A stretch of 64,000 nucleotides of DNA from an uncultured Bacteroidales bacterium (GCA_947074145.1 CAMTOJ010000001.1:124001-188000); one strand, 5' to 3'. Positions 1 to 64,000 are shown, numbered from the stretch's first letter. Made by a program: numbers and translations. Notes: generated by a model from the sequence alone, not told the origin.

Positions 1-296
1 CATTCTTCCATAGAGAAAGCACCCTTTTTCACACCACCAAGAAGATGTTTCATCATGTAAACTCCTTCGTCAGAAAGAATGTTACGTGTTGTGTCTGTTG
101 GTTGAGCTCCTGTCTGAACCCAATAAAGAGCTCTTTCGAAGTTCAGGTTGATTGTTGCAGGGTTTGTGTTAGGATTGTAAGAACCGATTCTTTCAATAAA
201 CTTACCATCACGTGGTGCTCTGCTATCTGCAATTACGATTTGATAGAATGCGTAACCTTTACGACCATGACGTTGTAATCTGATCTTTGTAGCCAT
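1..296 (-). CDS. rpsP: 30S ribosomal protein S16, N-terminal part (runs off the window start)
   Basis: Reading leftwards from the ATG whose complement lies at 294-296 gives [14 protein letters not shown] and then [16 protein letters not shown], the unmistakable start of ribosomal protein S16, a small-subunit protein that binds 16S rRNA. About 98 codons are present and the reading frame is open to base 1, so the C-terminal part lies outside the window. S16 of Bacteroidetes normally carries a long C-terminal extension, which cannot be checked here. A TAnnTTTG promoter box lies about 40 bases upstream. The gene diverges from the aspartate decarboxylase gene. Confidence 0.97.
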
Positions 297-337
297 TTTG
301 AAAATGTATTAAATGTTTATAATAAAAATTTGCGTTG

Positions 338-345
338 CAAAGATA
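338..345 (-). promoter_or_regulatory. Bacteroidetes -7 promoter box of rpsP
   Basis: The minus strand reads TATCTTTG, a perfect match to the Bacteroidetes -7 consensus TAnnTTTG, followed by GCAACGC. It sits about 42 bases before the rpsP start codon. No good -33 TTTG is visible. Confidence 0.6.
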
Positions 346-513
346 GTAATATATTTATTATAATCTGTATTATCATTGCCAATATCTTTAATCAATATCA
401 GTTTATAATCAAATATTTCATATCTAGATCAAAAAAAGTTGACTTAATGAACAACGTCAGACTCATAACGTTTAATTATTCAGAAATTATTAATTATCGA
501 TAAAGAAAAAATT

Positions 514-2157
514 ATGACTGACAATATTGATAATAATCAGGAAAACAAAATCTCAGAGTTAAGCCCTTTCGAGATTAAAAATGAACTTATTTCATTAGCA
601 AAAGAAAAATTTAAAAAATCAACTCTAACATATCTCAATGCCGGAAGAGGAAATCCCAATTGGATAGCAACAGAAGCAAGAGAGGCTTTTTTTACTTTAG
701 GTCAGTTCGGGTTAAACGAATGTAGGCTCTCCTACAATTCTCAAGCCGGTATTGCAGGTATACCACATAAGAACGGTATAGCTTTGAGATTTGAAAAGTT
801 CATAAAAGATAATCCTTCTCTTCCGGGAATAGATCTACTCAACAGAACTTATCAATATATGATCTCTAAACCCGATTGTGATGCGGACGAATTGGTTCAT
901 GAATGGGCTGACGGAATTATGGGAGACCAATATCCAATCCCTGACCGAATTTTAAAGTATACAGAAATATTATCAAGAGAATATATTTCTAAAGAAATGT
1001 GTGGCGTTGATTATGATCCCTCTTTATTTGATCTGTTTGCAACAGAAGGAAGTACGGCAGGGATGTGCTATGTCTTTGATTCTCTTGCTAAAAACTTTAT
1101 ATTGAATCAAAATGATAGTGTAGCTCTCTTAGTTCCTGTTTTTGCGCCTTATTTGGAAATCCCTAAACTTGAATATTATAATTATAACATATTCTATATA
1201 TATGCTGATACTAAGGACAGCGATGGTTTGAGAACATGGCAATATGATCCGGCTGATATTGAAAAACTCAGAGATAATAAATATAAGGCTGTATATGTGA
1301 TCAATCCAAGCAATCCTCCAAGTTATGAAATGAACAGAGCTTGTGTAGATGCACTTGTTGATGTTGTTAAAAATTATAATAAGAATCTCATTATTATAAC
1401 AGACGATGTTTATGGTACTTATGTTCCGGGGTTCAGAAGTCTTATCTCTGATCTTCCATACAATACTATCTGTCTTTACTCATTCTCAAAGTATTTCGGG
1501 GCTACAGGCTGGCGAATAGCTTCTATTATGATGAGTAAGAAAAATATAATCGATGAAATGATCTTTAATCTTCCTACTGACAAAAAACAACGACTTCAAA
1601 AAAGGTATGAATCTATAACTATTGACTGTAATACATTAAAATTTATAGATCGTCTTGTTGCCGATAGTCGATTGGTTGCATTAAATCATACCGCAGGACT
1701 TTCTTTGCCACAGCAAATACAAATGAGCCTATTCTCTGCCTCATCTTTGCTTGACAAAAAAGATATTTATAGATCACAAATGATCCAAATAATCAAGGGT
1801 CGATTATTGAAATTATGGAATAATACTGGTTTTACTTTAAAACCTGATCCTTTACGAGCCGGATATTATTCTGAAATAGATCTTATTATCTGGGGACAAA
1901 AATTATATGGTCAAGATTTTGTTGACTATTTTACCAAAAATTATAATCCTCTTGATATAACCTTCCGATTGGCTCGTGAAACCGGACTTGTTGTACTTAA
2001 CGGTGGAGGATTCAATGGACCGAAATGGAGTATTAGAGTTTCTCTTGCAAATCAGATAGATGAAGATTATATTGCTATTGGTCAATATATCTTAAAAGTT
2101 TTTGATGAATATGTAGCAAGTTGGAACGAATCAAAAAAAAATCCAACTAAACCATAG
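514..2157 (+). CDS. aspD: Aspartate 4-decarboxylase (PLP-dependent, bifunctional with aspartate aminotransferase)
   Basis: A 547-residue fold-type I PLP enzyme expected to convert L-aspartate to L-alanine plus CO2 in the cytoplasm, with an aminotransferase side activity in known family members. The PLP-binding lysine is about residue 326 in SFSKYFGATGWRIA; the upstream NPSNPPS and ITDDVYG segments match the cofactor pocket of this aminotransferase class. Length and the long N-terminal region (NAGRGNPNW near residue 42) are those of aspartate 4-decarboxylase rather than a 400-residue aminotransferase. It is followed by a strong hairpin terminator and is probably transcribed alone. The usual partner, the aspartate:alanine exchanger AspT, is not adjacent, but two AspT-family genes lie 14-16 kb downstream. 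The start ATG is preceded by an AT-rich stretch without a clear ribosome-binding site, as is common in this phylum. Confidence 0.93.
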   Translation: MTDNIDNNQENKISELSPFEIKNELISLAKEKFKKSTLTYLNAGRGNPNWIATEAREAFFTLGQFGLNECRLSYNSQAGIAGIPHKNGIALRFEKFIKDNPSLPGIDLLNRTYQYMISKPDCDADELVHEWADGIMGDQYPIPDRILKYTEILSREYISKEMCGVDYDPSLFDLFATEGSTAGMCYVFDSLAKNFILNQNDSVALLVPVFAPYLEIPKLEYYNYNIFYIYADTKDSDGLRTWQYDPADIEKLRDNKYKAVYVINPSNPPSYEMNRACVDALVDVVKNYNKNLIIITDDVYGTYVPGFRSLISDLPYNTICLYSFSKYFGATGWRIASIMMSKKNIIDEMIFNLPTDKKQRLQKRYESITIDCNTLKFIDRLVADSRLVALNHTAGLSLPQQIQMSLFSASSLLDKKDIYRSQMIQIIKGRLLKLWNNTGFTLKPDPLRAGYYSEIDLIIWGQKLYGQDFVDYFTKNYNPLDITFRLARETGLVVLNGGGFNGPKWSIRVSLANQIDEDYIAIGQYILKVFDEYVASWNESKKNPTKP

Positions 2158-2180
2158 CAATATTTTATAGTTGATCGATG

Positions 2181-2255
2181 CTCTCTAAAATGATATTAAT
2201 ATCTGATGACTGCCTTAAAAGTCATTCTGATACATATCATTTTAGAGAGTTTTTA
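2181..2255 (+). terminator. Hairpin terminator after aspD
   Basis: CTCTCTAAAATGATAT (2181-2196) pairs perfectly with ATATCATTTTAGAGAG (2234-2249) over 16 bases, followed by TTTTTATTTTC. The loop is long (37 bases). Confidence 0.8.
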
Positions 2256-2274
2256 TTTTCTCAATGACATATTA

Positions 2275-2364
2275 TATCCTACTCACCTTTAGGATATAAC
2301 CTAAATATGGGTAGGATTAAACCTAAAGGCGATTAGGTTATATCCTAAACATTATTAGGATATA
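2275..2364. repeat. Array A: four tandem CCTAA/TTAGG palindromes
   Basis: Four successive imperfect palindromes with a pitch of about 22 bases, each with arms of the type TATCCTAA/TTAGGATA or AACCTAA/TTAGGTT and a short variable centre. Bases 2322-2362 match 62700-62740 in 37 of 41 positions, including 18 identical bases (CTAAACATTATTAGGATA). The array lies in non-coding DNA between the aspD terminator and the GH43 promoter. I do not recognise the family; it is not a CRISPR because there are no unique spacers. Confidence 0.85.
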
Positions 2365-2538
2365 GAAGATTAATACTAAAATTTATAATCTGAAGACTAT
2401 ATCATATCGTTAAAATCTTAATAATCGAAAAGTCTAAATCTTAATAGTTGTAGTTGTAAATATTTATTAATTAATCTACAATTTATGAATTAAACTATTT
2501 TTCAGAATTTAGATATTGTTTCTTGTTTACATTCGTCT

Positions 2539-2546
2539 TACTTTTG
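2539..2546 (+). promoter_or_regulatory. -7 promoter box of the GH43 gene
   Basis: TACTTTTG matches TAnnTTTG. A partial -33 element (ATTG, 2515-2518) is 20 bases upstream. The start codon is about 68 bases downstream. Confidence 0.6.
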
Positions 2547-2613
2547 TTTTTTAAAGAATCACACATTATACATTAAAATCTATATTCACATTATTTATTA
2601 ACACTTAACTACA

Positions 2614-3645
2614 ATGATCAAAAACATTCTAACGTTTTCTACTGCTCTTGTTTTAATGACCGGATGTGCCGCTGAAAAAAGTGCAACATCTCAAAAATCA
2701 AATAATCCTGTACTTGACGGATTTTATGCAGATCCTGATGTGCTTTATTCTCAAAAAACAGGAAAATTCTACATCTATCCTACTACAGACGGTTATCCGG
2801 GATGGGGAGGCTATAAATTTAATGTGTTCTCTTCCGATGATTTGACAAACTGGAAAGATGAGGGAACCATACTTGACTTGAGATCTGATCAGGTAACATG
2901 GGCCAATGGAAATGCTTGGGCTCCTTGTATTGAAGAGAAATTAATCGACGGTCAATATAAATATTTCTTTTATTTCAGTGGTAATCCAGTAGAAGGTGGA
3001 GCAAAACAGATTGGAGTAGCAACCGCAGATCACCCAACTGGACCTTTCACAGATCTGGGTAAACCAATGATTGTAAAATCACCTACAGGTCATGGTCAAC
3101 AAATTGATGGAGATGTCTTTACAGATCCTGTTTCCGGTAAAAGTTATTTCTATTGGGGTAACGGATATATGGCCGGCGCAGAACTTAACGACGACATGAC
3201 CTCTATTAACGAATCGACAATTAAGGTTATGACACCTGCCGGTGGTTCCCTTAGCGATTATGCATTTCGTGAAGCAGCTTATGTTTTTTACCGTAACGGA
3301 TTATACTACTTCTTGTGGTCAGTCGATGATACGGGATCTCCAAATTATCATGTAGCATATGGAACTTCAGACTCTCCTCTTGGGGATATTAAAGTCGCAG
3401 AATCACCTGTTATTCTAATACAAAATTCTGATGAAAAGATATATGGACCGGCTCACAATTCTGTGTTGCAAATACCGGGTAAAGATGAATGGTATATAGT
3501 ATATCACCGTATCAACAAACATTTTATTGAGAGAGAAAAAGGGCCGGGTTATCACAGAGAGGTCTGTATTGATAAAATGACATTTAATCCTGACGGAACA
3601 ATTGCTCCGGTAATACCAACTCATTCGGGAGTAAAACTAAAATAA
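2614..3645 (+). CDS. Glycoside hydrolase family 43 lipoprotein (beta-xylosidase / alpha-L-arabinofuranosidase type)
   Basis: A 343-residue exported five-bladed beta-propeller hydrolase. The N-terminus is a lipoprotein signal with the lipobox LMTGC (Cys18), so it is likely anchored at the outer membrane or in the periplasm. The three GH43 carboxylates are visible: the general base Asp40 in YADPDV, the pKa-setting Asp165 in IDGDVF, and the general acid Glu220 in FREAAY. Substrates of the family are arabino- and xylo-oligosaccharides; the exact one cannot be read from the sequence. A terminator separates it from the following esterase gene, but both are secreted glycan enzymes and probably act on the same decorated hemicellulose. 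No SusC/SusD pair is nearby. Confidence 0.92.
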   Translation: MIKNILTFSTALVLMTGCAAEKSATSQKSNNPVLDGFYADPDVLYSQKTGKFYIYPTTDGYPGWGGYKFNVFSSDDLTNWKDEGTILDLRSDQVTWANGNAWAPCIEEKLIDGQYKYFFYFSGNPVEGGAKQIGVATADHPTGPFTDLGKPMIVKSPTGHGQQIDGDVFTDPVSGKSYFYWGNGYMAGAELNDDMTSINESTIKVMTPAGGSLSDYAFREAAYVFYRNGLYYFLWSVDDTGSPNYHVAYGTSDSPLGDIKVAESPVILIQNSDEKIYGPAHNSVLQIPGKDEWYIVYHRINKHFIEREKGPGYHREVCIDKMTFNPDGTIAPVIPTHSGVKLK

Positions 3646-3657
3646 GAAAGAATAAAC

Positions 3658-3695
3658 AAAAAGCCTGTCAAACAATATTGTATGACAGGCTTTTT
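3658..3695 (+). terminator. Hairpin terminator after the GH43 gene
   Basis: AAAAAGCCTGTCA (3658-3670) pairs with TGACAGGCTTTTT (3683-3695); a U-rich tail is built into the right arm. Confidence 0.88.
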
Positions 3696-3715
3696 ATGTA
3701 ATTTCGGCAAAACTT

Positions 3716-3734
3716 GAATATTGATTCAATATTC
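3716..3734. promoter_or_regulatory. Perfect 19-base palindrome upstream of the esterase gene
   Basis: GAATATTGA-T-TCAATATTC, nine-base arms around one central base, 30 bases before the esterase start codon. Position and symmetry suggest an operator, but no cognate regulator is identified. Confidence 0.4.
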
Positions 3735-3763
3735 AATATAAGAACCTGAAAATTATTTAATTC

Positions 3764-5752
3764 ATGAAACATCTAAACTTCTTTACAATCATTGCTGTGA
3801 CCTCATGTTTTATTTCTACCGAGGTAAATGCAAAAATTAAACTTCCCTCCATATTTACCGATAATATGGTACTGCAACAACAAACTGAGGCTCCTATTTG
3901 GGGAGAAGCAAAAGCACTAAAGCAAGTAAAGCTTATCACTTCCTGGGATAAAAAAGAATATACTACCAAAGCCGATGAATCGGGAAAATGGAAAATTGCG
4001 GTGCAGACTCCCTCCTTCGGTGGTCCTTATGAGATTTCAATTTCCGATGGAGCAACAACAAAGCTTAAAAATGTTATGATTGGTGAGGTCTGGATATGTT
4101 CGGGTCAGTCGAATATGGAGATGCCTCTTGCCGGATGGGGAAAGATTGAAAATTATAAAGAAGAGATTGCAAATGCTAATTATCCTGATATAAGATTATT
4201 TCAGGTAAAGAAAACTACCGCTCTGAGTCCCAGTGAAGAAGTTATCGCCGATTACGGTTGGGTTGAATGTTCTCCAAATAGTATAGCAGAATTTTCTTCT
4301 GTGGGGTATTTTTTTGCAAGAGATATTCACTTGAATCAAAATGTACCGATAGGCGTTATTAATTCCTCTTGGGGTGGAACTATTGCCGAGGCTTGGACAA
4401 GTGGAGAGATGTTATATTGTCTGCCCGATTTCATAGACCCTATGATTAGGATAGACTCTCAAGCAAAGTTAAATGTCAATCATAAAGATAAATACTACAC
4501 GGATCTTAAAGCATGGAATCAACTTGTTCTCGACTCAGATAGAGCAATGTATAGAGGCAAACCTTTATGTGCTTCATTAGATTATGACGATAACGGTTGG
4601 AAAAATATGTCACTTCCTAATTATTGGGAATCTCAGGGTTTAGATGATTTCGACGGTATCGTTTGGTTCAGAAAAACAGTTGATATTCCTCAAAATTGGG
4701 AAAACAAAGAACTTAATCTTCATCTTGGAATGATAGATGATAATGATATCACTTACTTCAATAATACTGAGATTGGAAAAACTGATGGTTACAATGTTGA
4801 TCGAATCTATAAAATACCGGCAGATATTGTTAAAAGCGGAAAAGCTGTAGTTACGGTAAGAGTGGAAGATACAATGGGTGATGGAGGAATCTATGATCAG
4901 AAAACGAAATTAAAATTGTCCGATAATGATGGAAATATAATTGATCTCGACGGAAAGTGGTTGTACTCTTCTTCTCTATCATTTAAGGATATTGCTCCTG
5001 CTCCTCAGAATTATGAATCTCCTAACCGGACATCAGTATTATATAATGCTATGATCTCGCCTCTTATTCCTTTCTCTATTAAGGGAGCAATATGGTATCA
5101 GGGTGAAAGCAATGCTTCCAGAGCATATCAATATCGCGAATTATTTCCTCAGATGATTAGGGATTGGAGAAATCAATGGGACAATAATTTCCCTTTCTAC
5201 TTTGTTCAACTTGCTAATTTCAGACATACACATTCAGAACCGGGCAACTCCGATTGGGCAGAGCTTCGTGAAGCACAGTTTAAAACTTTGAGCCTGGAGA
5301 ATACCGGAATGGCAGTAACAATCGATATAGGTGATGCCGATGATATTCATCCTAAAAATAAACAGGAAGTTGGCAGAAGACTTGCTTTGATTGCAAGGGC
5401 AAATACTTATAACGAAGAGATTAATTATAGCGGACCGATTTATGATTCATATAAAATAGAGAATCAAAGTATAAGAATAAAGTTCAAATATGCTTCTAAC
5501 GGACTAAAAACAAGCGATGGAAACCCTGTTACCGGTTTTGCTGTTGCAGGTCCTGATCATAAGTTTTATTGGGCTAATGCAGTAATTGAGGGTGATGAAA
5601 TAATTGTTTCTTCTGAGAATGTAAAGAATCCGATAGCCGTGAGATATGCATGGGCTACAAATCCTGTTTGTAATTTGATAAACGAAGATAATCTACCGGC
5701 ATCACCTTTCAGAACTGATGATTGGCCTGGATTGACATTTAATAAAAAATAA
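3764..5752 (+). CDS. Secreted sialate O-acetylesterase / acetyl-glycan esterase (SGNH type)
   Basis: A 662-residue carbohydrate esterase with a Sec signal peptide (residues about 1-24, ending VNA-K). The SGNH-type nucleophile is Ser116 in CSGQSNMEMP, a second conserved block is IWYQGESN, and the catalytic Asp526/His529 pair is in DDIHPKN. Between them, about residues 265-420, lies an inserted beta-sandwich similar to the sugar-binding domain of GH2 enzymes (WFRKTVDIP), typical of this family. Family members remove acetyl groups from sialic acids or from xylan-type glycans; next to a GH43 enzyme and without any sialidase, plant-glycan deacetylation is the more likely role. A terminator follows, so it is likely a single-gene transcript. 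Confidence 0.88.
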   Translation: MKHLNFFTIIAVTSCFISTEVNAKIKLPSIFTDNMVLQQQTEAPIWGEAKALKQVKLITSWDKKEYTTKADESGKWKIAVQTPSFGGPYEISISDGATTKLKNVMIGEVWICSGQSNMEMPLAGWGKIENYKEEIANANYPDIRLFQVKKTTALSPSEEVIADYGWVECSPNSIAEFSSVGYFFARDIHLNQNVPIGVINSSWGGTIAEAWTSGEMLYCLPDFIDPMIRIDSQAKLNVNHKDKYYTDLKAWNQLVLDSDRAMYRGKPLCASLDYDDNGWKNMSLPNYWESQGLDDFDGIVWFRKTVDIPQNWENKELNLHLGMIDDNDITYFNNTEIGKTDGYNVDRIYKIPADIVKSGKAVVTVRVEDTMGDGGIYDQKTKLKLSDNDGNIIDLDGKWLYSSSLSFKDIAPAPQNYESPNRTSVLYNAMISPLIPFSIKGAIWYQGESNASRAYQYRELFPQMIRDWRNQWDNNFPFYFVQLANFRHTHSEPGNSDWAELREAQFKTLSLENTGMAVTIDIGDADDIHPKNKQEVGRRLALIARANTYNEEINYSGPIYDSYKIENQSIRIKFKYASNGLKTSDGNPVTGFAVAGPDHKFYWANAVIEGDEIIVSSENVKNPIAVRYAWATNPVCNLINEDNLPASPFRTDDWPGLTFNKK

Positions 5753-5774
5753 AGCTCTATATAAAAAGCTATTG

Positions 5775-5810
5775 CCCTCTAAAAGTATCTTCACTTTTAG
5801 AGGGTTTTTG
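5775..5810 (+). terminator. Hairpin terminator after the esterase gene
   Basis: CCCTCTAAAAGT (5775-5786) pairs with ACTTTTAGAGGG (5793-5804), followed by TTTTT. Confidence 0.9.
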
Positions 5811-5986
5811 TTTTATATCCATATTAATAAATATGGTTTTTATAAAAATAGTGCATTATGTTTTTATTCACTAACAAAGTTTTGATTTCATAAACAGAAA
5901 ATAATTTATATATTGCTATATAATTAAGAAATTTGCAAACAATTTTCTACTATTATGCGCGTTGAATTATAAAACTGCAATTTGTT

Positions 5987-7384
5987 ATGGAGCATTTCTT
6001 TTCATCACTTAGTTCCTATTTATGGGGATGGCCTATGATTATCCTTCTTATTGGGACTCATGTTTATTTAACCATTAAGTTGAGATTCCCTCAACGACAT
6101 CTAATAAAAGCAATAAAACTTTCTGTTACTAAAGATAAAAATTCAAGCGGGGATGTCAGCCAATTTGGTGCACTTGCCACTTCCCTTGCAGCAACTATCG
6201 GAACAGGTAACATTATAGGTATGGCGACAGCGGTAAGCCTGGGTGGTCCGGGTGCTGTATTTTGGTGCTGGATAACCGGAGTGCTTGGTATGTCAACAAA
6301 ATATGCAGAAGGTCTTCTTTCTGTTAAATACAGAATTAAGAACAATAAAGGTGAATTCTCCGGTGGGCCAATGTATGCCTTAGACAAAGGACTTGGTATG
6401 AAATGGCTCGCTATTTTATTCTGTGTTTTTACAGCATTAGCCGCATTTGGCATTGGAAATACTGTTCAAGCAAATTCAATTACAATGATGCTTGAAAGTA
6501 CATGGAATATTCCCGCAATTTATTCCGGTGCAGTTATAGCCTGTATGGTTGCTCTTGTAATTATTTTCGGAGTGAAAGGTATCTCGAAAGTGTGCGAGCA
6601 TCTTGTGCCTTTTATGGCTCTCTTTTATATATTGGGATGTTTGGTAATTTTATATTTCAATCGCTCATTTCTTGGAGACAGCGTCTCTTTAATAGTAGAA
6701 TCTGCATTCTCTTCAAAAGCTGCCGGTGGCGGATTTATAGGTTCTACAATTATTATGGCATCACGCTACGGAATTGCCAGAGGTCTCTTTTCTAATGAAT
6801 CAGGTCTTGGTTCAGCTCCAATTGTAGCTGCAGCAGCACAAACAAGAAATCCTGTTCGCCAGGCACTTGTATCCTCTACAGGAACATTTTGGGATACAGT
6901 AGTAATTTGTGCATTGACAGGGCTTGTACTCGTAAGTAGTATTATAGCTTATCCTGAGATTGATCATACTCACGGAGCTGCTCTTACGAAGGCCGCATTT
7001 GATAAAATCCCCTATATCGGATCATTTATTTTGACTATTGGTATCTCGACATTTGCATTCTCTACCATTTTGGGATGGTCATATTATGCAGAGAAATCAA
7101 TAGAGTATTTGGGAGGACATAAAATAATATTAGGATATAGATTTATATGGATACTTGCAATATTTTTCGGTTCAATAATGGATATGGCGCTTGTATGGAA
7201 CCTATCAGATTGCATGAATGCTCTTATGGCAATCCCGAATCTTATCTCTTTACTTCTTCTATCTTCTGTTATTGTTGCTGAAACAAAATATTATTTATGG
7301 GATAATCATCTTGATGAGTATGCTCCAGAAGATATTCCTCAGGATCAATTAACAGAGGAAACGATAGAAACTACACAAATATAA
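5987..7384 (+). CDS. alsT: Alanine/glycine:cation symporter (AGCS family)
   Basis: A 465-residue polytopic inner-membrane protein of the AGCS family, which takes up alanine or glycine with Na+ or H+. The family signature GTGNIIGMATAVSLGGPG lies near residue 70, and the later blocks GGGFIGSTI and ARGLFSNESGLGSAP are diagnostic. Length is normal. The C-terminal tail is acidic and cytoplasmic. The gene ends in a hairpin terminator shared with the convergent small gene. Given the aspartate decarboxylase (which makes alanine) upstream and the AspT exchangers downstream, it may recover alanine, although no operon links them. Confidence 0.94.
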   Translation: MEHFFSSLSSYLWGWPMIILLIGTHVYLTIKLRFPQRHLIKAIKLSVTKDKNSSGDVSQFGALATSLAATIGTGNIIGMATAVSLGGPGAVFWCWITGVLGMSTKYAEGLLSVKYRIKNNKGEFSGGPMYALDKGLGMKWLAILFCVFTALAAFGIGNTVQANSITMMLESTWNIPAIYSGAVIACMVALVIIFGVKGISKVCEHLVPFMALFYILGCLVILYFNRSFLGDSVSLIVESAFSSKAAGGGFIGSTIIMASRYGIARGLFSNESGLGSAPIVAAAAQTRNPVRQALVSSTGTFWDTVVICALTGLVLVSSIIAYPEIDHTHGAALTKAAFDKIPYIGSFILTIGISTFAFSTILGWSYYAEKSIEYLGGHKIILGYRFIWILAIFFGSIMDMALVWNLSDCMNALMAIPNLISLLLLSSVIVAETKYYLWDNHLDEYAPEDIPQDQLTEETIETTQI

Positions 7385-7411
7385 GTTTGTCTTTAAGAAT
7401 ATAAATTGTAG

Positions 7412-7456
7412 AGAACAACCTGAAGATTATGAATTTTCTTCGGGTTGTTCTTTTTT
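7412..7456. terminator. Bidirectional terminator between alsT and the small membrane gene
   Basis: AGAACAACCTGAAG (7412-7425) pairs with CTTCGGGTTGTTCT (7438-7451), followed by TTTTT on the plus strand. The right arm overlaps the 3' end of the convergent coding sequence. Confidence 0.8.
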
Positions 7457-7762
7457 AAATGCATAGAAAGAGAAAAACATAATGCATATAAGAGATATCA
7501 TCACGTTAATATATGTACTCTCAAACTCTATAATAAATATCGGATTATAATAGATTGCGATCATTAATAAAGAGAGATTCCAGATTGCAAATGACTTTTG
7601 ACGATAGTGTTTCCAGGCTAACCATAATGCACCTGCGCAAACAATTGAGTTGAAAAATTTATCTATCCACAAAGGCAACCATGAAATCCAATTGTATAAT
7701 GGCAATATTATGAGAATCAATGTGAAAGCGCAAATTAAAGATACAATCTTCATATTATTCAT
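7427..7762 (-). CDS. Small four-helix membrane protein (DUF6804-like)
   Basis: A protein of about 111 residues with four hydrophobic segments and a short charged tail (KKEQPEENS). The spacing of the helices and the central YNPIF motif resemble the small DUF6804 family of Bacteroidetes, which has no known function; this assignment is from memory of the pattern and is not certain. I chose the ATG at 7762 (MNNMKIV); a TTG at 7780 would add six residues, and an ATG at 7753 would remove three. The gene is convergent with alsT and its 3' end lies inside the shared terminator hairpin. Confidence 0.65.
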   Translation of the reverse strand: MNNMKIVSLICAFTLILIILPLYNWISWLPLWIDKFFNSIVCAGALWLAWKHYRQKSFAIWNLSLLMIAIYYNPIFIIEFESTYINVMISLICIMFFSFYAFKKEQPEENS

Positions 7763-7870
7763 ATCAGTGTTTTTTAGCAATTCGGGAAATTATCTATTAC
7801 TCTATTCTGAATTATTTCTAATAATATAACACTGAATATAAAGATTAGGTTTGTTATAGGCCGGTCAAAT

Positions 7871-7910
7871 AAAAAACCTCCGGAGCAGAATTATATTCTA
7901 TTCAGGAGGC
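7871..7910 (-). terminator. Probable terminator of the metH operon
   Basis: On the minus strand a CCTCC/GGAGG stem with further pairing (GAAT/ATTC) inside is followed by TTTTTTATTT. It lies about 95 bases after the metH stop codon. Confidence 0.6.
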
Positions 7911-8004
7911 ACATTATTCACAAGAGGTATTTTATACTAAATAGTAAAGTATTTGTTACAAAGAAGAATAAAAATTATTCATAATCAGAATAAATTTACA
8001 TAAT

Positions 8005-11000
8005 TTATAATCTTGTTGTGTATTTTAAGACTTCTTCAGGTTTAACTGCTTTTCTTTCTGCATAATCAATAATTTGATCATCGGCTATTTCTGAAATCAT
8101 GAAATAACGAGCTTGAGGATTAGATATGTAAATACCACTAATACTTGACGATGGACTCATAGCACCATGTTCAGTCATTGTAATTCCAGCTGCAGAAAAA
8201 TCAAGAATCTTATCGAGAACAAAATTTAAAGACATATCAGGAAGTGATGGATATCCTATTGCCGGTCTTATCCCTGAGTAAGCAGATATTGAACTCTCTG
8301 CCTCATATCCCCAGATCTCTTCTCTTACTTTTTTATGTAGCCATTCACTTGTAGCCTCTGCCAATCTATCAGCAAGTGTTTGAATAAGAATAGCATTGTA
8401 ATCATCATTGTTGTCATTGAATATTTTTAGATATTTGGAGAACTCTTTACCAATTGCAACGGCAAATGTTCCTATATAATCTTCAACTGACGAGGGTGCT
8501 ATAAAATCGGAAATAGAAAGTGTCTGAATCGAATCTGATTGTTGTCTGAACGTTGGCAACTTGAATGTTTCATTTTCCGTTTTAATGAATATAGTCTCAT
8601 TTTCACAATAAGCCTTAAATATCCCTACGATACAATTCATTGTCAAATCAAGAGTATCAAGTAATTGGTTAGCATCTTTATATAATGTGAAAGCTTGAAT
8701 AGCTTTTTCTCTTTTTTCTAAAGGTACAGAATCAATCCATTCTTTATAAATAGCTTCATCTTTAATGATTGGATAAGAGAATGGGAAATTGCCAGATACT
8801 TTCCAGGCATTAAAAAAGTATTTCCAATTAATAAATTCTCTTACTTCTGAAACCGGGATATTATCCAGGCGAGTAATTCCCGCCTTATACGGATTTGGAG
8901 CATTATATTGAGACCAATCTAACTTTAAGGCTCTTTGACGAGCTTCATCAATAGATATAGTTTTCCTTTCTATTAATGTATCCCTAAGATTATTTTGTTG
9001 AATTTTTAATTCGTTTATAACAGAATCACGAGTCGTTACATTCATTAACTTTGATGCAATAACAGGATTTTGAGCAGCATCTTTGAGGTGAAATACCGGT
9101 CCTGAATAATTTGGAGCTATCTTAACGGCAGTATGTAATTCGGATGTTGTAGCCCCTCCTATCATTAAAGGTATAGAGAGGTTGTTTTTCTCCATATCTT
9201 TTGCAACATGGCACATTTCTTCAAGAGAAGGTGTAATCAGACCGCTCAGGCCTATAAAGTCAGCTTTCATTTCGATAGCAGCTTTTATTATCTCATCAGA
9301 TTGAACCATTACACCAAGATCTATTACTTCATAATTATTGCATGCAAGTATAATACCTACAATATTTTTGCCGATATCATGTACGTCACCTTTTACGGTT
9401 GCAATAACAAATTTACCGGCTTTGGTATCTGAAGATTTATCTTTTTGTGCTTCAATAGAAGGTGTCAGTAATTCTACTGCCTTTTTCATTGTTCTTGCAC
9501 TTTTTACAACCTGAGGAAGAAACATTTTACCCTCACCGAAAAGTGTACCAACTTCGTTCATCGCATCCATAAGCGGACCGTCGATAATATCTACAGCACG
9601 TGGATATTTTAGAAGAGCTTCTTTTATATATTGATCAAGATTCTCAGACAAACCTTTTCTTAATGCAAAAATTATTTTCTCTTCTATTGAAAGATTCAAA
9701 TTATCGTTGGAATCTTTAATTTCAGCTTTTGGCAAAGCGCCGTTTTTTAGTTCTTGAGCAACATCTATCAGTTTTTCTGTTGCATCATCTGATTTATTAA
9801 GTATAACATCCTCTACCACTGATAGTAGATCGGTCGGGATATCTTGAAAGTCTACAGAAGATGAAGGGTTTACAATTCCCATATCCATACCTGCTGCTAT
9901 TGCATGATAAAGAAATACAGAATGCATCACTTCGCGTAGATAATTGTTTCCACGGAATGAAAAAGAAAGATTACTTATTCCTCCACTCACTTTTGCATGA
10001 GGTAGATTATTTTTTATCCATCTTGTGGCTTCTATAAAATCGACCGCATAATTGTTGTGTTCTTTAATTCCTGTTGCAATGGCAAGAACGTTAGGATCGA
10101 AAATTATATCATGAGGATTGAAAGAGAGTTTGTCAACTAAGAGATTATAAGCTCTTTGACATATCTCAATTTTTCTTTGATAATTATCAGCTTGTCCTGT
10201 TTCATCGAATGCCATTACTACGACAGCTGCTCCCATTTTTTTTATAATCTCAGCTTTTGTAAGAAATGATTCTTCTCCCTCTTTAAGAGATATGGAATTT
10301 ACAATTGATTTACCTTGAATACATTTCAATCCGGATTCAATTACATTGAATTTAGAAGAATCAATCATAACAGGAACTTTACATACATCAGGATCACTAG
10401 CTACAAGATTTAAAAATACTCTCATTTCCTTTTCGGCATCGAGCATTGCATCATCCATATTTATATCTATGACCTGGGCACCTGCATCGACCTGAGCTCT
10501 TGCAATTTCCATTGCTTCATCATATTTCTTTTCATTTATAAGTCGAAGAAATTTACGACTTCCCGCGACATTGCATCTTTCTCCTATATTAAGAAAGTTG
10601 TTTGAAGAATCAATATGTAAAACTTCGAGCCCTGATAAAAGAGAGCTTGAATTAATTTGAGTTCTGAGATGTGGTTTCTTTCCTTCTACAAGTTTCGAAA
10701 TTAGTCGAATATGTTCAGGTGTTGTACCGCAACAGCCTCCAAGTATATTCACCAGAGATTCATCGACAAAACACCTAACATTGTTTAACATCATTTCAGG
10801 AGTTTCATCATATTCACCGAATCTGTTAGGAAGGCCGGCATTAGGATATGCTGAAATATAATGTTGCGAACTATCCCCCAACTCTCTAAGGAAAGGAAGC
10901 ATTTCTGAAGCTCCGAAAGAGCAGTTTAAACCTACCGAAAGTATGTCTGCATGCATAACTGATGCAAGGAAGGCCTCTATTGTCTGACCGGAGAGAGTTC

Positions 11001-11649
11001 TGCCGGATTTATCAGACACCGTTACTGATAGCATTATAGGAACTTTTCTTGTCTCTTTGATTGCTTTTGAAGCTCCGAATATTGCTGCTTTCGCGTTTAA
11101 AGTATCGAATATAGTTTCTATTAAAAGAAGATCAACACCACCCTTAATCAATGCTAATGTTTGTTCATAATAGGCATCAGAAAGCTGATCAAATGTGATA
11201 TTTCTTTCGGCCGGAGAACTAACATCGGGAGATATTGATGCAGTCCTGTTGGTTGGACCTATTGAACCGGCAACGAAACGAGGCTTGTCGGGATTGTTTA
11301 GATTAAATAAATCGGCTGCTTCTCTCGCTATCATTGCTGAAGTGAAGTTTATCCTCGCAGCATATTTATCAAGATGATAATCGGATAGTGATATTGATGT
11401 CGAATTGAATGTATTTGTTTCAATTATATCGGCTCCCGCTTCAAGATATTTTATATGAATCTGTTTTATTTTGTCAGGTTGTGTTATAGAGAGGATATCG
11501 TTACAACCTTTTATATTGATATTAAAATCTTTGAATTCTACCCCTCTAAAATCGGATTCAGAAAGAGATAACTCCTGAATCATTGTACCCATTGCACCAT
11601 CAAGAACTAAAATTCTTTCTTTTAGTATATCTTTTATTTTTGTCATCAC
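8005..11649 (-). CDS. metH: Cobalamin-dependent methionine synthase
   Basis: A full-length 1214-residue four-module MetH that methylates homocysteine using methyltetrahydrofolate and B12. Module 1 (about 1-320) is the homocysteine/Zn domain with Cys in GLNCSFG and the Cys pair in GGCCGTTP. Module 2 (about 340-620) is the pterin-binding barrel. Module 3 (about 640-880) binds B12, with the DxHxxG motif at Asp755, His757 and Gly760 and a later GGATTS. Module 4 (about 900-1214) is the SAM-dependent reactivation domain (RPAIGYPS, TEHGAMSPSSS). It is the last gene of an apparent DUF4286-ruvC-metH operon, only 57 bases after ruvC, which leaves no room for a cobalamin riboswitch directly upstream. 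The start is MMTKIKD; the second Met is an alternative. Confidence 0.97.
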   Translation of the reverse strand: MMTKIKDILKERILVLDGAMGTMIQELSLSESDFRGVEFKDFNINIKGCNDILSITQPDKIKQIHIKYLEAGADIIETNTFNSTSISLSDYHLDKYAARINFTSAMIAREAADLFNLNNPDKPRFVAGSIGPTNRTASISPDVSSPAERNITFDQLSDAYYEQTLALIKGGVDLLLIETIFDTLNAKAAIFGASKAIKETRKVPIMLSVTVSDKSGRTLSGQTIEAFLASVMHADILSVGLNCSFGASEMLPFLRELGDSSQHYISAYPNAGLPNRFGEYDETPEMMLNNVRCFVDESLVNILGGCCGTTPEHIRLISKLVEGKKPHLRTQINSSSLLSGLEVLHIDSSNNFLNIGERCNVAGSRKFLRLINEKKYDEAMEIARAQVDAGAQVIDINMDDAMLDAEKEMRVFLNLVASDPDVCKVPVMIDSSKFNVIESGLKCIQGKSIVNSISLKEGEESFLTKAEIIKKMGAAVVVMAFDETGQADNYQRKIEICQRAYNLLVDKLSFNPHDIIFDPNVLAIATGIKEHNNYAVDFIEATRWIKNNLPHAKVSGGISNLSFSFRGNNYLREVMHSVFLYHAIAAGMDMGIVNPSSSVDFQDIPTDLLSVVEDVILNKSDDATEKLIDVAQELKNGALPKAEIKDSNDNLNLSIEEKIIFALRKGLSENLDQYIKEALLKYPRAVDIIDGPLMDAMNEVGTLFGEGKMFLPQVVKSARTMKKAVELLTPSIEAQKDKSSDTKAGKFVIATVKGDVHDIGKNIVGIILACNNYEVIDLGVMVQSDEIIKAAIEMKADFIGLSGLITPSLEEMCHVAKDMEKNNLSIPLMIGGATTSELHTAVKIAPNYSGPVFHLKDAAQNPVIASKLMNVTTRDSVINELKIQQNNLRDTLIERKTISIDEARQRALKLDWSQYNAPNPYKAGITRLDNIPVSEVREFINWKYFFNAWKVSGNFPFSYPIIKDEAIYKEWIDSVPLEKREKAIQAFTLYKDANQLLDTLDLTMNCIVGIFKAYCENETIFIKTENETFKLPTFRQQSDSIQTLSISDFIAPSSVEDYIGTFAVAIGKEFSKYLKIFNDNNDDYNAILIQTLADRLAEATSEWLHKKVREEIWGYEAESSISAYSGIRPAIGYPSLPDMSLNFVLDKILDFSAAGITMTEHGAMSPSSSISGIYISNPQARYFMISEIADDQIIDYAERKAVKPEEVLKYTTRL

Positions 11650-11706
11650 CTTAATTTTTAATACTGATTGTCACTTAGTAAGTGCGTTTTATCTTACTCC
11701 TAAGAT

Positions 11707-12261
11707 TTACTTTATACGGGAAGGATTTTTATTTATAAAATCTTTCCAATTTGAATAGGACTTATCCTGTGAAGGACGATTGCTTTGATAAAAATGACAT
11801 AATGCAGCAGCTACTGCATCTGTTGCATCAAGCTTGGAATTCATGTCGGAATCCTGAATCTTAAGTATTCTTTTCACCATTCCTGCTACCTGATCCTTGG
11901 AGGCAGCACCATTTCCTGTAATAGACATTTTAATCTTTAAAGGAGCATATTCTGTAATTGGGATATCGCGGTTGAGAGCAGCAGCCATGGCTACACCTTG
12001 AGCACGGCCAAGTTTTAACATTGATTGTACATTCTTACCAAAGAAAGGGGCTTCAATAGCAAGTTCATCAGGATGATACTGATCAATAACAGATGTAACG
12101 CTTTCATATATCTTTTTTAGTCTTAGATAATGACTGTCAAACTTATTTAATAATAATACACCCATCGCAATAAGAGACGGGTTATTGTTTTGAATTATTA
12201 TTAAACCATAACCCATGACATTAGTCCCGGGATCTATACCTAAAATTATACGTTCTTTCAT
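11707..12261 (-). CDS. ruvC: Holliday junction resolvase RuvC
   Basis: A 184-residue RNase H-fold endonuclease that cleaves Holliday junctions in the RuvABC pathway. The acidic active site is visible: Asp10 in LGIDPGTN, Glu in LAIEAPFFG near residue 70, and two Asp in [11 protein letters not shown]. The length is normal for the family. It starts three bases after the stop of the DUF4286 gene and is followed after 57 bases by metH, so the three are probably cotranscribed although their functions are unrelated. Confidence 0.97.
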
Positions 12262-12264
12262 TCT

Positions 12265-12576
12265 TTAAAGTGCATATTCTTTCATCACTGTAGAGAAACC
12301 TACCACTTTACGGCCAAATCGGTTTACAAGATCTTTATTCAAAACCGGAGAATAATCAACATACCAGCTATTTAGAGCATCTATCGAGTCAAGAGTAAAT
12401 TGCAAAGCAAGATTTATACTTTCAGGGTTTTCTTCATCTGATAATATCTCAGCCAATCGAGGGTCTCGCAGTTTGCCTGATTCCATAGCCTGTGGAATAT
12501 ATGTATTCTTAAGATATTCGACGAATTCATCCTTGTTTGCTTTCTCTGTGTTGAAAGTTGTATTGAAGATTATCAT
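12265..12576 (-). CDS. DUF4286 family protein
   Basis: A 103-residue soluble protein with the pattern of DUF4286 (MIIFNTTF at the start, WY near residue 70, GRKVVGFSTV near the end), a ferredoxin-like small domain common in Bacteroidetes and of unknown function. The stop codon lies three bases before the ruvC start, indicating tight cotranscription. A TAnnTTTG box about 39 bases upstream makes it the first gene of the ruvC-metH transcript. No catalytic residues can be proposed. Confidence 0.85.
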   Translation of the reverse strand: MIIFNTTFNTEKANKDEFVEYLKNTYIPQAMESGKLRDPRLAEILSDEENPESINLALQFTLDSIDALNSWYVDYSPVLNKDLVNRFGRKVVGFSTVMKEYAL

Positions 12577-12614
12577 TTATATATTTTTTAAAAAGAGTCA
12601 TTATTATAATGTTA

Positions 12615-12622
12615 CAAAATTA
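12615..12622 (-). promoter_or_regulatory. -7 promoter box of the DUF4286-ruvC-metH operon
   Basis: The minus strand reads TAATTTTG, a perfect TAnnTTTG match, 39 bases before the DUF4286 start codon. Confidence 0.6.
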
Positions 12623-12790
12623 ATCGATTTTATTTCTAAATACTAATCCGTAATACTCAATGGTGTAATTTAAAGCAGATAATCTTGATTTTTTATATCA
12701 ATTTCAAATAATCATTCAAACTAAACTATTCTTAGAGATTGATGTTTTTTTATTAGTGATTGATATTTTTCTAATCTAAAAAATAACATT

Positions 12791-13312
12791 ATGTCATTGG
12801 AATCAGTAGAATTACTTAAAACGAAACTTGACGTTCAAAAGTTAATTGAAGAATTGAACTCTGCACTAGCAGAAGAATGGCTTGCTTTCTATCAATATTG
12901 GATTGGAGCACAAGTTGTTGTGGGCTTTAATCGCCCGGAAGTAGAATCAGAATTTCTTGAACACGCATCTGAAGAGTTTGAACATGCTAAATTGTTGGCA
13001 CAAAGAATAAAGGAGCTTGACGGAACGCCTGTTCTTTCACCTCAGGAATGGTATGAAATTGCTAAATGTAAATATATTAAGCCAACAGATTTCGGTGTGG
13101 TTGCTTTATTAAAAGATAATATAGCAGGCGAAAGATGTGCAATTGCTCATTATCAAAAAATCGCTACTATGACAGATGGTATTGATTTTGTTACAGCTGA
13201 TATAGCTAAACATATTCTTGCAGAAGAAGAGGAACATGAATTAGATTTAACAGACTATCTTAACGATATTGAAAAGGCAATGGTGGATATCAAAAAATCA
13301 TTGTCGAAGTAA
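12791..13312 (+). CDS. DPS-like ferritin (DPSL, thioferritin type)
   Basis: A 173-residue four-helix ferritin-like protein. Bacterioferritin-type di-iron ligands can be placed at Glu28/29, Glu62, His65, Glu114 and the EEEEHE block near residue 145-150. Two cysteines, Cys93 (AKCKY) and Cys116 (GERC), are spaced like the conserved cysteine pair that defines DPSL proteins, which form 12-subunit cages, oxidise iron with peroxide and protect DNA; a Bacteroides fragilis member is known. No haem-ligand methionine of true bacterioferritin is evident. It is a single-gene unit with its own terminator. Peroxide or iron regulation is expected from the family but no operator is visible. Confidence 0.85.
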   Translation: MSLESVELLKTKLDVQKLIEELNSALAEEWLAFYQYWIGAQVVVGFNRPEVESEFLEHASEEFEHAKLLAQRIKELDGTPVLSPQEWYEIAKCKYIKPTDFGVVALLKDNIAGERCAIAHYQKIATMTDGIDFVTADIAKHILAEEEEHELDLTDYLNDIEKAMVDIKKSLSK

Positions 13313-13377
13313 AATTGATATGTCATATTGATAATTCATGATTATATTTTAAAAGATATAATTTATAGATTTGTGTA

Positions 13378-13416
13378 AGGAACTGCAGGAAAAAATTTCG
13401 GCAGTTCCTGTTTTTG
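13378..13416 (+). terminator. Hairpin terminator after the ferritin gene
   Basis: AGGAACTGC (13378-13386) pairs with GCAGTTCCT (13401-13409), followed by GTTTTTGTTTTT. Confidence 0.85.
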
Positions 13417-13530
13417 TTTTTGCAGGACTTAATTTCAATATATAACAGAACTTTAACTATGTGATATTTAAATATTTATTCTTCCTCGCAAGAAAAAAAC
13501 ATTATAGTGTGAATTAAAATTGATAATAAT

Positions 13531-13538
13531 TAAATTTG
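13531..13538 (+). promoter_or_regulatory. -7 promoter box of fbp
   Basis: TAAATTTG matches TAnnTTTG and lies 23 bases before the chosen ATG at 13562. This argues against a TTG start at 13520, which would lie upstream of the box. Confidence 0.6.
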
Positions 13539-13561
13539 TAATTACTTTGTATAAAAAAAAT

Positions 13562-15553
13562 ATGATCGAAAATATTAAACTTAAACTTGAAGAAGTTGGT
13601 AAAGATCTTAGATATCTTTCTCTATTGTCTAATAACTTTCCTACTATAGCTCAAGCAAGTTCTGAAATAATAAACCTGGAAGCAATCCTAAACCTCCCAA
13701 AAGGTACTGAACATTTTCTAACCGATCTTCATGGAGAGTATGAGGCTTTCCAACATGTTTTAAAGAATGCTTCAGGTGTTGTCAGAAGAAAAGTCGATGA
13801 TATTTTCGGTTCTACCCTTCGAGAAAATGCCAAACGAGAACTGTGTACTCTTATATATTATCCTGAAGAGAAACTTGAACTTATCAAAAAAACAGAGTGT
13901 GATCTGGATGATTGGTATAGAACAACTTTACATCAGATAATTGAAGTTGCAAGAATTGTTTCTTCCAAATATTCAAGATCTAAAGTAAGAAAGTCCTTAC
14001 CCAAAGATTTTGCATATATAATAGAGGAATTATTACATGAATCATTGCAACAGACTGATAAACATGATTATTTCAATAGTATTATATCTAGTATTATTTC
14101 TATTCGTCGTGCCGATGAATTTATTATCGCAATTTGCAATGTAATTCAACGACTTACTATAGATACTCTGCACATCGTAGGAGACATCTATGATAGAGGT
14201 CCTGGCGCACATATAATAATGGAAACACTTTGTGGATATCATGATTTTGATATTCAGTGGGGAAATCATGATATATTGTGGATGGGTGCAGCAGCGGGCA
14301 ATAAAGCTTCTATCGCTAATGTTATCAGAATCAGTTTAAGATATGCCAATCTCGAAACACTTGAGGATGGTTATGGTATTAGTTTGCTCCCTCTTGCGAC
14401 ATTTGCAATGGAAATATATGGAGATGATTCGTGTAAGAATTTCAAATCCAAAATAAATGATTCTGATAATCATAAGGACAAAACATTGAGAATGTTGAGT
14501 CAGATGCACAAAGCAATTACTATCATACAGTTTAAACTCGAAGGTCAGATTATAGAAAGAAGACCCGAGTTTGATATGAAATCAAGGAATCTACTTGAAA
14601 AAATTAATTTCCTGAACGAAACTATTAATATTGATGGAAAAGATTATGATCTTCAGGATCCTAATTTTCCTACTATTGATTCCAAATCTCCTTATGTATT
14701 AACGCCTGAGGAGGAAGATCTACTTGAAAAACTTCAACACTCATTCCGAAATAGCGAAAAACTACATAAGCATATTCGTTGTCTTTATGCTAAAGGAAGT
14801 CTTTATCTGACAAGAAATTCAAATCTTTTATATCACGCTTCTATCCCATTGAATTCTGATGGCAGTTTAAAATCTGTGAAATTGTTGAATAAAGAATATA
14901 AAGGGAAAGCTCTTTTTGATACAATAGACAAATTAGTAAGAACAGCTTATTTTGACGAACAGGATTCAGAGAATAAGGGTTTTGCTGTTGATTATATGTG
15001 GTATTTATGGTGTGGTACTGATTCTCCTTTGTTTAATAAAGATAAGATGGCTACATTTGAACGTTATTTCATTGCAGATAAGGAAACTCACAAAGAGAAA
15101 AAAGGTGATTATTATAAATTAATCAACGAAGAGCCTGTTTGTGATATGATTTTATCAGAATTCGGGCTTAATCCTAAGAAGTCAAGAATAATCAATGGTC
15201 ATATCCCTGTAAAAACAATTAAAGGAGAAACTCCTTTACGTGCAAATGGAAAACTTTTGGTTATAGACGGAGGATTTTCAAAAGCATATCAAAGTGAAAC
15301 AGGTATAGCTGGATATACTCTTATCTACAATTCTCATGGATTACTTCTTGTTCAACATGAACCGTTTGAATCAGCTGAAGAAGCTGTAATGGAGGGACAA
15401 GATATAATTTCTACAATTCAGATTCTTGAATTTAAAGCACAGCGTTTGAGAGTAAGAGATACAGATCGAGGAAAAGAACTGGCTAATCAAATCAAAGATC
15501 TTCAGAAATTATTACTTGCTTATCGTGGTGGTCTAATAAAAGAAAAAAAATAA
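13562..15553 (+). CDS. fbp: Fructose-1,6-bisphosphatase, class III
   Basis: A protein of about 663 residues of the Firmicutes/Bacteroidetes-type class III FBPase, a metallophosphoesterase that removes the 1-phosphate of fructose 1,6-bisphosphate in gluconeogenesis. The metal-site blocks are clear: LTDLHGEYEAF near the N-terminus, then HIVGDIYDRGPGAH and QWGNHDILWMGA around residues 205-240, and later NGHIPVK. I chose the ATG at 13562 (MIENIKLKLEEVG) because a promoter box lies just before it. A 141-residue unknown protein follows after 25 bases and is probably cotranscribed. Confidence 0.95.
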   Translation: MIENIKLKLEEVGKDLRYLSLLSNNFPTIAQASSEIINLEAILNLPKGTEHFLTDLHGEYEAFQHVLKNASGVVRRKVDDIFGSTLRENAKRELCTLIYYPEEKLELIKKTECDLDDWYRTTLHQIIEVARIVSSKYSRSKVRKSLPKDFAYIIEELLHESLQQTDKHDYFNSIISSIISIRRADEFIIAICNVIQRLTIDTLHIVGDIYDRGPGAHIIMETLCGYHDFDIQWGNHDILWMGAAAGNKASIANVIRISLRYANLETLEDGYGISLLPLATFAMEIYGDDSCKNFKSKINDSDNHKDKTLRMLSQMHKAITIIQFKLEGQIIERRPEFDMKSRNLLEKINFLNETINIDGKDYDLQDPNFPTIDSKSPYVLTPEEEDLLEKLQHSFRNSEKLHKHIRCLYAKGSLYLTRNSNLLYHASIPLNSDGSLKSVKLLNKEYKGKALFDTIDKLVRTAYFDEQDSENKGFAVDYMWYLWCGTDSPLFNKDKMATFERYFIADKETHKEKKGDYYKLINEEPVCDMILSEFGLNPKKSRIINGHIPVKTIKGETPLRANGKLLVIDGGFSKAYQSETGIAGYTLIYNSHGLLLVQHEPFESAEEAVMEGQDIISTIQILEFKAQRLRVRDTDRGKELANQIKDLQKLLLAYRGGLIKEKK

Positions 15554-15578
15554 TTTTTTAACAAAAACCAATTATATT

Positions 15579-16004
15579 ATGCAAACTCAAAAATTTTCAG
15601 TCCTTTATTTTCCAAAAGAAATAGCTCTCGACTTTTCTGTGACCCAAGTCATCAATTGTATTGTTGAGAATATAAAAATTAGCGATATCGAAGAGATGTA
15701 TCTTTTTGATTCTAGTTCTGAAGATTATTATCTGGTTTCTGATTTCTCAAATTATACATCTTTAAAAGATATTATTAAACCAACTTTTGAAAATGGATCA
15801 TTAAGTATGTTTGATTTTGATATCCAGTTAAAAAATGGAATTAGTATATATACTCATGAAAATATTACAGTGGAAGGACGTGATTTAGATTCATTGTTTA
15901 AATATGTGGATTATATTTTTAGATTTTTCCATCTGGATGCCACAAAATGTAAAGAAATTATTATTTCTAAGCCGGATGAAGTAATAGAATTTGATGTAAA
16001 TTAA
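15579..16004 (+). CDS. Hypothetical protein (141 residues)
   Basis: I do not recognise this protein. It is soluble and acidic, with mixed alpha/beta character and no signal peptide, membrane segment or obvious catalytic motif. It starts 25 bases after fbp and is probably cotranscribed with it. Its end overlaps the upstream promoter element of the following AspT-family gene. The codon use looks like that of its neighbours, so it is likely a real gene. Confidence 0.7.
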   Translation: MQTQKFSVLYFPKEIALDFSVTQVINCIVENIKISDIEEMYLFDSSSEDYYLVSDFSNYTSLKDIIKPTFENGSLSMFDFDIQLKNGISIYTHENITVEGRDLDSLFKYVDYIFRFFHLDATKCKEIIISKPDEVIEFDVN

Positions 16005-16023
16005 AGACTCTTTTGTATCTTTG
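15990..16023 (+). promoter_or_regulatory. Promoter of the first AspT-family gene
   Basis: TTTG (15990-15993) and TATCTTTG (16016-16023) match the -33 and -7 elements with a 22-base spacer; GCGCAAAA follows. The start codon at 16049 is 25 bases downstream, which excludes a TTG start at 16013. Confidence 0.65.
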
Positions 16024-16048
16024 CGCAAAATTTAAATCACATAATTCT

Positions 16049-17635
16049 ATGGAGCTTTTCCAAAACTCGTATTTCTCACTATTTGTTATCGTAGCACTTG
16101 GCTACATGCTGGGATCTATTAAAATTAAAGGTGTATCTTTAGATGTTTCAGCTGTAATTTTCATCGCGTTGCTTTTTGGTCATTTTGGAATTGTTATTCC
16201 TTCCGACCTTCAAAATTTCGGAATGATCTTGTTTATTTTCACTATCGGTATTCAGGCCGGCCCCGGATTTCTTGATTCTTTTAAGAGTAAGGGACGTCAG
16301 CTTGCAATTCTGACAATGATTCTGATTGGGTCTGCCGGATTAGTTTCATATTTATGCGGATGGTTTTTTGATATTGATGCTGCCACTGTTACAGGACTTC
16401 TTGCAGGAGCATTAACCTCTACACCTGGTCTTGCAGCGGCAATCGAGGCGACAGGTTCTTCTCTTTCCTCTATCGGTTATGGTATTGCATATCCATTCGG
16501 AGTAATCGGAGTAATCTTATTTGTTAAACTTCTGCCAAAATTAATGAGAGTTAATATAACAGAATTAGACAATAAAATTGAATCAGAACAAGTAGATCAA
16601 TATCCTGCGATCTCTTTTCGTTCATTTGTTGTAACCAACAGCACGGTTTTCGGAAGATCAATAGCTGACTTGAAAATTCGAACAATGACCGGAGCTAATG
16701 TTTCAAGACTTCTTCATAATGGAGATGCTTTAATTCCTAAACCAACTGCAATACTTCATGAAGGTGATATAATTAAAGCAGTAGGAACATTTGATGCACT
16801 TGATCGCGTTGGAATGCTATTAGGTGAAAGTACCGATTTTGAACCACCTTTAAAAGAGGGAGTTGAAATAGAACAAATTCTACTTACAAATACCAAACTT
16901 GTGAATGAAACTTTAGGTTCATTAAATCTTCTTGGTAACTATGGTGCAACTGCAACACGTGTAAGAAGATCTGGTATCGAAATTACACCTTCTGCTGATT
17001 TGAAATTAAAATTTGGTGATAAATTAACTATTACATGTCCTAAAGAGGAACTAAAACAAATTGCCAGAATATTTGGTAATGACGATAAGGCGGTTTCAAG
17101 TACAAACTTCTTCCCTATTGCGGCAGGTATTGTTCTTGGAGTTTTATTCGGAAAAATAAATATCGCTCTTGGTAACGGTTTATCTTTCTCTCCCGGACTT
17201 ACAGGTGGTGTTCTTTTAGTGGCTATCACTTTAAGTGGTATCGGTAAAACAGGACCTATTATGTGGACAATGTCAGGTAGCTCAAATACTCTTCTTCGTC
17301 AACTTGGTTTAATAATGTTCCTTGCTGGTGTTGGAACTTCTGCTGGTCAGCATATTGTTGCTACTTTCCAACAACATGGTATAACATTATTCCTTGTAGG
17401 TGGAGCAATTACTCTTATACCGATGTTAATTGCTACTTTAATTGCACACTTCGTATTTAAAATGAATATATTATATCTACTTGGTGCATTAACTGGCGGT
17501 ATGACTTCTACTCCGGGATTGGCTGCTTGCGATTCTATGACAAGAACAAATATGCCTACTGTAGCTTACGCAACTGTATATCCTATTGCTTTGGTTCTTC
17601 TTATCGTAGTAATACAAATATTAGCTTACGTTTAG
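16049..17635 (+). CDS. AspT/YidE-family transporter (putative anion/amino acid exchanger)
   Basis: A 528-residue inner-membrane protein with the two-fold repeated AspT/YidE (Asp-Al_Ex) architecture: an N-terminal membrane half (about 1-170), two cytoplasmic RCK_C/TrkA_C-like domains (about 190-345), and a C-terminal membrane half (about 350-528). Both halves carry the family motif: GALTSTPGLAA near residue 130 and GGMTSTPGLAA near residue 495. Known members include the electrogenic aspartate:alanine exchanger; this one has two intact motifs and is closer in pattern to the YidE/YbjL branch, whose substrates are poorly known. A promoter and terminator make it a single-gene unit. A second, divergent paralog follows after 0.5 kb. 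Confidence 0.88.
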   Translation: MELFQNSYFSLFVIVALGYMLGSIKIKGVSLDVSAVIFIALLFGHFGIVIPSDLQNFGMILFIFTIGIQAGPGFLDSFKSKGRQLAILTMILIGSAGLVSYLCGWFFDIDAATVTGLLAGALTSTPGLAAAIEATGSSLSSIGYGIAYPFGVIGVILFVKLLPKLMRVNITELDNKIESEQVDQYPAISFRSFVVTNSTVFGRSIADLKIRTMTGANVSRLLHNGDALIPKPTAILHEGDIIKAVGTFDALDRVGMLLGESTDFEPPLKEGVEIEQILLTNTKLVNETLGSLNLLGNYGATATRVRRSGIEITPSADLKLKFGDKLTITCPKEELKQIARIFGNDDKAVSSTNFFPIAAGIVLGVLFGKINIALGNGLSFSPGLTGGVLLVAITLSGIGKTGPIMWTMSGSSNTLLRQLGLIMFLAGVGTSAGQHIVATFQQHGITLFLVGGAITLIPMLIATLIAHFVFKMNILYLLGALTGGMTSTPGLAACDSMTRTNMPTVAYATVYPIALVLLIVVIQILAYV

Positions 17636-17741
17636 TATATAATTATTTTTTCGTCTCATATTCTCTATCAATTATTCTACTATATGTTAATTGTGTAAGA
17701 GAATAAATAGACAAAAAAAGATTCAATATTACAAAAATTAT

Positions 17742-17785
17742 AAAGGGTGTTTCAATACTAATTGAAACACCCTTTTCTTTTATAT
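17742..17785 (+). terminator. Hairpin terminator after the first AspT-family gene
   Basis: AAAGGGTGTTTCAAT (17742-17756) pairs perfectly with ATTGAAACACCCTTT (17761-17775), followed by TCTTTTATATTTT. Confidence 0.9.
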
Positions 17786-17916
17786 TTTAATTCTTCTTAA
17801 TATCATAAGCATCTTAATCTTCTTACTTATTGAAAATACAAGAGATGAATATATGGTATTATTCTAAACTTATTTGTTAAATCTATGTTTTAATATAAAA
17901 CCAATTAGTTACAGTT

Positions 17917-18189
17917 ATGGAAACACAAGCAAACAATGACAACCAAAAGAAACTTTCAGTTTCTGAAGAAAAGACCAAAATGATGGTTGAAAAATATGAC
18001 TCGGATCCCAATAAAGGAGATATGACAAGAAAGGAATATGCTATGCATCTTTCTAAACATGATCCTAATTTTGTGCCATGGCTCTTTAATTTTGAGCAAA
18101 ATGAAGGGCGTTCAGATCTTTCTACTGGTATGTGGAGGGATGTAAATGATGCATTTGATACATGGACAGACTTTTATAACAATTACTAA
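17917..18189 (+). CDS. Hypothetical 90-residue hydrophilic protein upstream of aspT
   Basis: Not recognised. The protein is short, highly charged and soluble. It has a lysine/glutamate-rich N-terminal half that may be disordered or helical, and an aromatic C-terminal part with several Trp and Tyr (PWLFNFEQ, GMWRDV, DTWTDFYNNY). There is no signal peptide. It starts after a terminated upstream gene, and only 11 bases separate its stop codon from the following AspT-family start, so the two are almost certainly cotranscribed and translationally linked. A role as a small regulator or partner of the exchanger is an inference from position only. Confidence 0.75.
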   Translation: METQANNDNQKKLSVSEEKTKMMVEKYDSDPNKGDMTRKEYAMHLSKHDPNFVPWLFNFEQNEGRSDLSTGMWRDVNDAFDTWTDFYNNY

Positions 18190-18200
18190 AAATTTCTCTG

Positions 18201-19910
18201 ATGATAGATTGGTTCGTAAATATTTTACATAAATACCCTGAATCAGCTGTTTTTCTTGCTGTTGGAATTGGCTTTATAGTAGGAAAAATAAAAATAGGCT
18301 TTTTTTCTTTAGGTACTGTTGCGAGCGCTCTGATAGCCGGATTACTAATAGGACAACTCGGTATAGATGTACCCGGACCAATGAAATCTGCTTTTTTTCT
18401 TCTCTTTTTATTTACTACCGGTTATTCGGTAGGTCCTCAGTTTTTTAGATCGGTAGCCTCTCATGGAGTTAAACAAGTGTTATTTGCTTTACTTATTTGT
18501 ACAGCTTGTTTTGCTTCTGTATTCATAATGGCTAAAATCGCTGGTTATAATGTTGGTCAGGCAGGTGGTATGTTTGCTGGTTCGCAAACTATATCAGGTG
18601 CTTTAGGTATCGTTCCTGAGACAATAAATAGCAATCCCTTGATTTCCGAAGAGCTAAAAAAAGAATTGATTGCAGCAGTTCCTGTTTGCTATTCAATAAC
18701 TTATATTTTCGGAGCTGCTGGATCAGCCTTTATATTAAGTATTATCGGACCTCGAATATTGGGTGGTATTAAAAAAGTGAGACAGGAAGTAAAAGAGATA
18801 GAAAGCAGTATGGGTGATCATCATGTTACAGACAATTCTCCGGCTATTTTTTCAGCCTTAAGACCTGTAACATTTAGAGCTTATCATGTTAAAAGTGATT
18901 GGTTCACAGCAGAAGGTCGCACAGTTGAAGAGGTCGAAACTTTGTTGATGAATCGACATGAAAGAATATTCGTAGCAAGATTACGCCATAACAATATTAT
19001 ATCTTATGTTACTCCTAAAACATTAATTTATCCTGAAGATGATGTTGTTTTAAGTGGAAGAAGAGAGTATGCGGTGAATCTTTCAGATACAATCGGATAT
19101 GAAATAGCAGATTACGACTTATTAAATTTCCCGGCAGAAAATCTTCCGGTAATGATAAATAAGAAGACTTTTGCAAAAACTACGATAGTTAAACTTTTAT
19201 TGGAAGATTTTATGCATGGAGTAAGTATTAAAAAACTTACTCGCGGAGGTATAAATATAAAAATTAGACCCGGAACTGAACTTGAAGCTGGAGATATAAT
19301 TGAAGTAGCAGGTATTCCCTCCGATGTAGAAAGAGCAGCCAAAAAATTAGGATATATTGATAGACCTACTAATATAACAGATATTATTTTCTTATGTCTT
19401 GGGATAGTAGTCGGAGTATATTTCGGTTCTTTAATGATAAGATTAGGGAAAATCCCTGTAAGTTTAGGATCAAGTGGTGGTGTTCTTTTAGCTGGTTTAT
19501 TCCTCGGATGGCTTAGATCAAAACGACCTACTTTCGGAACTATACCGGAATCGTCTGTTTGGTTAATGAGAACATTAGGTTTAAGTATGTATGTGGCCAT
19601 TATTGGTATAGTTGCAGCTCCAAGTTTTGGTAGCAGTTTACAAAGCTTAGGATGGGAAATACTTGTATTCGGGGCAATCTCAACTACGGTCCCTTTATTA
19701 GTAGGAATCTTTCTTGGAAAATATGTCTTTAAATTTAAAGGGCCTATAACATTAGGATGTATAGCCGGAGCAAGAACAAGTACGCCTTCATTAGGAGCAA
19801 TTACCGATCAATTAGATAGTGATATCCCAACGTTGGGTTATTCTCTAACATATGCTGTAGGTGTAGTAGTTAATCTTATTGGAGCTTTACTAATTGTCTT
19901 ATTAATGTAA
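18201..19910 (+). CDS. aspT: Aspartate:alanine exchanger, AspT family
   Basis: A 569-residue inner-membrane protein with the AspT plan: membrane half, two cytoplasmic RCK_C-like domains (about residues 215-395), membrane half. The C-terminal motif GARTSTPSLGA is present near residue 530, while the equivalent N-terminal block is FAGSQTISGALG, as expected for the AspT branch rather than YidE. AspT swaps external aspartate for internal alanine electrogenically and, together with aspartate 4-decarboxylase, conserves energy and consumes protons. A decarboxylase gene is present 16 kb upstream (514-2157). It forms a two-gene unit with the preceding 90-residue gene and ends at a bidirectional terminator. 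The substrate assignment is from family and context, not proven. Confidence 0.85.
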   Translation: MIDWFVNILHKYPESAVFLAVGIGFIVGKIKIGFFSLGTVASALIAGLLIGQLGIDVPGPMKSAFFLLFLFTTGYSVGPQFFRSVASHGVKQVLFALLICTACFASVFIMAKIAGYNVGQAGGMFAGSQTISGALGIVPETINSNPLISEELKKELIAAVPVCYSITYIFGAAGSAFILSIIGPRILGGIKKVRQEVKEIESSMGDHHVTDNSPAIFSALRPVTFRAYHVKSDWFTAEGRTVEEVETLLMNRHERIFVARLRHNNIISYVTPKTLIYPEDDVVLSGRREYAVNLSDTIGYEIADYDLLNFPAENLPVMINKKTFAKTTIVKLLLEDFMHGVSIKKLTRGGINIKIRPGTELEAGDIIEVAGIPSDVERAAKKLGYIDRPTNITDIIFLCLGIVVGVYFGSLMIRLGKIPVSLGSSGGVLLAGLFLGWLRSKRPTFGTIPESSVWLMRTLGLSMYVAIIGIVAAPSFGSSLQSLGWEILVFGAISTTVPLLVGIFLGKYVFKFKGPITLGCIAGARTSTPSLGAITDQLDSDIPTLGYSLTYAVGVVVNLIGALLIVLLM

Positions 19911-20033
19911 AATCTTTTTTTTCAATAGTAAATTAAGAATTATAATAAAACAGTTATCTAAATCCAGGAACAAATAAGAAAGAGATAAAACCTTATAGAT
20001 AAACGGACTACATCAAATATATAAACAAAAACT

Positions 20034-20079
20034 AAAAGTCCTGATAATTCATTATTATATATGAATTATCAGGACTTTT
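20034..20079. terminator. Bidirectional terminator between aspT and rho
   Basis: AAAAGTCCTGATAATTCAT (20034-20052) pairs perfectly with ATGAATTATCAGGACTTTT (20061-20079), with T-runs on both strands. Confidence 0.9.
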
Positions 20080-20099
20080 TATAAAATTATAATTCCAAA

Positions 20100-22241
20100 T
20101 TAATCTCCCATTGAAAGAAGTAATTCTGTATTATTCTTTGTGTGTAACATACGTTTCTGCATAAAATCCATAGCCTCAACAGAGTTCATATCAGAAAGAT
20201 ATTTTCTAAGTATCCACATTCTATTAAGCATATCTTTCTCAAGAAGAAGATCATCTCTACGTGTACTTGATGATAGGATATCAACAGCAGGGAACATTCG
20301 TTTATTAGAGATTTTTCTATCAAGTTGTAGTTCCATATTACCTGTACCCTTAAATTCCTCAAAGATAACCTCATCCATCTTGGATCCTGTTTCTATTAAA
20401 GCTGTAGCAATAATAGTAAGACTTCCACCATTTTCTATATTTCTTGCCGCTCCAAAAAACCTTTTAGGTTTTTGCAGTGCGTTAGCATCAACACCACCAG
20501 ACAAAACTCTTCCTGAAGCAGGTGCAACTGTATTGAAAGCACGAGCTAAACGAGTTATAGAATCTAAGAGAATTACTACATCATGTCCACATTCTGTAAG
20601 ACGTTTAGCTTTCTCCAAAACCATATCTGCCACTTTTACATGTCTATCAGCAGGTTCGTCAAAAGTAGAAGAAATTACCTCTGCATTTACACTTCTGGCC
20701 ATATCAGTAACCTCTTCAGGACGCTCATCTATCAAAAGTATTATCATGTAAACTTCTGGATGATTAGCTGAAATAGCATTAGCAATCTCTTTTAAAAGAA
20801 CCGTTTTACCTGTCTTTGGAGGTGCAACTATTAAAGCTCTTTGCCCTTTCCCAATCGGTGAAAACATATCTACAACACGAGCAGATACAGAATCATTATA
20901 TCCTTTTGTAAGATTAAATTTCTCATCAGGGAATAATGGTGTCAAATGTTCAAAAGGAACTCTATCTCTTACATATTCAGGAGAACGTCCATTAATTCGG
21001 TCAACCTTTACAAGTGGAAAAAATTTCTCTCCCTCTTTTGGAGGTCTTATAGGTCCTTCAACAAGATCTCCAGTTCTCAATCCAAAAAGTTTTATTTGTG
21101 ATTGAGAGACATATATATCATCAGGAGAAGAAAAATAATTATAATCTGCAGATCTTAAAAAGCCATAACCATCAGATAAAATCTCTAATACACCTGAGCC
21201 GAATAAGAATCCATCAAAATCAAAAGAAGGATTTTTATGCTGATTTTGATTCTGGTTTTGATTTTTTTGTTCAATTACTTGCTCTGTATTTGATTTTTCT
21301 GTTTGCTCAAATTTATTTCTTTGATTTTTATTTTTCTGATTATCCAAACGATCGACCTTCTCTACAGGATTATTTACATTCTGAGAGTTTTGATTTTGTC
21401 GTTGATTATTAATATTGTTTGGTTTGGGCTGATTTTGCTCTTTTGGCTGGTTGCTACTTCCTTTCTTTGAAGGAAGAATCGCATTTTTTATAGGGAAGAA
21501 AGTCTGGAAAGCTTTTCTATTTTGCTCTATTATTTTTTTCTCATCGTCAGCAGTTTTTTCACCATTATCATCACCTTTAGTATCCTTCTGAGCAGAGGCT
21601 ACCGGGGTAGTTGCTTGAGAATCGATAGATGGTTTATTCTCGACAGTCAGATCTTTCTCTTTAGTTAACTCTGAGGACTCTTCTAATTTAGCCTGCGGAA
21701 TTTGCTTGGTATTTCTCTTATTCTCTGAAATATCCTGTACTAAAGCTCCTTTTTTTGAATCTTTATCTTCTATTGCTATATCTTTTTTATCTTCAGAAGA
21801 CTTCTTTGACTTAACTATATTTTTTTTGTTTGATTTTTCTTCGGGTTGAATATCATCATCCTCTTTGGATGTAGATTTAGTCTTGGAGGTTTTCTTGATA
21901 GACTTTGACTTTGCACTAACTTTTGAATCCTGATTGTTTTCAGATAGATTTTTATCTGATTTTATGTTTTTATCATCAATCGCAGTTTCTTTGACTGCTT
22001 CAGTTTTAGACTTAGGCTTTGATTTAGTTTGTTTTGCTGTTACTTTTTTTGTAGTGGACTTAGGCGCCTTTTCTTTTTCTAATGCCACTTTTTTTCCCGC
22101 TGCATCTATAGCTTGTTGATCTAAAATCTTATAAACCAATTCATCTTTTTGTATTGATTCAGCTTTGTTAATTTTCATTTGTTTAGCAATTGTCTGTAAC
22201 TCCGGCAATTGCATTTCCTGGAGTTGTAATATATTATACAT
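20100..22241 (-). CDS. rho: Transcription termination factor Rho with a long disordered insert
   Basis: A 713-residue hexameric RNA-dependent ATPase that terminates transcription; E. coli Rho has 419 residues. The N-terminal Rho_N helical domain is at about 1-45. Residues about 45-345 form a low-complexity insert, first Lys/Ser/Asp/Glu-rich and then Gln/Asn-rich (QNQNQNQ). The cold-shock-type RNA-binding domain follows at about 350-425, then the ATPase domain with Walker A APPKTGKT (Lys479) and Walker B VVILLDS. Large inserts are typical of Bacteroidetes Rho; in Bacteroides thetaiotaomicron the disordered region has been reported to drive phase separation. A TATATTTG box lies about 110 bases upstream of the start, giving a leader that could carry autoregulation. 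Confidence 0.97.
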
Positions 22242-22349
22242 TTGGAATAATAAAACGTAATTATGTTTTAAAGAAAAATAGGTTTATAAACCTTTAAAAT
22301 ACTAAGAAAGGATTTTTGAATGCCGGAAATCGGCTACGAATATATTGAA

Positions 22350-22357
22350 CAAATATA
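22350..22357 (-). promoter_or_regulatory. -7 promoter box of rho
   Basis: The minus strand reads TATATTTG, matching TAnnTTTG, about 109 bases before the rho start codon. Confidence 0.55.
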
Positions 22358-22389
22358 ATCTTTTTTTTTATTTGTAGGCATAATTTCAG

Positions 22390-22418
22390 AAAAAAAACGA
22401 ATGAAACAGATTTTCGTT
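22390..22418 (-). terminator. Possible terminator of tilS
   Basis: On the minus strand AACGAA and TTCGTT form a 6-base stem followed by TTTTTT. The stem is weak, and the element lies about 50 bases past the tilS stop codon. Confidence 0.4.
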
Positions 22419-22465
22419 CATTATTCTTGTGTATTTATCTTATTGCAAAATATAAAAAATATTAT

Positions 22466-23824
22466 TTAGATACTTATCATCAATATATTCTTTGTATAAT
22501 TTGTAACACGGAATCTATTATCTGTTCTTTCACCTACAATCCATACAATATTATCACCAGAACACAACACCCATGTATTTCTTTTTTGAATTAGAGAAAA
22601 TTTGTTATCCGAAAAATAATCACTTATTTTCTTCATTCCGGTCATACCAAAAGGAACAAACTTATCACCTCTCTTCCATTTTCTAAGAATAAGAGGAAAC
22701 GATATTTTAGAAAGATCAAAAAAGCCTATCTCTTTAGATTTTGGTATTATAATACCTGGAAAATTCGACATTTTTTCAATTCTGATAGAAATAGGTTCGC
22801 TAATAGATTGAGTATCTTCGTTTATAAAATACTGTTCATATTCGTTGTTATAAACATCACGTTTACAAATAATGAGAGACTCTCTATCTTTGACCACAAT
22901 ATAATTACCTATATAAAAATGTTTACCTGATATTGAATTTAAAGAACCATATATATCATCTAACATTGCAGAATTAGCTCCAAAATCTTTTATTATCTCA
23001 AATAAAACAGTTTTTGGAGCAACCGTACTCATTAGAGATTTAATGTTTATTTTAAATGACTCATTTTCAGGAATAAGAATTTCTTTTTTTATGTTATTTA
23101 TTGCATTCTGATATACTATTTCCGTTTCTTTCAAATTAGAAATAGTCTTTATTATTGCCTCACACGCATTTGGATTGATATCCTTCAGAAGAGGAATTAG
23201 ATCCAATCTGATTTTATTTCTGGTGTATATATCTTTTTTATTGGTACTATCAGTAACAAAATCGAGATGCTTATATTTTAGATATTTCACTATCTCCTCT
23301 CTAGACAAACAGTTCAGCGGTCTTACAACTTTTCCGTTTACAGTATTAATACCGGACAAACCTGCCACTCCGGTCCCTCTCAACAAATTCAGGAAGAATG
23401 TTTCTATAGTATCATCTCTATGATGAGCAATCGCAATAGCCTGTGCTGAAAGATTTTGCAACAATTCATTAAACCAATTATATCGAAGTTCGCGTGCTGC
23501 CATCTCTATGGATAATTTATTCTTTGTGGCATAATCTTTAGTATCAAAGATTATCTCTTTATAGGGTATAGCATATTCTTTTGCACGTAATCGGGAAAAG
23601 GAAGAATCCCTGTATGATTCTTGACCTCTTAACTGAAAATTACAATGCGCGGCCACACATTTATATCCTAAACAAATCAATATATCAAGTAAAGCTGTAG
23701 AATCTGCTCCGCCGCTAAGTCCAACGATAATGGGCGATCGCTTATCAAAAATATTGTTCTCTTTTATAAATGCGGAGACTCTACCATGGATGGCAATGTC
23801 ATATGGAATGGTTTCTTTTGACAT
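22466..23824 (-). CDS. tilS: tRNA(Ile)-lysidine synthase
   Basis: A 452-residue N-type ATP pyrophosphatase that turns cytidine 34 of the AUA-reading tRNA-Ile into lysidine. The PP-loop SGGADS is at residues 37-42; AAHCNFQLRG and AIAHHRDDTIETFF are the other ATP and tRNA-acceptor blocks. The C-terminal part (LRKWKRGDKFVPFGM near residue 380) is the TilS C-terminal domain. The length is normal. The gene is divergent from pheS; the two -7 boxes are only about 40 bases apart, so their promoters may influence each other. Confidence 0.96.
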   Translation of the reverse strand: MSKETIPYDIAIHGRVSAFIKENNIFDKRSPIIVGLSGGADSTALLDILICLGYKCVAAHCNFQLRGQESYRDSSFSRLRAKEYAIPYKEIIFDTKDYATKNKLSIEMAARELRYNWFNELLQNLSAQAIAIAHHRDDTIETFFLNLLRGTGVAGLSGINTVNGKVVRPLNCLSREEIVKYLKYKHLDFVTDSTNKKDIYTRNKIRLDLIPLLKDINPNACEAIIKTISNLKETEIVYQNAINNIKKEILIPENESFKINIKSLMSTVAPKTVLFEIIKDFGANSAMLDDIYGSLNSISGKHFYIGNYIVVKDRESLIICKRDVYNNEYEQYFINEDTQSISEPISIRIEKMSNFPGIIIPKSKEIGFFDLSKISFPLILRKWKRGDKFVPFGMTGMKKISDYFSDNKFSLIQKRNTWVLCSGDNIVWIVGERTDNRFRVTNYTKNILMISI

Positions 23825-23907
23825 AATGAATAAAATATATTATAAATTTAAAACGAAAAAAAGATAATTAGGTTCTTATAATTCCGTAATCATGCAATAT
23901 AATGGCT

Positions 23908-23915
23908 CAAATATA
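23908..23915 (-). promoter_or_regulatory. -7 promoter box of tilS
   Basis: The minus strand reads TATATTTG, a perfect TAnnTTTG match, 84 bases before the tilS start codon. Confidence 0.55.
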
Positions 23916-23957
23916 AAAATTTACCTATAATTGAGATTCATCTGACGTATGTTTTAT

Positions 23958-23965
23958 TATTTTTG
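23958..23965 (+). promoter_or_regulatory. -7 promoter box of pheS
   Basis: TATTTTTG matches TAnnTTTG and is followed by CGCAAG, the same downstream context (TTTGCGCAA) seen before the first AspT-family gene. The start codon is 26 bases downstream. Confidence 0.65.
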
Positions 23966-23991
23966 CGCAAGAAAAAGTAAATGACTAAAAT

Positions 23992-25011
23992 ATGATAAAT
24001 AAAATAAAAAGTCTTGTTGAAGAAATTGATACACTACAAGCTTCGACGATCGAAGATATAGAAGCATTAAGAATAAAATACCTAAGTAAAAAAGGTGAAA
24101 TTTCTCAATTAATGACTGATTTCAGACATGTAGCGCCTGAAGAAAAGAAACATATCGGACAGTTGCTTAATGAATTAAAAGAAAAAGCAACTGAAAAAAT
24201 AAATAGTCTTAAAGAACAACATAAATCAAAGGATAATAATGTTCAAGATATAGATCTTACTAAGACTGCATATTCTGAACCAATCGGGACACGTCACCCT
24301 TTATCTCTTGTGAAAAATGAAATTATTGAAATCTTCTCAAGACTTGGTTTCTCTATTGCAGAGGGGCCTGAAATAGAAGATGATTGGCATGTATTCGGAT
24401 CTCTAAACTTTGCAGAAGATCACCCAGCAAGAGATATGCAGGATACTTTTTTCATTCAATCTCAACCAGACGTAATTCTTCGCACACACACATCTTCTGT
24501 TCAAACCAGAGTTATGGAGAGCACTCAGCCTCCTATCAGAATCATATGTCCTGGTCGTGTATACAGAAATGAAGCAATATCTTATAGAGCTCATTGTTTT
24601 TTTCATCAGTTGGAAGCCTTATATGTAGATAAAAATGTTTCTTTCGCCGATTTAAAACAAGTTCTTTTGTTTTTTGCAAAAGAAATGTTCGGTGCTGATA
24701 CTCAAATACGCTTACGCCCTTCATATTTCCCATTTACAGAGCCATCTGCTGAGATGGATATTTCATGTAATATATGTGGAGGCAAAGGTTGTCCATTCTG
24801 TAAACATACAGGCTGGGTTGAGATTCTTGGATGTGGTATGGTTGATCCTAATGTTCTAGAGGCAAATGGCATTGACAGTTCTGTTTATTCCGGTTATGCC
24901 TTAGGAATGGGTATTGAAAGAATCACTAACCTTAAATATAGGGTTAAGGATTTGAGATTATTCTCGGAAAATGACACAAGGTTTTTAGATCAATTTAATT
25001 CCGCAAATTAA
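23992..25011 (+). CDS. pheS: Phenylalanyl-tRNA synthetase alpha subunit
   Basis: A 339-residue class II aminoacyl-tRNA synthetase subunit that forms the (alpha-beta)2 enzyme charging tRNA-Phe. The N-terminal coiled-coil tRNA-binding arm covers about residues 1-90. Motif 2 includes ICPGRVYRNE and the Phe-site block is near FFHQLEALYVD. Motif 3 is GYALGMGIERITNLKY near the C-terminus. A small Cys cluster (CNICGGKGCPFCKHTGW) is present near residue 260. pheT, the beta-subunit gene, is not adjacent; a terminator follows, so the two subunits are encoded apart. Confidence 0.97.
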   Translation: MINKIKSLVEEIDTLQASTIEDIEALRIKYLSKKGEISQLMTDFRHVAPEEKKHIGQLLNELKEKATEKINSLKEQHKSKDNNVQDIDLTKTAYSEPIGTRHPLSLVKNEIIEIFSRLGFSIAEGPEIEDDWHVFGSLNFAEDHPARDMQDTFFIQSQPDVILRTHTSSVQTRVMESTQPPIRIICPGRVYRNEAISYRAHCFFHQLEALYVDKNVSFADLKQVLLFFAKEMFGADTQIRLRPSYFPFTEPSAEMDISCNICGGKGCPFCKHTGWVEILGCGMVDPNVLEANGIDSSVYSGYALGMGIERITNLKYRVKDLRLFSENDTRFLDQFNSAN

Positions 25012-25035
25012 TTTATAATATTAATAACAATACTA

Positions 25036-25067
25036 AGCGGTATGACACAAATCATATCGCTTTTTTT
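25036..25067 (+). terminator. Hairpin terminator after pheS
   Basis: AGCGGTATGA (25036-25045) pairs with TCATATCGCT (25052-25061) with one G-U pair, followed by TTTTTTATT. Confidence 0.8.
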
Positions 25068-25122
25068 ATTTATATTAGCTAACATTTTATAAACGACCAT
25101 ATTAAATAAGAATTTCGCAAAA

Positions 25123-26769
25123 ATGCAAAACAGTTTTATTAATTTAATTGAAACTTCTATTAAGGACAACTGGGAAATGCCAGCCCTTACTGATTATAAA
25201 GGATCAACTTATCTATATAAAGATGTAGCCAGAAAAATAGAGAAAATCCACATAATGTTTGAAAAAGCAGGTCTCGAAAAAGGAGATAAAGTAGCTTTAT
25301 GCGGACGCAACAGTGCTAATTGGGCGGTTTCATTTCTATCAGTAATCACATATGGAGCAGTAGTTGTACCAATTTTGCATGATTTTAAACCCGATAATAT
25401 TCATCATATAATAAACCATTCAGAAGCAAAAATCCTTTTTGCAGGAGATAATGTATGGGAAAATCTCAATGAAAATAAAATTGAAGAGGTTATCTCTGTC
25501 ATAAGTTTGATTGACTTCGAATTATTTTTCTCAAGAAATGCAGAAGTATCAGAAGCAAGAATGCGTCTGAATGAATTATTTGGGAAAAAATATCCAAATC
25601 GATTTACATCAACTGATGTAAGTTATCATATTGATAAACCCGAGGAGTTAGCTTTAATCAATTACACTTCAGGTTCAACTGGTTTCTCCAAAGGTGTTAT
25701 GCTTCCATATAGAAGCATATGGTCTAATATAAGGTTTTGTTTAGATCATTTGGATTTCCTTAAACCAGGAGATAAATATATTTCAATGCTTCCTATGGCT
25801 CATATGTATGGACTTGCCGTGGAGGTTTTGCATCCTATTGCAAAAGGTGGGCATATTCATTTTCTTACACGTACACCTTCTCCGAAAATCATAATGGATG
25901 CATTTGCAGAGATAAAACCAAAACTTATCGTTGCAGTTCCTTTGATTATTGAAAAGATTATCAAAACCAGAGTTTTTCCATTACTTGATAAACCTCTCAT
26001 CAAAGTGATGCTTCATGTTCCATTTGTAGATCAACAGTTGCTCAATAAAGTAAAAGCAAAACTTCATGAGACATTCGGAGGAAATCTTCATGAAATGATA
26101 ATTGGAGGTGCTGCACTTAACAAAGATGTTGAACAATTCCTTAGAAGAATAGATTTCCCATATACCGTCGGATACGGAATGACAGAATGCGGCCCTCTTA
26201 TCTCCTATTCACCATGGAAAGAAGCAAAATATACTTCATGCGGAAAAGTTGTAGACAGAATGACTGCTAAAGTTGATTCATCAAATCCTGAAACAATGGT
26301 TGGAGAAGTTCTTGTAAAAGGGGAAAATGTAATGCTTGGATATTTTAAAAATGAAGAAGCAACAAAATCAGTTCTCAAAGATGGCTGGTTAAACACAGGA
26401 GATATGGGGATAATAGATAAAGACGGCTATCTATTCCTTCGCGGACGTAGCAAAAATATGATCCTTGGTTCTTCAGGACAAAATATCTATCCGGAAGAGA
26501 TAGAAGATCAATTAAACAATATGCCTTATGTAGCAGAATCTGTTGTAATAGAACAGGATGGAAAAATTGTGGCGTTAATATATCCTGATTTTGAAAATGC
26601 TGAAAAACAAGGAATTTCATCAGATATAATTGAACAAAAAATGCAGGAAAACATATCAATTTTAAATCCTCAACTACCTGCATATAGTCAAATTTCAAAA
26701 GTAAAAATCCATTATGAAGAGTTTGAGAAAACTCCTAAAAGAAGCATTAAAAGATATCTTTATCAATAG
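25123..26769 (+). CDS. Long-chain fatty-acyl-CoA synthetase (AMP-forming)
   Basis: A 548-residue member of the ANL adenylating superfamily that activates a carboxylic acid, most likely a long-chain fatty acid, through an acyl-AMP intermediate. The P-loop NYTSGSTGFSKG lies at about residues 180-191, the GYGMTECGPL motif at about 350-359, and the C-terminal-domain motifs LNTGDMG and FLRGRSKNMIL follow. There is no signal peptide or membrane helix. The shape and length fit FadD-type ligases, but the acid substrate cannot be told from the sequence. A DUF3332 lipoprotein gene follows after 67 bases and may share the transcript. Confidence 0.88.
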   Translation: MQNSFINLIETSIKDNWEMPALTDYKGSTYLYKDVARKIEKIHIMFEKAGLEKGDKVALCGRNSANWAVSFLSVITYGAVVVPILHDFKPDNIHHIINHSEAKILFAGDNVWENLNENKIEEVISVISLIDFELFFSRNAEVSEARMRLNELFGKKYPNRFTSTDVSYHIDKPEELALINYTSGSTGFSKGVMLPYRSIWSNIRFCLDHLDFLKPGDKYISMLPMAHMYGLAVEVLHPIAKGGHIHFLTRTPSPKIIMDAFAEIKPKLIVAVPLIIEKIIKTRVFPLLDKPLIKVMLHVPFVDQQLLNKVKAKLHETFGGNLHEMIIGGAALNKDVEQFLRRIDFPYTVGYGMTECGPLISYSPWKEAKYTSCGKVVDRMTAKVDSSNPETMVGEVLVKGENVMLGYFKNEEATKSVLKDGWLNTGDMGIIDKDGYLFLRGRSKNMILGSSGQNIYPEEIEDQLNNMPYVAESVVIEQDGKIVALIYPDFENAEKQGISSDIIEQKMQENISILNPQLPAYSQISKVKIHYEEFEKTPKRSIKRYLYQ

Positions 26770-26836
26770 AATGATTTTAGAATCTGCTTTATAAACATTA
26801 ATAAATACTTTTTTATAATTATTTAAAATTCTTAAA

Positions 26837-27376
26837 ATGAGAAAATCAAAATTTGCTTATTTATCTGCTACTTTAGCTATTCTTATAGCGAGTACATCAT
26901 GTATTGGACCATTCAGATTGACCAATAAAGTATTAGACTGGAACCAATCTATAGGGCAAAAATTCGTTAACGAAGTTGTCTTCCTTGCCTTTAGTATAGT
27001 TCCCGTATATGCGATATCTATGTTAGCAGATGTTCTAGTTTTCAATTCCATAGAATTCTGGACAGGAGCACCTAATTCTGCCGTTGCTCAAGAGATTAAT
27101 ACTGAAAACGGTAATTATATAATCGAATCATCAGAAAGCGGTTATAAACTAACAAATACTGATGCTCAGGAGTCTATAGATCTTGTTTACGAAGAAACTA
27201 CTAAAACATGGAGCGTAAGCACAGATGAATCTTCGTTCAGGCTAATCACTTTGACAGACGAAAACAATGCTATAGTATACATCAATAACGAGGCTATTGA
27301 GATTACTCTTGACCAAGTTGGTCTTGCAATGATACAGCAAGTTGCAAAAAACACATCATTCTTTGCAAACAGATAA
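26837..27376 (+). CDS. DUF3332 family lipoprotein
   Basis: A 179-residue protein with a lipoprotein signal (lipobox ASTSC near residue 22) followed by GPFRLTNKVLDWN, the DUF3332 signature. A hydrophobic segment lies at about residues 45-70, and a beta-rich domain follows. The family is widespread in Bacteroidetes and of unknown function. It is preceded by an acyl-CoA synthetase gene and followed by a strong terminator. Confidence 0.85.
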   Translation: MRKSKFAYLSATLAILIASTSCIGPFRLTNKVLDWNQSIGQKFVNEVVFLAFSIVPVYAISMLADVLVFNSIEFWTGAPNSAVAQEINTENGNYIIESSESGYKLTNTDAQESIDLVYEETTKTWSVSTDESSFRLITLTDENNAIVYINNEAIEITLDQVGLAMIQQVAKNTSFFANR

Positions 27377-27380
27377 AAAA

Positions 27381-27415
27381 CAAAAGCCATTTCTTAAAGA
27401 ATGGCTTTTGTTTTT
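27381..27415 (+). terminator. Hairpin terminator after the DUF3332 gene
   Basis: CAAAAGCCATT (27381-27391) pairs with AATGGCTTTTG (27400-27410), followed by TTTTT. Confidence 0.88.
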
Positions 27416-27424
27416 CTATAAAAG

Positions 27425-27461
27425 AAAAAAGGGAGAAACATTTTTTGTTTCTCCCTTTTTT
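27425..27461 (-). terminator. Hairpin terminator of rpoD
   Basis: AAAAAAGGGAGAAAC (27425-27439) pairs with GTTTCTCCCTTTTTT (27447-27461). The minus-strand copy ends in a T-run and begins at the last base of the rpoD stop codon. Confidence 0.88.
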
Positions 27462-28321
27462 TATCCTAAGTAAGATTTCAAAAGATCACTTCTTGATTTT
27501 TGGCGCAATTTTCTGATTGCTTTTTCTTTAATCTGACGTACACGTTCACGAGTCAATCCGAACTTGTCTCCGATCTCTTCTAGTGTCATCTCTTGACAAC
27601 CAATACCGAAAAACATTCTGATTATATCTCTTTCTCTATCCGCTAAAGTCTGAAGAGCTCTGTCAATCTCTTTTGCAAGGGATTCATTGATCAGTGATCT
27701 ATCAGCAATAGGAGAATCATCATTGACAAGTACGTCTAGCAAACTATTATCTTCACCTTCAACAAAAGGAGCATCAACAGAAATATGACGACCTGATACT
27801 TTTAAAGTATCTGAAATTTTATCAACTGGGATATCCAACTCATCTGCTAACTCTTCAGGTGACGGTTTTCTTTCATTTTCTTGCTCAAATTTTGAAAATG
27901 CTTTGCTTATCTTGTTCAACGAACCTACTTGATTAAGCGGAAGTCTTACGATTCTCGATTGTTCTGCAAGAGCCTGAAGAATAGATTGTCTAATCCACCA
28001 TACGGCGTAAGAGATAAATTTAAATCCCCTTGTTTCATCAAATTTCTCGGCAGCCTTTATAAGCCCAAGATTTCCTTCATTTATTAAGTCCGGCAAGCTC
28101 AAACCCTGGTTTTGATATTGTTTAGCAACAGAAACTACGAATCTTAGATTTGCTCTTGTCAATTTTTCCAAGGCAATTCTATCACCCTTTTTAATTCGCT
28201 GGGCTAATTCTACTTCCTCTTCAACAGTAATCAGATCTTCTCGTCCTATCTCCTGAAGATACTTGTCCAGAGAGGCACTCTCTCTATTTGTAATCGATTT
28301 TGTAATTTTTAATTGTCTCAT
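27461..28321 (-). CDS. rpoD: Primary RNA polymerase sigma factor (Bacteroidetes SigA type)
   Basis: A 286-residue sigma-70 with regions 1.2 (DKYLQEIGR), 2 ([20 protein letters not shown]), 3 and 4 ([19 protein letters not shown]) but no region 1.1, as expected for the primary sigma factor of Bacteroidetes. This class recognises TTTG (-33) and TAnnTTTG (-7), and many genes in this window carry such boxes. The gene is transcribed alone; a 12-base inverted repeat lies in the upstream region (28393-28421). Starting at [14 protein letters not shown] agrees with the family. Confidence 0.96.
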
Positions 28322-28637
28322 TCCACAATTATGATTTGGAGCAGTGATGCAATATCATAAATAATAACTAAAACTCTCTTTTATAGACAGACGCAGATAA
28401 TATAGTGTATATATTATCTGCACCTTATATAAAAAAAACATTGATTTACGCCCTATTGTTTGTACAATGTCTGTATTTTCTTATTTTAAACATTGAGTTT
28501 TAGAATATTACATTCTGTTATTAAATACTTGCACTTTTTCTTAATATTTGACTGAATGTGTTATTACAACACTTCACGGTGCTAAGTAACGGAATTTAAT
28601 TTATTTAATAACAAAATTTATGATTAAATATTGTTAA
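28322..28637. other. Intergenic region degP-rpoD
   Basis: About 316 AT-rich bases that must contain the rpoD promoter. Only the inverted repeat at 28393-28421 stands out; no TAnnTTTG box in the right orientation and no gene was found. Confidence 0.5.
28393..28421. promoter_or_regulatory. Perfect inverted repeat upstream of rpoD
   Basis: GCAGATAATATA (28393-28404) pairs with TATATTATCTGC (28410-28421) across a five-base loop. Neither strand carries a T-run after it, so it is more likely an operator or 5'-UTR hairpin than a terminator. Confidence 0.45.
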
Positions 28638-30140
28638 CTATTTTGATACGTCGATGGCATAATAAGCAGTCTTTCCGTTAGGATACAATCCTGCAATAAA
28701 CATAACAGGCTCCCTATCAGAACGCTTATTAGAAGTAAGATCTTTATATATTTTCTCCACTTCTTTAGGTGATGTAACTCTTATGTCATTGATTTTCATA
28801 ATAATGAAACCCTCTTTAATTCCAGCCTGTTTAAATTTACCTTCGCTAAGAGATTCCACCTGTACACCATATCTTATTGCAAGTTTACTTTTATCTGCAT
28901 CAGAGGGATCCTTAAGAGAGGCTCCAAGTGACTCAATGCCCTGTTGTTTAACAACTTCAGTATTTCCACTTGTGTTCTTTAGAACAACGGCGACAGACTT
29001 AGAGCTACCATTTCGATCATAAGTTATTTGAATTTTATCTCCAGGCCTATATCTGCTCACTTGTTCCTGAAGCTGAGCAACTGTTCGAACCTTAATTCCG
29101 TTTACAGCGGTAATTATATCTCCATCTTTTACTCCCCCCAAAGCAGCCGCTCCATTTTCTTTTACAGAGTGAACATAGATTCCGTGGATCAGTTTTATAT
29201 TCTTTTCTTTGGATAATTCATCTGTCATTTCAGCAATCTCTATACCAAGTACGGCTCTTTGTACTGTACCATATTGTTTGAGATCAGTAACTACTTTGCT
29301 CACTATACTTGAAGGTACAGCAAAAGAATAACCTGCATAATTTCCGGTTTGTGAGAAAATAGCGGTATTAATACCAACAAGATCACCTCTTAGATTAACA
29401 AGAGCGCCTCCACTATTCCCCGGATTAACGGCTGCATCTGTTTGAATAAAGGATTCGATACCCATTTGATTTCGCTGTCCACTTATAATACCAATACTTC
29501 TTGCTTTAGCGCTAACAATACCTGCTGTAACAGTTGAATTTAACATGAATGGATTTCCTACTGCTAAAACCCACTCTCCTACTTTAAGAGCATCGGAATC
29601 TCCAAAACTTATCACAGGTAAATCTTCGGCATCAACTTTAAGTAGCGCTATATCTGTTGTAGGATCGGTACCAACAAGCACAGCTTTATACTTTTTATTA
29701 CTATTCATTATGATTTCAATATCGTCAGAGCTATCAATAACATGATTGTTTGTAACTATATATCCATCAGATGAGATAATAACCCCCGAACCGTAACCAA
29801 CTTTCTCTTGTGGTTTAGTTTGATTACGTTGTCGATTTCCGAAAAAAAGATCAAAAAATGGATCGCCTGAACTTACAGCATCATTTGATTTAACAGTTGA
29901 TTTTATGTGCACAACGGCATTAACCGTTTTCTCAGCAGCAACAGTAAAATCTGTTTCAAAAGCTTGTGTTTGATTTGTAAGATTAAAGCCCACCGGTTTT
30001 GCAAATATTTGGGTGGAATCATTTGAGTAAAAGACTTCACCAGATCTTTTTTCTAAATATTTGAAAGTGCCGGTACTCACAGCGGCACTAACTATAACAA
30101 TTGTACCGAAGTATAATATCTGTTTCCCTATTTTTTTCAT
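28638..30140 (-). CDS. degP: Periplasmic serine protease of the HtrA/DegP family
   Basis: A protein of about 500 residues with an N-terminal signal sequence or anchor (about 6-25), a trypsin-like domain and two PDZ domains (about 285-375 and 410-500), which degrades or refolds damaged envelope proteins. The catalytic triad is His133 (TNNHVID), Asp163 (TDIALLK) and Ser243 (NPGNSGGAL), numbered from the ATG at 30140. That start gives a typical signal sequence (MKKIGKQILYFG); an in-frame ATG at 30173 would add 11 residues. The gene is transcribed away from mfd across a long intergenic region. Confidence 0.94.
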   Translation of the reverse strand: MKKIGKQILYFGTIVIVSAAVSTGTFKYLEKRSGEVFYSNDSTQIFAKPVGFNLTNQTQAFETDFTVAAEKTVNAVVHIKSTVKSNDAVSSGDPFFDLFFGNRQRNQTKPQEKVGYGSGVIISSDGYIVTNNHVIDSSDDIEIIMNSNKKYKAVLVGTDPTTDIALLKVDAEDLPVISFGDSDALKVGEWVLAVGNPFMLNSTVTAGIVSAKARSIGIISGQRNQMGIESFIQTDAAVNPGNSGGALVNLRGDLVGINTAIFSQTGNYAGYSFAVPSSIVSKVVTDLKQYGTVQRAVLGIEIAEMTDELSKEKNIKLIHGIYVHSVKENGAAALGGVKDGDIITAVNGIKVRTVAQLQEQVSRYRPGDKIQITYDRNGSSKSVAVVLKNTSGNTEVVKQQGIESLGASLKDPSDADKSKLAIRYGVQVESLSEGKFKQAGIKEGFIIMKINDIRVTSPKEVEKIYKDLTSNKRSDREPVMFIAGLYPNGKTAYYAIDVSK

Positions 30141-30558
30141 ATTAATATATTTATTTATTTCTATTACTGACATTTACAATGCTTAAACAAATTGAAACTT
30201 TATTTTATTCATACTATCTCCTATTTTTATAAACCTATAATTATTTTTAAGTTTTACTATATAATATCAAATACGACAGCACCAAATACAGTACTATGTT
30301 ATATCAGGTACTAAATAAATGTTTATTTCTAATTTTTTCTCTTCTAAAGAGAATAAAAGACAACTTGTTAGGATTTTTTAAACTATCAGATATAGAAAAT
30401 TAAAATTTTCCAAAAATATATGGAGATAATACCTCATAAATTCTATATCTCTTATAGATCATTAAAATCAAATACTGTATAGAAACTTTATATAAAAATG
30501 AATAGTTAAATACGATGTATGGAATTTTATATAATGAGATGATTAATTAGTATGAAAT

Positions 30559-30632
30559 AACTGATTAAAACATATTAAACGGATAGTTTAAGTTCGTAAA
30601 AGAGTATAGTTTATCCCCAACTGATTAAAACA
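30559..30632. repeat. Two direct repeats AACTGATTAAAACA 60 bases apart
   Basis: The 14-base sequence AACTGATTAAAACA occurs at 30559-30572 and 30619-30632, in the same orientation and upstream of mfd. Confidence 0.5.
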
Positions 30633-30758
30633 AAAAATTAATCAACAAAGTGATATAACATACATATAAAATTGAAAAGGGTAAGAAAATGATCAAAATC
30701 AAAATATGTTTTTTTGATACATTATAGTAATGAGAGATGTGTATAGTCAAAAATATCA

Positions 30759-30766
30759 TAACTTTG
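30759..30766 (+). promoter_or_regulatory. -7 promoter box of mfd
   Basis: TAACTTTG matches TAnnTTTG, 24 bases before the mfd ATG. Confidence 0.6.
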
Positions 30767-30790
30767 TAATGTACATAAATAGTATCTCAA

Positions 30791-33700
30791 ATGCAGAGTA
30801 AGGATCTAACATCGTATATAACCTCTAAGCCGAGATTTTCTGCTCTTAGAAATCTTATAAAGAACAATGAAAAATCTATTTTTTTATCTGGATTAAGAGG
30901 CTCAGCAGCGGCGGCATTCATAGCACCGCTAGTGAAGACAAACAACAAAGACCAATTTATTTTTATACTTAATGATCAGGAGGATGCAGGGTATTTTTTT
31001 CATGATCTGACTCAAATTTCAGGCTCCGAAAATATTTTATTTTTTCCTTCAGCTTATAAAAGAGCTATAAAATATGGTCAGATTGATGGGGCTTCTGAAA
31101 TACTTAGAACTGAAGTATTAAGTAGACTAAAGCAAGACAAGCCGATCATGATAGTGACATATCCTGAGGCATTAGCTGAAAAGGTAGTAACTCAAAAAAT
31201 TCTTGATGAGAAGACTTTAAAGATATCTACTGGTGAAAAAATTGATCCTAAATTTGTATCAGAGGTTCTTTATGACTTTGGATTTCAGAAAGTCGATTAT
31301 GTATATGAACCCGGACAATACGCACAAAGAGGTTCGATTATAGATGTTTACTCTTTTTCAAATGATCTGCCCTATAGAATTGATTTTTTTGGCAATGAAG
31401 TTGATTCAATAAGAATATTTGAGATAGATTCCCAATTATCAAAAGAGAAACTAACAGAGATATTTATCATTCCTAATCTACAATCAAACGAAGCAACAGG
31501 TGTATCACTTTTGGAATTTATTTCATCCGACACATTTTTAGGATTTAAAGATCTTGCATGGGTAAGCGAAAGAATCTCGTCTATTGTTAATGAAGAGATT
31601 TCCGAACAATTGCTTATTTCAGAAGAGGGTGATCTGACCATAAAAACAAAACTTGTTGATGATGCTAAATTTAAGAGAGATCTTATATCTTTCAAACGCA
31701 TAGAGTTCGGAGCTAAAACTTATTCCAACTCTCCTTCTGTTATAGAGTTTCACACCACTCTCCAACCCATTTATCACAAAAACTTTGATCTCGTTGCTCA
31801 GTCATTCAAAGAATATATATCAAAAGGGTACATTATATATATATTAAGTGATAATGAAAAACAGACTGACAGAATAAAAGCCATATTTGATGATCGCGGA
31901 GATGATATATCCTTCACACCTGTGATTAAGACACTTCATGAGGGTTTTGTTGACGATGATATGAAGTGTTGTTATTTTACAGATCATCAGATATTCGACC
32001 GTTTTCATAAATATAATCTAAAAAGCGAACGTGCAAGAACGGGGAAACTTGCAATTTCCCTTAAAGAACTAAACCAATTTGAAATAGGCGACTATATAGT
32101 GCATGTGGATCATGGAGTAGCTAAATTCGGAGGATTGGTTAGAATGCCTGTTAATGGCAAAACACAGGAAGTGATAAAACTAATTTATCTCAATGATGAC
32201 ATACTTTTTGTAAATATTCATTCCCTTCATAAACTTGCTAAATATAGAGCAAAAGAGGGGCACGCACCAAAAATAAATAAACTCGGTTCGGGTGCATGGG
32301 AAAAGATGAAAGATAAGACCAAGAGCAAAATGAAGGATATAGCCAGGGATCTTATCAAACTATATGCAAAAAGAAAAGATGAAAAAGGATTCTCTTTCTC
32401 AGCAGATTCTTTCCTCCAACAGGAATTAGAGGCTTCTTTCATATATGAAGATACGCCGGACCAATACACCTCAACTATTGAGGTAAAAAAAGATATGGAG
32501 AGTGAAAAACCTATGGATCGACTAATCTGTGGAGACGTAGGATTCGGGAAAACAGAAATTGCAATCAGAGCAGCATTTAAAGCAGTATGCGATGGAAAAC
32601 AAGTTGCAATACTTGTACCAACCACTGTTCTAGCATTTCAACATTATAAGACATTTAAAGAGCGATTAAAAGAATTTCCCGTTGAAATTGATTATCTGAC
32701 AAGAGCAAAAAAAGCATCAGATGTCAAGAAATTAATACAAAGTTTGGCAAACGGAAAGCCTGATATTATAATTGGCACTCATAAATTAATAGGTAAAGAT
32801 ATAGTCTTTAAAGATCTGGGACTTCTCATTATTGATGAGGAACAGAAGTTTGGGGTTGCCGTAAAAGAGAAGTTAAAACAGATAAAAACCAATGTCGATA
32901 CACTTACTATGACAGCAACTCCGATACCTCGAACACTTCAATTTTCACTAATGGGTGCAAGAGACTTATCGGTAATTTCCACACCTCCTCCAAATAGATT
33001 CCCCATTCAAACAGAAATTCACCGTTTTGATGATGAAATAATTAAAGAGGCGATAAATTTCGAAATGAGTAGAAACGGACAGGTATTTTTTATAAATAAT
33101 CGAGTTCAGAGTCTACCGGAACTTAAAGAGAAGATTTTAAAACTAGTCCCTGATGCCAGGGTTGCTATTGGGCATGGTCAGATGGATCCCCAAACGCTCG
33201 AAAAACATATTATAGATTTTAGCAATCAGGAATATGATGTATTACTCTCAACAACTATTGTGGAGTCTGGCATTGACATACCCAATGCCAATACTATGAT
33301 TATCAATAATGCTCAGAATTTCGGATTAAGCGAACTTCATCAACTAAGAGGACGAGTGGGCCGAAGTAATAAAAAAGCATTCTGCTATCTTCTCTCACCT
33401 CCCCTTCACTCTCTTAGTACTGAATCAAGAAGAAGACTGCAAGCAATTGAAAATTTTTCAGAACTTGGTAGTGGAATTCACATTGCCATGCAGGACCTTG
33501 ACATCAGAGGCGCAGGGAACCTTCTTGGTGGCGAACAAAGTGGATTTATAGCAGATCTGGGTTATGAAACATATCAGAAAATTCTCAAAGAGGCAATTGA
33601 AGAACTTAAGGATGAGGAATTTTCCGACTTATATTCTGATAATGATGATATACGCGGAAATAGCAAATGGGTGAATGAATGCATTGTCGAGTCTGATATG

Positions 33701-34135
33701 GAATTGCTTTTTGCAAATGATTATATTCCTTCTCCAGCTGAAAGAATAACATTATATAAAGAGCTTGATTCTATTGACAAAGAAACTGAGCTTTCGCTTT
33801 TTATTGAAAAAATTAAAGATAGATTCGGAGCATTGCCCCACGAAAGTATTGAACTTATAAGAATCGTAAGTCTTCGTATAATTGCAAAACTACTTGGAGT
33901 TGAAAAAGTGGTATTGAAGAATGATAAATTATTCCTTTATTTCTTATCAGGTAATAATGAAAGCTATTATCAATCAGAAGAATTCGGAGCTCTATTATCC
34001 TATCTTCAAAATCATCCTCGAGAAACTCAAATAAAAGAGAATAAGAATAAAAGGTATTTATTAATAGAAAAGGTTTATACCGTTGAAAAAGCTGTTGAGA
34101 TAATCTCACAAATTAGAGATTATTTAAACAAATAA
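30791..34135 (+). CDS. mfd: Transcription-repair coupling factor Mfd
   Basis: A 1114-residue DNA translocase that removes stalled RNA polymerase from lesions and recruits UvrA. An UvrB-like N-terminal region is followed by a CarD-like RNA-polymerase-interaction domain (about 420-490, FEIGDYIVHVDHGVAKF). The RecG-like helicase motor follows, with Walker A CGDVGFGKTEIA near residue 580-590 and the DEEQ box (LLIIDEEQKFG) near 682. A TRCF C-terminal domain completes it. It is slightly shorter than E. coli Mfd, as is usual for the phylum. A 14-base hairpin without a T-run lies just after it and before the first kinase-like gene. Confidence 0.97.
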   Translation: MQSKDLTSYITSKPRFSALRNLIKNNEKSIFLSGLRGSAAAAFIAPLVKTNNKDQFIFILNDQEDAGYFFHDLTQISGSENILFFPSAYKRAIKYGQIDGASEILRTEVLSRLKQDKPIMIVTYPEALAEKVVTQKILDEKTLKISTGEKIDPKFVSEVLYDFGFQKVDYVYEPGQYAQRGSIIDVYSFSNDLPYRIDFFGNEVDSIRIFEIDSQLSKEKLTEIFIIPNLQSNEATGVSLLEFISSDTFLGFKDLAWVSERISSIVNEEISEQLLISEEGDLTIKTKLVDDAKFKRDLISFKRIEFGAKTYSNSPSVIEFHTTLQPIYHKNFDLVAQSFKEYISKGYIIYILSDNEKQTDRIKAIFDDRGDDISFTPVIKTLHEGFVDDDMKCCYFTDHQIFDRFHKYNLKSERARTGKLAISLKELNQFEIGDYIVHVDHGVAKFGGLVRMPVNGKTQEVIKLIYLNDDILFVNIHSLHKLAKYRAKEGHAPKINKLGSGAWEKMKDKTKSKMKDIARDLIKLYAKRKDEKGFSFSADSFLQQELEASFIYEDTPDQYTSTIEVKKDMESEKPMDRLICGDVGFGKTEIAIRAAFKAVCDGKQVAILVPTTVLAFQHYKTFKERLKEFPVEIDYLTRAKKASDVKKLIQSLANGKPDIIIGTHKLIGKDIVFKDLGLLIIDEEQKFGVAVKEKLKQIKTNVDTLTMTATPIPRTLQFSLMGARDLSVISTPPPNRFPIQTEIHRFDDEIIKEAINFEMSRNGQVFFINNRVQSLPELKEKILKLVPDARVAIGHGQMDPQTLEKHIIDFSNQEYDVLLSTTIVESGIDIPNANTMIINNAQNFGLSELHQLRGRVGRSNKKAFCYLLSPPLHSLSTESRRRLQAIENFSELGSGIHIAMQDLDIRGAGNLLGGEQSGFIADLGYETYQKILKEAIEELKDEEFSDLYSDNDDIRGNSKWVNECIVESDMELLFANDYIPSPAERITLYKELDSIDKETELSLFIEKIKDRFGALPHESIELIRIVSLRIIAKLLGVEKVVLKNDKLFLYFLSGNNESYYQSEEFGALLSYLQNHPRETQIKENKNKRYLLIEKVYTVEKAVEIISQIRDYLNK

Positions 34136-34144
34136 CACAATATA

Positions 34145-34180
34145 CATGATAGAAATAATTTTAATGTTATTTTTATCATG
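34145..34180. promoter_or_regulatory. Strong hairpin between mfd and the first kinase-like gene
   Basis: CATGATAGAAATAA (34145-34158) pairs with TTATTTTTATCATG (34167-34180), 14 pairs with one G-U and an eight-base loop. The sequence after it (CAAACAATTA) has no T-run, so it may be an mRNA-processing or attenuation hairpin rather than a simple terminator. Confidence 0.5.
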
Positions 34181-34243
34181 CAAACAATTACTAAGGACAT
34201 ATTCAAAGTATAATTGGCCATAGTGACAGATATTTAGTATTTC

Positions 34244-36460
34244 ATGCCAAATCTTTATAAATCAATAGACGCAAACCTACTTCCTGTTTTAGATTCCTTA
34301 ATCGGTGGAAGAAGCGATATTTTATTTGTGTTTGACATAATCAGAAATGATACCATAATAAACGTAATATGTAAAAACACACAAACAGTTATCTCTTCTG
34401 CATTGTCAGAAGAGATTGGATATTATTTGACTGAAGAGATCAATTTATTTGAATCTGGAAATTTTTCTGATATATATCTTTTATTGTCAGGATTAAATAA
34501 GTCTATTGTTCTATATAAATATTTCTCAGATGGTTATAACAAAATAATCATATCTTTATCAGGTTCGAAGCTTTCTGATTCAAAAGAGATAATTGTAATC
34601 ATTAAACCTATTGAAGAAGAAATTTATTTAGATTTTAAGAATTTTGCCAATAATCTTGAATCAAACTTTTGTCCAGTTTTTGTAAAAAATTATACAGACA
34701 ATACCCTTGATTATTTAAACAGCAAAGGTTATGAGTTTCTAAAAGAAAATAATTTATTTTTTACATCAGATAAATATTCCGAGTTAACACAGTCACCTAT
34801 CGGAATACCCTTTATTTTCAGTTTATTTGACACCGACGGAAAGGAACGATTTTATCAATTCAAAAAGATTGTAGAAATTAATTTCGATGGCTCACAAATA
34901 TTGATTGAATATCTAAATGATATAACTCTTATCATTGATTTACAAAAAAGATATCTTCATAGTTATGAATTGATTAATCAATTTTCCGAACAGTTTGATC
35001 TGATTCCCTGGCATTTGGATTTGGGTAATAAAGAACTTATAATCGAATTTGATAAGATAAATATACACAATGATTTCAATTCAGACTTTATACGTAAAAA
35101 GGTCCGATTTAAAGATTTAAAAGATCTATTATATCCTGATGATTTTCAGATAATAAACAAGATAAAAAAAGAGAGTTACAAGACAAATTATCTTTCTTTC
35201 AGAAATAATATAAGATTATTTTTAAAAGAAGAAAAGGCTATCCCATTTCAGCTTACAGGGATTGTTGATCTTAGAAGTAAAACTACTCCGTTGGTATTCG
35301 GCTACATTAAGAATCTAAAAAAAATCGAGGTTCATAATGATGACATTAGACGATTGAATAAAGAAGCTGAATCACTACATGCTTTTCAAACAGCATTTCT
35401 TAAGATAATACATCATGAATTAAGGGCTCCTGTGAATAAATTAATAGGCTATACCGAGACATTAATCCACAAGACTAATGCAGTTGAAACAGACAAAATG
35501 GCTTATTTTAAAAAGATAAAATCTTATACCAAAAAGCTTCTTTCCATTCTTGACAGCTCTCTCGAATATTCTTATACAGAACCCGAGATTGGATCCGAGG
35601 ATAAAAATGAGACGATTTATTTGAGCAAATTCCTTAATATTGTAACGGATGTTGTAAAATCAAAAAATAATAAGATTAAAATTCAGACCGATTACGATAG
35701 GGAAATAATTATATCTACCTATAAAATTGAGAAACTTGCCGTAGCAATCTCTTGTCTTGTTTTTTGCTATCATGAATCAAATCCAGGAAAGATACCTTTT
35801 GTCTTTGCCAAGGTTATAGATGACAAACTTCAATTTATTATAGGAAGCAACTATGATATAGATCCTGAATCTCTTGAAATGGAATCAATAACATATCTTC
35901 AGTTTTTGGATAGAAATCTAACAAATAAAAGTCTCGAATTGGATATGGATATTGCCATCTCATTTTCATTACTTGTAAATGCCAATATATCTTTATTTAG
36001 CGATAATGTGGGGAATAATATTTTCCAGATTGAAACATCTATTTCAAAATTGGACAGCAGTAATGATCTGAGTTATAAAATGATTGAAAAGTCAAATTCC
36101 ACAATTTCTGAAAATATAATTTTTTATGAAAATGAAAATATATTTTCTTCTATTATTTACGAAACACTAAATCATAGATATAAAATAAATTATGTGACCA
36201 GATATTCTAATATTTTCAAATATTTATCAAATAATTCCTCTTTAATATTTTCAGTTAAAAACATTGATAATGAGTTAATTCTTATCCTTTCTACAATTAT
36301 AAGAAAAAGTGCTGACACAAAAATATTAGTGATATGTCTTAATGAAAACTTGCATGATCTCAACCTATTATATAATGAAGATTTACTTAAAGATGTAGAA
36401 ATCCTCTTTCCACCTTTCAATATAGAAATCATCCTTGATTTTCTGACCGGTAATAATTGA
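34244..36460 (+). CDS. Degenerate histidine-kinase-like protein (H-box kept, ATP site and receiver lost)
   Basis: A 738-residue soluble protein with no membrane segment. The N-terminal part holds PAS-like regions (about 1-120 and 140-250, the latter containing YQFKKIVEINFDG). A HisKA dimerisation domain follows, with the H-box IIHHELRAPVNKL (His391 at the phospho-acceptor position). The C-terminal kinase domain (about 430-610) is recognisable only by position: the N-box and the G1 (DxG) and G2 glycine motifs are missing. The last 120 residues look like a receiver domain whose aspartate position is replaced (SLIFSVKN). It lies 26 bases before an intact kinase paralog and is probably its cotranscribed partner. 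It could be a pseudokinase scaffold or a phosphotransfer acceptor. Transcription may continue from mfd. Confidence 0.7.
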   Translation: MPNLYKSIDANLLPVLDSLIGGRSDILFVFDIIRNDTIINVICKNTQTVISSALSEEIGYYLTEEINLFESGNFSDIYLLLSGLNKSIVLYKYFSDGYNKIIISLSGSKLSDSKEIIVIIKPIEEEIYLDFKNFANNLESNFCPVFVKNYTDNTLDYLNSKGYEFLKENNLFFTSDKYSELTQSPIGIPFIFSLFDTDGKERFYQFKKIVEINFDGSQILIEYLNDITLIIDLQKRYLHSYELINQFSEQFDLIPWHLDLGNKELIIEFDKINIHNDFNSDFIRKKVRFKDLKDLLYPDDFQIINKIKKESYKTNYLSFRNNIRLFLKEEKAIPFQLTGIVDLRSKTTPLVFGYIKNLKKIEVHNDDIRRLNKEAESLHAFQTAFLKIIHHELRAPVNKLIGYTETLIHKTNAVETDKMAYFKKIKSYTKKLLSILDSSLEYSYTEPEIGSEDKNETIYLSKFLNIVTDVVKSKNNKIKIQTDYDREIIISTYKIEKLAVAISCLVFCYHESNPGKIPFVFAKVIDDKLQFIIGSNYDIDPESLEMESITYLQFLDRNLTNKSLELDMDIAISFSLLVNANISLFSDNVGNNIFQIETSISKLDSSNDLSYKMIEKSNSTISENIIFYENENIFSSIIYETLNHRYKINYVTRYSNIFKYLSNNSSLIFSVKNIDNELILILSTIIRKSADTKILVICLNENLHDLNLLYNEDLLKDVEILFPPFNIEIILDFLTGNN

Positions 36461-36486
36461 GTAGAACATAAGAATATTATTTTATA

Positions 36487-38433
36487 ATGAAGATCCAAAA
36501 CAACAGTTTAGAAAATATAAAGCAATTAAATTATTCGTTATTAAAAAATGAATCGGTGATTCTTGTCTATTCTAGTCTAAACGGTTTATTTTATTGTACC
36601 GAACAGTTTTTTCAGTTATTTAAAGAGGTCTCTTTAGATGAAGATTTTTCTTATGAGGATTTAATTGATATTTTGCCTATTAAACATCAAAAAATACTTT
36701 TTGAAAAAATTGATGATTTCCGAAAAAATGGCACTATGTTGTGTCAACTTGATACTTTTATTTATGAAAATAATTGTAAAGTAACAATTGAACTGAAAGT
36801 TACCAACAGTGAAGACTATTTTTTTCTTTATTTCAAAAAAAGACTTGAAATTACTCCTACTTCATCCTTGTCAATATTAACTGATAATCTTTGCATTAAA
36901 CAAACAGTCGCATATAAAAATATTGTAACTAAACTTGAATATATATACTATAGAAGTCTTTCAAAAATATATCAGTTTGGCAATTATTACGGATTTAAAG
37001 TTTGGCATTATAATATCAATGAAAAGAAGATTATTTTACCAAATGGAGTAATAAATAATTTTAAATTTAATCACAATCAAACCAGACGTTTTTTATTTAA
37101 AAATATAAGCGAATGCGATTTCAAAATCATAGATAAATGGTTAGAAAAGGCTATCGAAGAGAATAGATTTAATTATTTGTTTTTAAAGACAGAGAATGAT
37201 AAACAGTTAGCAAATAATTGGAATCATAATTACCTTTATTTCACTCCTGGATCTGATATAGATAGTGCGAACTTGCTTTGTATTACAAAGGAGATTGATG
37301 AAATAAACAATAATAAATATGAACTTGAGAAGATTATAAAACATATAAAATATTCGGAATCAGTAAAGACTCACTTTCTTACTCACTTGAGTCATGAATT
37401 ACGTACCCCTCTCAATATAATTACTGGATTTTCTGAAATTATGTTGAATGATAAAAATAATTATAGCATAGAATATAATCAGGCAATCGCTATTGCCAAT
37501 AAATCTTTATTATCGCAGATAAATTCAATTTCCGATTATATTTCGATAGTAACCAATGATTATAAAGTTGCACCACAAAATGTTTATCTCTGGTCTTTTA
37601 TAAATGATCTTAAAAATGAATATGAAGAAAAAAACAATCATTTTATAAGAATAATGTTTGTCAATAATAAAGATAATCTGGTTTTATTGACCGATAAATA
37701 TTTATTGAAAATAGCAATCAATAAGCTGATTGATAATTCAGTTAACAATACTACTTCAGGCTATATTATTATTGAATATATAGAAACAGATAATGATATA
37801 GATATAATAGTGACTGATTCTGGCACCGGAATAAAGGATAATGATATAAATCGTGTCGTTTTGCCTTTTGAAAAAGCAGATGAATTTTCTGAAGGCGTAG
37901 GACTTGGATTGACAATAGTTAAATCAATAGCTCAGAAACTTGGAGCGGAAATAAGGATAACTTCTGAAATTGGTGTAGGAACAAGTATTCATTTTACGAT
38001 TAATACTCAATCTGATTTTATACCATATATTTCAACTTATGATAATGACAAAGCATTGTCGAATCTTGGGAAAGTAAAGATTATATATATATTCTGCAGC
38101 GATAACAATTATTCAACTTTTTCGCTTAAAAATATTTTCCCTGATTATATATTCAGATTATTTACTGTTGAGAATGAAATGATAGATGCTCTTGATGAAG
38201 AAAATCCAAGCATGTTTATTGTTGATGTTGATGATGAAAAAAGAAAAAATCATGTAGTTGAAAATATAATTAAATTTATATGTCCCAATAAAACTATTAT
38301 AATTTGCGAATCTGAGCATGTTAGATCATTAATCGATACTGATGAACGTGATATTTATTTGAACAAACCGGTATCAATTATAAAAATAAGAGAACATATT
38401 ATATCATCTCTTCATTATAATGTATACGAATAA
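36487..38433 (+). CDS. Soluble hybrid histidine kinase with C-terminal receiver-like domain
   Basis: A 648-residue cytoplasmic sensor kinase. A PAS-like region at about 1-120 and a second sensory region at about 130-280 precede HisKA, with the H-box FLTHLSHELRTPLN (His303). The ATPase domain is complete: N-box NKLIDNSVNN near 412-421, G1 DSGTGI near 443, G2 GVGLGL near 470. A diverged receiver-like domain follows (about 520-648), in which Asp580 (FIVDVDDE) and a later Lys (LNKPV) sit at the phosphoacceptor and switch-lysine positions, while the N-terminal acidic pair is reduced (CSDNN). No DNA-binding response regulator is encoded nearby, so the output is unknown. It is paired with the degenerate paralog upstream and ended by a hairpin terminator. 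Confidence 0.85.
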   Translation: MKIQNNSLENIKQLNYSLLKNESVILVYSSLNGLFYCTEQFFQLFKEVSLDEDFSYEDLIDILPIKHQKILFEKIDDFRKNGTMLCQLDTFIYENNCKVTIELKVTNSEDYFFLYFKKRLEITPTSSLSILTDNLCIKQTVAYKNIVTKLEYIYYRSLSKIYQFGNYYGFKVWHYNINEKKIILPNGVINNFKFNHNQTRRFLFKNISECDFKIIDKWLEKAIEENRFNYLFLKTENDKQLANNWNHNYLYFTPGSDIDSANLLCITKEIDEINNNKYELEKIIKHIKYSESVKTHFLTHLSHELRTPLNIITGFSEIMLNDKNNYSIEYNQAIAIANKSLLSQINSISDYISIVTNDYKVAPQNVYLWSFINDLKNEYEEKNNHFIRIMFVNNKDNLVLLTDKYLLKIAINKLIDNSVNNTTSGYIIIEYIETDNDIDIIVTDSGTGIKDNDINRVVLPFEKADEFSEGVGLGLTIVKSIAQKLGAEIRITSEIGVGTSIHFTINTQSDFIPYISTYDNDKALSNLGKVKIIYIFCSDNNYSTFSLKNIFPDYIFRLFTVENEMIDALDEENPSMFIVDVDDEKRKNHVVENIIKFICPNKTIIICESEHVRSLIDTDERDIYLNKPVSIIKIREHIISSLHYNVYE

Positions 38434-38491
38434 AATAAAAAATTTAACTATTAGATTATTATAATCTTTTAATCAAATAATTTAAACATAG

Positions 38492-38538
38492 ATAACCCTG
38501 ACATGTTCTATTTATAAGAATATGTCAGGGTTATTTTA
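38492..38538 (+). terminator. Hairpin terminator after the kinase pair
   Basis: ATAACCCTGACAT (38492-38504) pairs perfectly with ATGTCAGGGTTAT (38522-38534), followed by TTTATT. Confidence 0.82.
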
Positions 38539-38606
38539 TTAATTATTATACAATTAACGCTGAGATATTTACCTTAGTTATTTATGAAAATTAATACTCA
38601 GAATTG

Positions 38607-38948
38607 ATGGTAAAAGATTTATCAGTTAGTGATTTCGAATCGATAACAAACAATATTAAACTCCCCAAATATGATCCATCAAAAAAAAAGATGATTATTG
38701 AGTTTTATATTTCCACTTGCCCTCATTGTATATCCATGGAACCTATATTTTTGAAATTGTCGGAAGTACATAAGGATATATTTTTTTATAAAACCGAAAT
38801 ATCAGACAAGCATGAATTAGCCCATAGATTTAATATTGAAGCAACTCCTACTTTTATTTTTTTCCCTCAAAATAACGAACCTGTGAAATTATTGGGTGAG
38901 ATTGGAAAGGATGAGTTTGATAATAAAATCAAGGAGATTTTTAGATAG
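38607..38948 (+). CDS. Thioredoxin-like protein with a CPHC active site
   Basis: A thioredoxin-fold protein of 113 residues. The redox motif is CPHC (Cys38-Cys41), the dithiol sequence of DsbA-type proteins, rather than the CGPC of classical thioredoxin. The conserved cis-proline is in EATPTFIFF. There is no signal peptide, so it should act in the cytoplasm. I chose the ATG at 38607; a TTG directly before it would add one residue. The next gene, 44 bases downstream, encodes an exported protein and may be cotranscribed. The target is unknown. Confidence 0.82.
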   Translation: MVKDLSVSDFESITNNIKLPKYDPSKKKMIIEFYISTCPHCISMEPIFLKLSEVHKDIFFYKTEISDKHELAHRFNIEATPTFIFFPQNNEPVKLLGEIGKDEFDNKIKEIFR

Positions 38949-38992
38949 ATTTTTCAAATTCCTAATAAAAACGTTGAATAAGTGTAGATGAT

Positions 38993-39616
38993 ATGAAAAA
39001 TTTTAAACTCATAATTATTTCAGGTATAATATTTTTTTTGAGCAATATTATATCGCAAGTTAATGCTAAAGAAAATGATTCTGATCATGAAAGATCAAGA
39101 ACTTTCGAATTGGTATATAAAGCTGTAATTAATGGTGATGAAATAAATAAAGGTGAACTATTGAGTGTCTCGGAAGTGGACACAAAGATTGTTAATGATG
39201 ATATTCTGGATTACATTAATTCTTTATTATTTGTTGAAAACACCAATCAAATAGAATCAGTGATTGCCGTCAATGATAGCATTAGTTTCAAAACTTCAAC
39301 TGAAGGTCTTATTAATAATATTTATATTTATTATCCTAATAAAAAGCTTAAGATCTCAATTAATATGTCATATGATAATATGAGTAGATTAAAACTTTGC
39401 ACAATTAGAGATGTCGAAGCAAATATTGTAGATGCCATATCTTATACATATGATAATTATGGTAGATTAACAATTAAAATATGTAATCGCACAGGAGGAG
39501 ATATGTATCAGGAAAGATATGCTTATAAAGATGATAACATATGGTATGTAAAAGTTTTGTTCAAAGAATACCATCCTCTATTGTATTTCGAACGCAAAAC
39601 ATATATTGACGATTAA
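38993..39616 (+). CDS. Hypothetical exported protein (207 residues)
   Basis: Not recognised. A Sec signal peptide covers about residues 1-25 (hydrophobic core LIIISGIIFFLSNII, cleavage after VNA). The mature part is acidic and beta-rich, with a short YTYDNYGRLTI segment that resembles a YD-type strand repeat and only two cysteines. It follows the CPHC thioredoxin-like gene by 44 bases. A weak resemblance to small Bacteroidetes secreted families such as DUF3836 is possible but unproven. Confidence 0.65.
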   Translation: MKNFKLIIISGIIFFLSNIISQVNAKENDSDHERSRTFELVYKAVINGDEINKGELLSVSEVDTKIVNDDILDYINSLLFVENTNQIESVIAVNDSISFKTSTEGLINNIYIYYPNKKLKISINMSYDNMSRLKLCTIRDVEANIVDAISYTYDNYGRLTIKICNRTGGDMYQERYAYKDDNIWYVKVLFKEYHPLLYFERKTYIDD

Positions 39617-39687
39617 AATATTTTTATCTGCCTTACTATTTTATCATTCATTATTTTACAATTAATATACATTTATATTCAAAAAAC

Positions 39688-39717
39688 TTTGTCATATTCT
39701 CAATTATTGTAAATTTG
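39688..39717 (+). promoter_or_regulatory. Promoter of mutAB
   Basis: TTTG (39688-39691) and TAAATTTG (39710-39717) match the -33 and -7 elements with an 18-base spacer. Transcription would start near 39724 and leave a leader of about 100 bases. Confidence 0.7.
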
Positions 39718-39770
39718 CCACGTTGTATAAGTTAAAATATTTAGGTAACTAAATACTAATGAGAAACAAA

Positions 39771-39789
39771 GATGTAATTTATTTACATC
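39771..39789. promoter_or_regulatory. Inverted repeat in the mutA leader
   Basis: GATGTAA (39771-39777) and TTACATC (39783-39789) are perfect inverted arms around five bases, about 35 bases before the mutA ATG. It could be an operator or a weak hairpin. It does not resemble a cobalamin riboswitch. Confidence 0.35.
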
Positions 39790-39823
39790 AAAAAAATGAT
39801 TCAATTTTATAATATAAAGAATT

Positions 39824-41683
39824 ATGGCAGAATGTAAAGAAAAACTCTTTACTGAGTTTCCTCCTATCTCAACAGAGACCTGGATGAACAAAGTAACAGA
39901 GGACCTTAAAGGTGCGGATTTCTCTAAGAAATTGGTCTGGAGAACCAATGAGGGGTTTGAAGTAAAACCAATGTATCGTGCAGAAGACATAGCGAATTTT
40001 AAAACCACAGATTCTCTACCGGGGGAATTTCCATTTATCAGAGGAACTAAGATTGAGAATAAATGGTTAGTACGCCAAAACCTGGAAGTAGAAACTCCTT
40101 CTGAATCTAATCAAAAAATTAATGAATTAATTACTAAAGGCGTAAATTCTTTCGGATTAAAACTAAAGAAAGATTTCATAAATAAAGATGATATCGAAAC
40201 TTTGCTTAATGGTATTGATGCAGAGCAATATGAATTAAATTTCATTTGCTGTCAAATGAAAGTAAAAGATCTTATTTTACTTGTTACCGAGTATTTCAAA
40301 TCAAAAAATTACAATCTTTCAAAATGTTCAGGCTCTTTTAATGGTGATACCATCGGACCAATGATGTTAAAAGGCCATATTGTTCCAAATTTCTTTGATA
40401 CTTTAAAAGCTGATTTGGATGCATCAGATGAATTGCCAAAATATAGAGTCTTAAACGTAAATTCAGAGATAATAAATAACGGTGGTTCATATATTTCACA
40501 GGAACTTGGATATGCTCTTGCTTGGGGTAATGATCTAATCGTAAAGATGCTTGATGCTGGATATGAAATTGATAAAATTGCTAAACGCATTAAATTTAAT
40601 ATGGGAATTGGAGGCAATTATTTTATGGAAATTGCCAAGTTTCGTGCAGCAAGAATGCTTTGGGCTCAAATAGTATCACAATACTCTCCAAAATGTGGAT
40701 GTTCAGCTAAAATGAAAGTAAATGCGGCTACATCTGAATTTAATATGACAATCTATGATGCTAATGTAAATATGCTTCGTTCTCAAACTGAAGCAATGTC
40801 TGCAGCATTGGCCGGAGTTGATTCTATTGTAGTTACCCCATATGATATAACATATAAAAATCCTGATGAGTTTTCAGAAAGAATTGCTCGTAATCAGCAA
40901 TTACTTTTGAAAGAAGAATCACATCTTGATAAGGTTGTAGATCCTTCTGCTGGTTCTTATTATATTGAAAATCTCACCGTTTCAATTGCTGAACAAGCTT
41001 GGAAAACATTCCTTGAAATTGAAGATAAGGGTGGTTTTATTGAATTAGTTTTAAAAGGAGAAATTCAGAAAAACGTGAATAATTCGGCTGCAAAACGTAT
41101 GCAGGCTGTTTCTTCAAGAAGAGAAATTTTATTAGGAACAAATCAATATCCTAATTTTAATGAATTTGCTTTAGATAAGATTCAAAAAGATGAACATAAC
41201 GCATCATGTGGTTGTGAGTGTAATAAAGAATCAGATTTTGAAAAAATAAATACGTCTCGTCTTGCATCTCAATTTGAAAAATTAAGACTTGACACCGAAA
41301 AAGCCAATAACCGACCAAAAGCATTTATGCTTACAATTGGTAATCTGGCTATGAGATTGGCAAGAGCTCAGTTCTCTTGTAATTTCTTTGGGTGTGCAGG
41401 TTATGAAAATATAGATAATTTAGGTTTTAGTACTGTTGAAGATGGTGTAAAAGCGGCTTTAGAAGCAAAATCAGACATAATCGTACTTTGTTCAAGTGAT
41501 GACGAATATGTGGAACTTGCACCTAAAGCACAAGAACTTATAGCTGACAAAGCTATACTGGTTGTTGCCGGTGCTCCTGCTTGTATGGAGGAACTTAAAG
41601 CTAAGGGAATTACCAATTTTATTAACGTTAAATCAAATGTACTTGACACGTTACAGATGTTTAATGAAAAACTTCTAAAATAG
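39824..41683 (+). CDS. mutA: Methylmalonyl-CoA mutase small subunit
   Basis: A 619-residue non-catalytic subunit of the B12-dependent mutase that interconverts succinyl-CoA and (R)-methylmalonyl-CoA. The barrel domain (about 1-440) contains [22 protein letters not shown]. The C-terminal B12-fold domain (about 500-619) lacks the DxHxxG cobalamin motif, as expected for this subunit. Two cysteine clusters stand out: Cys291/Cys293 (KCGCSAK) and Cys462/Cys464/Cys466 (SCGCEC). The first resembles a CxC seen in related subunits; I do not know the second. mutB follows with a one-base gap. Its own promoter has clear -33 and -7 elements. Confidence 0.95.
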
Positions 41684-41684
41684 T

Positions 41685-43832
41685 ATGAGACCAAATTTCA
41701 AAAATATAAATATTACAACTGATGGATTTTCTTCATCAAATGTAGCTCAATGGGCAAAAGAAAACGGAATAGAAGCGAACTGGAATACTCCGGAGCTTAT
41801 TCCGGTAAAACCAGTATATACACAAGAGGATCTTGAAGGAATGGAACATCTGGAATATGTTGCAGGATTACCACCCTTTTTAAGAGGCCCTTATTCTGGA
41901 ATGTATCCTATGCGTCCTTGGACAATCAGACAGTATGCCGGTTTCTCTACAGCAGAGGAATCTAATGCTTTCTATCGTAGAAATCTTGCCTCCGGACAAA
42001 AAGGATTATCTGTAGCCTTTGACCTTGCAACTCATCGAGGTTATGATGCAGATCATGATCGTGTTGTAGGTGACGTTGGTAAAGCTGGTGTTTCTATATG
42101 CTCATTAGAAGATATGAAAGTTCTTTTTGATGGTATACCATTGAACAAGATGTCTGTTTCTATGACAATGAATGGTGGTGTACTTCCCGTTTTGGCATTC
42201 TATATAAATGCAGGACTTGAGCAAGGAGCTAAAATGGAAGAGATGCAGGGTACAATCCAAAATGATATTCTTAAAGAATTTATGGTTAGAAATACATATA
42301 TCTATCCACCTGAATTTTCAATGAAGATTATAGCTGATATTTTTGAGTTTACCTCTAAAAATATGCCTAAGTTTAATTCTATTTCTATCTCGGGCTATCA
42401 TATGCAGGAAGCCGGAGCAACAGCAGATATTGAGATGGCATATACTCTTGCTGATGGTCTTGAATATCTTAGGGCCGGAATTAATGCTGGCATGGATATT
42501 GATGCCTTTGCCCCTCGCCTTTCTTTCTTCTGGGGTATCTCGATGAATTATTTTATGGAAATAGCCAAGATGAGAGCAGCAAGAATGTTATGGGCGAAAA
42601 TCGTAAAACAATTTAATCCTAAGAACCCTAAATCTCTTGCTCTTAGAACACATTCTCAAACTTCAGGATGGTCGCTCACAGAACAAGATCCTTTTAATAA
42701 TGTTGGTAGAACTTGTATTGAAGCGATGGCTGCAACTTTGGGGCATACTCAATCTCTTCACACGAATGCTCTTGATGAGGCGATTGCTTTACCGACAGAT
42801 TTTTCCGCACGTATAGCTCGTAATACCCAGATATATATTCAGGATGAAACTTATATCACTAAGGAGGTCGATCCATGGGCAGGTTCTTATTATGTGGAAT
42901 CATTGACTAATGAACTGGTTCATAAAGCATGGGCTCATATTCAGGAAATCGAGGCCCTTGGAGGTATGGCTAAAGCAATTGAAACAGGTCTTCCTAAATT
43001 AAGAATCGAAGAGGCAGCAGCAAGAACTCAGGCAAAAATTGATTCAGGAACTCAAACTATTGTTGGTCTTAATAAATATAGACTCGAGAAAGAAGCTCCT
43101 CTTGATATTCTTGAAATCGATAATACAGCAGTTCGTATACAGCAGATTGAAAGACTTGATACACTTAAAGAAGAAAGAAATGAAGAGGCTGTAAAAGCTG
43201 CTCTTGAAGCTATTACAGAGTGTGTTAGAACAAAAGAGGGAAATCTTCTTGATCTTGCAGTTAAAGCTGCTTCTGTAAGAGCTACTCTTGGAGAAATTTC
43301 AGATGCTTGTGAAGCTGTAGTAGGAAGATATAAAGCAATAATAAGAACAATCTCGGGCGTGTATTCATCAGAAACAAAACAAAATAAAGATTTTATCCGT
43401 GCTTGCGAGTTAACATCTGAGTTTGCAAAGAAAAACGGAAGACAACCTCGTATTATGATTGCCAAAATGGGACAAGACGGTCATGATCGTGGTGCAAAAG
43501 TAGTTGCAACGGGTTATGCTGATTGCGGATTCGATGTTGATATGGGACCATTATTCCAAACACCGGCTGAAGCAGCTCGTCAAGCAGTAGAAAATGATGT
43601 TAATGTACTTGGTGTTTCCTCTCTTGCTGCTGGACACAAAACTTTAGTCCCTCAAGTTATTGCGGAGCTGGATAAACTTGGCCGTCCTGATATTATGGTC
43701 ATTGCAGGGGGAGTTATTCCTGCACAGGATTATGATTTCTTATATCAATCAGGTGTCGCAGCTATCTTTGGTCCCGGTAATTCGGTTGCTAAATGTGCAA
43801 CTCAGATTATGGATCTTTTACTTGAGGAATAG
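41685..43832 (+). CDS. mutB: Methylmalonyl-CoA mutase large (catalytic) subunit
   Basis: A 715-residue catalytic subunit. The substrate-binding TIM barrel (about 1-560) includes [18 protein letters not shown] and [12 protein letters not shown]. The C-terminal cobalamin domain carries the lower-ligand motif D598-G-H600-D-R-G603, followed by GGVIPAQD. It forms adenosylcobalamin-dependent MutAB with the preceding gene, used in the succinate-propionate pathway of Bacteroidales. The ATG is one base after the mutA stop, so translation is probably coupled. Accessory genes (epimerase, decarboxylase, MeaB) are not adjacent. The first obvious terminator is 238 bases downstream. Confidence 0.97.
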
Positions 43833-43917
43833 ATTTAAATTATCCTTGAAACTTAGAGTACTCATAAAAGAGTTATGAACTATATTCTTTTGGAAGAATA
43901 CTTTCAATAAATAAATT

Positions 43918-44104
43918 TACATTTGTAACAATTACATATACTTTTGTAAAGCAAATTATTAGTACTCTTCCACTATGATCATAATTTGATTTATAGAAAT
44001 TGAGTAATTAAGAATGATATGAATTAACAAGAAATCATATATTTACTGTAATATATTAATTATTATAACAGAAAAGCCTTTCGATTGAAAGGCTTTTCTT
44101 ATTA
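43918..44104 (+). ncRNA. Candidate small RNA or long 3'-UTR after mutB
   Basis: Two TAnnTTTG boxes (TACATTTG 43918-43925, TACTTTTG 43939-43946) precede about 120 non-coding bases that end in the strong terminator at 44070-44104. No open reading frame of useful length lies between them. This may be an independent small RNA or only the 3'-UTR of mutAB. Chance matches to the box are expected in such AT-rich DNA. Confidence 0.3.
44070..44104 (+). terminator. Hairpin terminator downstream of mutB
   Basis: AGAAAAGCCTTTC (44070-44082) pairs perfectly with GAAAGGCTTTTCT (44087-44099), with a four-base loop, followed by TATTAT. Confidence 0.88.
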
Positions 44105-44259
44105 TATGAAGTTATTTTATTTCTTAGATTTAAGAAATAAATATTTCAAATATGTTTGTCATTTTCCTTGGCAAAATGTTGATTGTATATAAATTCTAGA
44201 ATTATATATAGTATTATTGAGAATGAAAAGTAATAAGTTTTTTGTCGGTCAAATAAGAA

Positions 44260-44299
44260 AAAGTCAATTGAACATTATTCAAACATTCAATTGACTTTT
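44260..44299 (-). terminator. Hairpin terminator of nfo
   Basis: AAAGTCAATTGAA (44260-44272) pairs with TTCAATTGACTTT (44287-44299); on the minus strand the stem is followed by TTCTTATTT. Confidence 0.82.
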
Positions 44300-44326
44300 A
44301 TATAGTTTTCTTTTCTGAAAATTTTA

Positions 44327-45169
44327 TTATTTGATTAAGGAATATAGATAGCTTATCTCCTCTTTCCATAAAGTTTCATCAGGAGTTTCAAGAATTATAG
44401 GCATATCATTAAATCTTATGTCATTCATGAATAGATTGAAAAAGTTATCTCCAATCAATCCTTTACCTATTGAATCATGTCTGTCAACACGTGAACTCAG
44501 TTCTTTTTTTGAATCATTAAGATGGATGGCCTTTAGATATTCTCCCCCTACTATGCGATCGAATTCATCAAATGTTTTATTATATCCATCTTCAGAAGCT
44601 AAATCATATCCCGCTGTGAAAGTATGACAGGTGTCAAGACATATTCCGACTCTGGATTTATCTTCAATTTTATCGATAATATATGCCATATGCTCAAACA
44701 AGTATCCAAGATTTGTCCCCTGACCTGCTGTATTTTCAATAATTGCCATTACATCAGGTACTTTTTCAAATGAAATATTGATTGATTCGGCAATTGTATT
44801 TAAACAAGTTGTTTCATCTACCTCTTTTAAGTGCGATCCTGGATGAAAATTAAGCATTCTAAGCCCTAGTTGATGACATCTTGAGAGTTCATCAATAAAA
44901 GCATCTCTTGATTTTTCAAGTCCTTCTTGTTTAGGACTTCCAAGATTTATCAGATAGCTATCATGCGGTAATATATAATCAGGTGAAAAACCATATTTGT
45001 TAAGTTCTTCCTTAAATAAATCACATTCTTTTTGTGTTAATGGTTTTGAAACCCATCTTTTCTGATTTTTTGTAAATAAAGCAAATGCTTTGGCTCCAAT
45101 TTCAAAAGCAGCACGAGGGGTATTGGCTACACCTCCCTCTGCACTGACATGTGCTCCAATATATTTCAT
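44327..45169 (-). CDS. nfo: Endonuclease IV (AP endonuclease)
   Basis: A 280-residue Zn-dependent TIM-barrel AP endonuclease of base excision repair that cleaves 5' to abasic sites. The family blocks are [11 protein letters not shown] at the N-terminus, [40 protein letters not shown], and [22 protein letters not shown], which hold the His, Glu and Asp metal ligands. The length is normal. It is a single-gene unit with a TATATTTG box 24 bases upstream of the start and a terminator downstream. Confidence 0.97.
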
Positions 45170-45192
45170 ATAAGTGATATTTTAATTTGTTA

Positions 45193-45200
45193 CAAATATA
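45193..45200 (-). promoter_or_regulatory. -7 promoter box of nfo
   Basis: The minus strand reads TATATTTG, a perfect TAnnTTTG match, 24 bases before the nfo start codon. Confidence 0.55.
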
Positions 45201-45559
45201 AATCACGTTTGAGTGATAATAATATAAATTGTGTCAATTCATTGTTTAAAAATTCATGATATATATTTATTTATACAGATTCAAAGAGTATATTTTTTAA
45301 TATAAAAAGAAAAAAATTCATAGCATTATAAATCATGTAATATTATAAGACTAATAATATAATTTTTAAATTAATTCAAAATGAACAGATTCAAAGTTTA
45401 TTATTATGAATCTCATCTATTATCAAAGACACTCTGTCAAATCTTAATATTCAGACAAACAGATATTTTACATGTTTAATTAAAGTAATTGTTTTGATAG
45501 ATATGGTGATTTAGGATATTCTCTGATTAGAGCATTCTTTCTATTTCATTATTTATTAA

Positions 45560-45567
45560 TACTTTTG
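45560..45567 (+). promoter_or_regulatory. -7 promoter box of the DUF456 gene
   Basis: TACTTTTG matches TAnnTTTG, 27 bases before the start codon. Confidence 0.55.
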
Positions 45568-45594
45568 GATATTACATATTAAATAAAATTAAGT

Positions 45595-46074
45595 ATGGAT
45601 ATATTCCTTATTATCATTGCTATTATTATAGCCATTATCGGGATTTTAGGAGCTTTTATTCCGGGAGTTCCGGGACCACCTTTAAGTATAGGTGCTCTTT
45701 TTATTGCCAAAGTAAGTCATTTGACTCATATTCAGAATTCTGTTATTTGGATTATGTTTGGAATATCCATTATAATTACAATTTTTGATTTTATTGCACC
45801 AGGTATTTTGACACGAAAATTCGGAGGCAGTAAAATGGCTGCGAATTTTTCTATTTTAGGCCTTATTGTAGGAATGTTCTTCTTCCCTCCTTTTGGAATG
45901 ATAATAGGACCGTTTATTGGTGCATTTATAGGTGAATTTATTACTAATAGAAACACAACCCATTCTTTCAAAATAGCTTGTATATCGTTTGTTTCTTTTT
46001 TAATTAACACCGGAATAAAATTAATATACTCCTGTATCGTAATAGGTATAATAATAAAGGGATTAATAAGTTAA
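45595..46074 (+). CDS. DUF456 family membrane protein
   Basis: A 159-residue integral membrane protein with four to five hydrophobic helices. The segment GAFIPGVPGPPLS near residue 20-32 and the Gly-rich PPFGMIIGPFIGAFIGE near residue 100 are the DUF456 signature. The family has glycine-zipper-like repeats and no established function. The last codons and the stop lie inside a long perfect hairpin that probably terminates the transcript. Confidence 0.88.
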   Translation: MDIFLIIIAIIIAIIGILGAFIPGVPGPPLSIGALFIAKVSHLTHIQNSVIWIMFGISIIITIFDFIAPGILTRKFGGSKMAANFSILGLIVGMFFFPPFGMIIGPFIGAFIGEFITNRNTTHSFKIACISFVSFLINTGIKLIYSCIVIGIIIKGLIS

Positions 46075-46100
46075 GCTTATTAATCCCTTTATTATTTATT
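46050..46100. terminator. Long perfect hairpin at the end of the DUF456 gene
   Basis: The 21 bases at 46050-46070 (AATAATAAAGGGATTAATAA and a final G) are exactly complementary to 46076-46096. The left arm is coding (last seven codons). The T-rich tail is modest on both strands, so it may serve both convergent genes. Confidence 0.75.
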
Positions 46101-46105
46101 TTGAC

Positions 46106-46130
46106 TTAGGATATTTATTACTTATCCTAA
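46106..46130. repeat. Single TTAGGATA/TATCCTAA inverted pair
   Basis: TTAGGATA (46106-46113) and TATCCTAA (46123-46130) are perfect inverted arms around nine bases. The arm sequence is the same as in the two palindromic arrays at the window ends, but the order of the arms is reversed. Confidence 0.4.
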
Positions 46131-46176
46131 ATATTCTAATCGTGAGTCTATAATATACCTCTTTAAGAATCTTTAT

Positions 46177-47196
46177 TTATGATATATGAGCTATAAGCCA
46201 TGCATCTTTGAAGGATGTTGTGTCTCTGAAATTATTAAGAAAACTTTCAGCATCCGGTTTATTATCAAATACATCAATATATAATCTGAATCTATCAGAT
46301 TTTTCAAGTATCTTGATAGAAGATAATCCCCTCTTATTCAATTTTAGAATATATTTCTGTGCGGATTCATTATCAGGAAAGCTGCCAATTATCAAATAAT
46401 ATCTTTTACGTGGACCATTTATTGTTTCTACATCAGTCACATTCTCAGATTGGATTTCTGTACTGTTACTTTGTATAAGCTCTGACTCCTCAAGCAGATC
46501 ATTATTTTCGTTATTTACTGTTTCAGAAAATAATGTAGCCTCTTTATCTTTATAATAATTGAAATCTGATAAAAGCATATCAGAAAGCATCTGTGTGGAA
46601 ATAAGTGATGCTTGATTAGACGGTAATCCGGTTTTATTTGTTGGTAATGAGAATAAAAGGAATGTCAAAATAAAAATCATAAGAAAAGAAACTCTTCTAT
46701 AATTCCTTACGATTACATTATTATGCTTTATTTCAAATTCATTATTATCATCCTGCAATGACAATCTTTTAACTGGAGTTATTTTATCAAAATGGATTGC
46801 TTTAAATCCTGTCAGAGAAAGATCAAAATTTTCAATCCTACTATTTCTGATGAATTCAATATTACCTTCTTGATTTTTGATTAATGAACCAATCGAGCCA
46901 AATTCTTCTGCTAATCCCTCATTTAATCTATTTTTTATTGAAAGTATTTCAGAAGTAAGTATATATTCTGCTTCTGAAAATGATATATTTTTTTCGTTCA
47001 TAATCGAACTCACCAAGAGTCCATCATTATGATTTAAAGATTCATTAAATTGTATCGCTTTATAAGGTGGTTTCATTACCCCATCCTCAGAAATATCAGC
47101 TTTCTGATAAGAAAGAATAAACCCTCCTAACCCTGGCATACAAACACAATCGTGTTTTGTAAAAAGAAATTCAATATGATGTATTAATATATTCAT
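46177..47196 (-). CDS. HU-CCDC81-like and SPOR domain membrane protein
   Basis: A 339-residue protein. Residues about 1-135 match the two bacterial HU-CCDC81-type domains (start with CVCMPGLGGFILSY, later EFGSIGSLI). One membrane helix follows (about 167-185, SFLMIFILTFLLFSL). An acidic linker leads to a C-terminal SPOR domain (about 263-339, RYYLIIGSFPDNESAQKY). SPOR domains bind denuded peptidoglycan at the division site, and the topology puts the HU-like part in the cytoplasm, so a link between the cell wall and a cytoplasmic partner such as DNA is plausible. It follows a TPR lipoprotein-like gene by 53 bases and is probably cotranscribed. Confidence 0.85.
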   Translation of the reverse strand: MNILIHHIEFLFTKHDCVCMPGLGGFILSYQKADISEDGVMKPPYKAIQFNESLNHNDGLLVSSIMNEKNISFSEAEYILTSEILSIKNRLNEGLAEEFGSIGSLIKNQEGNIEFIRNSRIENFDLSLTGFKAIHFDKITPVKRLSLQDDNNEFEIKHNNVIVRNYRRVSFLMIFILTFLLFSLPTNKTGLPSNQASLISTQMLSDMLLSDFNYYKDKEATLFSETVNNENNDLLEESELIQSNSTEIQSENVTDVETINGPRKRYYLIIGSFPDNESAQKYILKLNKRGLSSIKILEKSDRFRLYIDVFDNKPDAESFLNNFRDTTSFKDAWLIAHIS

Positions 47197-47249
47197 TAGA
47201 ATACAAATATAATAATATAACGCAAAAATATTAACAAATTAAACATTTT

Positions 47250-48080
47250 CTATTTACATTTTTTTATCCATTTATCAACTAATTCGATTTCTATCCCAAG
47301 TTCCTGTGCTTTTGTGAAATCTCTCATAGCTGAAGCTTTGTCATATTGGGCATATCTTATTCTTCCTCTAATCAACAATGCATAAGGATCATTAGGTTTA
47401 ATTTCCAAAGATTTATTAATATCTTCTGCTGCTTTAGCAAGCTTTCCATCGAGATAATATATCTCACTCCTTTTCATATACAACTCTGCATTATTGATAT
47501 TATTCTTAAGAACTTGGCTATACATATCTGCAGCATTGGTATAATCTTTTTCTGATTTTAATATTGTTGCAATTCCCATTCTACCAAGAGAACTATTTGC
47601 ATTATTTTTTACTAACCGTTCAAAATCAGATTTAGCAGCTACAAAATCATTCTGTTCAACTCTAATCAAACCTCTTCTATATAAAGCCTCTTCATTATCC
47701 TCATCAATTGCCAATATTGCATTATAATCTTCACAAGCGTTGTCCCATTGAGTCAGATCGGAATATAATGATGCTCTGTTTTGCAACAATGTCAATGATT
47801 TTGGAGCAAGCATAAGAGCTGAAGAATAAGAAATTACAGCATCATCATATTTATGAAGGTTACGTTGTATAGTACCAAGATTGGAAAGTAATATATAATT
47901 ATTGGGATTAGCAGGCTCTATTCTCATTGCTTTTTTAAGATAGGTTTCTGCTGATTCATAGGATTCATTTTCCAGAGCAACAAACGAACTATCTATAAAT
48001 GTTTGATAGTCATTAGAAAATAAATAAGAAGAAAAGGCAAATAATAAAGAGAAAGTTATTGCACGCATTTTTTTTTTCAA
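47250..48080 (-). CDS. Exported TPR protein
   Basis: A 276-residue protein with a Sec signal peptide (about 1-22) followed by about six tetratricopeptide repeats covering almost the whole mature protein (for example EALYRRGLIRVEQNDFVAAKSDF and NPYALLIRGR-type helices). It should sit in the periplasm as a protein-interaction scaffold. It is upstream of the HU-CCDC81/SPOR gene on the same strand, so the pair may act together in the envelope, but this is an inference from context. Confidence 0.85.
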   Translation of the reverse strand: MKKKMRAITFSLLFAFSSYLFSNDYQTFIDSSFVALENESYESAETYLKKAMRIEPANPNNYILLSNLGTIQRNLHKYDDAVISYSSALMLAPKSLTLLQNRASLYSDLTQWDNACEDYNAILAIDEDNEEALYRRGLIRVEQNDFVAAKSDFERLVKNNANSSLGRMGIATILKSEKDYTNAADMYSQVLKNNINNAELYMKRSEIYYLDGKLAKAAEDINKSLEIKPNDPYALLIRGRIRYAQYDKASAMRDFTKAQELGIEIELVDKWIKKCK

Positions 48081-48160
48081 ATTTATGAAATTAACTAATT
48101 GATAAATTCTTTTTTACAGGGATTAATGCTATTTATATCAAATAAACTATTCAATTGTAT

Positions 48161-48168
48161 TATTTTTG
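48161..48168 (+). promoter_or_regulatory. -7 promoter box of the MscS gene
   Basis: TATTTTTG matches TAnnTTTG, followed by TGCAAG; the start codon is 29 bases downstream. Confidence 0.6.
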
Positions 48169-48197
48169 TGCAAGAATTTAATCATTAAGTAAAAATT

Positions 48198-49121
48198 ATG
48201 CTTTTCAATCAATTACTTGCTACGGAAGTAGCCGACTCTACGAGTCAAAATTTAGATATAGAAAAAACAGTGTCTTCGTTTGCCAAATTAGTAGAATCTT
48301 TATCAAAATACTCTACCGACGAACTTATAGGTATGGCTGTTGAGGAAATAGTAAAATTTGGTTTTAAGATTTTACTTGCTATCGCTATCTTTTTAATTGG
48401 GAAATGGCTTATAAAAAAGATTGATTTTCTCATTACTAAACTGATGGATAAAAGAAAAGTTGAAATCTCACTGCGCACATTTCTAAGAAGTTTTATAAAG
48501 ATTACCTTAAACTTCCTAATGATAATATTCATTATAGGTGCTTTAGGGATAAATACATCATCATTTATTGCATTATTTGCTTCCGCCGGTGTCGCAATAG
48601 GTATGGCACTAAGCGGAACTTTGCAAAATTTTGCCGGAGGAATAATGATCCTTGTTTTCAAACCTTATAAAGTGGGTGATTTTATTGAAGCACAAGGTTA
48701 TATGGGTATTGTAAAAGAGATACAAATCGTAAATACAATCATAAACACACCTGACAATAAGATTATTATAATCCCAAATGGAGGACTTTCAACAGGTATA
48801 ATAAATAATTATTCCAAAGAAACTATACGTCGTGTTGATTGGACATTCGGTATCGCTTATGGAAATGACTACGATACAGCAAAAGCAACACTTTTAAAAT
48901 TAATAGAAAACGATTCAAGAATATTAAAAGAGCCAGAAACTTTCATTGCTCTTCATAGTCTCGGTGATAGCTCTGTAAATATAGTAGTAAGAGCATGGGT
49001 AAAACAAGAAAACTACTGGGATGTATATTTCCACATGAATGAACTTGTATATAAGGAATTTCCAAGAAACAATCTATCTATCCCATTCCCACAAATGGAT
49101 GTCCATATTCACAATAGCTAA
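48198..49121 (+). CDS. Small-conductance mechanosensitive channel (MscS family)
   Basis: A 307-residue inner-membrane channel that opens under membrane tension to release osmolytes. There are three membrane helices (about 50-70, 95-115, 122-150). The pore helix has the Gly/Ala pattern ASAGVAIGMALSGTLQNFAGG. The cytoplasmic beta domain contains FKPYKVGDFIE and IIIPNGGLSTG, and the C-terminal alpha/beta domain ends with NLSIPFPQMDVHI. Length and layout match E. coli MscS. It is a single-gene unit with its own promoter box and terminator. Confidence 0.95.
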   Translation: MLFNQLLATEVADSTSQNLDIEKTVSSFAKLVESLSKYSTDELIGMAVEEIVKFGFKILLAIAIFLIGKWLIKKIDFLITKLMDKRKVEISLRTFLRSFIKITLNFLMIIFIIGALGINTSSFIALFASAGVAIGMALSGTLQNFAGGIMILVFKPYKVGDFIEAQGYMGIVKEIQIVNTIINTPDNKIIIIPNGGLSTGIINNYSKETIRRVDWTFGIAYGNDYDTAKATLLKLIENDSRILKEPETFIALHSLGDSSVNIVVRAWVKQENYWDVYFHMNELVYKEFPRNNLSIPFPQMDVHIHNS

Positions 49122-49144
49122 AATTTAGATTTTAACAATAAATA

Positions 49145-49194
49145 AAAAAGGAAAACTTTAGGAATTTATATATTCCAAAAGTTTTCCTTTTTTA
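49145..49194. terminator. Terminator between the MscS gene and the RND operon
   Basis: A stem of about 19 pairs with one mismatch (AAAAGGAAAACTTTAGGAAT against ATTCCAAAAGTTTTCCTTTT) with T-runs on both strands, so it may act in both directions. Confidence 0.82.
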
Positions 49195-49376
49195 TTCTCT
49201 CTTGTTTGCAAGTCAAAGGATTTAAATATCAAAAACTAATAATTTGCTTTGTAGTACTATTTATATACTTGAATTTCTTTAAAGTATAATTCAACAAAGA
49301 GTGTGCAAGCCGTTATTAATTCTTCAGATATTATGCATGATCGATTTAATTTTCAAGATTTTCATTATATACAATA

Positions 49377-52300
49377 CTATACATTTTGTTGTTCATTGTT
49401 TTTCTGATCTACAGCATCCTTAGAGAAACCTTTCTTTAATCTATTCCATTTTGGTTTTTGTAACACGTTCTCTTCAACACGCTGCATAAACTCGAAAAAA
49501 TTTGGAATAAACAAAGTACCAAAAATACCGTTTATAGCCATTCCAAACACAACAGCTACTCCTAAGGATATTCGACTGGAGGCTCCTGCTCCTGTTGCAA
49601 ACATAAGAGGCATCACACCAAATACAAATGCCAAAGAGGTCATTAAAATAGGTCTCAATCTTATATTACCTGCACTCAAAGCAGAATCCTTTATCGACAT
49701 TCCGGTAAATCTGTTATCTCTTGCAAATGCAACTATCAATATAGAATTTTTTGCTGATAAGGCTATTAATAATATTAATCCTATTTGAGAATAAACACTT
49801 ATTGGTAATCCCCATACAAGACATCCTATAGTAACTCCAAGTACGGCAAATCCAACACTTAAAATTACAGCTATAGGACTGGTCCATGATTCATACTGAG
49901 CAGCTAAAACTAAAATAATCATTAAGAAAGCAAGTATCAAAATAACTGACATTGAGCTACCCGATTGTATTTCCTGAAAGGCAGTTCCTGTCCAAGCATA
50001 TCCGAAATTTTTCCCCAATAACTTATTTATTAATGATTCAGTCTGAACTATTGCAGTTCCGGAACTAGAACCTGTTGCAACATCAATATTAAGTTCAGCA
50101 GATGTATATAGATTATATCTACTTATATTAGCAGGACTTGTTTGATATTCAAACTTAACAAATGATGATAAAGGAACAATATCTCCATTAGAATTTTTTA
50201 TACCAAGACGTTTAACATCCTCCATAGTTGATCTTGCATTACTCTGTCCACCTAATATTACTTGGTAAACTCTTCCGAAATCTACAAAATCATTGATATA
50301 TGAAGTTCCAAGATAATTTGCAAGAGTTGATGTAACCTGATTAAATGTCAGACCCAGCATCCTTATCTTATCGCGTTCTACTTTTATATGATATTGAGGT
50401 ACATCAGGATTATAAAACGAGTTTACATCCAACAAAGCAGGAGCCGATTTTATATTCTCTTCAATTTCAAGATAAGCATTATATAATGCTTGTGTCCCCA
50501 AATTATTAATATCTTGTAGTTCTATCGTTAATCCACTAGTCGTTCCCAGACCTGGGATTCCGGGAGGATTAATTGCATATACTACAGCCTCGGGAACCCC
50601 TATATATGCTTCTGAATTAATCCTATCAACAATATCCATTGCAGATTCACCTTTCTTTTTTCTTTCGCTCCAATTTTTAAGTACAACCCATATAGAGCCT
50701 TGATTACTATTATTTCCTCCCATCAAACTAAAGCCTCCAATAGTAATATACTGAGATACTGCCGGATTGTTCTTTAAATATTTTTCACCAATTTCAAGCA
50801 AAACTTCATTAGTTCGATCTAAAGATGCTGCATTAGGCAACTGAACTACAATCATGCAATACCCTTGATCTTCTACGGGAATAAATGTGGTAGGAAGTTT
50901 CATGAACTTATATAAACCCAAACCACAAACTACAAAGAAAATAAGAAACGCTAACCAAACATGATTCAATAGATAAGTTATGCAATCTGAATAAATCTTT
51001 CTAGTCTTATCCATAAGAAAATTAAAACCTCTGAATAAGAAAAATTTTGACGGAGGTTCGACTTTCAAAAACAAAGCACATAAGGCGGGAGTTAATGTTA
51101 TTGATACAAATCCCGAAATAATAGTAGAAGCAGCTATTGTTAATGCAAATTGCTTTATCAATTCTCCTGTAATTCCACTTATAAATGATGTAGGTATAAA
51201 AACAGCCAACATAGATAAATCAATAGCGACAATAGGCCCTATTAACTCAGAAATCGCCTGTTCTACTGCTATTTTAACATCCTTCTTTTCTTCCTCCATC
51301 AGTCGATATGAATTTTCAACAACTACAATAGCATCATCAACTACTATTGCAATAGATAAGATTAAACCGAATAATGTTAGCAGATTTATAGAGAATCCGA
51401 GCATCATCATTACAGCAAAAGTAGCAATAAGTGATACAGGGATGGTAATCGACGGAATTATTACAGCTCTCCAATTTTGAAGGAAAAACATAATAACAAT
51501 AATAACCAGCGCAAGGGTCACAAAGAAGGTGCTTATTACCTCTTTAATTGAATCGGTAATAAAATTCGTCGTATTTAATGTAACATCATAATAAACTGAA
51601 GCCGGAAGATATTTAGCCAATTCTTCCATCTTTGCCAATGAAGCTTTAGCAACGGTAAGAGCATTAGCACCGGGTAACTGACTGACAGCTATCAGAGCTG
51701 TATTTTCACCTCCATAAGTGGCATTTTGTGCATATGTTTCACTACCCAGTTCCACTTTGGCGATATCCCCAAGACGTAGAAACTCGCCTGTTTCTGTTGA
51801 TTGAACAATAATATTCTCAAATCCGGCAACATCCTTAATAAGTCCTGATGCAGATAATAGATATTGAAACATTATCTTATTTGAAACCGGAGGTGCCCCA
51901 AGAGAACCTGGTGTAGAGCTAATATTTTGATCTGCGATTGCATTATAAATATCTTCTGATGAAACTTTTCTAATACGAAGAACATCAGGATCCATCCATA
52001 CTCTCATACTATAATTCCCGGATCCGAAAGTCTGAACCTGCCCTACTCCGGATACCCTTGCCAAATCATTTACTAAATTTAACTCGGCGTAATTGGCAAG
52101 AAAAAGATTATTATATAAAGTATCAGTACTTAGCAAACTAAATATAAGTAGAATATTAGATGCAGCTTTAGTAACAGTTACCCCTTCCTGTATTACCTGA
52201 CTAGGCAAGGTATTTAAAACCGTATTAAGTTTATTCTGAACATCTATAGCAGCCATATCTATATCCGTTCCAACTTCAAAAGTAATAGTTAAAGAATATT

Positions 52301-52571
52301 GACCTGTACCTGAGGTTGAACTCATATATATCATATTTTCTACCCCGTTAATAGCCTGCTCAATCGGAGCACCAACTGTGGTGGCAACCAATGAAGGTTC
52401 AGCTCCGGGATATGTTGTTGTAACCATTACAGTTGGCGGTGTAATGTCCGGATACTGAGCTATGGGTAGTCTTGCTAAACTAAAAATACCCGCAATCACA
52501 GCTATAAGAGATAATACGGTGGAAAATATTGGTCTTTCAATGAAGAAGGAAGTAAATGAATTATTTTTCAT
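49377..52571 (-). CDS. RND efflux pump, inner-membrane transporter (HAE1 family)
   Basis: A 1064-residue proton-driven multidrug transporter of the AcrB/MexB type. There are twelve expected membrane helices, with the first at about 10-30 (FIERPIFSTVLSLIAVIAG) and two large periplasmic loops. Typical blocks include YPDITPPTVMVTTTYPGA, the TM4 proton-relay region with two Asp (VVDDAIVVVEN), and FIPVEDQGYCM. It is the last gene of an operon with the adaptor and outer-membrane channel. The substrate is probably hydrophobic toxic compounds, but it cannot be read from the sequence. No TetR-type regulator is adjacent. Confidence 0.95.
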   Translation of the reverse strand: MKNNSFTSFFIERPIFSTVLSLIAVIAGIFSLARLPIAQYPDITPPTVMVTTTYPGAEPSLVATTVGAPIEQAINGVENMIYMSSTSGTGQYSLTITFEVGTDIDMAAIDVQNKLNTVLNTLPSQVIQEGVTVTKAASNILLIFSLLSTDTLYNNLFLANYAELNLVNDLARVSGVGQVQTFGSGNYSMRVWMDPDVLRIRKVSSEDIYNAIADQNISSTPGSLGAPPVSNKIMFQYLLSASGLIKDVAGFENIIVQSTETGEFLRLGDIAKVELGSETYAQNATYGGENTALIAVSQLPGANALTVAKASLAKMEELAKYLPASVYYDVTLNTTNFITDSIKEVISTFFVTLALVIIVIMFFLQNWRAVIIPSITIPVSLIATFAVMMMLGFSINLLTLFGLILSIAIVVDDAIVVVENSYRLMEEEKKDVKIAVEQAISELIGPIVAIDLSMLAVFIPTSFISGITGELIKQFALTIAASTIISGFVSITLTPALCALFLKVEPPSKFFLFRGFNFLMDKTRKIYSDCITYLLNHVWLAFLIFFVVCGLGLYKFMKLPTTFIPVEDQGYCMIVVQLPNAASLDRTNEVLLEIGEKYLKNNPAVSQYITIGGFSLMGGNNSNQGSIWVVLKNWSERKKKGESAMDIVDRINSEAYIGVPEAVVYAINPPGIPGLGTTSGLTIELQDINNLGTQALYNAYLEIEENIKSAPALLDVNSFYNPDVPQYHIKVERDKIRMLGLTFNQVTSTLANYLGTSYINDFVDFGRVYQVILGGQSNARSTMEDVKRLGIKNSNGDIVPLSSFVKFEYQTSPANISRYNLYTSAELNIDVATGSSSGTAIVQTESLINKLLGKNFGYAWTGTAFQEIQSGSSMSVILILAFLMIILVLAAQYESWTSPIAVILSVGFAVLGVTIGCLVWGLPISVYSQIGLILLIALSAKNSILIVAFARDNRFTGMSIKDSALSAGNIRLRPILMTSLAFVFGVMPLMFATGAGASSRISLGVAVVFGMAINGIFGTLFIPNFFEFMQRVEENVLQKPKWNRLKKGFSKDAVDQKNNEQQNV

Positions 52572-52608
52572 ATAAACCGTTTTAATTAATTTATAAGATC
52601 AATCGATC

Positions 52609-53727
52609 CTATTTACTATTTTCCTTTAGAACAGGTTTAACACTCATACCCGGTCTTACTTTTAATAATGCATTAGTTACATATTTTTCAGTTTGAGTAA
52701 TTCCTGAATTGATTACTCTTAACGTTTCGTTAACAAGCTCCCCTGTTTCTACATGTCTGTATTCTACTTTAGATGAGTCATTAACGATATACATATAAGT
52801 ACCTAACTGATCATTCCCAATCGAGGCATCCGGTACTAATATTGCATTATTCTGAATACAATAAGGGAATATTATTCTCACAAACATTCCGTCTTTTAAT
52901 AATTGATTCTTATTGGCAACGACAGCTCTCAATTGTATAGTACCTGTAGAAGTTTGCACATTAGGAGAATAATAGTCTAACTTAGCCTTAAATTCATCAC
53001 CTTCGTTAAGACCTTCAGGCAAAATTGTAAGATATCCAAGATCCTGGAGAGTCATGGTAGAATGATAAGAAAGGAATTCTGTTTCAGAAATTGAAAAATA
53101 CACATATAAACTATCATCTTTATAAATAGTAGCAAGAGTTGGCGCCGAAGTACCACTCACATAATTACCGATATCATAATTATAATTAGTGATTAATCCG
53201 GCATATGGAGCTCTCACATAACAATAACCATAATTTGTACGAGCAGTCTGAAGAGCAGCTTGGTAATTCTTTATATCTGCCTGAGCCTTTTCAAAATCAG
53301 AGCGAGCTTGAATTAAAGCTATTTGAGAAACAGCATTCATTTTCATTGCCTCTGCTGTTCTGTCATAGTTAGCCTGCATATATTCAATATTTGCATAACC
53401 TTGATTAAGTGTTGCCTGAGCCTGAATAAACTGATCTTTGTAAGTAGTAGGCTCAATAACGAATAGAGTTTCCCCTTTTTTTACAAATTCCCCGGGTTTG
53501 AAATTAATTTTCTCGATTACTCCCGAAACACGAGCTACTAAATTAACAGTTTTTTGTGCCTGAAGATATCCCGGATAATTTGCTTTAAGTGTAATATTTT
53601 CAACTAACGGATATGCTACGTTTACAGGAATTTCTGCGCTCTTATCACTATCTTTTTTATGTTTTTTACAGGAGAAAAAACCTAAAGAAACAATTAAACA
53701 AAACAACGTTAAGTATATATTTTTCAT
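52609..53727 (-). CDS. RND efflux pump, periplasmic adaptor lipoprotein
   Basis: A membrane fusion protein of about 372 residues that links the RND transporter to the outer-membrane channel. I chose the ATG at 53727 because it gives a clean lipoprotein signal (MKNIYLTLFC, lipobox GFFSC at about residue 20) and starts 11 bases after the upstream stop. An in-frame ATG at 53754 would overlap the upstream gene. Lipoyl-domain half-motifs (VARVSGVIEKINFKPGEFVKKGETL and later RAPYAGLITNY) flank a coiled-coil hairpin. Confidence 0.93.
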   Translation of the reverse strand: MKNIYLTLFCLIVSLGFFSCKKHKKDSDKSAEIPVNVAYPLVENITLKANYPGYLQAQKTVNLVARVSGVIEKINFKPGEFVKKGETLFVIEPTTYKDQFIQAQATLNQGYANIEYMQANYDRTAEAMKMNAVSQIALIQARSDFEKAQADIKNYQAALQTARTNYGYCYVRAPYAGLITNYNYDIGNYVSGTSAPTLATIYKDDSLYVYFSISETEFLSYHSTMTLQDLGYLTILPEGLNEGDEFKAKLDYYSPNVQTSTGTIQLRAVVANKNQLLKDGMFVRIIFPYCIQNNAILVPDASIGNDQLGTYMYIVNDSSKVEYRHVETGELVNETLRVINSGITQTEKYVTNALLKVRPGMSVKPVLKENSK

Positions 53728-53738
53728 ATGATTATATT

Positions 53739-55259
53739 TTATTGTATTTGCCATCCTCCACCCAATGCCTGATATAACTTAATTAAGTCGATTAATGCAC
53801 TACCCTCTGACTGAGCAAGTGATAATTCATAGCTTAATAATGTTTGCAAGGATGTCTGTACATTTATAAATGCACTTAAACCCATTTTGTATAATTCGAT
53901 AGATAGGGTCAACGAACTCAATGCTTCTACTGCAGCTGTTTTATATTCAAGATTCTGTCTTACTGAATTTTTATAAGCTATAATTGCATTATCAACCTCT
54001 TGTAAGGAAGTAAGCACTACCAAATTATAATTATCAACATATTGCTGAAGTTGCGATTGAGCAGATCTAACTGCCGCAGCCCTTGCACCTCCATTAAATA
54101 TAGTCCACTTAACAACAGGAGCTACTTGCCATACCATAGATTTCTCTTTAAACCATTTATTCAGATCATGACCGGAGAATCCGATTGATCCGCTAAACAT
54201 AAAAGTAGGCAACCACTCCTTTTGAGCAACCCCCAATGCATCTGCCTGAGCTTTCAATTGATATTCTGCCTCTAATATATCAGGTCGCTGGCGTAACAAA
54301 GCTGCAGGAATAGATACAGGCACAATAGACTCTGCACTTGGCATAGGAAGCAACTTCTCAAATATCGGAGTAACCGAAGAAGGAAGCGTACCTAACAGAA
54401 CTGCAAGCGAATTAATATATGAAGCAAATGAAGTTTCATAACTTGTTATACTTGCTCTTGTATTATAATAAGTAGACTTTGCCTGAGCCACATCAAGCTG
54501 AGAAGATAATCCGGCTTCGAATCTTGCTTGTGTTATATCTACAATCTCTTTTTGTGAAGAGATATTTGATCTAAGAACATTTAATAGTCTTTGAGATGTT
54601 AGAATATTAATATAAGCAGTTGCCACAGAAGCAGCCATAGATATCATTGTAGAATTATAATCCATTTTACTGGCTTTATATAAATTCCTTTCTTGCATAT
54701 ATTTCTTTCTGATTGATCCAAAAACATCAATCTCCCAACTTGAAGAAACCGCAGCATTAAAATATGAGGTATAACGCGGCATCAATGATGCATAAGCTGA
54801 ATTAGATGTATTAAGACTACTTCCGGCACGCTGCCAACCTCCACTTAAATCAAATGAAGGGAAGAATCCTGCCATTGCAGATTGCATTGCCTCTCTTGAT
54901 TGTATTATTCGCTGTTGAGCTATTAACAGATTATAATTATCTTTAATAGCAACATCTATCAATGAATCCAACAAATTATCATTTAATGTTTGCCACCATA
55001 ACTGTTCTATTTCTGCATCTTGCTCAAATTTCACACTATTGACAAAACCAACTGTATCTTTTAAAAAGGAATAATCAGAAGGGACTTCATTATATTCTGT
55101 CTGATATGTGACAGGAACCTCAAAATTCAATTTCTCTCTTTGACTCAAACAAATGAGACAATTAAGAGATAAGAAAATCATCAGTGTAGATTTTATAAAT
55201 ACTCCTGAAACATTAGCTAAAACAGATATTACTTTTAAGCAGTAATTAATTGTTCTCAT
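53739..55259 (-). CDS. RND efflux pump, outer-membrane factor (TolC/OprM, NodT family)
   Basis: A 506-residue outer-membrane channel protein with two OEP repeats (about 75-275 and 300-490). Family features are WWQTLNDNLLDSLIDVAIKDNYNL near the start, QARFEAGLSSQLDVAQAKS, and the C-terminal YKMGLSAFINVQTSLQTL. The true start may be the internal ATG at 55181, which begins a typical signal peptide (MIFLSLNCLICLSQ). The longer start adds 26 residues and was kept because its ATG is in frame. It is the first gene of the pump operon; the order (channel, adaptor, transporter) differs from the adaptor-first order of acrAB and mexAB. No clear promoter box was found. Confidence 0.9.
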   Translation of the reverse strand: MRTINYCLKVISVLANVSGVFIKSTLMIFLSLNCLICLSQREKLNFEVPVTYQTEYNEVPSDYSFLKDTVGFVNSVKFEQDAEIEQLWWQTLNDNLLDSLIDVAIKDNYNLLIAQQRIIQSREAMQSAMAGFFPSFDLSGGWQRAGSSLNTSNSAYASLMPRYTSYFNAAVSSSWEIDVFGSIRKKYMQERNLYKASKMDYNSTMISMAASVATAYINILTSQRLLNVLRSNISSQKEIVDITQARFEAGLSSQLDVAQAKSTYYNTRASITSYETSFASYINSLAVLLGTLPSSVTPIFEKLLPMPSAESIVPVSIPAALLRQRPDILEAEYQLKAQADALGVAQKEWLPTFMFSGSIGFSGHDLNKWFKEKSMVWQVAPVVKWTIFNGGARAAAVRSAQSQLQQYVDNYNLVVLTSLQEVDNAIIAYKNSVRQNLEYKTAAVEALSSLTLSIELYKMGLSAFINVQTSLQTLLSYELSLAQSEGSALIDLIKLYQALGGGWQIQ

Positions 55260-55589
55260 TGTATATACTCTTTAATTATTCTGTTATCCTATAATCTGAC
55301 CATAGATTATTGGCATTTTTCAAATAAAACAACATTAACAGAATATAGTTTATATATAATTTTTAAATTAGGTAAATAATTAAAAATAAGATTGGTTACT
55401 AATTCATTGATATACAATCAATCTGGCTTTACGAAGTTCAAACTACAACTTCAAATAAAAATATGTTATTAAGTTCCATGATAATTAAAAAAAGCAATTC
55501 AACTATTATTAAGTATAATTCTTTATCTATATGATTTTTAAATTATAATTTCACTAAAAAAATCTAATCAATATATTTTTTTACTACAT
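55260..55589. other. Divergent intergenic region RND operon-K+ channel
   Basis: About 330 AT-rich bases that should contain two divergent promoters. I saw no consensus box, hairpin or gene in it. Confidence 0.5.
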
Positions 55590-56384
55590 ATGCACTTCAA
55601 AGAAAAAATTGAAAATCAGATCAAAAAAAAGGAAAGAAAAATTTCAGAAATCCTCAGTTCAAGATTGTGCCGTTCATTTATTGCCCTAATTATCATCATA
55701 GGGACATCCTCAATAATCCTACAGTCATTTGACACTAAAAATGAATATCTGACAAGCTTTCAGACCATCTCATTTTTTTGTGCATTTATTTTTACTATTG
55801 AATATATTCTTAGAGTTATTAGTGCTCCGGCAGATTACCCGCATAAACACTCTTTTAAAGCCAGATTTACATATATAATATCATTTATGGGAATAATAGA
55901 TTTTTTTTCCATTTTACCATTCACCATTATATATCACCCAACAATACATGATTATAAAGAAATCGTAGAACTGGGCAAAATTTTCATAATATTCAAAACA
56001 TTCAGATATACCACCTCTTATAGAGTAATAAAACAAGTAATATCAACTGTAAAATATGAACTTTTCGTAGCCTTTTCAATGTCCATAATAATAATATCGT
56101 TCTGCGCCATTCTTATGTATTATATAGAAAGAGAAGCACAACCTGAAGCCTTTAGTAATATAGGCGAAGGATTTTGGTGGGCAATAATCACATTTACAAG
56201 TGTCGGTTACGGAGACGTTTACCCTATAACTACAGTCGGGAAAATCATTGCAAGTATTATGGCCACTATCGGTGTTATGACACTATCTCTTCCTACTGCC
56301 ATAATAAGTGGATCATTTGTAGAATATCTTCAGAATCACAAAAATCATAAAAAGGATTCTCCAGATTCAAATTTCAATTCTTAA
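55590..56384 (+). CDS. Voltage-gated-type potassium channel
   Basis: A 264-residue inner-membrane channel with six membrane helices (S1-S6). The pore loop and selectivity filter are FTSVGYGDVYP at about residues 200-210. The S4 helix (IIFKTFRYTTSYRVIKQV) has Arg/Lys residues spaced roughly every third or fourth position but fewer than in strongly voltage-gated channels, so voltage gating is uncertain. The length fits bacterial six-helix K+ channels. There is no RCK domain. A NhaC-type antiporter gene follows after 124 bases; the two may share a role in ion homeostasis. Confidence 0.93.
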   Translation: MHFKEKIENQIKKKERKISEILSSRLCRSFIALIIIIGTSSIILQSFDTKNEYLTSFQTISFFCAFIFTIEYILRVISAPADYPHKHSFKARFTYIISFMGIIDFFSILPFTIIYHPTIHDYKEIVELGKIFIIFKTFRYTTSYRVIKQVISTVKYELFVAFSMSIIIISFCAILMYYIEREAQPEAFSNIGEGFWWAIITFTSVGYGDVYPITTVGKIIASIMATIGVMTLSLPTAIISGSFVEYLQNHKNHKKDSPDSNFNS

Positions 56385-56508
56385 CATTCAATTAGGTGTT
56401 TTTTACTTTATCTAAAGTATTATAATAAAACTTCAAAACAATAATAATTAATTTCGCAGATTGAATAATCACATTATTGTTTCACAGTAATTCATAAACA
56501 GATAATAA

Positions 56509-57795
56509 ATGAATGATAAAATAAAATCAAACCCGTTTGCTCTCATCCCCCTTGTGGTATTTCTTTTGGTATATCTTGTTACTTCAATAATAATAGGTGA
56601 TTTTTACAAGATGCCTATTACAATAGCGTTTGTTGTCTCTTCAATCGTATCACTATATTTTGTAAAAGGAAATATTTCAGAAAGAATAGAAACATTCTCT
56701 AAAGGTGCAGCTAATCACAATATATTATTAATGGTGTGGATCTTTATTTTAGCCGGAGCATTTGCCTCAACAGCAAAAGCCACGGGCGCTGTCGATGCCA
56801 CTGTTAATCTGACACTTAACCTCCTGCCCGACAAATTACTTATAGCCGGTATATTTGCCGCTGCATGCTTTATTTCATTATCTATCGGGACCTCTGTCGG
56901 AACAATTGTTGCATTAGCTCCCGTTGCCATAGGTATTGCTGATAAACTGGGACTTGAGATACCTTTCATGATGGCAGTTGTAGTGGGTGGTGCATTCTTT
57001 GGTGACAATCTTTCATTTATTTCAGATACTACAATTGCAGCAACACGAACTCAAGGTTGTAAAATGAGCGATAAATTCAAGGTTAACTCATTGATTGTTG
57101 TTCCTGTTGCAATAATTGTATTAATAATATACATATTTATAGGTATGAACATCGATATGCAACACGATTCTGTTGCTGTTCAATGGATAAAAGTTATACC
57201 CTATCTATTGGTTATAATTACAGCTATTTCCGGTATAAACGTAATGATTGTTTTAACACTTGGAATAATAGCATCCGGAATAATCGGCATGTTTGGATCC
57301 GACTTCTCTTTCTTTGACTGGATGGGTGCCATGGGTTCCGGAATTACAGGTATGGGAGAACTCATTATAATCACTTTACTTGCAGGAGGCATGCTTGAGA
57401 TGATAAGAATGGGAGGCGGAATACAATACATAATAGAATTATTGACCAAGCATGTCAATAGCTCTAAAGGTGCTGAATTTACAATTGCCGCTTTAGTCTC
57501 TTTCGCAAACCTTTGTACAGCCAACAATACAATTGCCGTTATCACTGTTGGAGGAATAGCTCGTCAAATAGCTCAGAAATTTAATGTTGACCCTCGTAAA
57601 TCAGCCAGCTTGCTTGATACATTCTCATGCTTTGTTCAGGGTATAATCCCCTATGGTGCACAATTATTAATAGCTGCAGGTCTTGCATCAATATCCCCAA
57701 TAGAGATTATCAGATATCTGTATTATCCGTTCTTAATGGGATTTGCTGCTCTTCTTGCTATATTATTCAGATATCCAAGACGTTTCTCCAATTAG
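56509..57795 (+). CDS. Na+/H+ antiporter, NhaC family
   Basis: A 428-residue polytopic inner-membrane transporter with about eleven helices. The family features SIGTSVGTIVALAPVAIGIADK (about residues 125-146), GAFFGDNLSFISDTTIAA, and NLCTANNTIAVITVGGIAR near 325-345 point to the NhaC/Na+:H+ group of the ion transporter superfamily. Some members carry organic acids, so the substrate is inferred. It is followed after 16 bases by a methyltransferase gene and is probably cotranscribed with it. Confidence 0.88.
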   Translation: MNDKIKSNPFALIPLVVFLLVYLVTSIIIGDFYKMPITIAFVVSSIVSLYFVKGNISERIETFSKGAANHNILLMVWIFILAGAFASTAKATGAVDATVNLTLNLLPDKLLIAGIFAAACFISLSIGTSVGTIVALAPVAIGIADKLGLEIPFMMAVVVGGAFFGDNLSFISDTTIAATRTQGCKMSDKFKVNSLIVVPVAIIVLIIYIFIGMNIDMQHDSVAVQWIKVIPYLLVIITAISGINVMIVLTLGIIASGIIGMFGSDFSFFDWMGAMGSGITGMGELIIITLLAGGMLEMIRMGGGIQYIIELLTKHVNSSKGAEFTIAALVSFANLCTANNTIAVITVGGIARQIAQKFNVDPRKSASLLDTFSCFVQGIIPYGAQLLIAAGLASISPIEIIRYLYYPFLMGFAALLAILFRYPRRFSN

Positions 57796-57811
57796 ATACT
57801 ACCACCCCCAA

Positions 57812-59002
57812 ATGATACATACTGATTTAAAAACAATAGAATTTATCAATAATAATATAAATAGTGATACAACGAAATTGCTTCTAAAGGCAAGAAAATT
57901 TGAAGATCTTGATATTCCATTTATTGTAGATCAGATAATTTGCAGAAAATCTCTAAAAAACAAACTTCCTGATTGGAGTAAAAATGACAGGATCATACTA
58001 CCTTCTAAAATATCAACTGAACAATGTTCGTCTCAGCAAACCGCTCTTTATAAATCCGCTTTAATAAAAGGTGGTATATTATGTGACTTGACCGGAGGCA
58101 TGGGTGTAGATTCGTATTATTTTTCACTAAATGCGGATAAAGTTATTTATATTGAAAGATATCCTGATTATTGCCAGGCAGCTCAACATAATTTTAAAGA
58201 GCTTGGAGCAAACAATATAATAATCATTAACCAAGATTCAACATCTCTTTCATCAATTACTGACTCTATTGATTATTTTTATATTGATCCCGCACGACGT
58301 TCAGATTCCAACAAACGTCTCTTTGCAATTGATCAATGTGAACCTGATGTACTTCAACTAAAAGAACCTCTTCTTAACAAAGCATCTACACTTATAATTA
58401 AGATATCTCCTATGGCAGATATTACTTTTACATTGTCTCTTCTACCCGAGACAGAAGAGATCCATTGTGTATCTGTTAAGAATGAATGTAAAGAGTTGAT
58501 TTTTGTTCTCAAAAACAATAAAGATCATAATAAAGGAGTAAATGTCAGATGCATAAATTTTGAAAACAATGATGAGTTTAAAAAATTTGATTTCATATAC
58601 TCCGATGAATCGATAGCAAATGTTTCTTACGCAAAAGAAATCTCTGAATATATATATGAGCCCAATGCTTCAATAATGAAAACAGGGGCTTTTAAATCTA
58701 TATCCCAAGAATTTAAAATTGAAAAACTTGGAGTAAATACACACCTTTATTCTTCCGACAGATATATAGAGGATTTCCCGGGGAGAGTTTTCAAAGTAAA
58801 CTCGGTACATGAATTTTCATCCTCTACTTATAAAAAGATAGGCAAAACGTATCCTAAGGCAAACATTACAACTCGCAATTTCCCAATCACAGTAGATGAA
58901 TTCAGAAAGAAAACATCAATAAAAGATGGCGGTGATATTTATCTTTTTGCAACAACATTAGGCAATGACCGTAAAATCATAATAGAATCTTATAAACCAT
59001 AA
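57812..59002 (+). CDS. THUMP-like SAM-dependent methyltransferase
   Basis: A 396-residue class I methyltransferase. Motif I is DLTGGMGVDS at about residues 92-101; the active-site-type block is FYIDPARRSDSNKR near 156-168. The N-terminal part looks like the ferredoxin-like domain found with this group, and the C-terminal part (ITTRNFPITVDEFRKK) is the THUMP-like end. The substrate is probably an RNA base but is not known. I chose the ATG at 57812 (MIHTDLKT) because an earlier in-frame start would run far into the antiporter gene. Expression is likely coupled with that gene. Confidence 0.85.
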   Translation: MIHTDLKTIEFINNNINSDTTKLLLKARKFEDLDIPFIVDQIICRKSLKNKLPDWSKNDRIILPSKISTEQCSSQQTALYKSALIKGGILCDLTGGMGVDSYYFSLNADKVIYIERYPDYCQAAQHNFKELGANNIIIINQDSTSLSSITDSIDYFYIDPARRSDSNKRLFAIDQCEPDVLQLKEPLLNKASTLIIKISPMADITFTLSLLPETEEIHCVSVKNECKELIFVLKNNKDHNKGVNVRCINFENNDEFKKFDFIYSDESIANVSYAKEISEYIYEPNASIMKTGAFKSISQEFKIEKLGVNTHLYSSDRYIEDFPGRVFKVNSVHEFSSSTYKKIGKTYPKANITTRNFPITVDEFRKKTSIKDGGDIYLFATTLGNDRKIIIESYKP

Positions 59003-59133
59003 TTCTAAACAATGCTATTTCAGTTTCTTTCTATATAAAAAAAATTAAATCACTATTAAGGGTACTCTTTACCATATAAACATTTGTTTTAGATAATATG
59101 TTATACGCAAAAGAAACAATCTAAAAACATACG

Positions 59134-60321
59134 ATGCATATATCTAAACTGACTTTTAATATTAAGCGATTCTTTCAGCATAAAATTCTTAAACAAAATA
59201 TTTCAGATATTAATTATGGTAAGAATTGGATAGATTTGGAACATGATTATTTTGAGAAACAACAATCAATCTCTTATCGTGCAAAAAAAAATAATGTTAT
59301 TACACTAGGAGAATTACTATCTACCTTATATGATATTAATGATAAACAAGTATCAACTATAATTAAGATTGATAATAATAATAATGCTCATCTTGTCAAC
59401 GGAGATTTTTGGAATGTGCCGATTTACGAAAATTCAAAAAATCAACTTATATATAATATAAAAATCAAAGATCCCGAAACAAGAATAAAAGAAAATTACT
59501 CTTTCATTACAATCCATATAAGCCCTGAGCTTGAGGATGATCATGGCACCTCTTACCTAAACGTAACTCTCTTTTATTCACCTTCTGCCTGCATAAAAAC
59601 AAATAAAAAACAAAAATATAAATTAAACATAGCACACGACAATCATTCTTTCTCACAAGCTAAAGCTGAATTTCTATATATAAAAGAGATGGTCGAAAAG
59701 CATAATGAATATCCGGAAAAACCTCTTTCTAAAAACGAATGGAAACTCCTTACACTTATAAACAATGATATTTCCACTGAATATTATTGGGGAAAAAAAT
59801 CTTTGAATGATAAAAATTATATCAGTGCAATAAATTATTTCACCAATGTTTATGAGGAATTAAAGAAAAAATGGTATAAAAACGGACTCACTTCAAAAGA
59901 AATGAATCTTTTTACCGAGTGCTCTTATTATATCGGATTAACTTATGACAAACTGCTATTATATGATAAAGCATATCTTTATTTAGAGATGGCTTCAAGG
60001 TCAAATAATGAAACGACTAAATACAAGAGAGAATTTCTCAATTGTCTGATTTCAACAAAAAATATCTTAAGTATAATATACATTGATGACTACTTACAAG
60101 AACTAAAAAAGATCCCTGAAGGAGAACATACAAGAGAAAGTCTTGATTTTTTCTATTTCCTTCTTCGCAAAAAAGCTCTTGTTTTAATAGAGATGGATCA
60201 ATATGAAGATGCGGAATATATATTATACCGACTTCTTGAGAAAGAACCTAATAATGATGATATCATCAATGAATTGGCTTTATTACAAAAGAAAAAAAGA
60301 TGTAACTGTAAAGACTCATAG
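59134..60321 (+). CDS. Hypothetical protein with C-terminal TPR-like helices
   Basis: Not recognised as a whole. The 395-residue protein is soluble, has no signal peptide and is rich in Asn, Lys and Tyr. Residues about 1-170 form a beta-rich unknown domain. Residues about 180-390 contain TPR-like helical pairs (YISAINYFTNVYEELKKKW, KAYLYLEMASRSN, QYEDAEYILYRLLEKEPNN). It ends with KKRCNCKDS, which carries two Cys. It is separated from the methyltransferase gene by 131 bases and has its own terminator. A role as an interaction scaffold is the most that can be said. Confidence 0.7.
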   Translation: MHISKLTFNIKRFFQHKILKQNISDINYGKNWIDLEHDYFEKQQSISYRAKKNNVITLGELLSTLYDINDKQVSTIIKIDNNNNAHLVNGDFWNVPIYENSKNQLIYNIKIKDPETRIKENYSFITIHISPELEDDHGTSYLNVTLFYSPSACIKTNKKQKYKLNIAHDNHSFSQAKAEFLYIKEMVEKHNEYPEKPLSKNEWKLLTLINNDISTEYYWGKKSLNDKNYISAINYFTNVYEELKKKWYKNGLTSKEMNLFTECSYYIGLTYDKLLLYDKAYLYLEMASRSNNETTKYKREFLNCLISTKNILSIIYIDDYLQELKKIPEGEHTRESLDFFYFLLRKKALVLIEMDQYEDAEYILYRLLEKEPNNDDIINELALLQKKKRCNCKDS

Positions 60322-60323
60322 AT

Positions 60324-60358
60324 AAAAAAGGAATGATAGAATTTATCATTCCTTTTTT
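60324..60358 (+). terminator. Hairpin terminator after the TPR-like gene
   Basis: AAAAAAGGAATGATA (60324-60338) pairs perfectly with TATCATTCCTTTTTT (60344-60358). Confidence 0.88.
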
Positions 60359-60533
60359 AATAAAGATAATTTAATCATTTAATGGTATAATATAATTTGA
60401 GCTATAAAAAATGAAAGCTTTCAGGAGTTTGAACCATTTAAAATCATAAGTGTTAAAAACTAAGAATAAAGAACGTTGAATTAAATTTCACGCTCTGTTA
60501 TCAGAAATAAGAGAACCAATAAAACTCAATTTT

Positions 60534-60893
60534 ATGGATAAGTTAAAAGAGATTTATAAAGTCATAAAGAATGATTTTCGTAAATGCGTCCCACCTCTAA
60601 TAGAAAAAATCGATCAGGAGCATCATTATGAAGTTTGGGCAAATTATGACGGAAAAGAAACTTTCTTTGGAAAGGTAATAATGCATAAGAATATTGTTGA
60701 GATAGATTTTTATCCGGATATAGATCATGAAACTCAATGGACTCTCTACCCGGGAGATATTTTCAAAAGGACAGAAGACAGATTCAATCTTGGAATAACA
60801 GATTTATCTCCTGAACTTCAGTCTAATATAGAAGAGGTAATTGAAAACATGGTTGACTATTTCAGGATGGAAAAACTACTTCCTCCGCAATAG
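60534..60893 (+). CDS. Hypothetical protein (119 residues)
   Basis: Not recognised. A small acidic soluble protein with no signal peptide or membrane helix. The middle part alternates aromatic and acidic residues (YEVWANYDGKETFFGKVIMH, then EIDFYPDIDHETQW), suggesting a beta-sheet domain, and the C-terminus is helical. It lies between two terminators, so it is a single-gene unit. It has no evident link to its neighbours. Confidence 0.72.
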   Translation: MDKLKEIYKVIKNDFRKCVPPLIEKIDQEHHYEVWANYDGKETFFGKVIMHKNIVEIDFYPDIDHETQWTLYPGDIFKRTEDRFNLGITDLSPELQSNIEEVIENMVDYFRMEKLLPPQ

Positions 60894-60914
60894 ATCATTT
60901 AAATATAGGCATTA

Positions 60915-60957
60915 ACGATGGGATTAATTAGAACAGTTTAATCTCATCGTTTTTATT
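60915..60957 (+). terminator. Hairpin terminator after the 119-residue gene
   Basis: ACGATGGGATTAA (60915-60927) pairs with TTAATCTCATCGT (60938-60950), one G-U pair, followed by TTTTATTTTA. Confidence 0.85.
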
Positions 60958-61090
60958 TTAAGCCGGAAAATCACAGCAAAGAGATTTATAAATAATTCAA
61001 ATTAAAAATCAAATAATCATTAATAATAAGTCAAATTTCAACAATAATAAAAATCTTAATGTTTAACTGAAAACTTCAAAAACATAGATT

Positions 61091-62650
61091 ATGAAACATA
61101 AGGGATTACTTCTATTATTATGTATTTTCTCCATAATTAATATCGAAGCACAACAAAACACTTATCCACTTGACTTTAATCCTGATAATTATACAGAAAA
61201 AGTTATAGTGAAAAATAAAAAAGAGTATAAAATCAGAGCATACGAAAATATTGTATATGTTGCTAATCCTGTAGATACGGCTTATCAAAAAATGAATATC
61301 TATATTCCTGAAGAATATTTTCAAAAGAAAAAATTAAAAGGACATACTAAGGATACAGCTCCTATATTCTTCACTAATGCTATTGGTGGATATAAATCTG
61401 CATTCCCCTTAACTTTAGAATGCAAAAAGAAAGAAACCAAAAAACAGAAGTCGACAAAAGAAAATACGACAGAAGCGACTCCGCCAAATCCTGATAAAGA
61501 TAGAACAGCTGCGATGACAGAGGCTTTATCAAGAGGTTATATAGTAGTCTCACCGGGAGCTCGAGGATCAGCTTTAAAAAATGAGAAAAATGTAAATATA
61601 GGTAAGGCACCTGCCGGAATTGTGGATTTAAAAGCTGCAATATGCTACTTAAGATATAACAAAAATATTCCCGGAGATAAAGAACGAATTATTGCTAACG
61701 GAACAAGCGCCGGTGGCGCTATGTCAGCACTTCTTGGTGCTTCAGGAAACAATAGTGATTATGCACCATATCTTGAGGCATTAGGTGCGGCAAATGCTCC
61801 CGACCATATACTTGCAGTATCAGCTTATTGTCCTATTACAGACCTTAATCATTCGGATGGAGCTTATGAATGGCAGTTTTATGGAGTGAATTCTTATATG
61901 CCAAGAATGCGTCATCAAAACCAACAGCATCACAGAGGTAATAATGAAACAAGCTATAAACCTGACAAGAAAATAGCGAAAGAGCTAACTCCAGATCAAA
62001 TAAATACATCCTCTCAACTTAAAGCATTGTTTCCTATATATGTAAATACTCTTGAGTTAAAAGATGATTCGGGTAATATCTTAACTCTTGATGAAAATGG
62101 AAATGGTAACTTTAAGGAATATGTTTTATCATTCCTTATTTCATCAGCTACAAAAGCTATAAAAGATGGAAAATCTGTAGCTGAAGTTCCTTGGATTCAA
62201 ATGACAGGTAATGCCGTTACAGGAATTGATTTTTCTCAATATGCTCAAAGCATAAAAAGAATGAAGACCCCTCCAGCCTTCGATGCTTTCAATTTGAGTA
62301 CTCCGGAAAATCAATTATTCGGAACAGATGCTATAAAAGCACAACATTTCACACCATTTTCATACGACAACTCTCCTGACGGTGGTACGTTGGCCCAAAG
62401 TAAGATTATCAAAATGATGAATCCGATGAATTACATTCTCACAAGAAAAAGTAATACCTCAAAATACTGGCATATAAGATATGGTGCATTAGATAATAAC
62501 ACAAGTCTTGCGATGGAAGTTATATTAGCAACTTATCTCAAAAACAAAGGTTACGATGTAAATTTCGCTATTGCCTGGGATAGAACTCATGAGGGGGATT
62601 ATGATCTTGATGAATTATTTAAATGGATTGAAGAGATTATAAAGAAATAA
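61091..62650 (+). CDS. Secreted alpha/beta hydrolase of the bacterial tannase (subtype B) family
   Basis: A 519-residue esterase with a Sec signal peptide (about 1-20, ending IEA-QQ). The nucleophile is Ser206 in NGTSAGGAMSALLG; the probable acid and base are Asp468 (RYGALDNN) and His500 (DRTHEGDYD), the spacing seen in the Ser-Asp-His triad of Lactobacillus-type tannase. Further family blocks are SPGARGSALKN and YCPITDLNHSDGAYEWQFY. The family hydrolyses galloyl or other phenolic esters; feruloyl esters on plant glycans are an alternative substrate. A Lys/Thr-rich insertion (about 110-135) looks lineage-specific. A palindromic repeat array follows the gene directly. Confidence 0.85.
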   Translation: MKHKGLLLLLCIFSIINIEAQQNTYPLDFNPDNYTEKVIVKNKKEYKIRAYENIVYVANPVDTAYQKMNIYIPEEYFQKKKLKGHTKDTAPIFFTNAIGGYKSAFPLTLECKKKETKKQKSTKENTTEATPPNPDKDRTAAMTEALSRGYIVVSPGARGSALKNEKNVNIGKAPAGIVDLKAAICYLRYNKNIPGDKERIIANGTSAGGAMSALLGASGNNSDYAPYLEALGAANAPDHILAVSAYCPITDLNHSDGAYEWQFYGVNSYMPRMRHQNQQHHRGNNETSYKPDKKIAKELTPDQINTSSQLKALFPIYVNTLELKDDSGNILTLDENGNGNFKEYVLSFLISSATKAIKDGKSVAEVPWIQMTGNAVTGIDFSQYAQSIKRMKTPPAFDAFNLSTPENQLFGTDAIKAQHFTPFSYDNSPDGGTLAQSKIIKMMNPMNYILTRKSNTSKYWHIRYGALDNNTSLAMEVILATYLKNKGYDVNFAIAWDRTHEGDYDLDELFKWIEEIIKK

Positions 62651-62696
62651 ATTTTAATCATTGATATAATAATTTTATTTTGCTAGTAATCTGTTA

Positions 62697-62787
62697 TATC
62701 CTAAAGGCGGTTAGGATACATACTAAACATTATTAGGATAAATCCTAAAGGCTATTAGGTTCAAACCTAAAAGCTATTAGAATATAG
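62697..62787. repeat. Array B: four tandem CCTAA/TTAGG palindromes
   Basis: The same kind of array as at 2275-2364: four palindromes of about 22 bases with arms TATCCTAA/TTAGGATA or AACCTAA/TTAGG. The core 62700-62740 is 37/41 identical to 2322-2362 in the same orientation. It lies about 47 bases after the tannase stop codon, before a bidirectional terminator. Confidence 0.85.
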
Positions 62788-62862
62788 AACAACTTAAGAA
62801 AAACTGAATTAGAATCATTCTATCGGTTATTATAGTGATTAATCTATAATATTGACATAAAA

Positions 62863-62909
62863 AAAACACTCATTATCGTTCTCTTTAAAGAGACGATAAT
62901 GAGTGTTTT
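62863..62909. terminator. Bidirectional terminator between the tannase and DUF6140 genes
   Basis: AAAACACTCATTATCGT (62863-62879) pairs perfectly with ACGATAATGAGTGTTTT (62893-62909); the loop itself contains CTCTTTAAAGAG. It has T-rich tails on both strands. Confidence 0.88.
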
Positions 62910-62930
62910 GGATTGATATATATTTTAATA

Positions 62931-63152
62931 TTATCCTATTCGTCTAACATCTAATGATATTAAATTAAGAGCTTCCGCTTTTTGCAGATCTATGCCATGA
63001 ATCCTTAAAAAAGCATCTACTACAACATTTCCACAATCTGTTGTAACAGGATTTGTATAAGTAGAACTTGGAATATCTACATGCAATCCCTTCTCTACAT
63101 TTATCCCATTATAATTTTTTGTTAATTTAGTTGTTATTCTAAATAAAGGCAT
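62931..63152 (-). CDS. DUF6140 family protein
   Basis: A 73-residue soluble protein matching the pattern of the small Bacteroidetes family DUF6140: MPLFRITTKLTKNYNG at the start, VEKGLHVDIP, then DAFLRIHGIDL and LISLDVRRIG at the end. The function is unknown. I chose the internal ATG at 63152 because it gives the family's usual N-terminus; an upstream ATG at 63224 would add 24 unrelated residues. The gene is isolated, with a terminator directly downstream. Confidence 0.72.
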   Translation of the reverse strand: MPLFRITTKLTKNYNGINVEKGLHVDIPSSTYTNPVTTDCGNVVVDAFLRIHGIDLQKAEALNLISLDVRRIG

Positions 63153-63667
63153 AATAGTCAATTTAATGAAATGATCTTTTAATAAATAAAACACTTTTAC
63201 TCCTTTGATATTCAATACACTCATTACAAAGTATATATTTTACCAATTTTTACCTTTGTTATTATTTATATTTCTATTTTTTTAAACTTAATATATTCTA
63301 CTCAAAGTTAATAAAATAAATTATTTAACAAAATATTTATTTTAATTGATTTATATTAATTGCATTAATTGTTATTTATAATCATCTTTCTCCCGTCTAT
63401 CTTACAATAAGGAGTTATTAAAATCAGATTTGTATCATACTAATATTATTATACCCCTCTTAATACATATTCAACACATCAAGTAGCTGTGATTATATTA
63501 ATTATAAAGAGAAATACAGCACAAGCAGATTAATATATAAATAATTGTCTTAATTTTGATGGAATTTAACACACTCTGCAATATCTAATAGCTAAATAGG
63601 TTTTTAATTTAGATTCAAGGAAGAAAGCAATTAGCTATTATCGAAAAAATTTAAAAAATCAATAGAC
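63153..63667. other. Intergenic region DUF6140-DUF3857 gene
   Basis: About 515 very AT-rich bases between divergent genes. Apart from the -7 box at 63551-63558 nothing can be supported. A second plus-strand match (TACCTTTG, 63251-63258) has no gene behind it. Confidence 0.5.
63551..63558 (+). promoter_or_regulatory. -7 promoter box of the DUF3857 gene
   Basis: TAATTTTG matches TAnnTTTG. The ATG lies about 109 bases downstream, giving a long leader. Confidence 0.45.
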
Positions 63668-64000
63668 ATGAAATTGACTCTAACTACTTTAATTTCTTTT
63701 TTTCTATTATCATTATCCAGCATTAAGGCAAATGAGGATTTTAGTTATAAATATGAGAAAATCACTGATTATGAATTATCAATGAATAGTTACGACCCGG
63801 ACACTACAGCATCCGCTCTAATTATCTATGATAAGAGTGAAATGGAATATTTCTTTGATCAAGCTAAACGAGATCTTACATTGAGAACAACAAGAACTCG
63901 AAAAATTAAAATTCTAAAAAAAGAGGGCCTTTTATATGCAGATAATTTTATAAAATACAAAAAAAGAGATGTAAGAATCGCAAGTCTAAATGCTTGCACT
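63668..64000 (+). CDS. DUF3857 (transglutaminase-like) exported protein, N-terminal part
   Basis: The first 111 codons of a gene that runs off the window end. A Sec signal peptide covers about residues 1-21 (LISFFLLSLSSIKA-N). It is followed by FSYKYEKITDYELSM, then ALIIYDKSE, RTRKIKILKKEGLLYADNFIKY, the beginning of a DUF3857 domain, which is usually followed by a transglutaminase-like domain in Bacteroidetes envelope proteins. The catalytic part is outside the window. Confidence 0.85.
   Translation, partial: MKLTLTTLISFFLLSLSSIKANEDFSYKYEKITDYELSMNSYDPDTTASALIIYDKSEMEYFFDQAKRDLTLRTTRTRKIKILKKEGLLYADNFIKYKKRDVRIASLNACT

Follow-up and report, generated by a model that had tools for sequence, protein, structure and literature searches.

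ChpT of Caulobacter has a DHp domain with a live histidine and a Bergerat-like domain that is unable to bind ATP, and it acts as a phosphotransferase (PMC3433190). Similarly degenerated kinases with this function are Spo0B and PhyT, the latter belonging to the PhyT/PhyP type of Sphingomonas, in which the ATPase domain has degenerated and the phosphorylatable histidine has been kept (PMC5898713). In enterobacteria, RcsD, a protein with a pseudo-histidine kinase domain, is the phosphotransferase for the hybrid kinase RcsC (PMC3762810). RetS of Pseudomonas, a hybrid-type kinase whose HATPase domain has no G boxes, acts on a second kinase, GacS (PMC5992135), and DivL of Caulobacter is described as a pseudo-histidine kinase that steers the active hybrid kinase CckA (PMC9430884).

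Here we describe two adjacent genes, K1 and K2, of an uncultured Bacteroidales bacterium. They lie in a window of 64,000 nucleotides, the whole stretch of DNA that was analysed (GCA_947074145.1 CAMTOJ010000001.1:124001-188000), and coordinates are counted from its first letter. K1, the putative dead member of the pair, resembles each of the proteins above in part. Like ChpT, it combines a live histidine with a domain apparently unable to bind ATP, but ChpT has nothing beyond its helical hairpin and Bergerat-like domain, with no PAS or receiver-like regions, whereas K1 is a much larger protein whose part in transfer is putative. PhyP is membrane-anchored, carries HRxxN and is encoded at the phyR locus, while K1 is predicted to be soluble, carries HHELRAP and has no linked regulator. 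K1 shares with RetS an ATPase-like region devoid of G boxes; RetS, however, keeps the HExxT motif and uses its receiver aspartate, and K1 has neither. Unlike K1 and K2, retS and gacS are not known to be adjacent genes. RcsD transfers phosphate through an HPt domain, which K1 does not have. DivL has no phospho-acceptor histidine; in K1 the histidine (His391) is kept in both known orthologues and the ATP site has been lost instead. A literature search of partial coverage revealed no comparable Bacteroidota pair.

The locus

Both open reading frames were found where the original prediction had placed them, on the same strand and separated by 26 bases (Table 1). Upstream of the pair lies mfd (30791-34135) and downstream a thioredoxin-like gene (38604-38948). 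Since a terminator-like hairpin follows K2, and the related genome G002 has an equivalent one after its own K2, the two genes appear to form one unit that ends ahead of the thioredoxin-like gene. A promoter scan returned 46 sites against 43 expected, which is no informative excess. As had been predicted, both proteins are probably soluble: no strong transmembrane stretch was present in either of them, the maximum 19-residue Kyte-Doolittle mean being 1.56, in K1.

The G+C content of K1 (27%) and K2 (26%) is below that of the window (32%) and of mfd (34%), which may reflect fast evolution or acquisition. Further downstream (38993-39616) a secreted-looking protein of 207 aa is encoded, with 79% identity in G002 and more distant homologues in G001 and G004; in G001 its gene adjoins mutA, and mfd is found on another contig.

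Table 1. Features of the K1-K2 locus and of a second pair in the same genome
Feature	Position	Strand	Remarks
K1	34244..36460	+	ORF, 738 aa; predicted soluble pseudo-histidine kinase
K1 domain order			PAS-like N-terminal region, PAS, DHp with live His, ATP-dead CA-like domain, receiver-like tail
K1 PAS domain	34976..35329	+	aa 245-362
K1 DHp/HisKA	35378..35584	+	aa 379-447; Pfam PF00512, hhalign 98.5%
K1 His391, presumed phospho-acceptor	35414..35416	+	followed by Glu392; Ala395 at phosphatase Thr/Asn position
K1 ATP-dead CA-like domain	35606..36049	+	aa 455-602; motifs replaced, Bergerat-type order in model
K1 former G2 box, KSLELDMDIAI	35927..35959	+	aa 562-572; acidic in place of glycine; identical in G002
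K1 receiver-like tail without Asp or Lys	36110..36457	+	aa 623-738; model only, no profile match
K2	36487..38433	+	ORF, 648 aa; predicted soluble hybrid histidine kinase
K2 PAS domain	36922..37296	+	aa 146-270; resembles K1 PAS
K2 DHp	37357..37554	+	aa 291-356; His303 at 37393-37395
K2 CA/ATPase domain	37678..38010	+	aa 398-508; G1 and G2 intact, N box partly altered
K2 degenerate receiver	38074..38430	+	aa 530-648; Asp580 at 38224-38226, Lys627 at 38365-38367
Intrinsic-terminator-like hairpin 3' of K2	38490..38536	+	strong
Second tandem active/dead pair	C35 2061-5204, outside window		395-aa membrane histidine kinase, then 650-aa TPR-membrane-HisKA protein

K1 has lost the ATP motifs

In K1, Pfam recognised HisKA alone (residues 382-444, E 8.5e-7), with the HHELRAP motif present; HATPase_c was detected neither by Pfam, even at E 1, nor in a whole-genome search with PF02518. 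The motifs were compared in an alignment of K1 with K2 and 16 ordinary kinases. In the N box K494 and F507 have taken the place of the near-invariant Asp and Asn, G534, N536 and D538 stand for the D-x-G-x-G of G1, and S563, E565 and D567 are found at the three glycine positions of G2. Where the HExxT phosphatase motif would be, K1 has HELRA (HELKA in G002). The original prediction was right that K1 keeps HHELRAP, has no recognisable N, G1 or G2 boxes and ends in a receiver-like tail without the aspartate. By sequence and model K1 is thus a pseudo-histidine kinase in the broad sense of a kinase core that has lost at least one normal function (ATP binding, phosphatase or autophosphorylation), and it is predicted to be ATP-incompetent.

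The shared order of PAS-like, HisKA, ATPase and receiver domains, also claimed for both proteins, held in K1 at the level of sequence for PAS and HisKA. By hhalign, the ATPase segment of K1 was not recognised as an ATPase (probability about 0.2%, compared with 99.9% for its counterpart in K2), and profile comparison likewise gave no detectable homology of the K1 tail to the receiver family, so the domain order past HisKA rests on the structural model. The AlphaFold2 model of K1, made from an alignment of 18 sequences, was poor overall (mean pLDDT 50.8); it was better in the DHp domain and most of residues 455-600 (pLDDT mostly 75-84), with low confidence in the lid region. Residues 455-600 showed the Bergerat order of strands and helices, and VIA-align superposed the CA-like part on kinase CA domains (NtrB 1r62, Z 14.5, rmsd 2.4 over 118 residues). 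Real kinases were part of the input alignment, so the fold in the model is not independent evidence for a kinase. The PAS domain gave VIA matches to the PAS/LOV kinases 4i5s and 4r3a from residue 253. According to the model, the CA-like domain has kept the ATPase-type fold with its N, G1 and G2 motifs destroyed; a normal ATP site, which would have spoken against a pseudokinase, was not seen.

The modelled DHp-CA part also fitted DivL (4q20, Z 13.4). The output domain of DivL is described as repurposed into an input sensor of regulator phosphorylation, by which this pseudokinase steers a hybrid kinase (PMC4211667), and K1 might similarly sense the phosphorylation of a regulator through its DHp/CA surface and inform K2, with the flow of information reversed. 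We consider this improbable, as the match to 4q20 is about equal to those with other kinases and hence not specific to DivL, and there is no linked response regulator on the 198-kb contig. K1 also keeps the histidine that is replaced in DivL.

K2 looks like an ATP-competent hybrid kinase

K2 was recognised by Pfam as HisKA plus HATPase_c (E 1.7e-16). The claim that it keeps all ATP motifs was borne out for N417, for G1 (D444-G446-G448, DSGTGI) and for G2 (G470-G472-G474, GVGLGL), but the N box is partly altered, with K413 where Asn is usual and N420 where Lys is usual. With HisKA, HATPase_c and these three motifs, K2 looks like an ATP-competent hybrid kinase.

Its receiver was missed by Pfam. 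The predicted pair of Asp580 and a lysine (Lys627) is present, but the domain is otherwise degenerate: one of the two acidic residues is kept (S539-D540; D-N in G002) and Cys607 stands at the usual Thr/Ser position, so that one acid and the Thr/Ser are missing from the five active-site residues. Under the definition in PMC12632262 it is a pseudo-receiver. It may still be functional despite this degeneracy.

The pair is conserved within one genus

We examined five genomes of the genus, two of which are incomplete (G003, 77%; G004, 71%). G002 has both genes, likewise ordered and flanked by mfd and thioredoxin, with identities of 47% for K1 and 55% for K2. Both are absent from G001, G003 and G004 (three of the five), the absence from G003 and G004 being weaker evidence because of their completeness. 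The genes thus occur both or neither across the five genomes, and no genome has one gene alone, a finding that would have argued against the pair. Thioredoxin and mfd have stayed near each other in G001 and G003, separated by other genes; as these genomes do not have the kinases, the neighbourhood is older than the pair, which was either inserted there or lost.

No K1 orthologue was found outside the genus in 393 genomes of the order and 395 of the phylum (partly overlapping samples). A match in G071 was rejected as an orthologue, since the protein is an ordinary kinase in which the ATP motifs are intact, and the single match to K1 in a wider collection of contigs was weak and came from a planctomycete kinase. 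Searches of IMG/VR with the K1 and K2 pairs gave no match; a search with the kinase-core alignment returned 39 generic kinases, which were used solely to deepen the alignments for structure prediction.

The original prediction had proposed checking relatives for the same pattern of loss, and G002 shows it. Its K1 keeps HHEL(R/K)AP, has lost all ATP motifs and carries the acidic former G2 box KSLELDMDIAIS, so that the G2 glycines are Ser, Glu and Asp in both orthologues. His391 and Glu392 are also kept in both, although with two K1 sequences known the conservation of His391 is a single comparison. Between the two genomes, identity of K1 is 75-81% in the DHp helices, 61% in the PAS domain and 61% in the dead CA domain, and lower in the receiver-like tail (32%) and the N-terminal region (29%). 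The dS is 1.7 or more, which is near saturation, and the dN in the dead CA domain is 0.29. The dead CA domain equals PAS in conservation, with a dN of 0.29 against a dS of 1.7; it is therefore being maintained and is not decaying, and both it and the DHp domain are under constraint.

These data bear on the simplest alternative, that K1 is a decaying kinase gene without a maintained function. All its ATP motifs and receiver residues are gone and the gene pair is missing from three related genomes, as decay would predict, but the reading frame runs uninterrupted through 738 codons, G002 preserves both the synteny and the domain boundaries, the DHp and dead CA domains are constrained and the replacements in the former G2 box are identical in both genomes. 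Decay is therefore largely refuted by conservation, and we regard it as very improbable. The pairing of a kinase with a pseudokinase is real and conserved, and in the samples searched it occurred only within one genus.

The original prediction saw in the pair a duplication in which one copy had become a regulator, scaffold or acceptor. The pair itself was borne out, K1 being a conserved pseudokinase next to an intact-looking kinase, but duplication was not established. K1 and K2 share 24% identity over PAS and DHp (E 8e-10), K1 scores about equally against generic hybrid kinases of the order, and in a tree of PAS and DHp from 58 kinases K1 and K2 were joined at a support of 78, with long branches meeting. 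An origin by duplication is plausible from these comparisons.

A second pair in the genome and the response regulators

In the whole genome we counted 49 HisKA sites and 53 HATPase_c sites, and by comparison of coordinates only K1 and C35:3962-4165 had HisKA without a HATPase partner. The latter belongs to a second tandem pair, on contig C35, in which an active-looking kinase directly precedes the dead protein. In this dead member the histidine is replaced by lysine (SKEIAEP) and the ATP motifs are lost; in its orthologues in G002 and G001, which are also preceded by a kinase, the position is Ser or Asp. The genus therefore has two tandem pairs of an active and a dead kinase; in one the dead member retains its histidine, in the other it does not.

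The absence of an output gene nearby, noted in the original prediction, extends to the entire 198-kb contig, where no PF00072 response regulator was found; the genome has about 40 receiver sites. For this reason the target regulator of K1 and K2 should be unlinked.

Possible function of K1

As far as can be judged from its residues, K1 has kept the phosphate-carrying parts (DHp, His391, Glu392) and has lost the use of ATP, the phosphatase and acceptance by the receiver. The sequence does not discriminate among the roles of regulator, scaffold and acceptor; an acceptor is favoured because His391 is kept and the phosphatase threonine is lost. We tentatively prefer the reading that K1 is a phospho-acceptor and phosphotransferase for K2 which passes phosphate to an unlinked regulator. 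K2 would autophosphorylate at His303, with possible onward transfer to Asp580 in the same protein. K1, unable to bind ATP, would offer a dimerising DHp domain with a phosphorylatable His391, which K2 would charge in trans, either by its ATP domain in a mixed dimer or from Asp580-P. K1 would then hand the phosphate to the unlinked response regulator and, with alanine in place of the phosphatase threonine, would be unable to dephosphorylate it; the timing of phosphotransfer would depend on the PAS domains of the two proteins. The anatomy of the proteins, the pattern of loss with its conservation and the joint occurrence of the genes are observed; the ATP incompetence (from sequence), the interaction of K1 with K2, the direction of phosphotransfer and the distant target are what we infer.

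In favour of the acceptor role, K1 keeps His391 and Glu392, while the other pseudokinase of the genus has drifted to Lys, Ser or Asp. The constraint on the DHp and dead CA domains, the joint presence or absence of the two genes and the terminator that closes the unit point the same way, as does the phosphotransferase function of the similarly degenerated ChpT, PhyT and Spo0B. K1 also has two features of the dimeric phosphotransferases of the ChpT/Spo0B/PhyT kind, a DHp-type domain with the histidine conserved in both orthologues and, judging from sequence and model, an ATP-binding-like domain whose ATP motifs are lost. In four HisKA kinases, changing the Thr/Asn at H+4 to Ala abolished the phosphatase and autophosphorylation remained; CrdS, the sole kinase of the four followed for phosphotransfer, was near normal after the change (PMC3510030). 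Against it, the degenerate receiver of K2 may be a poor phosphodonor, and the loss of the phosphatase threonine and the receiver aspartate would equally fit a purely allosteric partner.

Such a partner is the main rival, which we consider somewhat less likely than the acceptor role. In this case K1 would not be phosphorylated; by docking on K2 or joining it in a mixed dimer, it would inhibit or stimulate the autophosphorylation of K2, as RetS does with GacS. RetS, with its degenerate HATPase without G boxes, uses three mechanisms, one of them direct inhibition of GacS autophosphorylation (PMC5992135). As the first two require the receiver aspartate and HExxT, both absent from K1, the third alone remains. 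The PAS and DHp domains of K1 and K2 are related, and the dead CA domain is conserved as a binding surface is expected to be; however, relatedness of the DHp domains does not prove that mixed dimers form, and an allosteric partner has no need for a conserved His391-Glu392.

Another variant, which seems to us unlikely, is an obligate mixed dimer in which the ATP domain of K2 phosphorylates His391 of K1 and the dead subunit picks the target. In this reading the genus repeatedly pairs an active kinase with a dedicated dead partner gene (K1-K2 and the C35 TPR pair). If true, K1 and K2 would be a two-gene histidine kinase with the catalytic and acceptor roles split between subunits.

Significance

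Dead/active kinase arrangements are already known elsewhere, and K1-K2 is a rare new variant of them. The kinase-dead histidine kinases compared here (ChpT, PhyT, RetS, DivL, RcsD and Spo0B) all come from Proteobacteria or Bacillus. In the conserved tandem pair K1-K2 the dead member retains the phosphate-accepting residues but not those of ATP use, phosphatase or receiver, and the C35 pair, whose dead member has no histidine, provides a natural contrast within the same genome. Because the acceptor residues are kept and the other functions lost, K1-K2 offers a compact test of how a kinase may change into a phosphotransferase or regulator.
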